Assembly (NCBI GenBank): GCA_937968125.1
Contig: CALBUI010000284.1
Coordinates: forward strand, 1 to 32,871
Length of the DNA stretch: 32,871 bases
Reading direction: 5' to 3'
Source of the DNA: an uncultured Anaerolineales bacterium
Lineage (GTDB): Bacteria > Chloroflexota > Anaerolineae > Anaerolineales > UBA4823
Position numbers and translations under genes: made by a program. Under the pieces are notes generated by a model. The model had not been told where the DNA came from. It did no database searches and saw only the letters and a list, made by a program, of their open reading frames with translations. Each line of letters opens with the position of its first letter. The first letter of the stretch is position 1. Shown here one piece after another: positions 1-32,871 of this stretch.

Positions 1-500
1 ACGGTCCGGAAGGCGCCCAGCAAAGCATATTTGTTATTCGAGGCCCACCCCGCCATGATGATCGCCAGGGTTCCGATCGAACCAATTGCGACGACATACA
101 GGACTGCTACATTTATGTCTGCCCCAATAATAGTTGGGGCAAAGGGAACTACCGCCCACAATAGAAGTACTGTTGCTAAGGCGAAAATTGGGGCGATGTT
201 AAATATGAATCTATCCGCACCATCGGGGAGAATGTCTTCCTTGATTAATAATTTGATCACATCTGCGATCGGTTGGATGATGCCGAAAGGTCCGACTCGA
301 TTGGGACCCAACCGGTCCTGGAAACGAGCCACCATCTTGCGTTCAATCCAGACCAGCATGATATCGACGATCAATACAAAAGTCGCTAAAATAACTACCC
401 CCAATACAGCTAAGATGACCGTGATCAAGCCCTCAGATAATCCCCAACTGGACAGTATTGCCCGCAACCATTCTGAAATGGAATTAACTGGATCACTCAT
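1..500 (-). CDS. nuoH: NADH-quinone oxidoreductase subunit H (NuoH), 3' end cut by window
   Basis: Membrane subunit of respiratory complex I at the junction between the quinone site and the proton-pumping arm. Only the first 166 codons are present; the gene runs off the left edge. Translation of the minus strand from the ATG at 500 starts MSDPVNSISEW and contains the NuoH hallmarks MLVWIERKMVARFQDRLGPN and RVGPFGIIQPIADVIKLL (about residues 48-85), the conserved matrix-side loop near the quinone channel, followed by IKEDILP. Hydrophobic segments flank this loop. An AGGAGAG ribosome site lies 5 bases before the ATG. nuoA is the next gene upstream on the same strand, but a strong hairpin terminator separates them and nuoB, C and D are not between them. 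The plus-strand open frame over this region is a shadow. Confidence 0.96.
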   Translation of the reverse strand, partial: MSDPVNSISEWLRAILSSWGLSEGLITVILAVLGVVILATFVLIVDIMLVWIERKMVARFQDRLGPNRVGPFGIIQPIADVIKLLIKEDILPDGADRFIFNIAPIFALATVLLLWAVVPFAPTIIGADINVAVLYVVAIGSIGTLAIIMAGWASNNKYALLGAFRT

Positions 501-545
501 TCCAACTCTCCTGATCGATAAAAAACCAACCCAATTAAACCGCAC

Positions 546-580
546 AAAAAGGCTGAGGAAATTATTCCATCAGCCTTTTT
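546..580 (-). terminator. Hairpin terminator between nuoA and nuoH
   Basis: An inverted repeat pairs AAAAAGGCTGA (546-556) with TCAGCCTTTTT (570-580). It is extended by GGAA/TTCC around an ATTA loop with one bulged base. On the minus strand the stem ends in a run of T, and the A-rich side makes it potentially bidirectional. It lies after the nuoA stop and before the nuoH ribosome site, so it would stop or attenuate transcription from nuoA into nuoH. Confidence 0.75.
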
Positions 581-600
581 CAATTTGAACCTTGAACCCC

Positions 601-957
601 CTAAACCCATTCGAGAACACCTTTACGCCATGTGTATAACAAGCCGGCAACAAGTATCAAAATGAAGAGCACGCCTTCCAGCACGGCGAACATTGGAAGT
701 TGATCGAAGGCTACTGCCCAAGGAAATAAGAAGACCACTTCGATGTCAAAAATAAGGAAGACTAGTGCGAATATGTAGTACTGGGCTTTGAATTGAACCC
801 AGGTCTCTCCATATGTCTCAACACCACATTCGTACGTCTCAGTTTTGAGAGGGTTTGGTTTCCGGGGGGCAATTAATCTTGGGATTAATAATGCTGCTGC
901 TGGGAAGATTGGGGCTAAAAGTAGGAAGATTCCGATAAAGATCCAATCGTCAAGCAT
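601..957 (-). CDS. nuoA: NADH-quinone oxidoreductase subunit A (NuoA)
   Basis: Small membrane subunit of complex I, 118 aa, the usual length. Three transmembrane segments are visible (about residues 5-28, 60-82 and 88-110). Between TM1 and TM2 is the conserved loop with KTETYECGVETYGETWVQFK, containing the family's conserved Cys (about 44). TM2 carries the family motif FLIFDIEVVFLFPWA. The ATG at 957 follows AAGGAG by about 5 bases. A stem-loop (977-1002) lies directly upstream in the leader. The gene is separated from nuoH (500) by a terminator-like hairpin, so the complex I genes appear dispersed here, not in one nuoA-N operon. Confidence 0.96.
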   Translation of the reverse strand: MLDDWIFIGIFLLLAPIFPAAALLIPRLIAPRKPNPLKTETYECGVETYGETWVQFKAQYYIFALVFLIFDIEVVFLFPWAVAFDQLPMFAVLEGVLFILILVAGLLYTWRKGVLEWV

Positions 958-976
958 AGGCGCTCCTTAATCGTCA

Positions 977-1002
977 GGAGAAAGCCAAAAAACGGCTTCT
1001 CC
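977..1002 (-). promoter_or_regulatory. Stem-loop in nuoA leader
   Basis: GGAGAAAGCC (977-986) pairs with GGCTTCTCC (994-1002), a 9-bp stem with one bulged A. It sits 10 bases upstream of the nuoA Shine-Dalgarno. A second perfect hairpin, TTGCTGC/GCAGCAA around five A (1033-1051), is a little further up. Neither is followed by a T run on the minus strand, so they are not terminators. A role in mRNA stability or translation is only a guess. Confidence 0.35.
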
Positions 1003-1149
1003 CAGGAGTTTTTCAATTCAAGTTAGATTTTTTTGCTGCAAAAAGCAGCAATACTGGCAATGGGGCACATTTTACCATAAATACACCAGATCGTGATACT
1101 TTTCATAAGCCAATCAATGAGTCGCCTCCCCAAGATAAAAAAACCGGAT

Positions 1150-1177
1150 TATAATATAGATATCTATACGTCTAGAC
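1150..1177 (+). promoter_or_regulatory. Promoter -10 and HutC-type operator of the GntR gene
   Basis: A perfect TATAAT lies at 1150-1155, with no convincing -35. It runs into a 14-bp perfect palindrome TATAGATATCTATA (1155-1168), then GTCTAGAC (1170-1177), which matches the HutC-subfamily operator consensus GT-N-TA-N-AC. The core also resembles NagR/DasR-type sites (GGTCTAGACC). The site lies 10 bases before the ATG at 1187, so the regulator probably binds over its own start region and represses itself. Autoregulation is an inference. Confidence 0.6.
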
Positions 1178-1186
1178 CTGATTACG

Positions 1187-1924
1187 ATGGATGATATAAC
1201 CAATACAGATGGCATCCCGCTTTATGTTAGAATCCGCGAATCACTGCGGGAAAAAATCACCTCGGGGGAATTAGAAAGAGGTCAGAAACTACCCTCCGAA
1301 GATGATCTGGCAGCCCAATACGGTGTCAGCAGGATGACTGTCCGCCAGGGAACCTCAGACCTGATCGATGATGGACTCTTATACCGTCGCCATGGTGTGG
1401 GCACCTTCGTAACCCTACCTCACATTGAAAGAGACCACAGCCAGCTGACGGATTTCTTTGAAAATTCTACTCTGCATGGGATAAATGCAAGGGCAACAAT
1501 TCTTGAAATAAAGGTCTTACCCGCTACCCCAAAAATCGCCCAAAGATTACTACTCAAAACGAATGATTCATTGATCAACATCAAGACCCTTCGCCAAGCC
1601 GACGAAATACTTGTCACCTTGCATGATTCTTATATCCCCCACAAACTGTTTTCAGAATTCATCCAGGGGGAAATACTCACCTTCGAAGTTCAGCATCTTT
1701 GGTCGAAATTTGCTGAGAAAGGTTACCCGGTAAAATGGGCAACCCAAAAATTGGAAGCGCGCCTGGCTGACCCGAATCTTGCCGAGTTGATGCAGGTCAA
1801 TCCTGGTTCTCCAATTCTATTCAAAGAACGAACGGTATATGCCGAGGATGGCACACCTGTGGAGTTCACCTATTGCTATAACCGTGGAGATATGTATTCG
1901 CTTACCGTCACACTGAACCGCTGA
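1187..1924 (+). CDS. GntR-family transcriptional regulator, HutC subfamily
   Basis: 245 aa DNA-binding repressor-type regulator. Residues about 10-75 form the winged helix-turn-helix: PLYVRIRESLREKI, GQKLPSEDDLAAQYGVSRMTVRQ, then the wing RRHGVGTFV. Residues about 95-240 form a UTRA effector-binding domain ending in the typical FKERTVYAEDGTPVEFTYCYNRGD, which binds a small metabolite in this family. The ATG at 1187 has no clear Shine-Dalgarno, and the predicted transcript leader is short. A HutC-type palindrome lies just upstream. The next gene on the strand is a transaldolase-family enzyme, so the effector may be a sugar phosphate or amino sugar. Effector identity cannot be read from the sequence. 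Confidence 0.92.
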   Translation: MDDITNTDGIPLYVRIRESLREKITSGELERGQKLPSEDDLAAQYGVSRMTVRQGTSDLIDDGLLYRRHGVGTFVTLPHIERDHSQLTDFFENSTLHGINARATILEIKVLPATPKIAQRLLLKTNDSLINIKTLRQADEILVTLHDSYIPHKLFSEFIQGEILTFEVQHLWSKFAEKGYPVKWATQKLEARLADPNLAELMQVNPGSPILFKERTVYAEDGTPVEFTYCYNRGDMYSLTVTLNR

Positions 1925-1999
1925 ATTTTATTGTGACTCAGCGATTGATAAGAACTGATAGGGATAAATCACATTGGAAATCATATGGAGGCAAACTTG

Positions 2000-3217
2000 A
2001 TGAATGAGAGTGTACTTGAACGCTTGATCCAGGTTAATCCTGATATGGAGATTTGGTGGGACTCGTCACCATTAGTGTTCGACTCCTGGGTCAAAAGCAT
2101 GGTGGTTGCTGCACCAAAGGATAAGAAAGATTTACTAGAGGAGCAGCTGAACAGGATTTTTGTAATTGATGATCCTTCCCAAAGCCTGGTGCGCGGCTGT
2201 ACAACCAATCCGCCCCTTTCCTTAACAGCCGTTAAGAATGACCCAGAAACCTGGAATGAGTGGATCGATGATCTGATCGCATCAAATTCTGGGCTCATTC
2301 GCGAGGAATATTTCTGGCTCACATATAAAGAAGTCATCCGGCGCGGCGCAGAGATGATGATGCCGATTTGGGAGGCTTCGGGCGGCAGGTTTGGTTACAT
2401 CTCTGGACAGCTTGATCCACGTTTGCTGACCAATACCGAGAAAATGGTTGAGACCGCCAAGGAAATTCGCGCCATCGCACCAAACCTGATGGTAAAAGTA
2501 CCAGCCAGTACTGAAGGCGTGGAGGTTGTCCGCACACTGAGCTCACTGGCCATTCCAACAAACGTAACGACTTGTTTCACGATGGCGCAGATATGGGCTG
2601 TGGCAAATGCGGCCGCGGAGGGGGTAGAAATCGCCAAAAAGAATGAAGTTAATATGGATAAATGGCGAGCAGTCATCACCATGATGATCGGGCGGCTCAC
2701 AGAGAATCCTGCCTTGGAGCAACAGGCCCAGCGGCGCGGCATTCAATTATCCTGGGCAGATAAACACTGGCTGGGCATATATGTATTTAGAAAAGCCTTC
2801 CACTTACTGAAGGATAACGCATTACCGTCCAAGATGCTGGCCTGTTCTATGCGTCATGGTCCACTGGTCGGTGGAAAATATCATTTCTGGGATGTAGAAA
2901 AAATTGCTGGCGATATCGTTTACACGATGCCGCCTTATGTAATTGATCCACTCTTCAACAAGTGCGGGGACCTAAACTTTGAGGAAGAGATCCTGTACGA
3001 AGATGTACCCTTCGAAGTGATCGAAAAGATGAGCAAAATCCCTTATGTACTCCAATCTTGGGATGAAAATGGGATGGAGGTGGACCAGTTCAATTCCCAT
3101 CCGGCAACTATTGCTACCGCGGAAACTTTTTCAAAAGCTTCAATCGGTCTCGAACGATATGTCGGCCAGCGAATGAAAGTTGTTACCGGGAAGGAATCTG
3201 AACCAGTCAGCGCCTGA
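2000..3217 (+). CDS. Transaldolase-family protein
   Basis: About 405 aa TIM-barrel aldolase of the transaldolase class I family, which moves a dihydroxyacetone unit between sugar phosphates in the pentose phosphate pathway. The Schiff-base lysine lies in NLMVKVPAST (K166 counted from 2000). The conserved CTTNPP motif is at about residues 67-72, and an N-terminal WWDSSP Asp fits the family acid. IPTNVTTCFT follows the lysine strand as expected. The protein is longer than common transaldolases (about 320-380 aa), so the exact substrate is uncertain. I chose ATG 2000, not the in-frame ATG 1985, because GGAGG (1987-1991) then sits 8 bases before the start. It is 75 bases downstream of the GntR gene and possibly controlled by it. 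Confidence 0.85.
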   Translation: MNESVLERLIQVNPDMEIWWDSSPLVFDSWVKSMVVAAPKDKKDLLEEQLNRIFVIDDPSQSLVRGCTTNPPLSLTAVKNDPETWNEWIDDLIASNSGLIREEYFWLTYKEVIRRGAEMMMPIWEASGGRFGYISGQLDPRLLTNTEKMVETAKEIRAIAPNLMVKVPASTEGVEVVRTLSSLAIPTNVTTCFTMAQIWAVANAAAEGVEIAKKNEVNMDKWRAVITMMIGRLTENPALEQQAQRRGIQLSWADKHWLGIYVFRKAFHLLKDNALPSKMLACSMRHGPLVGGKYHFWDVEKIAGDIVYTMPPYVIDPLFNKCGDLNFEEEILYEDVPFEVIEKMSKIPYVLQSWDENGMEVDQFNSHPATIATAETFSKASIGLERYVGQRMKVVTGKESEPVSA

Positions 3218-3285
3218 TTGTAAAGATCAAATATCTTCGGATTGATAAGTCTCGATTGCAGATCATCAATACTTAAAATTGCATG

Positions 3286-3322
3286 GAAGAGGAAAAAAAC
3301 GAACCAGGTTTTTTACCTCTTC
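3286..3322. other. Long hairpin after the transaldolase gene
   Basis: GAAGAGG plus an A run (3286-3299) pairs with a T run plus CCTCTTC (3309-3322), giving about 13 pairs with one A-A mismatch. No T run follows on either strand, so a classic terminator is doubtful. The rest of 3218-3507 holds two palindromes, AGCCGCGGCT (3347-3356) and TTAGCGCGCTAA (3374-3385). A TATAAT at 3399-3404 may be the -10 of the next gene. Confidence 0.4.
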
Positions 3323-3507
3323 ACAATTTAACAGCACAATACCATTAGCCGCGGCTTAGAGAGTCAGGGCAATTTAGCGCGCTAACAGGTCTGACTGATA
3401 TAATATCTTCACTTGTCCAACACCTGAACCAAATCCCAAGCGGTTTAGTAATCTTGATGTATCCCAGACGTATTTTTGTGAAGATTTCATTATTATTGGT
3501 GTGAGTT

Positions 3508-5934
3508 ATGGATTCTCAAGTCAATGATTCTAGACCAACCCGTTGGTGGGATTGGCCGGCTGCAATACTCTTGGTGGCAGCGATATACGTTGCCGCAACC
3601 AGGCTGAACTCCACCGGTTGGACTAACGAACTCAATATCATCCAGACAGTCGCAGTGGTGGGAGTCATAGCTGGGCTCGCACTTGGAAAAAGCACGTTTT
3701 CTGTTCGTGTCGTCAGGTTCTTCGCGTTCGTATACGGCGCTTTTGTCATCCTCTGGCGAATTGGCTTAACCTTCGGTCAAGGTGTCTTGTGGCCGGAAAG
3801 GATGATCAGTATGGGCAATCGCCTGCTGATCATCCTCGATCAAATATTCCAACAAAAACCTGTTACCGATAACCTGTTTTTCAACCTAGTCATGGCTGCT
3901 CTCTTCTGGACAGTGAGTGTTTATGCTGGCTACAGCCTGACCCGTCATGGAAATCCCTGGAGAGCAATCATCCCCGCTGGATTTACGATTATCATTATTC
4001 AAGCCTATGATTCTTTCATACCTGTTCGAACCTGGTATTTAGCGGGATTCATCTTCCTGGCATTGTTAGTTGTTGCCCGCATGCATTTTGTGAATCTTCA
4101 ATACAAATGGAAACGTAATGGCACTTATTTACCACCTTATGTAGGAATCGATTCTCTACGTCTGGGATTGATCACCACGGTCATCCTGGTCCTGTTTGCC
4201 TGGACCGTACCAGCTGTTGCCTCTGCTGTTCCTCAAGCCGAACAAGCCTGGTTGAATGCAACCCGGCCGTGGATGGATTTTCGTAACAGCATGAGCAACG
4301 TATTCTATTCTCTTCAGGCATCAGTGGGCGTTGTCACTGATTTCTATGGAGAGCATCTTCCATTGGGGAGAGGCAATCCACTCAGTGATACGATCATCAT
4401 GCAAGTGGAAGCTCCCCCGCGGGCTTCCTCAAACGTCCGTTATTACTGGCGATCCCGAGTTTATGATACTTACGACGTGGGGTGGTCGAACACGATGTCA
4501 GATCAGGATTTCGTCTCGCCAGATGAATTTAACCTCAACCTGCCTGAATATGAGAACCGAGCCAGCACAACTTTCTCAATCACAACATTGTTTCCAATCC
4601 AAAATCTGCACACCCCCTCCCAACCAGAGTGGGTCAGTCGTCCTGGAGATGCCTTCTACGCGAGTAATTCTGACGGCTCCGTTGACTTGAGCCACGTTAA
4701 AGCCGATCCAGTCCTCCTAGCGGGGGACACCTACCAGGTCACGGCCTCATTAACTGCCGCCTCACAAAAAGAATTGCGTGAGGCTGGTACGGATTATCCC
4801 TCATGGGTAACGGACCGCTACCTGCACCTGCCAGATACAATTTCCGATCGCACCATCCTACTCGCTGAGGAACTTGCTGCAGATTTGGATAATCCTTACG
4901 ACATCGCCCAGACGATAACGGACTTCCTACGTGTTCAGTTAGAGTACAGCGATACTATTCCTGCACCCCCAGATGGGCAGGAACCGATAGATTGGGTGCT
5001 GTTCGACCATAAGCAGGCTTTTTGTAATTACTATGCCAGTGCAGAAATTATCATGCTGCGATCATTGGGTATACCCGCCCGGCTTGCAGTTGGCTATGCC
5101 GAAGGTGAACGCACCGTGATACGTGGCTTTGAGGATATACCAATCTTAGAACCTGGTGTGGTGAATATCCCCCAGGATATCCAAATTGAAAGCGATGTAT
5201 TTTATGTTGCCCATCGCGACGCACATGCCTGGCCGGAAGTCTACTTTCCAAATATTGGCTGGGTAGAATTCGAGCCGACTGTCTCTCAGCAGCCGATCAT
5301 CCGTCCACTTGGTACGATATCAGATCGCTCCGATCCGATTCAGCCAAATCTTCTGGATGATACCCTCCAGGATCGCGCCCAGCGCCGCCTGGATGAATTA
5401 TCCGCACAGGACGGATCTGACGACAGTTTATCTATCGGAGGATTGTCGATCTCTCCAACGCCAATCTATGTAGCACTCGCAATAATCCTTGTTGCTTCAA
5501 TAGTCCTGTTCACCTGGCGGGTGCGGATCAAGCGCGGCTCACCTCCGATCCCAGTCCATCTCGAATCCAGTTTACAACGAGTAGGGATCAAATCTCCAAA
5601 AATCCTCATCCAGTGGGCTCGCAATGCAAGCCTGTCACCCTTATCACGGGCATATCTTGAACTCAACCGGGCACTTTCACGGCTCGGTCAACCCCCAGAA
5701 ATCTCACATACGCCTTCTGAGAGGGCAAATGATCTGGTGCAAGTGCTACCCGTGACAGAAAAACCAGTTAATTCAGTGATTATCCCTTACCAAACTTCGA
5801 TTTATGGGAATCAATCTGCGGACTCAGAGGATGCCGAGCGAGCTGGTAAGGAAATCCGAAAGCTCTCATTTCTCGCAAAATTGCAACGCCTTATCGCACG
5901 ATTTCAAGACCCGAAGCGCAAATCAACTAAATAA
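3508..5934 (+). CDS. Multi-pass membrane protein with transglutaminase-like domain (TgpA-like)
   Basis: 808 aa. The first 250 residues contain about six transmembrane segments. A large extracytoplasmic part follows, with a transglutaminase-like cysteine-protease fold: Cys506 in KQAFCNYYASAEI, GIPARLAVGYAEG, and His573 in HRDAHAWPEVYFP. The third triad position is Glu589 in WVEFEPT, where many relatives have Asp. A further membrane helix follows at about 650-672 and then a cytoplasmic DUF4129-like tail. The architecture matches the TgpA/YebA-type family, which is often next to MoxR and DUF58 genes; those are absent here. Substrate is unknown; peptide cleavage or crosslinking at the cell surface is the family expectation. 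Eleven bases separate it from the next gene, suggesting co-transcription. Confidence 0.87.
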   Translation: MDSQVNDSRPTRWWDWPAAILLVAAIYVAATRLNSTGWTNELNIIQTVAVVGVIAGLALGKSTFSVRVVRFFAFVYGAFVILWRIGLTFGQGVLWPERMISMGNRLLIILDQIFQQKPVTDNLFFNLVMAALFWTVSVYAGYSLTRHGNPWRAIIPAGFTIIIIQAYDSFIPVRTWYLAGFIFLALLVVARMHFVNLQYKWKRNGTYLPPYVGIDSLRLGLITTVILVLFAWTVPAVASAVPQAEQAWLNATRPWMDFRNSMSNVFYSLQASVGVVTDFYGEHLPLGRGNPLSDTIIMQVEAPPRASSNVRYYWRSRVYDTYDVGWSNTMSDQDFVSPDEFNLNLPEYENRASTTFSITTLFPIQNLHTPSQPEWVSRPGDAFYASNSDGSVDLSHVKADPVLLAGDTYQVTASLTAASQKELREAGTDYPSWVTDRYLHLPDTISDRTILLAEELAADLDNPYDIAQTITDFLRVQLEYSDTIPAPPDGQEPIDWVLFDHKQAFCNYYASAEIIMLRSLGIPARLAVGYAEGERTVIRGFEDIPILEPGVVNIPQDIQIESDVFYVAHRDAHAWPEVYFPNIGWVEFEPTVSQQPIIRPLGTISDRSDPIQPNLLDDTLQDRAQRRLDELSAQDGSDDSLSIGGLSISPTPIYVALAIILVASIVLFTWRVRIKRGSPPIPVHLESSLQRVGIKSPKILIQWARNASLSPLSRAYLELNRALSRLGQPPEISHTPSERANDLVQVLPVTEKPVNSVIIPYQTSIYGNQSADSEDAERAGKEIRKLSFLAKLQRLIARFQDPKRKSTK

Positions 5935-5945
5935 ATGGATTCTTG

Positions 5946-7688
5946 ATGGAAAGCGATTCCTCCAAATCTGCTAATTACCAGTTAGAAAAACAAATATTCC
6001 ATCTCAGTCAGCTGACAGATCAAATACACGCTTCCCTGATTCAGGATGGTACAGAAGACCTGGATGCCATCCTGGGTGATCTGGCTCAATTGACCAGTTC
6101 ACTTTCCCAATTGAGCAACCAGGTTGCCATACATGAGGAAGAGCGCAGCAGTCACATCGCCTTAGCGGATATCAGCCAGGTTGTGAATTCTTCTCTGCAG
6201 CTGGATGATGTCTTACGCATTGTGATGGACACCATCATCCGCTTGACCGGAGCTGAACGGGGCTTCCTAATGCTCAACGACAGCCAGGGGGAACTAACCA
6301 TCCATATTGCGAGAAACTGGGAACAAGAATCCCTCGATCCATCCGACACAGACCTCAGCAGAACAGTTGTCAACCAGGTCCTGGCAGAAGAGCAGCCAAT
6401 CTTAACCACCAACGCCTTACAAGATCCACGCTTTGATGCGCAAGAGAGTGTCATCTCTCTCAGCTTGCGGTCAATTTTGTGCGTTCCGTTAATCCTAAAA
6501 GAGACCATCATCGGTGTGATTTATGCGGACAACCGGCTTCGAGAGGGTTTATTTACCGAAACTCAGAAAAATTTGTTAGCAACTTTTGCCAACCAGGCTG
6601 CTGTTGCGATTGAAAACGCGCGTTTATTTGAGTCGGTCAGGCGAACGCTGTCAGAAGTGACTGAGTTAAAAAACTTAATGGATGACGTATTTGCCTCCAT
6701 TGCCAGTGGTGTTATTACCACCGATCTAAATCAAAGGATTACCCTCACAAATAGTGTTGCCGAGGATATCCTGGAAGAATCGCAGGTGAACCTGCTGGGT
6801 AAGAATGTTGACCTGATCCCATTGTTAAAGGAAATCAACATTTCCAGTTACCTGACAAGTGTGCGCCAGTTTAATAACCAAATCCGAGGTTTGCAATTCG
6901 ATATCCAGTCTCAACAAAAAAAACCTTTAAACTTGAGATTCAATTTGGCTCCTCTCAAAGATGCAACTGGAACGATTTTGGGGGCCGCGATCGTCATGGA
7001 GGATGAATCTGAGACTCGGCACCTTGAAGCCCAAAGACGGTTATTTGAGAGGATGGTTTCCCCAGTTGTCATTGACCAATTGAATCCGGATGAATTAAAT
7101 CTCGGTGGCACGCGTACATTCATCACCACAATATTCGCAGACATCCGTGGCTATACCAGCCTCAGTGAGCGCTGTGACCCGGAGACTTTGGTATCCGTAT
7201 TAAATCGCTATTTGGGTGCAGCAACCGAAGCAATTCTCATTGAAGAGGGGACCATCGATAAATTCATGGGCGATGCGATTATGGCATTCTTCAACGCACC
7301 GATACCTCAAAGCGATCATACATTGCGAGCAGTACGCGCTGCCGTTCAAATGCGCGATGCAGTAAACGCTATCCAAGGTGAACTGCCTCCAGAGCTGAGA
7401 CTTGAATTGGGGATTGGAATCCATTCCGGAGAGGCGGTATTAGGCCTGGTGGGCACTCAAAAACGGCTTGAGTATACTGCTATAGGTGACAGCGTAAATA
7501 CTGCAAAAAGGCTGCAGGAAAATGCTGCTCCTGGCCAAATTTTAATCAGCGCCGGATCCTGCCAGCACATTATCAATTCGATCCTGGCTCACCCAATCGA
7601 TCCATTGAATGTCAAGGGGAAAAAACAATTGATCCAGGTATATGAAATCAGCGGATTAACTGCAAACAATCCTGCATCCCTCGCGTAA
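5946..7688 (+). CDS. GAF-PAS-class III adenylate cyclase
   Basis: 580 aa cytoplasmic signalling protein. It has an N-terminal coiled stretch, a GAF sensor domain (about 68-228, ending AAVAIENARLFE), a PAS-like domain (about 240-355), and a class III nucleotide cyclase domain (about 390-560). The catalytic set looks complete. Metal-binding Asp399 is in FADIRGY and Asp443 in KFMGDAI. Adenine-selecting Lys439 pairs with Thr511 in YTAIGD. Transition-state residues Asn518 and Arg522 lie in SVNTAKR. It is therefore predicted to make cyclic AMP in response to a ligand of GAF or PAS. I chose ATG 5946; a TTG at 5943 is in frame, and the ribosome site is weak. No cAMP receptor is encoded in this window. 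Confidence 0.92.
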   Translation: MESDSSKSANYQLEKQIFHLSQLTDQIHASLIQDGTEDLDAILGDLAQLTSSLSQLSNQVAIHEEERSSHIALADISQVVNSSLQLDDVLRIVMDTIIRLTGAERGFLMLNDSQGELTIHIARNWEQESLDPSDTDLSRTVVNQVLAEEQPILTTNALQDPRFDAQESVISLSLRSILCVPLILKETIIGVIYADNRLREGLFTETQKNLLATFANQAAVAIENARLFESVRRTLSEVTELKNLMDDVFASIASGVITTDLNQRITLTNSVAEDILEESQVNLLGKNVDLIPLLKEINISSYLTSVRQFNNQIRGLQFDIQSQQKKPLNLRFNLAPLKDATGTILGAAIVMEDESETRHLEAQRRLFERMVSPVVIDQLNPDELNLGGTRTFITTIFADIRGYTSLSERCDPETLVSVLNRYLGAATEAILIEEGTIDKFMGDAIMAFFNAPIPQSDHTLRAVRAAVQMRDAVNAIQGELPPELRLELGIGIHSGEAVLGLVGTQKRLEYTAIGDSVNTAKRLQENAAPGQILISAGSCQHIINSILAHPIDPLNVKGKKQLIQVYEISGLTANNPASLA

Positions 7689-7797
7689 AATTCACGTAAA
7701 CTTACAATTCCATTAGCTGATTCCGGTTAGTTGTGATGTATAAACAGAGCAACTTTATTACTGGTATCTAACCAGAAGCTGCTGGAATTGGTGAATA

Positions 7798-8538
7798 ATG
7801 GATTGGTTTCATAACCTAAATAAAACTACCTTCAATCGCAATACTTTTCTCTTCTTACTGGTACTCTCCTTATCGCTTTCCTTGTTCGCTCCCCCACTCG
7901 AGAGCATTAATCAGCAAGTTGATCCACTGCCATACTTCAAAGATTTGCTACCAGAAACTGGTAGTGATTCTGCAAGTTTAATTAGTGTCCTCCACCTCCC
8001 CCCTCCCGCAATTGATTCTTGGAATTCACGTGAGCAGCTGCCTTCACTGCGCAATTTCAGCTCTCTCGTCACCAATGGGCAGGCAAATACAGTCAGTGGG
8101 GTTTACGTTCCAGGTTTCCTGGCACTCCCGGTAGTCCAGCAGCCCACGGGCAACACAGGTTTTGTCTCCGGAAAACCTGAGACTGTTACCCAATTCCAAC
8201 TCGCAGCCCGGTATGGGGTGACAGGCTTTCTAGCCCACAATTATCTTGCCGGGAATGAGTTTTACCGCTTGATGGAAGGGCTAAAAGTATTCGTCATCAA
8301 TGGGGATGGATCGCGCGATCGCTACCGGATCAACAAAATTAAGGAGTACCAGAAACTAACCCCGGGGAGCAATTGGAGCCATTACATTGATCTGGAGACT
8401 GGCGAGAGGCTGAGCACCTATGAGTTATTTGGGCAATACTACCAGGGTGATCATCACGTCACTTTCCAAACCTGCATTGCAAAAAATGGTATCGAAACCT
8501 GGGGATTGAGGTTCGTCGTCGCAGAGCCATTAAACTAA
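7798..8538 (+). CDS. Secreted sortase-like protein
   Basis: 246 aa. One hydrophobic helix at residues about 16-33 acts as a signal anchor, followed by an extracytoplasmic domain. The C-terminal half has a sortase-like arrangement: His147 in GFLAHNYLAG, Cys226 in TFQTCI (compare the sortase TLxTC motif), and Arg238 in WGLRFVVA, in the order and spacing expected for the catalytic His-Cys-Arg. GDGSRDRYRINKI between them fits a beta-barrel strand. Overall similarity to classical sortases is low, so the call rests on the motif triad. No neighbouring gene shows an obvious LPxTG-like sorting signal. It follows the cyclase gene by 109 bases and overlaps the convergent dcyD-type gene by 4 bases. Confidence 0.65.
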   Translation: MDWFHNLNKTTFNRNTFLFLLVLSLSLSLFAPPLESINQQVDPLPYFKDLLPETGSDSASLISVLHLPPPAIDSWNSREQLPSLRNFSSLVTNGQANTVSGVYVPGFLALPVVQQPTGNTGFVSGKPETVTQFQLAARYGVTGFLAHNYLAGNEFYRLMEGLKVFVINGDGSRDRYRINKIKEYQKLTPGSNWSHYIDLETGERLSTYELFGQYYQGDHHVTFQTCIAKNGIETWGLRFVVAEPLN

Positions 8539-9512
8539 ACTGCAATTTCCCCAGCCAGCAACATATTTAAGTAAGGCTGGGCAAACAAAGCCGGGGTCCC
8601 TCCGGTATGCCAGAAAAGCACATTCTGATCCGTAGTGAAATATCCACTGCGGATCAGTTCAATTAATCCTGCCGCAGCGCGACCAGTATAGACCGGATCT
8701 AATAACAATCCCTCCCTTCTCGCGAAAAGGTTAAGCGCTTCCAATTCCGGATCTCCCATGATCCCATAACCTGCCCCGAGAAAGTCATCATTCACCAGAA
8801 TATCATCCGCAGAGAATTCATCCTCCTGACCCAAAGCACGACTCGTCTCACTTGCTAAAACTGACACCCGCTCCTGCAATTCGTGCGCAGGGTTGTCAAT
8901 ACTGATACCCAATACATTCCCCTGGTAGCCAAACATTTTTTGACCAGCCACCAGTCCAGCTTGAGTGCCACCGGAAGAAGAGGGGAAGAGCACCCAATCA
9001 AAATCCGGCTCCTGATTAAGCATTTCCTTCAGCGCGAAGGCAAAGGCAGCAGCCCCAATCGTGTTTGAACCGCCATAAGGGATCAGGTAAGGTTGCTTAC
9101 CACTATTTTTCGCCTCAGTGAAAGTAGAATCTAGGACTTGCTCTCTATTGCCTCCCCCAGCCCAAATAATGTCTGCACCCATGAATTGATCTAGAAAATT
9201 GTTTCCAGTTGGATTGAGAGGTTTTTCTCCAGTTAAGACCAGAATACAATCAAAACCAGCCCGATTGGCAGCTGCAACAGTTTGGCGGCAGTGATTAGAC
9301 TGCACGGCACCCGCGGTGATCAACGTTTTAGCGCCTTCCGTCTTTGCATCAGCCAGCAGAAATTCTAGCTTCCGGGTTTTGTTACCTCCGAAAGCCAGTC
9401 CGGTTAGATCATCCCTTTTCATATAAACCTGGGGACCACCCAATGCTTTGGACAACCTGGGTAATGCTTCGATTGGGGTCGGTAAATGGGCAATATTCAC
9501 TTTTGGCAGCAT
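8535..9512 (-). CDS. dcyD: PLP-dependent D-cysteine desulfhydrase / ACC deaminase family
   Basis: 325 aa fold-type II PLP enzyme. Lys45 in FGGNKTRKLEF is the expected Schiff-base lysine. VQSNHCRQ (Ser72, His74) is the substrate-binding loop. The motif PVYTGRAAAG carries Thr where true ACC deaminases carry Glu (PVYEGK). This favours D-cysteine desulfhydrase, which splits D-cysteine into pyruvate, sulfide and ammonia, over ACC deaminase. AAGGAGA sits 6-7 bases before the ATG. It is the last gene of the minus-strand envelope run, 22 bases after the FemAB gene, and its end overlaps the convergent sortase-like gene by 4 bases. Substrate remains a family inference. Confidence 0.85.
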   Translation of the reverse strand: MLPKVNIAHLPTPIEALPRLSKALGGPQVYMKRDDLTGLAFGGNKTRKLEFLLADAKTEGAKTLITAGAVQSNHCRQTVAAANRAGFDCILVLTGEKPLNPTGNNFLDQFMGADIIWAGGGNREQVLDSTFTEAKNSGKQPYLIPYGGSNTIGAAAFAFALKEMLNQEPDFDWVLFPSSSGGTQAGLVAGQKMFGYQGNVLGISIDNPAHELQERVSVLASETSRALGQEDEFSADDILVNDDFLGAGYGIMGDPELEALNLFARREGLLLDPVYTGRAAAGLIELIRSGYFTTDQNVLFWHTGGTPALFAQPYLNMLLAGEIAV

Positions 9513-9534
9513 TGTTTTTTCTCCTTGTTGAACC

Positions 9535-10647
9535 TCAACCAGCCTGAATGGAGCCCGCAGTCTGCTCCCGGCCCCGTGAACGCATCAGGGAAAGTACACG
9601 CGGCATGAATTGGGTATAGGATTGGTAGAATAATTTATTTAGCGGCAGGTCCCAGGCGCCAATATAACGGATGACTTCTCCACCCAGGCCGCGCTTAAAT
9701 CGATAAACACCCCATAATTCATCATCCTCTGAGAATTCATCTGGTGCACCCCATAAATCGTATTCAGTACACCCAAAATCTTTTGCTCTAACCATTGCTT
9801 CCCATTGGAGTAAGTAATTAGGCATCTTCTCACGATGAATCTCACGCGACATGCCAAACATATACCAGGCTCGACCTGCGAAGCGGAAGATCACCAAAGC
9901 CGCCACCGCTTCTCCTTCAACTTCTGCCACGAGCGGCTCAGCCATTCCTGAATCAATAAACATTTCCCAAAGGGATAAATAATAATTTTCATCCCTGATG
10001 ATAAAGCCATCCCGGATTGAGGTTTCCGCATACATCCGGTAAAGCAATTGTAAATCTTTCACTGTTCCTGGTCGGATAGTGACACCTTTTCGAGTAGCCA
10101 GGCGGATGTTGTAGCGCGTTTTTTGTTTCATCCCTGCTAATAAATCCTCTGCTGAAGGACTCAAATCAATCGCCATCGTGTTCTTGAATTGAACCTGTTC
10201 AGCTGAGTATTTCCATCCTAATCCTTCCAGGTCAGATATTAATAACGATGTTTGTTGGTTTATGTCCCTTCCATTTTGGGTTGGCAGCCCCCGCCCATAC
10301 TCGACTTCCGGATCCATTTTAATAAAAATCGCCCTTTGCTCCCTACCAAGTGTACGCAAGTCACTTAGCACCTGGTTTCGTAAATCGTGATCCGTCCAAT
10401 CTTTAAGTAATGGTCCTCTTGGAAGATACATGATCTTGAGTGGAAGTTTCACGCCAGCAAGAGAGACTCCTCGGATTAATACCAATGCTGTCGCCACAAG
10501 CTGTCCTTGCTCACCATACCATACCTTTTGGAGAGGGCTCCAGCCATTAGCCCGTTTTGACTCACCCCACTCCCAGGTCTGCAATACATGCTTACCTGGC
10601 AATTTAGATACTAAATCGTTCCAATTTTTTCGGGTCATTTCGGGCAT
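9535..10647 (-). CDS. FemAB-family peptidoglycan-bridge aminoacyltransferase-like protein (copy 2)
   Basis: 370 aa from ATG 10647. FemAB/FemX proteins use aminoacyl-tRNA to add amino acids to the peptidoglycan stem peptide; others in this double-GNAT family act on other acceptors. Visible landmarks are LQTWEWGESKRANGW near the N-terminus, IMYLPRGPLLKDW, the KQKTRYNIRLATRKGV motif mid-protein, EAVAALVIFRFAGRAWYMFG, and YDLWGAPDEF followed by GVYRFKRGLGGEV. These match the neighbouring upstream copy, so the two are tandem paralogues. An in-frame TTG at 10659 would add four residues and has a GAGGTG element upstream, so the start is uncertain. It lies 33 bases after the first copy. Confidence 0.88.
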   Translation of the reverse strand: MPEMTRKNWNDLVSKLPGKHVLQTWEWGESKRANGWSPLQKVWYGEQGQLVATALVLIRGVSLAGVKLPLKIMYLPRGPLLKDWTDHDLRNQVLSDLRTLGREQRAIFIKMDPEVEYGRGLPTQNGRDINQQTSLLISDLEGLGWKYSAEQVQFKNTMAIDLSPSAEDLLAGMKQKTRYNIRLATRKGVTIRPGTVKDLQLLYRMYAETSIRDGFIIRDENYYLSLWEMFIDSGMAEPLVAEVEGEAVAALVIFRFAGRAWYMFGMSREIHREKMPNYLLQWEAMVRAKDFGCTEYDLWGAPDEFSEDDELWGVYRFKRGLGGEVIRYIGAWDLPLNKLFYQSYTQFMPRVLSLMRSRGREQTAGSIQAG

Positions 10648-10680
10648 ATTGCTTCTCAACAGTTGGAATTCACCTCAGAG

Positions 10681-11712
10681 CTACTCAGTACCTCGGGCGA
10701 CCCATCGCAGGTAGATGTTATAAAGCAGCGGTTGGTAAATTCTGTCCCAAGGTCCGGCTGAATGAGTGACTTCTCCCCCGAAGCCACGCTTGAAACGATA
10801 GACACCCCATAGTCCATCAGAGCGGCTGGTAAATTCTGCCTCCAGGATCTCTTGATCGTAATCGGGAATCCCCCACAGGTCATATTGTTCACAACTTGCA
10901 TTCCGAGCCCACTTCATCCCTTCCCATTGAAGCAGATAGGTTGGCATCCGTTCCCGGTGGCGAGATTGAGAAGCGCCATACAGGTACCAGCAGCGGTTGC
11001 CAGCAGCGAAAACCATCACAGCCGCGATAGGTTCTCCTTCAAAACTCGCCAGGAGCAGTTCGCAATTTCCCTCTGATTTGAATAAATTGTAGGCTGTGCG
11101 ATAGTATTCTAAACTGTGGATCCCAAACTGGTCTCGCTCACCTGTGGATTGCATTAATTCAAAAAAAGTCTCCAAATCCTCACTGGGGCTGACTTTCACC
11201 CCCTTTTTTGAAGCCAGACGAATATTGTAGCGAGTTTTTTGCTTCATACGGGCCAGGATTTCTTCCTCATTTCCAATCAGGTCGACAATAATTGTCCTCA
11301 TCGGTTGGATGGCGTGTAGACTCTCTTGAAAGCCAGCCGGAATGCCAGTCTCGTTATTCTTATTTTCCCTAAATATGTAATCAGGTTCAACTTTTAAGAA
11401 AACAGCCCGTTTGCTGCGGCAAATTTGATCAACTTCCTCCCAAAACGATTGATCCGGCAATTTATCCCTCTCGCCGCGAACGATACCCTTAAGAAGCGGG
11501 CCCTTGGGTATATATGCCAAAGACAGACCAAGCGGCAGTTTGCGGAACAGGATTTGGGCACCCCAATTTTCTCCCCCATTAGCTGCAGACATGCGCACAG
11601 CTTGCCAACCAAAATTGGATTTTAATTCTCCCCAGGCTCCTGTTTGCAGCAGGTGCGCATTTGGGCACTCAGAAAGAAATTCCTTCCACTCGTTGAGCGA
11701 TAAGATTGGCAT
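10681..11712 (-). CDS. FemAB-family peptidoglycan-bridge aminoacyltransferase-like protein (copy 1)
   Basis: 343 aa with the same double-GNAT architecture as the next gene: LLQTGAWGELKSNFGW, LAYIPKGPLLKG, MKQKTRYNIRLASKKGV, EGEPIAAVMVFAAGNRCWYLYG, YDLWGIPDYD and GVYRFKRGFGGEV. The central motif is almost identical in the two copies, while the rest has diverged clearly. This suggests an old duplication with different acceptors or amino acids. No strong ribosome site precedes the ATG at 11712; translation may be coupled to the dehydratase gene ending 36 bases upstream. The exopolysaccharide neighbours suggest a role in envelope or glycopolymer modification, not necessarily classical interpeptide bridges. 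Confidence 0.88.
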   Translation of the reverse strand: MPILSLNEWKEFLSECPNAHLLQTGAWGELKSNFGWQAVRMSAANGGENWGAQILFRKLPLGLSLAYIPKGPLLKGIVRGERDKLPDQSFWEEVDQICRSKRAVFLKVEPDYIFRENKNNETGIPAGFQESLHAIQPMRTIIVDLIGNEEEILARMKQKTRYNIRLASKKGVKVSPSEDLETFFELMQSTGERDQFGIHSLEYYRTAYNLFKSEGNCELLLASFEGEPIAAVMVFAAGNRCWYLYGASQSRHRERMPTYLLQWEGMKWARNASCEQYDLWGIPDYDQEILEAEFTSRSDGLWGVYRFKRGFGGEVTHSAGPWDRIYQPLLYNIYLRWVARGTE

Positions 11713-11747
11713 AGCTGATGAATAGGATTAGCGATTTGTATACGGAC

Positions 11748-13634
11748 TCAAACTACGGCCGTCAAATCCGGAGGCGGAACGCTCCTGACAGCAGCTCCGG
11801 GAATGGTCTCATCCAAAACCCTGATGATCGCGTCTGCATCACCTTCGTCCGCCAGGAAAGCCAGATCGTTGACCGTTTGGGTCAGCGCCTGACCATTGAT
11901 CAGGTCCTCATCGACGAGCTGGACGATACCAGCATGTGCGGTCGGCTCAAACTTCGCCCACTGATCCCACAGCTCCTCACTCAATTTTTCTCCCGGTCGG
12001 ATACCGGTAAAAACGATTTCAATGTCATCTCCGGGTTCCAATCCAGAAAGTCGGATAAGGTCTTCTGCCAGGTTCAAGATCTTGACCTGTTTTCCCATGC
12101 GCAGGACAAACACTTCCCCACCCTGTCCCATCGCAGCTGCTTGCAGGACGAGATGGACCGCTTCGGGAATGGTCATGAAGTAGCGCTCCATATCTGGATG
12201 AGTTACCGTCACCGGACCTCCGTTAGCGATCTGGCGATTAAACAGCGGAATGACACTCCCCCGGCTGCCGAGAACATTCCCAAAACGGACGACGGAGTAC
12301 GGCCTGCCAGAACGGTTTGCCGCATACAAAACCATCATCTCAGCCAATCGTTTTGTGGCTCCCATCACGCTCGACGGGCGAATGGCCTTATCGGTTGAGA
12401 TCATCACCAGCCGGTCGACTTCATAGTTTAACGCCGTTTCAACAACGTTGCGGGTGCCGATCACATTATTCGTTACCGCTTCTTCGATATTAATTTCCAT
12501 CAAGGGTACGTGTTTATGCGCCGCAGCATGGAAAATCAGCTGTGGATGAAAATGATCAACCACGTTCGATAGTCGATCAAGGTTGCGAACATCGGCAACT
12601 ACCGGATGGAGTGGTATTGAAGGGAAGTTTTCCTCGAGTTCAATCAACGTCTCAAAGATAGTGTTTTCTCCATGCCCATAGAGAATCAGCGATTCCGGTC
12701 CCCAGCGCGATATCTGGCGGCAGAGTTCGCGGCCAATTGAGCCGCCAGCTCCGGTAATCAAAATCCTTTTTCCACTTAGATTTGTGCCGATCAATGTGGT
12801 ATCGATTTGTACCGGCGCTCTGCGCAGCAGGTCAGTAATGTCGACCTCGCGCAGTCTGCCTACATTGACTTTCCCACCAATCAATTCGTAAATGCCAGGC
12901 ATCGTCCGGAAGGGGACATTCTTCTCCCGGCAAATTTCGATCACCTGGCGCACAGTCCCACCAGGAGCGCTCGGAATGGCGATGATCACTTCCTGGATGT
13001 ACCAGGTATCCAGTACGTGACCCAAATCCTCCAGCTTTCCTTCTACTGGGACATCATGGATACGTTGTTTTTGTTTACTCTCCTCATCGTCGACGAAACA
13101 TACTGGAGTCAAGTTCAGCTGCGGGTTCTTCTGCATCTCACGCACCACCAGCGCTCCGGCATCTCCTGCCCCGACGATCAGAATTCTCCTAGGCCGTCCA
13201 GAGGTTCCCTCACCACCTGAACGACCTTCAGCCAGCAGCCTCATCGCGAAGCGCAAACCACCTACCGCCAACAGCGAAAGAAGCCAATCGATCGCCAGAA
13301 CGCTGCGAGGAAATCCCTGGTAGTACTGGATGAAGGTTAACAAGGCAATGATCAAAGCCACTATTGCCGATGCAATCGAGACGGCGGCTGTGATGATCTT
13401 CAGCTCTCGAATACTGGCATATGCCCACACCCGGCTGTAAAGCCCGAACGAATAGTACACCAGGGGTTTGACCAGTAAGGCAACGACAATCATCGTAATT
13501 GCTTGCGGCAGGTAGAAGACGAATAAAGGACCCAATTCGAGCCGCAGTGCAAAGCTGCCGAAGACGCTGGCAATGATCAGAATGACATCGCCAATGAACA
13601 ATAGCCTGTTTGGGGAGCGAAATACGGTCCTCAT
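11748..13634 (-). CDS. Membrane nucleotide-sugar 4,6-dehydratase (CapD/PglF/WbpM family)
   Basis: 628 aa. Four N-terminal membrane helices (about 12-130) are followed by a first Rossmann-like region (ILIVGAGDAGA, 151-161) and a C-terminal extended SDR domain. The NAD-binding TGAGGSIG is at 294-301, AAAHKHVPLME at 370-380 and STDKA at 413-417. The catalytic tyrosine position is Met424 in SSVMGATKR with Lys428. The Tyr-to-Met change is normal for the PglF/WbpM branch that converts UDP-GlcNAc to the 4-keto-6-deoxy sugar. It overlaps the upstream sugar-phosphate transferase by 4 bases, which indicates translational coupling and shared work in making the first sugar of a surface glycan. Confidence 0.92.
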   Translation of the reverse strand: MRTVFRSPNRLLFIGDVILIIASVFGSFALRLELGPLFVFYLPQAITMIVVALLVKPLVYYSFGLYSRVWAYASIRELKIITAAVSIASAIVALIIALLTFIQYYQGFPRSVLAIDWLLSLLAVGGLRFAMRLLAEGRSGGEGTSGRPRRILIVGAGDAGALVVREMQKNPQLNLTPVCFVDDEESKQKQRIHDVPVEGKLEDLGHVLDTWYIQEVIIAIPSAPGGTVRQVIEICREKNVPFRTMPGIYELIGGKVNVGRLREVDITDLLRRAPVQIDTTLIGTNLSGKRILITGAGGSIGRELCRQISRWGPESLILYGHGENTIFETLIELEENFPSIPLHPVVADVRNLDRLSNVVDHFHPQLIFHAAAHKHVPLMEINIEEAVTNNVIGTRNVVETALNYEVDRLVMISTDKAIRPSSVMGATKRLAEMMVLYAANRSGRPYSVVRFGNVLGSRGSVIPLFNRQIANGGPVTVTHPDMERYFMTIPEAVHLVLQAAAMGQGGEVFVLRMGKQVKILNLAEDLIRLSGLEPGDDIEIVFTGIRPGEKLSEELWDQWAKFEPTAHAGIVQLVDEDLINGQALTQTVNDLAFLADEGDADAIIRVLDETIPGAAVRSVPPPDLTAVV

Positions 13635-15067
13635 TGTCCTCGTAATCCCAACACGGTCGATGGTGTCCGCAGCAAGATCACCATATCTGTCAGTAAGTTG
13701 CGGTGCTTGATGTAGTATAAATCGAATTCGAGTTTTACAACCGTTTCATCGATTGTGGAAGCATAACCGAAGTTCACCTGAGCCCAGCCGGTCATGCCTG
13801 GTTTCACCAGCAAGCGCGCCCGGTAGAAAGGCACATGCTTCTGGAACATCTCTACCAGCTCGGGTCTTTCTGCCCGCGGCCCAACAAGGCTCATCTCACC
13901 CCGCAAGACATTAATAAATTGAGGCAGTTCATCAATATGAGTCCGGCGGAGGATTCTCCCAAAACGAGTCGCCCGCTCGTCGTCTTCTGCTGCCCATTGA
14001 GGAACCCCATCCGGCTCTGCGTCCTGGTGCATTGTGCGGAATTTCAGGATGCGGTAACTTTGTGCGCCGCGTCCAGCCCGGGTTTGACTATAGAACACGG
14101 GACGTCCACTATCCAGAAGGATGCCAATGCTGATAAAAGGCAGCAGAATGATCATAATGACTACGCCGATGAAGCCGCCAAGCATATCAATAAGCCGCTT
14201 ACCGAGCTCAAAGAATTCACTCGCCCTGGTCTGGTCAACAAAGGACCTCAAGATCCAATCCGTTTCCAATAAGCGAATGGGCACCCGGCCTAATAATTCT
14301 TCATAGACGGATGGCATACGAGAAATTTCAATACCGCCTTCTTGGGTATCCAACAATATCTGGAAAGTACTGCCCTGCATCTCACCGGAAATAGCGACGA
14401 TGACATCGGAAACGTTCTTCTGCTCAACGATATCCATCAGCTTGTCGCTGCCGCCCAACACCATTTGATTTTGGATTTCTGTGCCTATCTTCTGGGGATC
14501 GTCATCGATAATTCCAACCAGATAAAACGGGGGGGGCCATATATCATCCATCACCTGCAGCAAAGTTTCACCGGCTTTGCCCGCTCCAACTAACAATACC
14601 CGGCGCATAAAAGCTGGGGCGGTGAAAATGCGGATATATAAGAACCGCCAGATCAGCGTTAAGATTGGTGCAGCAACAAAAAATCCTGCCACTCCTCTCC
14701 GGGGAAGGAGCGAGTTGGGCGGATCGGTGAAATAGAAGAACAGCAAGAGGTAGAAACCCAGGCCGATCAGCGTTGCAATCGCTACGCCTCGGACGGTATC
14801 ACCCCAATCACCAGCCCGGTGGATGTCATACAATTCAACCAGCAGCACAACCCAGATGAAAGGCAGCAAGTAGTACCAGGCTGGTGGTCTTTCCAACAAA
14901 AATTCAATGGAAAATTCTTGGAAAATCTCTCCAATTGCCCAAAAATACAGCGCGACCAGCATGGCGATCACTGCCATTAGAAAATCGCCTAATACGAGCA
15001 ATGTCCGCCGTTCACGGGTATGCAGACGCCACCGTTTAGACTTATGCACCCGGTTAGGACCACTCAT
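13631..15067 (-). CDS. Polyprenyl-phosphate sugar-phosphate transferase (WbaP/WcaJ-like)
   Basis: 478 aa initiating enzyme for exopolysaccharide. It transfers a sugar-1-phosphate from a nucleotide sugar to undecaprenyl phosphate at the membrane. Four N-terminal helices (about 25-148) precede a CoA-binding-like region with VLLVGAGKAGETLL (157-170). The catalytic C-terminal domain begins with a membrane helix near 298-318, then SGRPVFYSQTRAG, KFRTM (342-346) with the acidic pair in QDAEP, INVLRGEMSLVGPRAERPE (385-403) and KPGMTGWAQVN. The ATG at 15067 is immediately after the glycosyltransferase stop (15069), and the 3' end overlaps the dehydratase start by 4 bases. Confidence 0.94.
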   Translation of the reverse strand: MSGPNRVHKSKRWRLHTRERRTLLVLGDFLMAVIAMLVALYFWAIGEIFQEFSIEFLLERPPAWYYLLPFIWVVLLVELYDIHRAGDWGDTVRGVAIATLIGLGFYLLLFFYFTDPPNSLLPRRGVAGFFVAAPILTLIWRFLYIRIFTAPAFMRRVLLVGAGKAGETLLQVMDDIWPPPFYLVGIIDDDPQKIGTEIQNQMVLGGSDKLMDIVEQKNVSDVIVAISGEMQGSTFQILLDTQEGGIEISRMPSVYEELLGRVPIRLLETDWILRSFVDQTRASEFFELGKRLIDMLGGFIGVVIMIILLPFISIGILLDSGRPVFYSQTRAGRGAQSYRILKFRTMHQDAEPDGVPQWAAEDDERATRFGRILRRTHIDELPQFINVLRGEMSLVGPRAERPELVEMFQKHVPFYRARLLVKPGMTGWAQVNFGYASTIDETVVKLEFDLYYIKHRNLLTDMVILLRTPSTVLGLRGQ

Positions 15068-15068
15068 G

Positions 15069-16058
15069 CTAATTTCTAATCATACTCCAAATAAACCCGG
15101 TACCCCATGAAAAGTGCATGGTAGCGATTGCCAGTGGAACACCGATAAATAAAGCTATATCCCGCCGCTTAACCGCCTGCTGAACACCTACAAAAAGAAG
15201 TGCAGTGGTATAAACCACAATCTCTAAGATCAACAACCAGCGCGCCCACCAGAACCAGATACCCAAGATTGCCAGGAGCGGGAATGATATCACAAAAACG
15301 GGCGGCAGCTGCCGCCAGCGGAAAGTTCCCGGAAAACGCCTGAGCATGCGAGATTTCCAAAATCCGTAGCGCCAGTACTGCCGGGCCAAACTTGCAATGG
15401 TGTCACGGGCAACATATTTTGACCTGATAGCTGGATCAAACCAGATAACCCCACCAGATTTCCGAATCCGGTTGTTAAATTCGTAATCCTCATTCGTCAG
15501 CAAGGTCTCATCAAATAACCCGACCCGATCGATCAAATTTCGTTCAAACGCCCCAAAGGGCACGGTATCCACCTCTTGCGCCTGGCCGCCCACACGATAG
15601 CGAGCATCGCCAACTCCTAAAGGGTGAGCAGCTGCGCAAGCAATTGCCCGGGCCTGCCAGGCTTCCCCACCAGCCTGAATCTCCCACAACCCACCAACAT
15701 TGTCACCTAAGCCGGCTTCAAGTGCCTCAACACACTTTTGGACATAACCTTTGGCTGGCATCGAGTGTGCGTCAAGACGTACGATGATCTCCCCTTTAGC
15801 TGCAGTGATCGCCTGGTTCAAACCAGCTGGAATGATGCGTTGGGGATTGTCAACCACGCTTACACTTAAATTGGGATGCGCTTCGGTGAATGATTTGATT
15901 TCCTGGAGAGTATTATCGGTGGAAAGCCCATCCGCGATAATGACTTCCATTTTATCTAGCGGGTAAGTTTGCTCGAAAATGGAAGCCAGAAGCATACGAA
16001 TAGTCTTTTGCTCATTGTAGCAAGGCACAATGATCGATACAGAGCGAGGATTACTGAT
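15069..16058 (-). CDS. Family 2 glycosyltransferase (ExoA-like), non-standard start likely
   Basis: GT-A fold enzyme adding sugars during exopolysaccharide assembly. Landmarks are PCYNEQKTI, VIIADGLSTDNT, the metal-binding RLDAHSMP, FGAFERNLIDRVGLFDE and the acidic TNEDYEFNNRIRKSGG. Three or so hydrophobic helices follow at the C-terminus. The first ordinary start is GTG at 16028, but that cuts off the first beta strand. The same frame continues upstream as SVSIIV, exactly what the family has before PCYNE, back to a stop at 16064-16062. Within that stretch there is no ATG, GTG or TTG. An AAGGTG (16068-16063) sits 4 bases before an ATC at 16058, which I take as a tentative start; a small sequence error is the alternative. 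With GTG 16028 the product is 319 aa. Confidence 0.85.
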   Translation of the reverse strand: MSNPRSVSIIVPCYNEQKTIRMLLASIFEQTYPLDKMEVIIADGLSTDNTLQEIKSFTEAHPNLSVSVVDNPQRIIPAGLNQAITAAKGEIIVRLDAHSMPAKGYVQKCVEALEAGLGDNVGGLWEIQAGGEAWQARAIACAAAHPLGVGDARYRVGGQAQEVDTVPFGAFERNLIDRVGLFDETLLTNEDYEFNNRIRKSGGVIWFDPAIRSKYVARDTIASLARQYWRYGFWKSRMLRRFPGTFRWRQLPPVFVISFPLLAILGIWFWWARWLLILEIVVYTTALLFVGVQQAVKRRDIALFIGVPLAIATMHFSWGTGFIWSMIRN

Positions 16059-16209
16059 AGTTCACCTTAGCCTATACGCAAAGATAATTCGTCTAATATT
16101 CGATCTGAGTCGATTCTACCCCAGTAAACCATTTTCGGTTAATGTTGGCTTTCCAATGTTTTTTTCGCCCGATCTTCTGAATTGGTCGGAAATAATCTTC
16201 CTCAGGTTA

Positions 16210-16893
16210 TCATTCAAAACGGAGCAGGTGCAGGACATCTTCAAGTGCAGTGTTGAAAACCTTGTCCATGATTGAAAGATCAGCCTGATAATGACCACCG
16301 ATTACACCATCGCCGTATGTCAAACGGGATTGCTCTGCGCTGAGTAGTCCATTTACCTTTGGTGGCGCTTTTTCACCCTCAGGCAGGTCAGCCACCCGGG
16401 TGAATTGAAATGCCTCCAACCAATTAGCATGACCAGGTTTTTTGCCAATTTCTTCCGCCACTGATATCACGCTGTGCGACTGCCACCAGGCATACCAGGA
16501 AAATTGGGCTTCGGACAACTCATTGGCCAGCTCGTATACCCGCCCTCGGACGCCATCATTTCCGCCATGCCCGTTTAGCACCAGGAATCGGCGAAAGCCA
16601 TGACCATACGCAGACATAACCAGATCCTCAACCAGATCGAGCATTGTCGATAGGCGCAGACTGAGAGTCCCGGGATAATCCAAAAAATAAGGAGAAGCTC
16701 CAAAGTTCACCGATGGTGCGATAAGCACACCAGTCTGTTTACTGGCAGCATCAGCCAATGCCTGAGGGATCAAGACATCTGTGGCCAAACTCAAGTATCC
16801 ATGCTGCTCACAAGCACCTAAGACCAGCATTAATCGGTCATCACTTTCAAGGTATTTCTCGACATCGAACCAGTTCAATTCTTCAAATCGCAT
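16210..16893 (-). CDS. Creatininase-family metal-dependent amidohydrolase
   Basis: 227 aa. The metal-site motifs of the creatininase/MftE/ArfB family are visible: GACEQHG (Glu29, His31), TDVLIP (Asp39), and LNGHGGND (His109). A later GHANWLEA replaces the usual GHAGExET loop. Family members hydrolyse cyclic amides or formamides; the substrate here cannot be assigned. The ATG at 16893 is preceded by GGAGGA at 4 bases and is preferred over an in-frame TTG at 16911. It lies 68 bases downstream of the HAD phosphatase on the same strand. The 150 bases between it and the glycosyltransferase carry no gene that I can see. Confidence 0.88.
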   Translation of the reverse strand: MRFEELNWFDVEKYLESDDRLMLVLGACEQHGYLSLATDVLIPQALADAASKQTGVLIAPSVNFGASPYFLDYPGTLSLRLSTMLDLVEDLVMSAYGHGFRRFLVLNGHGGNDGVRGRVYELANELSEAQFSWYAWWQSHSVISVAEEIGKKPGHANWLEAFQFTRVADLPEGEKAPPKVNGLLSAEQSRLTYGDGVIGGHYQADLSIMDKVFNTALEDVLHLLRFE

Positions 16894-16961
16894 TGTTCCT
16901 CCGCGGACCAAGTATTCAGGAATTTATCCTCTGAGCCCGAACCTGCTTCTCAGTTTCATTT

Positions 16962-17588
16962 TTATACAAACAATGTCAACAATTCTGTGGGTTTATCGGC
17001 GATAAAATCCGGTTCTTCTTTTGTCAACTTCATCAGGCTTTGGTGCCCCCAGCCAACTGCCACACTCTTTATTCCCGCATTGCGCGCCGCACGAATATCA
17101 CTGACTGCATCTCCGATAAAGAAAAAATTATTATTTGGATTTTTATATTGCGCTTTTAGGTCCAATATCTTTTCAACTCGATTTCCTGCATCCTCCGTGG
17201 TGAGTACTTTCTGGAAATCGTCGTTTAATCCATGCGCTCGGATAAATTTACTAACCACTATGCGACTGTTGCCGGTAATCATTGCCACAATTGCGGAGCC
17301 AGATAACTGAATGATCACCTTGTCCATACCAGGAAAGATCGGCAGGGGCTCCTCGTTAGAATTGAAAAGCTTTAGATTGCGAGAGACAAATTCATCAATC
17401 TTTTCAGGTGGAATTCCAAGCTGCATCCCGTACTTTGAGAACTCCATTATTTCCAAAGCTTCCAGGTCGTGTTGAGTAGGAACACAAGGATACCCCATCT
17501 CATCACATACTTGTTTGGCGTAAAGCAACATCAAATCGAGCGAGTCTGCCAAAACACCATCAAAATCGAAGATCAGGACTTTTTTCAC
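16962..17588 (-). CDS. HAD-superfamily hydrolase (phosphoglycolate phosphatase-like)
   Basis: About 208 aa. The haloacid dehalogenase core is complete: motif I LIFDFDGVLADS (Asp8 nucleophile, Asp10 acid), motif II AMITGNS, and motif IV FFIGDAVSDIRAARNAG, with a helical cap between motifs I and II. It is a small-molecule phosphatase of the Gph/PGMB type; substrate unknown. I chose GTG 17588 (GTG AAA AAA GTC) because it starts right before the core strand. The open frame extends upstream to 17684, but that part looks non-homologous and overlaps the divergent promoter. Confidence 0.85.
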   Translation of the reverse strand: MKKVLIFDFDGVLADSLDLMLLYAKQVCDEMGYPCVPTQHDLEALEIMEFSKYGMQLGIPPEKIDEFVSRNLKLFNSNEEPLPIFPGMDKVIIQLSGSAIVAMITGNSRIVVSKFIRAHGLNDDFQKVLTTEDAGNRVEKILDLKAQYKNPNNNFFFIGDAVSDIRAARNAGIKSVAVGWGHQSLMKLTKEEPDFIADKPTELLTLFV

Positions 17589-17674
17589 GACTCCCAATTC
17601 TAATGTATTTGGCAGGAATAGATCGATGAAGAAGTATCGGGGATTGACAAATTTACTGCAATAAATGAATACAA

Positions 17675-17702
17675 TGAACATCAATTATAAATCGAGTATA
17701 AT
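17675..17702 (+). promoter_or_regulatory. Promoter of the selenoprotein-like gene
   Basis: A perfect TATAAT (17697-17702) lies 16 bases after TGAACA (17675-17680), a 4 of 6 match to TTGACA. The predicted start of transcription is near 17709, about 30 bases before the ATG at 17738, with GGTGG as ribosome site in between. Confidence 0.5.
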
Positions 17703-17737
17703 CTGACAAGTTTCATCATAATATTTGGGTGGTTAAA

Positions 17738-19141
17738 ATGGTTCAATCTCCATCAGCAGAAAAAGATGTCATTTTCTTCATTGTCGATATCAGCGGGTAT
17801 ACGCGCTTTATCGTCTCCAACGAAAAGGAAATGGTGCACAGCCAGATCATCATCCGCGATCTGATCAACACCATCATCTCCGAAATCAAGGCGCCTATGC
17901 AGGTCATTCGCCTGGAGGGAGATGCGATTTTCCTCTATGTTGATAAGGGAGACCCGCTCGTTCGCTGGGAACTTGTACAACCAACATTGCTTGAGACCCT
18001 GATCACTTTTTTCCGGGTGTTTTCAAACAAGATCTCTGAATTGACTCTGCACAAAATCTGCAACTGCAACGCCTGCAATAATGTCGACCGACTCAAATTG
18101 AAAATTGTCGCCCACAGCGGCAAGACGATGTTCTTCAACATCAACGATATTTTGGAACTGTCCGGGACAGCTCCGATTATTATCCATAGGCTGTTAAAAA
18201 ACTCTGTGACATCCGATGAATACGTCTTGATGACCGAATCAGCCTTCGAAGACCTTATGCTTCCCAAGGAAGAGGTGGAAACCAGTTCTGAGTCCTATGA
18301 TGAACTGGGCACAATCGATACATTTATTTATTATCCTCCTCCAACTGAACCTTACCAGCCAGTTGGAGGTTCGCAGTACCCCCAGATTTTCGTTGATACT
18401 TTGCGAGCCGAAGTAAAGAGAGAATATGCTGTTGTTGCCAAAGATCCTCAGCAGGGCTTTCATTTCCACACCGGTCGCCGGTTGGCAGAACTGCTGGACT
18501 ATGATAAAGAACTTCTGGATCAATTCCCTGAGAAGGTGATTCAATCTTTTGCTGGTACTGGTAATTTGCATAAACTGGGCAAGATCAAACCTGGGGAATA
18601 CGTCCTGGATATTGGCTGCGGTGCAGGCCTGGATAGCCTAATCGCGGCTCGAGAATCTGGATCTGAGGGCAAGGTTATTGGAGTTGATATGACCTCCGAA
18701 ATGATCGAGAAGGCTCGCCAAAATGCGGTTGAGGCAGGGGTGGAAAATGTCGAGTTTATTGAGGACTACAGTGAAGAATTACCCGTCCCCACGGAATGGG
18801 CTGATATCATTATCTCCAACGGCGCCATCAACCTTTCCCCCGATAAGGACCGGGTCTTCAGTGAAATGTTCCGGGTTTTAAAACCTGGAGGGCGTTTGCA
18901 AATAGCTGATATCCTGGTCCAGAAGGCGGTTCCCGACAGCGCCAGGAATAACCTTGATTTGTGGGCCGGTTGAATTGCCGGTGCTCTGCTGGAAGCAGAG
19001 CTTGAAGCGAAAGTCTCCGCAGCTGGATTCCAGGATTTCGAGATCACCTGGCGGGATGACATATATCGCGATGCACCTCAGAAGTCTGAGGCGGCTGCCT
19101 TCGGTACACTGGGTATCACCTACCGGGCAAGAAAACCCTAG
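17738..19141 (+). CDS. Candidate selenoprotein: DUF2652 cyclase-like domain fused to ArsM-like SAM methyltransferase
   Basis: 467 aa if the in-frame TGA at 18971-18973 is read as selenocysteine (codon 412). The N-terminal domain (about 5-200) resembles DUF2652, a class III cyclase-like fold, with VDISGYTRFI and RLEGDAIFLY plus a CNCNAC cluster. The C-terminal domain (about 265-467) is a class I methyltransferase with SFAGTGN (270-276), VLDIGCGAGLDS (from 289), GVDMTSEMIEKAR, ISNGAINLSPDK (Gly362) and VLKPGGRLQIADI. The frame continues past TGA as IAGALLEAELEAKVSAAGF and ends with TAG at 19139-19141, a normal methyltransferase C-terminus. ArsM relatives have Cys exactly at the TGA. ATG 17738 with GGTGG 5 bases upstream is chosen over GTG 17729. 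If TGA were a stop, the protein would lose its last 55 residues. Confidence 0.85.
18971..19001 (+). promoter_or_regulatory. Selenocysteine UGA codon and bSECIS-like hairpin
   Basis: After TGA (18971-18973) come nine bases, then a perfect stem GCTCTGC (18983-18989) / GCAGAGC (18995-19001) around the loop TGGAA (18990-18994). The apical loop starts 16 bases after the UGA and has G as its second base. This meets the published bacterial SECIS rules: a loop 16-37 bases downstream, 3-14 bases long, with a G in its first two positions. The hairpin lies inside the reading frame, as is normal for bacteria. It would recruit SelB with Sec-tRNA. The selA, selB and selC genes are not in this window. Confidence 0.75.
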
Positions 19142-19248
19142 CTTTTTATTTAGACATAAGTGTTGAGCTGCAACCTCATGATAAACTCACCTTATTGGGT
19201 CTATTCAACGCGATATATTTGTTTAGAGGCCAACCGGATTAAGCACAA

Positions 19249-20898
19249 ATGATTGCGGTAAATATCAACCACATCGGCCTCACCTTCCAGATCGAATCGC
19301 TTTTCACAGACTTATCCTGGGAGATTCATGATGACCGCTGTGTAGGACTGATTGGTCCCAATGGCGCTGGTAAAAGCAGCTTGCTAAATATAATAATCGA
19401 TGAAGTCACTCCCGATTCCGGCTCAGTTGTGCGGAGAAAGGGACTGAGCATTGGCTACCTGCATCAAGAACCTCGCCTAGAACCTGGGAATACCGTCCTC
19501 CAGGAGGCCCTGAGCGCTTCAAAAGAGCTTATCGGTGTAGAAATTGAGCTCACTCAGATCGAAGATCAATTGACCGATCCAAAGGTTTATGGAGACGAAA
19601 CTGCTCTCTCCCGAATTTTGAATAAGCAAGCTCGCTTATTGGAAGAATATTCCCTCCTGGGTGGTCCCTCATACCAAAATCGCGTCCAATCTACGCTGAT
19701 CGGCCTTGGTTTCAACCAGAGTGATTTTGATCTGTCTGTTACTGTGCTCAGCGGCGGGCAAAAAAAGATGGTCGGTCTGGCAAAACTGCTCATCACAGCC
19801 CCCGACTTGCTCCTACTCGACGAGCCAGATAACCATCTTGATATGGACGGAAAGAAATTTCTCGAGCGGGTTATCCGCGATTACAAAGGTGGGGTAATCA
19901 TCGTTTCCCACGATCGCTACCTGCTCGACCTCGTCGTTGATGAAATTGTTGAGCTGGAAGATGGTCGCCTGTCCCATTATCCGGGAAACTACTCGGAATA
20001 CGCTTACGAAAAGCAGCTACGGCTTCTCCGCCAGGAGGCGCTCTTTAAAGCCCAACAAAAAGAGATCACCCGCCTGGAACAGGCTGCCAAGCGCCTGCTC
20101 ACCTGGGGCAAAGTATATGACAACGAGAAATTCATCCGTCGGGGGCGAAATATCCTCAAACGCATAGACAAGATTGAGCGAATAGACCAGCCAACTATAG
20201 AGCGTAAACGGATGGGGCTTGACCTGGCCGGTTGGCGCGGCAGCAACAAGGTGCTCGAAATTAAAAATCTGGACATGTACTTTAGCTCTGGTGGCAGTTT
20301 TGAAGATAAGATCATGTTTACCGGGTTGGATCTCCAGATCTGGCATGGTGAGCGAGTAGGTCTCGTTGGTCCCAATGGTGCAGGTAAATCCCTTCTGTTC
20401 CGGATAATCCTGGGTCAAGAGATCCCCACTGGAGGCGAGATCATCATCGGCCCCAGCGTCGAGACTGGATACTATGCCCAGGAACATGAAACCCTCGATT
20501 ACGAACGCACTCTCATTGACACTGTGCGCTACGCCACCGCCTGTTCGGAGTCCGACGCTGTCGCAATGCTGGGCAGGTTTCTCTTTACTTATGATCAGGC
20601 GGGTGAACCCATCGCCTCCCTCTCTGGCGGGGAGCGCAGCCGCCTGCAGATGCTGCTGCTCACCCTCTCGGGTCCTAACTTCCTCCTACTTGACGAGCCG
20701 ACCAATAATCTAGACATCACCTCTGCCGAAGTTCTCGAAGATGCATTGGAGGATTTCGAAGGTACTCTTCTGGTCATCTCCCATGACCGTTATTTCCTCG
20801 ATCGCGTCGTCACCCGTATTGTAGAGCTTCAAGATGGTGGCCTCAGAGAATATCTTGGTAATTACAATGATTACGAGGAGGCAAAGGCTAAATCATAG
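19249..20898 (+). CDS. ABC-F family ATP-binding protein
   Basis: 549 aa with two ATPase domains and no membrane segments, typical of ABC-F translation factors (Uup, EttA, resistance-type). Domain 1 has GPNGAGKSS (36-44), the unusual signature LSGGQKKMVGLAKLL and LLLLDEPDNHLD. Domain 2 has GPNGAGKSL (from 374), LSGGERSRLQMLLL (from 458) and LLLDEPTNNLD. Between them is a charged helical linker (about 250-320) with many Arg and Lys. A long C-terminal coiled coil is lacking, so it is not a classical Uup. The role is probably at the ribosome; whether housekeeping or antibiotic protection cannot be told. The ATG at 19249 has no clear ribosome site. Confidence 0.93.
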   Translation: MIAVNINHIGLTFQIESLFTDLSWEIHDDRCVGLIGPNGAGKSSLLNIIIDEVTPDSGSVVRRKGLSIGYLHQEPRLEPGNTVLQEALSASKELIGVEIELTQIEDQLTDPKVYGDETALSRILNKQARLLEEYSLLGGPSYQNRVQSTLIGLGFNQSDFDLSVTVLSGGQKKMVGLAKLLITAPDLLLLDEPDNHLDMDGKKFLERVIRDYKGGVIIVSHDRYLLDLVVDEIVELEDGRLSHYPGNYSEYAYEKQLRLLRQEALFKAQQKEITRLEQAAKRLLTWGKVYDNEKFIRRGRNILKRIDKIERIDQPTIERKRMGLDLAGWRGSNKVLEIKNLDMYFSSGGSFEDKIMFTGLDLQIWHGERVGLVGPNGAGKSLLFRIILGQEIPTGGEIIIGPSVETGYYAQEHETLDYERTLIDTVRYATACSESDAVAMLGRFLFTYDQAGEPIASLSGGERSRLQMLLLTLSGPNFLLLDEPTNNLDITSAEVLEDALEDFEGTLLVISHDRYFLDRVVTRIVELQDGGLREYLGNYNDYEEAKAKS

Positions 20899-20941
20899 AA
20901 AGATCTCTGATAAATCATATACAGTGTATTTGCGGTGAGCA

Positions 20942-21148
20942 ATGCCGATTTCGAGGGCAGCTAATAACATCCTGGGACTCAGTTATTACCATCTTTTGGG
21001 TGGACAGGTTTGTTCACAGGAGAATGTTGAAGGCTGGTTTCGAGCGGCTGGTTACGGCAACCTGAAACGTATCAATTTGCGTAAAGTACCAGGGAACAGC
21101 TTAATGATCGGGGAATTAACCACGCCAGAAAAGGAATTGAATAATTGA
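20942..21148 (+). pseudogene. Probable remnant of a methyltransferase C-terminus
   Basis: 68 codons from an ATG preceded by GGTGAG. The translation contains NILGLSYYHLLGGQVCSQENVEGWFRAAGYGNLKRI and ends GNSLMIGELTTPEK. This resembles the last section of SAM-dependent O-methyltransferases, where a dimer helix is followed by WxxxAGF and a final strand with SLIIGE. No SAM-binding core lies upstream, where the ABC-F gene ends at 20898. I take it as the leftover end of a degraded gene; an expressed short protein cannot be excluded. Confidence 0.4.
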
Positions 21149-21178
21149 TTGAGATTCATATTACGCTTGCCTGAAATA

Positions 21179-21643
21179 ATGAATACTTTGTCTGCACGTA
21201 AACCAGCCAAGCTGATAAGACAACTCCTAGCAATATTTGTTGCTTCCATTTCTGCCATCGTTGCTAATGTAATCTTTTACTTCATACTCAAGAATCTTGC
21301 TGGTGTTGAGTTCATCGCCCCCTCTGAATCACGATCTCTGGAAGTCAGCCCACTGCCTTATACTGACGTCATCATCTTCAGTATCGTTTTCTGTGTGGGT
21401 GCCAGCATCGTGTTCTTGATTACTGCGAACATAGCCCGACGAGCTGCATCAATATTTGTGGGGGTTTCAATAGTGGTACTAATTCTTTCCTTATTCATGC
21501 CCCTCAAAATTCCAACCCCACCCATACCGATGGCAACCAAACTGAGCCTGGCTGCAATGCATATCGTTGGCGCTGCTGTGATTGTGCCTTTGCTTGTCGT
21601 AATCGGTTTACCAATTACCTCTATCGATCCGGAAGAAATTTAA
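21179..21643 (+). CDS. Small four-helix membrane protein (DUF6069-like)
   Basis: 154 aa from ATG 21179; an in-frame TTG at 21149 would add ten residues. Four hydrophobic helices are visible (about 15-38, 62-85, 90-110 and 122-145), with an extracytoplasmic loop rich in Ser and Glu between helices 1 and 2. The arrangement, including the helix 3 region with TANIARRAAS, resembles the DUF6069 family of unknown function. No catalytic motif is visible. It follows the methyltransferase remnant directly. Confidence 0.65.
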   Translation: MNTLSARKPAKLIRQLLAIFVASISAIVANVIFYFILKNLAGVEFIAPSESRSLEVSPLPYTDVIIFSIVFCVGASIVFLITANIARRAASIFVGVSIVVLILSLFMPLKIPTPPIPMATKLSLAAMHIVGAAVIVPLLVVIGLPITSIDPEEI

Positions 21644-21887
21644 AGGAGAATTCTTCAGGATAAAGAACAATCCAGAGAAAGGCCAAAATTTCCACAATAA
21701 TAATGACGCTTGAAGTATAGTAAATTCTGGGGGCAGCTCATTTATTGAGAACCAAAACAAAATAGTTATCAGTCTAACAATTGAGCGTATAATTTAATTG
21801 GTTCACATACGAATAATATACAATTTAATATGACTTTTATTGACTTTTTCATATATTCAAAATTCAGGATAATTTGAGAGCAACAAG

Positions 21888-22721
21888 ATGCATACAACCC
21901 ACCAGCAGGATACTGGTTTGCCAATCAAGCAATCCCTCAGACTTGCCTACCTGATTTCTCTCATGATTGCAATGGTGATGATCATTGCTTCTGTGATTGG
22001 AATCATGTTGCAATCATCAATTTACCCAACAGAAGATCTACAACGGATTTTCATGCCAAACGACGTGGTGAATCTACTCATTGGCGTTCCGATCCTGCTT
22101 GGGTCAATGTGGTTCACTCATAGAGGCAGACTTATCGGATTACTTTTCTGGCCGGGAGCTCTGTTATATGTGTTTTATAACTACGTGGCCTATTTATTCG
22201 CAATGCAATTCAATTTTCTCTTTCTGCTCTACTTAAGCCTGGTTACTTTGAGCGCATATACGATCATTGGACTTGTCGCAAATATAGATGGTTCCTCGGT
22301 AAAGGGACAGCTCAGCGATTATGTACCGGAGAGATTGGCTGGAGGAGTAATAACAGGTCTGGGTCTCTTATTCCTAATAAGGGTATTAGCAGTAATGATT
22401 CTTGCCATCACCAACCAGACAGAGATCGACCGGGTCGAACTTTCAGTCTTGATCGCGGATTTCTTGGTCAGCCCGGCGATGATCGTGGGAGGGATTTTCC
22501 TGTGGCGGAAGAAGGCCCTGGGTTACGTCTCAGGAACAGGATTGCTCTTCCAATTGAGCATGCTCTTTATCGGGTTAATTATTTTCATGATCTTACAACC
22601 GCTGATAACTGCAGCGCCTTTCATCTTGATAGATATCATCGTAGTACTTCTCATGGGCCTGGTCTGCTTCATTCCTTTTGGGTTATTTTTGCGAGGGGTC
22701 ATTTCAACGGGCAGGCGTTAG
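21888..22721 (+). CDS. Uncharacterised multi-pass membrane protein
   Basis: 277 aa with about seven hydrophobic helices spread over the length (first about 18-42, last about 245-270) and short loops. No charged catalytic motif, signal or soluble domain is visible, and I do not recognise the family. The ATG at 21888 follows GAGAGCAACAAG. A TATAAT at 21788-21793 with TTATCA 16 bases upstream is a possible promoter. The preceding 240 bases (21644-21887) are AT-rich and carry no gene that I can see. Confidence 0.75.
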   Translation: MHTTHQQDTGLPIKQSLRLAYLISLMIAMVMIIASVIGIMLQSSIYPTEDLQRIFMPNDVVNLLIGVPILLGSMWFTHRGRLIGLLFWPGALLYVFYNYVAYLFAMQFNFLFLLYLSLVTLSAYTIIGLVANIDGSSVKGQLSDYVPERLAGGVITGLGLLFLIRVLAVMILAITNQTEIDRVELSVLIADFLVSPAMIVGGIFLWRKKALGYVSGTGLLFQLSMLFIGLIIFMILQPLITAAPFILIDIIVVLLMGLVCFIPFGLFLRGVISTGRR

Positions 22722-22743
22722 TTTATTAAAGATGTCCGGGTAG

Positions 22744-22803
22744 GGGCGAAGCATGCCTCCATGGAATTTAAAAATCGTTCCTGAATTTTGGCATGCTTCG
22801 CCC
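22744..22803. repeat. Long palindromic (REP-like) element
   Basis: GGGCGAAGCATGCC (22744-22757) is repeated exactly in inverse as GGCATGCTTCGCCC (22790-22803), a 14-bp perfect inverted repeat around 32 AT-rich bases. It sits between the membrane-protein gene and the leuS terminator, where intergenic palindromes commonly lie. There is no T run, so it is not a plain terminator. The sequence resembles the dispersed GCATGC-centred palindromes of many bacterial genomes, which is from memory and unchecked. Confidence 0.55.
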
Positions 22804-22843
22804 TGTTACTGTACAATCTGGACAAGAGGAACTGGGTTCCCTA

Positions 22844-22886
22844 TAAAAAACAAGCAGGCTGTCCAGAATTTAGTGGACAGCCTGCT
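22844..22886 (-). terminator. Rho-independent terminator of leuS
   Basis: AGCAGGCTGTCCA (22853-22865) pairs perfectly with TGGACAGCCTGCT (22874-22886), a 13-bp stem with an 8-base loop. On the minus strand it is followed by TTGTTTTTT. It lies 22 bases after the leuS stop. Confidence 0.9.
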
Positions 22887-22907
22887 CAATAAATATATCA
22901 ATATTCT

Positions 22908-25697
22908 CTACACCACAATATTAACCAATTTCCCCGGAACCAGGATCACCTTTCGCGGTTCATTGTCAGCCATATACTTTGCGATGGCAGGCGAGCTCAG
23001 CGCCAGCTCCTTCGCCTCCTCCTCCCCGATATCCACTGGCACGGAAATGCGGTCCCTGACCTTGCCGTTAACTTGTACGACCAATGTGATCTGCTCTTCG
23101 GCGGCCGCGGCTTCATCAACCTCGGGCCAGGACTGGGAGTGGATAGAATAAGGTTTGCCGAGATTCATCCAAATTTCCTCCGCCACGTGTGGGGCAACGG
23201 GCGCCATCATGCGCAGATAAATATCCACCGCCTCATCCCAGGCCTCCGAACCAGCGGCGCCGTTTTCATGAGCTTTCTGCATCTCGTTGAGCAACTCCAT
23301 CAAAGCGGAGATAATAGTGTTGAACTCGAAGGTCTCGAAGTCGTGAGTCACCTGACGCAGAGTCTGGTGCACTTTCCGGCGCATAGCACGGGTTGTCTCT
23401 GCTGATGGATTCCCGTTCTGACCCACTTCGCTGAACAGGTTCCAGATGCGGCGGATCCAACGCACTGTGCCCTCGATCCCGCTGCTGTTCCAGGGACCTC
23501 CTAAATCCCAGCGGGCGAAGAACATCAGGTAAGCCCGCACCGTATCCGCGCCGTAGCGGGCAACCAGCTCATCCGGGGCGATCACATTCCCACGGCTCTT
23601 GGACATCTTTTCAGAATCCTCTCCCAGGATGATGCCTTGATTGCGCAGCTGTGACATGGGCTCTGGACCCTGCATGATGCCCATATCACGTCCGGCTTTA
23701 TGAAAGAATCGGGTGTAGATCAGGTGCATGGTGGCATGCTCGATCCCACCTGTGTAAATATCGACCGGCATCCAGTAGTCATATTCGGCTGGATCAAATA
23801 GTCCTTGATCATAATCTGGGCTCAGATAGCGCAGGTGGTACCAGGAGGAGCACATAAAGGTGTCCATGGTATCGGTCTCACGCTCGGCAGGCTCGTCACA
23901 AATCGGGCAGGTGGTATGTTTCCAAGTTGGGTGCAGCTTTAAAGGACTCTCGCCTGTCGGCAGCCACTCGACGTCATCGGGCAGTAAAACTGGGAGTTGA
24001 TCATCTGGCACCCGGACTGCTCCATGCTCAGGACAGTAAACAATCGGTATTGGAGTTCCCCAATAACGCTGGCGAGAAATCAACCAGTCTCGCAAGCGAT
24101 AGTTAATGGCTGCCTTGCCCACCCCGAGTTCCTCCAACCATTCATTCACCTGCTGAACGGCTACATCTCCAGTTGTTCCGCTGAACTCACCAGAATGGAT
24201 CATCGTGCCGTATTCATGATGATAAAGAGCATCCCGGTAGAACTCTTCCCCCCAGAGCATTTCCATTAAGGTGTGGGCACCGGCAACCTGGGGTTCCAAT
24301 TTTTTGCAGCGCACTAAAATACGCTGTTCGCTTTCCTGCGAATCCCATTCGATGATCCCGTCACTGAAGATAAAGTACCAGCCAGTACCAACTACCTCAT
24401 TCCAGGCATCCTTTTGCAGGTATGCAGAAATTGTCTCGAGATACGCATCCAGTTTATCCACTGGAATTGTTATCAACAGACCTCGTTCGTCCTCTTCGCT
24501 TGAGATACCCAGCTCATTTAGCGCCTGGGCAAATCCTGGTTTCGTCGTTCCTATAGGTGCGAAGGATTTGGTCAAGCCATCCGAGCGATCGATGACTGGT
24601 AAGATCGGCAAACCAAACTTCAAGGCGAACTCGAAGTCCCGTTCATCGTGGGCTGGAACGGCCATGATTGCCCCGGTTCCATATGTCATCAAGACATAAT
24701 CTGCGATCCAGATTGGAATGCGTTCACCATTAACCGGATTGATCGCGTAGCCACCAGTGAACACTCCCGACTTTTCTTTTTCCGCAGATTCGCGCTGGAT
24801 ATCCGTCTGGCGCACAGCCTGGTGAACGTATTCATGGACCAGCTCGCTTTGCTCAGTCGTAGTGATCTTCTCAACTAACGGGTGCTCCGGAGCCAGGACC
24901 ATAAACGTAGCGCCCCACAGGGTATCGGGACGAGTGGTGAAGACGGTGATGCGCGCCTCATCATCAGACAGTCCATCTGAATCGGCGGTGAAATGCACTT
25001 CAGCGCCGTCACTGCGCCCGATCCAGTTCGTCTGCAAAGTGACGACACGATCCGGCCAATCGATAGTTGAAAAATCCAATAACTCCTCCGCATAGGAAGT
25101 AGTGCGGAAGAACCACTGTTCAAGATCTTTCTTAATCACTGGCGTGCCGCAGCGTTCACAATGCCGGTCCTCCCCCCACACCTGTTCCCGTGCCAGGGTA
25201 GTATTGCAATTAGGGCACCAATCCACCGGCGACATTTTGCGATATGCAAGATCATTTTCAAACAGCTTGTTGAAGTACCACTGCGACCAGTGGTAGTACT
25301 TTGGATCGGAGGAGACCGCTTCACGCCGCCAATCGTACATGGAGCCCATTGAGCGCAGCTGCTCACGCATGCGGACGATATTTGCATAGGTCCATTCTTT
25401 GGGGTGAATGTTATTTTTAATGGCCGCATTCTCAGCCGGAAGTCCGAAGGCGTCAAACCCCATGGGGAACATGACATTGAAGCCGCGCATGCGCATATAA
25501 CGCGCCCGGGCATCGGATGGTGTCATGGCATACCAGTGACCGATATGCAGATCACCGGAGGGATATGGCAGCATGGTCAAGGCATAAAATTTTGGCTTTG
25601 ATTTATCAATTTCGGCATTGTATAAGCCATCTTCTTCCCAGTGTTTCTGCCACTTAGGTTCGATCTCTCCCGGATTGTATTCTTGTTTTTCAGGCAT
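22908..25697 (-). CDS. leuS: Leucyl-tRNA synthetase
   Basis: 929 aa class I synthetase that charges tRNA-Leu, somewhat longer than the common 800-880 aa. LPYPSGDLHIGHW has the HIGH motif at 51-54, and KMSKS is at 697-701. A zinc-ribbon-like region CPNCNTT...CERCG follows the Rossmann start. The editing domain (CP1) shows FTTRPDTLWGATF and GTGAIMAVPAHDERD. The anticodon-binding domain ends QVNGKVRDRI...VPGKLVNIVV. A second cysteine pair in CPICDE suggests another zinc site. GGAGAG sits about 6 bases before the ATG. A TATAAT on the minus strand at 25782-25777 could provide its own promoter. The remains of a second, different leuS with a T-box lie 1 kb upstream. Confidence 0.97.
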   Translation of the reverse strand: MPEKQEYNPGEIEPKWQKHWEEDGLYNAEIDKSKPKFYALTMLPYPSGDLHIGHWYAMTPSDARARYMRMRGFNVMFPMGFDAFGLPAENAAIKNNIHPKEWTYANIVRMREQLRSMGSMYDWRREAVSSDPKYYHWSQWYFNKLFENDLAYRKMSPVDWCPNCNTTLAREQVWGEDRHCERCGTPVIKKDLEQWFFRTTSYAEELLDFSTIDWPDRVVTLQTNWIGRSDGAEVHFTADSDGLSDDEARITVFTTRPDTLWGATFMVLAPEHPLVEKITTTEQSELVHEYVHQAVRQTDIQRESAEKEKSGVFTGGYAINPVNGERIPIWIADYVLMTYGTGAIMAVPAHDERDFEFALKFGLPILPVIDRSDGLTKSFAPIGTTKPGFAQALNELGISSEEDERGLLITIPVDKLDAYLETISAYLQKDAWNEVVGTGWYFIFSDGIIEWDSQESEQRILVRCKKLEPQVAGAHTLMEMLWGEEFYRDALYHHEYGTMIHSGEFSGTTGDVAVQQVNEWLEELGVGKAAINYRLRDWLISRQRYWGTPIPIVYCPEHGAVRVPDDQLPVLLPDDVEWLPTGESPLKLHPTWKHTTCPICDEPAERETDTMDTFMCSSWYHLRYLSPDYDQGLFDPAEYDYWMPVDIYTGGIEHATMHLIYTRFFHKAGRDMGIMQGPEPMSQLRNQGIILGEDSEKMSKSRGNVIAPDELVARYGADTVRAYLMFFARWDLGGPWNSSGIEGTVRWIRRIWNLFSEVGQNGNPSAETTRAMRRKVHQTLRQVTHDFETFEFNTIISALMELLNEMQKAHENGAAGSEAWDEAVDIYLRMMAPVAPHVAEEIWMNLGKPYSIHSQSWPEVDEAAAAEEQITLVVQVNGKVRDRISVPVDIGEEEAKELALSSPAIAKYMADNEPRKVILVPGKLVNIVV

Positions 25698-25812
25698 ACT
25701 TCTCTCCGTGATAAATATCTTCCTTCAAATCATAACAAATGAATAATACATTCAATTTTCAAATAGTGTCCTGGCGATTATAACCATTCATTTCGGATCA
25801 GTCGCAATTAGA

Positions 25813-26634
25813 TTAATCCTCTGCGGACGAACTTTTACCAGATGCACGATGCTTCTGATTTGCTACTGGGGAAACCTCGCGAACCATCGTTTCAAAACCA
25901 AGTCTAACGATCTCCTCTGCCACTGCAACCCGCCTGGCCCAATTCTGCGGGTCTGCATCATAATCTGCAGCGGCATTCCGCTGGCTCTCTGAATCAGCAG
26001 CATTCTGGCGATACCTGTCAGCAGATTCCCAGTCCAATCCTTCAACCCTTATTGATTCCACTTGGAATCCGCCTTTAATAAGGGTTAGAGGCCATTCCGC
26101 ATCAGTGCCCAGAGCATGACCAGGTTCACAATTGGCCAGGATGAATTCTACTGCCTGGCGGGAAAATCCCTTTGACCCCGCGCTGACATCCATTGGTTGG
26201 CCAAGCAAATAGGAAACCACCTGGTTGCTGATAGCTTCGGTCTGTACTAATGCTTGAGGGTGAGTCTCATATGACCCGGATGTGCGTCCGATGACCAAAC
26301 AGTCATGGATCTGAATCACCTGGAGAATTTCCTGCCATTCATTCCGCCTGGTTTCTATCCACCGCAGGAGGCGATCGAAATCAGCGTATTGAATATGTGT
26401 ACCAGGAAATTGCAAAGCTCTCTTCAAGGCGAGGTAACGACCCCAGGACCAGTCGGGAGTCACAACAGCCTCTACCAATTCCAAATCTTGAATCTGTTCC
26501 AAAAGAGATTCTTCTGTTTCAGGCGGCATGGAGATCGCGATCCCAGTATACGCTTTTTGAAGAACCGGCAGCAGTTTAAGGAAACGGTCAAGTTCCCCTC
26601 TTGGATGCCAGGCGGTTGCCAGGGCAATTGTCAT
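25813..26634 (-). CDS. GT-A-like glycosyltransferase-related protein
   Basis: 273 aa, no membrane segment. It starts MTIALATAWHPRGELDRFLKLLP, followed by alternating strand and helix pattern, an IQYADFDRLLRW motif with a DxD-type pair (Asp85, Asp87) and a later GTDAEWPLTLIKGGF. Together these resemble nucleotide-sugar transferases of the GT-A type. The C-terminal 50 residues are polar and probably disordered. I cannot name a specific family or substrate. GGAGGA precedes the ATG by 4 bases. It sits between the degraded leuS and the intact leuS on the same strand, with no terminator visible on either side, so all three could share one transcript. Confidence 0.65.
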   Translation of the reverse strand: MTIALATAWHPRGELDRFLKLLPVLQKAYTGIAISMPPETEESLLEQIQDLELVEAVVTPDWSWGRYLALKRALQFPGTHIQYADFDRLLRWIETRRNEWQEILQVIQIHDCLVIGRTSGSYETHPQALVQTEAISNQVVSYLLGQPMDVSAGSKGFSRQAVEFILANCEPGHALGTDAEWPLTLIKGGFQVESIRVEGLDWESADRYRQNAADSESQRNAAADYDADPQNWARRVAVAEEIVRLGFETMVREVSPVANQKHRASGKSSSAED

Positions 26635-26690
26635 TTATCCTCCGATTTAAACATCTTCTTATTCGTCATCAAATTAAATGTCTCGTTGAT

Positions 26691-27012
26691 TCAATCTGGT
26701 AATGAAGGCTTGGGAAGGATGTTCATGATTTTACCCGGTACGTAATTCACCTCGACGGCCTGGCCATTTCCAGTCATCTCTTTGATTTTCGGCAGGTCGA
26801 AAGCAGCCGTTTCGACATCTGCACGTCCAGCCGATGAAGGTAGTTCGACCAGTCCTCTCACCTTGCCATCGATTTGGATGGGAATATGGGAAAAAATCTA
26901 AACAATAATATTTGGGTTTATCTTCAGATTCAACAACGTGGTACAGCTTTCGAGCCTGCCATTCACGCCGCCATTTCGATTCAATATTTTTCGGATTGTA
27001 TTGTGGGTACAT
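26691..27012 (-). pseudogene. leuS: Degenerate second leucyl-tRNA synthetase gene with large internal deletion
   Basis: The ATG at 27012 opens MYPQYNPKNIESKWRREW and continues to YYCLDFFPY, the LeuRS N-terminus just before the HIGH motif. The sequence then jumps, near 26881-26890 and in another frame, to IPIQIDGKVRGLVELP and EVNYVPGKIMNIL, the LeuRS C-terminal end, stopping at 26691-26693. About 800 codons are missing, including HIGH, the editing domain and KMSKS. The junction is out of frame, so no fusion product is made. The N-terminus differs clearly from the intact leuS downstream, so the lost gene was another LeuRS type, not a recent duplicate. Its T-box leader is still present upstream. 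Confidence 0.88.
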
Positions 27013-27209
27013 CTCATATGCCTCAATCTCATAATTCCTGGTGAACTTTGCACAGCCATTTACTAGTTTCCCTTGAGATAGAGGCTAAGGAGGCGCGCGA
27101 GGTGGGAGAATTCAAACAATGTTCCTCTTTTGATGTCCATTGATCTCATAACATGCCTCCGGTTTAAAACAATCCTGCTCAATTCCACATACCAATAACT
27201 GGTTGGATC

Positions 27210-27490
27210 AAAAAAACCCTCCGCTGTTCAGGGACGAAGGGTCTGGCTCCGTGGTACCACCCTGCTTGCCATTTTCTATCAAGAAAATAAGCCGCTTAGG
27301 TTCGCAATAACGGGCGAAACCCGCCGCCAGCTATCCTTACCGCATCGACTTTCACTGACGGAGCCTGCCAATATTCCGGCTCTGCAGGCGAGTTCAACCT
27401 TTTTTAGTGCTCCAGGGACACCTTGCTGGGCTCACACCTCGCTCTCCCAACTCGCTGCTGGATGGCTTACTACTCCTGCATTGACTGATT
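27210..27490 (-). promoter_or_regulatory. T-box leader, leucine-specific, upstream of the leuS pseudogene
   Basis: On the minus strand the T-box core AGGGTGGTACCACGG lies at 27263-27249, followed by a terminator. Its stem ACCCTTCG/CGGAGGGT is followed by seven T (27210-27242). Stem I is closed by GCAGCGAGTT pairing with AACTCGCCTGC, and has the usual GGGAGAGCGAGG-type internal elements. The candidate specifier GAA-CTC (27392-27390) reads a Leu codon, which fits leuS. Uncharged tRNA-Leu would favour antitermination. Positions 27013-27209, between the terminator and the pseudogene, hold no gene that I can see. The regulated gene itself is destroyed, but the element looks intact. Confidence 0.88.
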
Positions 27491-27564
27491 ATTTACTTGT
27501 TAATTATCCATTGCCAGTTTGTATAACACACTTCTGAAAACTGGTCTCGAATTGACTTAATTTG

Positions 27565-27637
27565 TGGACCCAGAGGGATTCGAACCCTCGACCTTCTCAA
27601 TGCCATTGAGACGCGCTCCCAGCTGCGCCATGGGCCC
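27565..27637 (-). tRNA. tRNA-Ala (anticodon GGC)
   Basis: 73 bases, CCA not encoded. The acceptor GGGCCCA pairs with TGGGTCC (one G-T pair), discriminator A. The D arm is GCGC/GCGC, the anticodon stem TCTCA/TGAGA with loop ATGGCAT (anticodon GGC), and the T arm GAGGG-TTCGAAT-CCCTC. It reads GCC codons. Confidence 0.95.
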
Positions 27638-27660
27638 TTTGATTATACATCCCGGACCAG

Positions 27661-27732
27661 TGGACCTGGCGGGATTCGAACCCGCGACCTCTTCAGTGCG
27701 ATTGAAGCGCGCTCCCACTGCGCTACAGGCCC
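27661..27732 (-). tRNA. tRNA-Ala (anticodon CGC)
   Basis: 72 bases, CCA not encoded. The acceptor GGGCCTG pairs with CAGGTCC, discriminator A. The anticodon stem is CTTCA/TGAAG with loop ATCGCAC (anticodon CGC), and the T arm GCGGG-TTCGAAT-CCCGC. It reads GCG codons. It lies 23 bases upstream of the GGC tRNA and shares its promoter. Confidence 0.95.
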
Positions 27733-27750
27733 CGGATTTTGGGTAGCGGA

Positions 27751-27779
27751 ATTGTACCTGAGCGCCTAATGCCTGTCAA
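27751..27779 (-). promoter_or_regulatory. Promoter of the tRNA-Ala pair
   Basis: On the minus strand TTGACA (27779-27774), 17 bases, then TACAAT (27756-27751): a near-perfect sigma70-type promoter. Transcription would start about 12 bases before the first tRNA. Confidence 0.85.
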
Positions 27780-27959
27780 GGAAACCAGTTTCCGCTAGAA
27801 TCCTTTTATGATCACATGGAATATTATGTCAAAGGATCTTGACTTTGACCCCTGATTTGTGCTATTCTTCTCTAATTCAGCGGAATAACCCTGAATTAAT
27901 CAAGCTATTTCGTCATCGCTGGTCCAATGCCAGGATGATTTAATCTTAGGAATTGATAG

Positions 27960-28829
27960 ATGGTGCAAAGAGAAAGAGTAGCAGAAAATGTCTACTCCTT
28001 TCAAAGTGATGTTTACGCCCAGGTAAATGCCGGCGCAGTTGTCGGACCAAATTGGGCTGTGGTTATTGATACACTCGCGTTACCTGAAGAGACGCTCGAG
28101 ATCAGGCAGTTCATCGAGCAAGAACTCCAGATACCGATCAGATATGTAGTCAACACGCATTATCATGCCGACCATACCTGGGGAAACTACTTGTTTCCGA
28201 ACGCGACTGTTGTATCAAGCGTGCTTTGCCGGGATTTACTGGATACTCGCGGTCGTGAATCTCTCGAAGCTGCCAGAAAACAAGGCACGACGTTTCGGCA
28301 AGGCCGGATTGTACTCCCCCACCTCACTTTTGCTGCAGGATCATTGAGCTTGCGGGTGGGGAAGAAAACACTGACCCTGATATCCTTACCAGGTCATAGT
28401 CCGGATAATCTCGGCGTCATTGTGGAAGAAGATCGTGTGCTTTTCGCCGGAGATGTGTTCATGCCAATTCCCTATATCGTTGACGGAAATGCAGATGATA
28501 TGGTCTTTTCCCTTAAACAGATCGGCAAGATGGGGTTGGAGAATGTCGTCCAGGGTCATGGAGACATCGTTTTACGCGGCGAAGTAGAAGGCAGCGTAAA
28601 GGATAATTTAGCCTACCTTTCGGCGATCCGCAGGGCAGTCCGCAAAGCCAGTCGCAGGAAATATCCTGGGGATATGCTGGAAGAAGTGGGAGTGGAAGAT
28701 TGTGGAAAGAGCAGAGTCTTAATTGGTGGCTTGGCTGAAGAGCTGCACAGCCGCAATTTATTCGCTTTATACGAACAGCTGTATGATGAATACCCTGACT
28801 CATCAGAGGATGATGAGGAATATTATTAG
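27960..28829 (+). CDS. MBL-fold metallo-hydrolase
   Basis: 289 aa metallo-beta-lactamase-fold hydrolase. The zinc ligands are in place: THYHADH (His67, His69, Asp71, His72), the His of PGHSPDN, the Asp of LFAGDVFMP and the His of VQGHGD. This is a two-metal site of the glyoxalase II/lactonase-like type. The C-terminal tail is strongly acidic (DEYPDSSEDDEEYY). The substrate cannot be assigned. AGGA lies about 9 bases before the ATG, and a TTGACT at 27839 with TATTCT 18 bases on may be its promoter. It converges with the JAMM gene, one base apart. Confidence 0.9.
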   Translation: MVQRERVAENVYSFQSDVYAQVNAGAVVGPNWAVVIDTLALPEETLEIRQFIEQELQIPIRYVVNTHYHADHTWGNYLFPNATVVSSVLCRDLLDTRGRESLEAARKQGTTFRQGRIVLPHLTFAAGSLSLRVGKKTLTLISLPGHSPDNLGVIVEEDRVLFAGDVFMPIPYIVDGNADDMVFSLKQIGKMGLENVVQGHGDIVLRGEVEGSVKDNLAYLSAIRRAVRKASRRKYPGDMLEEVGVEDCGKSRVLIGGLAEELHSRNLFALYEQLYDEYPDSSEDDEEYY

Positions 28830-28830
28830 A

Positions 28831-29244
28831 TCAGCTGGCTGAATCCCCTTCAACAATTTTAATTGGCACCTCTGACACCGAGCCTTTCTCAATAAGGAAG
28901 CCTCGGCAATCCCATCGCCCAACTTCAGGAGACCAAATTAAGTGGATCACTCCCGGATAGGCTGCTCCGGCAACATCGATGCTTGATGGCGCTGGGGGTC
29001 CTTGAAGGTGAGAGTGGTAGATAGCCAGTATCTCCCAATCGTTTTCATCAACCTGATTAAAAACATCCAACTGCTGTACAGGATCCATCCTGTACCGGAC
29101 AGGGCTATGCAGAATATTGGTGACTGGATAAACAGCCTGGCTGGTCTGATCTATACCCACTACCATCCCACACGCTTCTTCCGATTCATGCTTAACTACT
29201 TCATCAAGCATCATTTGCCAGTGGGCCCGCTTCAAGTTCAACAT
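28831..29244 (-). CDS. JAMM/MPN-domain metalloprotease-like protein
   Basis: 137 aa from ATG 29244, about the size of a single Mov34/MPN domain. The JAMM zinc motif is complete: Glu23 in SEEACGMVVG, then His77 and His79 in YHSHLQGPPAPSSID with Asp90. Prokaryotic JAMM enzymes cut ubiquitin-like sulfur carriers (ThiS/MoaD type), for example in cysteine or siderophore synthesis. No such carrier or E1-like gene is nearby, so the partner is unknown. I chose ATG 29244, which follows the upstream stop by 4 bases, in preference to the longer frame beginning at 29313. Confidence 0.87.
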   Translation of the reverse strand: MLNLKRAHWQMMLDEVVKHESEEACGMVVGIDQTSQAVYPVTNILHSPVRYRMDPVQQLDVFNQVDENDWEILAIYHSHLQGPPAPSSIDVAGAAYPGVIHLIWSPEVGRWDCRGFLIEKGSVSEVPIKIVEGDSAS

Positions 29245-29248
29245 TCTA

Positions 29249-30061
29249 CTAAGCCATCCAGATCGCAGTTCCCCACACGACCAACAGTACCACGGCGGGT
29301 TCAACGATAGCACGTCTTAGAGGTTGTCCCTCTGAGAGAGCGCCGATCAAACTGGTCAATGAATAGGCCGGACCAAGAATTAATAGCCCATAGGTAATTG
29401 GTGAAAGCGGCCAATAATGGAAGGCGGAAACGATGCCTGCCAAGATCACAACAATGACCAACGTCGGCAAATAAAGCCAAATCCCATTTAACCGCAAATG
29501 GAGGGTCCGCAGACTGACCAAACCCGCCGCCAACAGCAAAGCTGGGAGGATCAAAAACAATCGAAAACCAGCTGATTGTAAAACAATGGCCAATATTAAG
29601 AATAATGCGTAAGATACCGCGGTTAACGCGGCACTGGCTATTGGATAGCGTTCGTCCTCAGGATCGACGGCGATGAATTCTGCAACTAATACCAGCATTA
29701 GCAGGACACCAGCTATTGCGAAACTAATCAACCATTGGGGCCCGACAGGCAGTTGACTTAAAGGAATCCCAAGCGTCCAGGCCGTTAATGCCGGCAGCAA
29801 CCAATGCTCAACAGTGCGCTTATCACCCAATGCCGGGTGGTCCCGTAAAAGCAGGTCTGCTCCAGTGGCTGTCAATCCAGCCACCAAAAGGGCAACCACG
29901 GTATGGATATTTATCTCGACAGCTAAGTAGAAACCAGGCAGCTGCATGCCAACCTCACGGGGTGGGATCTCTACAAAGCGGCTGGCTGCATATGCGAGCA
30001 ATATCGCTGCGGATAATATACTCAATCGATCTGCATCTGGGAGATATGTGGTCTTTTCCAC
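29249..30061 (-). CDS. Multi-pass membrane protein (DUF5656-like)
   Basis: 270 aa with about eight hydrophobic helices and short loops, starting at GTG 30061. Visible features are a polar loop with LRDHPALGDKRTVEHWLLP after helix 2 and AVDPEDERYP in mid-protein. It resembles membrane proteins listed as DUF5656 in Chloroflexota; that assignment is from memory. No enzymatic motif is visible. Its stop lies 4 bases before the JAMM gene start, so the two are probably co-translated. Confidence 0.72.
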   Translation of the reverse strand: MEKTTYLPDADRLSILSAAILLAYAASRFVEIPPREVGMQLPGFYLAVEINIHTVVALLVAGLTATGADLLLRDHPALGDKRTVEHWLLPALTAWTLGIPLSQLPVGPQWLISFAIAGVLLMLVLVAEFIAVDPEDERYPIASAALTAVSYALFLILAIVLQSAGFRLFLILPALLLAAGLVSLRTLHLRLNGIWLYLPTLVIVVILAGIVSAFHYWPLSPITYGLLILGPAYSLTSLIGALSEGQPLRRAIVEPAVVLLVVWGTAIWMA

Positions 30062-30131
30062 AATTGCATTTTAACCGATTTCTTGACGGGAACAGGTAAA
30101 GCGCTTAGGATTCATAGTGGAGGCGAAAATA

Positions 30132-31334
30132 ATGCGCATTGGAATGATGGCAGATGCATATAAACCTCATGTAAGCGGGGTAACCAACGTCATCTCTTTA
30201 AGCAAACAATTTCTAGAAAAAGCTGGGTATGAAGTATACGTTTTTACCTTCGGTGGCGGCGATTACCAAGACGATGAACCGAACATAGTACGCACCAGGG
30301 GGATGAAGCTTGTCGATACCGGTATGTATTTCAGCGCCCGTCACAGTTCTGAAGCACAGAAGATCCTGCGCAAGATGGACATCATCCATGTTCACCATCC
30401 ATTCACCAGCGGTCAGCTGGCGATCCGCTACTGCCGGGCTCAGGGAATTCCGCTAGTGTTCACCAACCACACTCGCTACGATCTTTATGCGCAGGCCTAC
30501 CTGCCGATGATGGCTGAAGCCTTTGGAGACGCTTTCATTCGTTCTTACCTGCCTTCATTTTGTAAATCATGTGACCTGGTGATTGCTCCCTCACCTGGTT
30601 TAAAAGAAGTGTTGTTAAATCTTGGTGTTGAAGCAGAGATTGACGTCATTCCAAATGGGGTTGATATCAGGCCATTCCGTTCCGTTGACCAGCCGATCCC
30701 TCGCGAGCAGCTTGGTTTCAAGGATGATGATATCCTCTTGACATATATGGGTCGCATCGGGATCGAGAAGAACCTGCCCTTCCTGTTGCGAGCATTTGCT
30801 GGCATCGCAGGCACTTATGACAATGTTGGCTTGCTGATTATTGGTGATGGCGCCGAGAAAGAAAACCTGGAAGACCTGGTGAGAATAATGGGCATCAGTG
30901 ACCGGGTTCATTTCACCGGCATGATTCCCTATGACATGCTGCCGGCTTACATGAAGGTCGCGGATGCATTTGTGACCGCATCCGTGACGGAAGTTCATCC
31001 TTTATCAGTGATTGAAGCTCTGGCTTCAGGCTTACCCGTCGTTGGCATCCAATCACCAGGTGTTGGCGATACGATTGAAGATGGGGTCTCTGGTTACCTG
31101 GCGCCAGAAGAAGATCTGGCAGTATTTACGGCTAAATTATCCCGCATTGTTACCGATCGGGACGCTCGTGAGAAAATGGCTATCCAGGCCAAAGAGATCT
31201 CAAAAGTGTACTCGATTGAGAATACGACCCAGACGATGATCGATCGCTACCAAAGACTGTATTTAGAATATGCTGGTCGCAAAAGAAGCTTTTTCCATCG
31301 CTTTACTCAACCATTCAGAAGGACCAAAAATTGA
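30132..31334 (+). CDS. Family 4 glycosyltransferase
   Basis: 400 aa GT-B enzyme. The N-terminal acceptor domain begins MRIGMMADAYKPHVSGVTN and contains IIHVHHPF and VFTNHTRYDLY. The C-terminal donor domain begins after VIPNGVDIRPF, has TYMGRIGIEKNL, and carries the EX7E motif (Glu287, Glu295) in TEVHPLSVIEALASGLPVVG. The pattern resembles diacylglycerol or phosphatidylinositol glycosyltransferases, so a glycolipid product is plausible but unproven. ATG 30132 is preferred because GGAGG (30119-30123) sits 8 bases before it; the in-frame GTG at 30117 would overlap that site. yraN starts inside its stop codon. Confidence 0.92.
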   Translation: MRIGMMADAYKPHVSGVTNVISLSKQFLEKAGYEVYVFTFGGGDYQDDEPNIVRTRGMKLVDTGMYFSARHSSEAQKILRKMDIIHVHHPFTSGQLAIRYCRAQGIPLVFTNHTRYDLYAQAYLPMMAEAFGDAFIRSYLPSFCKSCDLVIAPSPGLKEVLLNLGVEAEIDVIPNGVDIRPFRSVDQPIPREQLGFKDDDILLTYMGRIGIEKNLPFLLRAFAGIAGTYDNVGLLIIGDGAEKENLEDLVRIMGISDRVHFTGMIPYDMLPAYMKVADAFVTASVTEVHPLSVIEALASGLPVVGIQSPGVGDTIEDGVSGYLAPEEDLAVFTAKLSRIVTDRDAREKMAIQAKEISKVYSIENTTQTMIDRYQRLYLEYAGRKRSFFHRFTQPFRRTKN

Positions 31335-31714
31335 GCCAGACCAGCCAGGAATTGGGGCGCTGGGGTGAAAATCGAGCCGCAGAATACCTGCAGGAAAATG
31401 GATATTCGCTCATCGCCCAAAATGTCCGTACTCCATATGGGGAAATCGATTTGATCGTCCAAAAGATCCACGAATCCAGCGAAAATGACCTCACGACGGT
31501 ATTTGTTGAAGTGAAAACTCGTTCCTCGCAATCTTTTGGCTATCCGGAAGAAGCGATCACGCCTCGAAAACGAGAAAATCTGATCTCAGCAGTGGAACAT
31601 TATCTCCAGGAAAATCCAGACCTGGCTGGCTACTGGCGAATCGATGTCATCGCTATCGAGCAATATCCAAATCGCTCACCGATCATCAATCATTTCGAAA
31701 ATGCAGTCCAATAG
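31331..31714 (+). CDS. yraN: YraN/UPF0102 family protein
   Basis: 127 aa with a restriction-endonuclease-like fold. Landmarks are ELGRWGENRAAEYLQ, YGEIDLIV with the acidic pair, VFVEVKTRSS, then AITPRKRENLISAVEHYL and YWRIDVIAI. The E-D...ExK pattern fits the PD-(D/E)xK site of the family, whose exact role is unsettled (Holliday junction or DNA processing is suspected). The start is TTG 31331, overlapping the glycosyltransferase stop by 4 bases. Confidence 0.93.
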   Translation: MSQTSQELGRWGENRAAEYLQENGYSLIAQNVRTPYGEIDLIVQKIHESSENDLTTVFVEVKTRSSQSFGYPEEAITPRKRENLISAVEHYLQENPDLAGYWRIDVIAIEQYPNRSPIINHFENAVQ

Positions 31715-31741
31715 ACTTGCCTAGACGCGAGCACAAGGGAA

Positions 31742-32698
31742 ATGAGAAACCACCCTTCCAATGAGACCCACGTGGAGGACAAGCAGCCGCTGGTGGTCAT
31801 CCTCGGGCCAACAGCAGTGGGCAAAACCGAGCTCGCAATTCACCTTGCCGACCAACTAGAAGGAGAAATCGTTTCCGCAGATTCGAGACTTCTCTACCGG
31901 GGGATGGATATTGGCACAGCGAAGCCAACAATAGAACAGCGCCAACGAGTACCTCACCACTTGATTGATGTCGCCGAACCGGATGAGGTTTGGAGTCTGA
32001 CCTTGTTCCAGCGCGCGGCACACAATGCGATCAATGATATCCATGGTAGAAAACGAGTTCCGTTCCTTGTCGGGGGAACAGGACAGTATATACACGCGAT
32101 TACTGAGGCTTGGAATATTCCAGAGGTAAAACCCGATCTCCAAGTGCGGCAGATCCTCGAGGACTGGGCTGCAGAGATCGGAAGGGAGGGACTGCATAGC
32201 AGATTGTCGGTGATTGATCCTGTTGCTGCCTCCAAAATTGATTATCGAAACCTGCGGCGCACTATTCGTGCCCTGGAGGTCATTTTTCTCAGTGGGAGAT
32301 TATTCTCGGCTCAACGACAACGAGGGACACCTCCATTCCACTCTATCCAGATTGGATTGAGCATTCCACGACCAGAGCTCTATGAAAGGATCGATGTGCG
32401 GATTGATTCAATGTTGGCTGAAGGTTTTATAGCCGAAGTGGAATCATTATTATCCACAGGGTACAGTCCTGACTTGCCAACTTTTTCTGCAATCGGTTAC
32501 CAGGAGATCATTGATTATTTGATGGGGAAAACGACTTTGGAAGAAGCAGTGACGATTATTCGTAGACGCACCCGCCAATTCGTTCGTCGTCAGGCAAACT
32601 GGTTTAAAGAAGAAGATCCGCATATCTCTTGGTTTAACTGCGAGACTCCTACATCAGAAATTGCTACTTTCTTGTTCAGCAAGCTCGATTTTGATTGA
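31742..32698 (+). CDS. miaA: tRNA dimethylallyltransferase
   Basis: 318 aa, the usual length. MiaA adds a dimethylallyl group to A37 of tRNAs that read codons starting with U. The P-loop GPTAVGKTEL is at 22-31, then VSADSRLLYRGMDIGTAKP, VPHHLIDVAEPDE, FLVGGTGQYI, YRNLRRTIRALEV and RRRTRQFVRRQANWF. AAGGGA precedes the ATG. It is 27 bases after yraN and probably in the same transcript. A promoter for the next gene overlaps its stop codon. Confidence 0.96.
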   Translation: MRNHPSNETHVEDKQPLVVILGPTAVGKTELAIHLADQLEGEIVSADSRLLYRGMDIGTAKPTIEQRQRVPHHLIDVAEPDEVWSLTLFQRAAHNAINDIHGRKRVPFLVGGTGQYIHAITEAWNIPEVKPDLQVRQILEDWAAEIGREGLHSRLSVIDPVAASKIDYRNLRRTIRALEVIFLSGRLFSAQRQRGTPPFHSIQIGLSIPRPELYERIDVRIDSMLAEGFIAEVESLLSTGYSPDLPTFSAIGYQEIIDYLMGKTTLEEAVTIIRRRTRQFVRRQANWFKEEDPHISWFNCETPTSEIATFLFSKLDFD

Positions 32699-32723
32699 CA
32701 AGTAATTTAATTATCCCTATACT
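32695..32723 (+). promoter_or_regulatory. Consensus promoter overlapping the miaA stop
   Basis: TTGACA (32695-32700), 17 bases, TATACT (32718-32723). The -35 includes the miaA TGA. It would drive the acyl-CoA synthetase-like gene at 32790. The leader between them contains a 6-bp hairpin, GAATCC/GGATTC around five T, followed by TTTC, which may act as a weak terminator for miaA. Confidence 0.75.
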
Positions 32724-32789
32724 ATTTTTAACTAGAATCCTTTTTGGATTCTTTCGGTCCTGGGTCACTAATCTAGAAGGAGGTTTATC

Positions 32790-32871
32790 ATGAATGAAAG
32801 GCCCTGGCTGAACAATTATGACGAGGGGGTTCCCCAACACATAGACTATCCTGCAATCCCACTACACGGTT
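32790..32871 (+). CDS. Start of an AMP-binding acyl-CoA synthetase-like gene (cut by window)
   Basis: Only 27 codons are present. The ATG follows AAGGAGG by 7 bases, a strong ribosome site. The translation MNERPWLNNYDEGVPQHIDYP resembles the first residues of long-chain fatty-acid CoA ligases (FadD), which often begin with PWLxxYDxGVPxxIxYP. The catalytic part lies beyond the window. Confidence 0.75.
   Translation, partial: MNERPWLNNYDEGVPQHIDYPAIPLHG

Follow-up and report, generated by a model that had tools for sequence, protein, structure and literature searches.

The window, i.e. the whole stretch of 32,871 nucleotides that was analysed, comes from an uncultured Anaerolineales bacterium (contig CALBUI010000284.1) and contains one reading frame that extends from a GTG at 17729 or an ATG at 17738 to a TAG at 19139-19141, with a TGA at 18971-18973 as its single internal stop. 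An earlier note on this DNA, according to which the frame is broken by the TGA alone and then goes on for 55 codons, was exact on this point. Numbered from the ATG, the GTG being an alternative in-frame start, the TGA corresponds to residue 412. The features of the gene, with the evidence for each, are the following:

17738..19141, + strand: whole gene, encoding a predicted selenoprotein of 467 residues (frame with one TGA; coding constraint on both sides of the TGA)
17744..18352, + strand: N-terminal DUF2652 domain (class III cyclase-like), plus linker (Pfam PF10851; alignment with 15 DUF2652 genes)
18353..19138, + strand: C-terminal ArsM-like SAM methyltransferase domain (PF13847, NF008823, AlphaFold fold matches)
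18971..18973, + strand: UGA predicted to be read as selenocysteine (Sec), at the place of AS3MT Cys206 (homologue alignments)
18983..19001, + strand: bSECIS-type hairpin, stem 18983-18989/18995-19001, loop 18990-18994 (covariation, RNAalifold, loss in the Cys members)
18974..19138, + strand: 55 codons 3' of the UGA (kept in all Sec homologues; third-position differences dominate)

The linker between DUF2652 and the methyltransferase has no in-frame ATG, so the two are most naturally read as a single fused protein. The genome, a MAG of 80% completeness and 4.8% contamination, has its Sec-machinery genes on other contigs. The neighbouring genes in the window give no hint of function, and no ars genes were seen beside the methyltransferase gene within it. 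Elsewhere in the window, the reverse strand carries at 26884-27003 a remnant of a second leuS, whose 40 residues share 42% identity with the N-terminal end of the product of the intact leuS (22908-25697). It is preceded by a T-box-like leader (27227-27494, reverse strand; 48.9 bits, below the Rfam gathering score of 93), and to judge from their sequences the two are what is left of a decayed synthetase gene whose leader has been partly kept. Two adjoining genes at 27564-27732, also on the reverse strand, are both tRNA-Ala by ARAGORN (anticodons GGC and CGC).

The TGA aligns with a cysteine that is invariant across all the Cys homologues and that corresponds to the catalytic Cys206 of human AS3MT. 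The earlier note had placed it at the conserved cysteine of the family, and the homologues indeed have either Cys or TGA at this codon. Within the subfamily, 37 further genes from the same phylum share the TGA and five have a cysteine codon (TGT or TGC); the resulting 38 Sec genes were chosen for having the TGA and their count is therefore not a rate. This column is the sole invariant Cys/Sec column in the subfamily, and the predicted Sec would lie in a UxxG motif, here U-I-A-G. Compared with the family member L032, the 55 codons after the TGA show 8, 10 and 29 differences at codon positions 1, 2 and 3, a pattern similar to that of the 191 codons before it (59, 37 and 123). This distribution indicates that the sequence downstream of the TGA is under coding constraint.

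The UGA is followed by a hairpin whose stem (GCTCTGC/GCAGAGC, 18983-18989 with 18995-19001) forms seven of seven pairs and whose loop, UGGAA, lies 16 bases after the UGA and has a G as its second base, in agreement with the usual bSECIS rules. The 7-bp stem, the loop, its distance from the UGA and its G had been proposed in the earlier note, and the stem moreover covaries. It is intact over its 7 bp in 32 of the 38 Sec genes, in which GCTCTGC/GCAGAGC is exchanged for GCTCTAT/ATAGAGC, GCGCTGC/GCAGCGC or GCCCTGC/GCAGGGT. Among 24 distinct sequences, 95.8% of the cells are paired in the stem versus 20-52% in slid registers, three stem pairs are altered on both sides and the covariation score is not attained by any of 500 shuffles; related sequences may beat shuffles even without structure, and better controls are given by the slid registers and by the Cys members. 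RNAalifold recovers the identical stem unprompted. The subfamily's five Cys members have just 3-5 of the 7 stem pairs left, and the retention of the hairpin in the Sec genes together with its decay in the Cys genes would be explained by a Sec system only. Two family members, L032 and L097, have no G at either of the first two loop positions with the stem as drawn, and a scan with Rfam near the TGA returned no selenocysteine-related match.

The components that the earlier note had named (selA, selB, selC and selD) are all present in the same genome: a tRNA-Sec (73.3 bits, anticodon UCA) and SelA, SelB and SelD, each above the curated cut-off. The SelD gene has an in-frame TGA of its own in the context CAGUASK, which matches the catalogued motif UxxK. 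Among 40 related genomes, 38 have a SelB that passes the cut-off, whether they carry the Sec enzyme or not, so its presence is necessary and not diagnostic. Altogether, the reading of the TGA as selenocysteine is strongly supported by the alignments, the hairpin and the gene content, and the actual insertion of Sec at this UGA is very likely.

The C-terminal domain matches PF13847 with 117 bits, and the closest models and folds of this half of the protein are those of arsenite methyltransferases. Its score with NF008823 (240.9 bits) is below the curated cut-off of 263, and strong partial matches to NF041536, NF041537 and NF047649 (209-228 bits) are far below the respective curated cut-offs (460-575). 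The AlphaFold model (pLDDT 88) has ArsM structures as its best fold matches (Z 23-25), and the window protein is accordingly predicted to adopt the ArsM-type SAM methyltransferase fold. It resembles 4fr0, 6cx6 and 5evj (ArsM/AS3MT) in fold, at Z 23-25 and 30-35% identity, and its Sec falls on the conserved Cys in their ECLAGAL motif. Contrary to them, it lacks two of the three arsenic ligands and it stops where their chains extend past the aligned part. The term "ArsM-like" used in the earlier note thus stands for the fold and the family, but with the two other arsenic-binding cysteines gone, arsenite methylation is not to be assumed.

In human AS3MT, arsenic is bound by Cys61, Cys156 and Cys206; the mutants C156S and C206S show no activity in either step, and C61S shows none in the first one; for dimethylarsenite, binding to a single cysteine is described (PMC3877260). 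The window protein keeps the ligand place at the Cys206 position, as Sec, whereas Gly stands at the Cys156 position (SNGAINL) and Thr at the Cys61 position (FAGTGN), so that both of these ligands are absent. The three positions were surveyed in 127 homologues, including the window protein, which was counted with its TGA. The 47 homologues with a TGA at the 206 position have 45 Gly, one Ser and one Cys at the 156 position, and 45 V/T/M/L, one unreadable residue and one Cys at the 61 position. Both cysteines belong to L195, from the Bacillota genome G975, which has its TGA at the same place and keeps the Cys61 and Cys156 positions; by its sequence, this protein is of a Cys-Cys-Sec arsenite methyltransferase type and an exception to the lone-Sec pattern. 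Sec therefore does not require the loss of its partners; the two go together in nearly all the TGA-bearing homologues found here. The 80 homologues without a TGA comprise 69 with the full triad, one with the 156 and 206 cysteines and an unreadable 61 position, and 10 lone-Cys proteins, among them haloarchaeal plasmid proteins. Because Cys61 and Cys156 are missing from nearly all the TGA-bearing homologues, the lone-Sec subfamily is probably not one of ordinary arsenite methylases.

In a tree of 60 proteins, the Sec sequences fall into three groups and three label changes are forced. The clade of the window protein is supported at 100/99 and has 16 rows, one of them a Cys member. L075, L076, L078 and L080 make up a second clade (100/100), and L077 and L079 a third one (100/100), nested among Cys proteins. 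The nearest named relative, L016, is a Chloroflexota bacterium, which makes this phylum the probable one of the host as well. Taken with the ligand pattern, the loss of the partner ligands thus accompanies Sec in three groups. In the window's clade this loss is common to Cys members too, and the tree does not fix the order of the Sec gain and the Cys losses. The Sec reading taken together with the lone-Sec anatomy is a conclusion that these comparisons allow us to hold with high confidence.

A related gene on the Ilyobacter polytropus plasmid pILYOP01 (L120, 3001-3726) has an annotated product, WP_013388987.1, that stops at a TGA in the Sec position while the homology runs on; this methyltransferase is probably a lone-Sec member from Fusobacteriota that the annotation has missed. 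As to gene neighbourhoods, 10 of 33 related loci (L077, L079, L121, L130, L134-L138 and L140) have a gene of one and the same cluster near the ArsM-like methyltransferase, with both Sec and Cys versions of the latter. This gene is OsmC-like where checked, one member being confirmed by Pfam, and OsmC is annotated beside the methyltransferase in three haloarchaeal plasmids. These neighbours, which are absent from the window, give a hint of thiol or peroxide chemistry in the related loci.

The N-terminal ~200 residues match PF10851 (DUF2652) with 94.9 bits, the gathering cut-off being 22.1. In an alignment with 15 DUF2652 genes, the domain keeps D..GYT (DISGYT), EGDA and CxCxxC. DISGYT and EGDA are taken here to be the two metal-binding Asp motifs of class III cyclases, an assumption that also rests on the published account of the family; both aspartates expected of a class III nucleotide cyclase would thus be in place. 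That account (PMC4886424) relates the DUF2652 family to the class III nucleotide cyclases. The window protein has the same domain as the DUF2652 proteins described there (PF10851), with both Asp motifs and the CxCxxC, but these are said to consist of this one domain, with a polyketide-cyclase domain added in one case, and a methyltransferase fusion is not reported. The unusual cyclase-like fusion, which the earlier note had remarked on, was seen in this genome only, with no second example. Three more DUF2652 genes of the same genome (L157, L158 and L160, on contigs G000:C48, C39 and C199) have a different C-terminal half of ~200 residues, for which reason DUF2652 looks like a movable module. 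A seemingly stand-alone DUF2652 gene from the same genus (G301), 93% identical, was considered and set aside: it enters an N stretch after residue 113, the sequence past this stretch is unrelated, and the fusion is neither supported nor contradicted by it.

The UxxG fusions of ArsM reportedly go back to Haft and Tolstoy 2025. In the literature searched, which did not cover this primary account, no description of the lone-Sec subfamily or of the DUF2652-methyltransferase fusion was found. The earlier note had guessed that Sec-containing methyltransferases were already proposed, and a Sec arsenite methyltransferase with a UxxG motif is in fact catalogued (NF008823/PRK11873, WP_011987699.1; PMC13188914, citing Fomenko et al. 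2007), as are three NCBIfam UxxG ArsM fusions, NF041536 (DUF2284), NF041537 (AhpD) and NF047649 (UXPK-star), listed with two or three Sec (PMC13188914). Like NF008823, the window protein is an ArsM-family SAM methyltransferase with Sec in UxxG; it differs in scoring below the cut-off, in the loss of Cys61 and Cys156 and in having DUF2652 in front, the ligand positions of WP_011987699.1 being outside this comparison. With the three fusions it shares an ArsM-like domain with UxxG joined to a second domain, but it has one Sec, and its partner is DUF2652 and stands in front, not behind. The Sec-ArsM kind is thus already known, the ligand loss being the interesting part, and new as far as these comparisons go, and the fusion a single observation. 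Since the catalogue was compared without ligand positions, some of its Sec ArsM proteins may share the lone-Sec pattern.

Several scenarios may explain these features. In the one favored here, the ribosome would read the UGA at 18971 as Sec by means of SelB, the tRNA-Sec and the hairpin at 18983-19001, and translation past it would complete the 467-residue protein. The methyltransferase site would then offer one chalcogen, Sec or sometimes Cys, at the AS3MT Cys206 position. As arsenite binds three ligands, a one-ligand substrate fits better: most likely the selenolate alone would hold a soft, singly bonded substrate beside SAM, from which the methyl group would move to the held substrate. Among the possible candidates are mono-coordinated arsenicals, species of selenium, tellurium or mercury, and organic electrophiles or thiols. 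DUF2652 would act, at a guess, as a regulatory or nucleotide-binding module fused in this lineage. That the substrate is other than arsenite is slightly favored; its identity and the chemistry of the enzyme can be proposed only weakly. A bolder form of this scenario, which we hold tentatively and at slightly short of an even chance, is that of a widespread, ArsM-derived lone-Sec subfamily that would no longer methylate arsenite, whose Sec would be the sole ligand for another soft substrate and which in one lineage would have been fused to a controlling cyclase-like domain.

Alternatively, the protein could be an arsenite methyltransferase of the ordinary type, with Sec in place of one arsenic-binding Cys and with small cell thiols supplying the missing ligands. 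In family and fold it matches arsenite methyltransferases best, Sec-ArsM proteins with UxxG are catalogued, the Cys-Cys-Sec protein L195 exists in Bacillota, and free thiols could stand in for the lost ligands. Nevertheless, Cys61 and Cys156 are lost, the corresponding AS3MT mutants lack activity (C156S in both steps, C61S in the first; PMC3877260), the score is below the NF008823 curated cut-off and no ars genes adjoin within the window, so we regard this explanation as a serious one, if not a probable one. A real stop, be it from a truncated pseudogene or a sequencing error, would agree with the usual meaning of TGA, which ends 9 of the 26 main ORFs in the window, but it is very improbable given the coding constraint past the TGA (8/10/29), the covarying hairpin with its 95.8% pairing and the same TGA in 37 genes of other genomes, which makes a sequencing error untenable. 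Translation of UGA as Trp, or a general readthrough without the Sec system, is equally hard to credit: any sense reading of the TGA leaves the frame open, yet UGA is a normal stop in the neighbouring genes, the homologues have Cys and never Trp, and the hairpin persists in Sec genes but has decayed in Cys genes.

Gene callers that halt at the TGA would cut such proteins ~55 codons short and drop their catalytic residue, so that the subfamily is easily overlooked; few of the catalogued selenoproteins are methyltransferases. In three separate clades, the predicted Sec occurs nearly exclusively in proteins devoid of the partner cysteines, which raises the question of what one selenolate may do where ArsM uses three thiolates.
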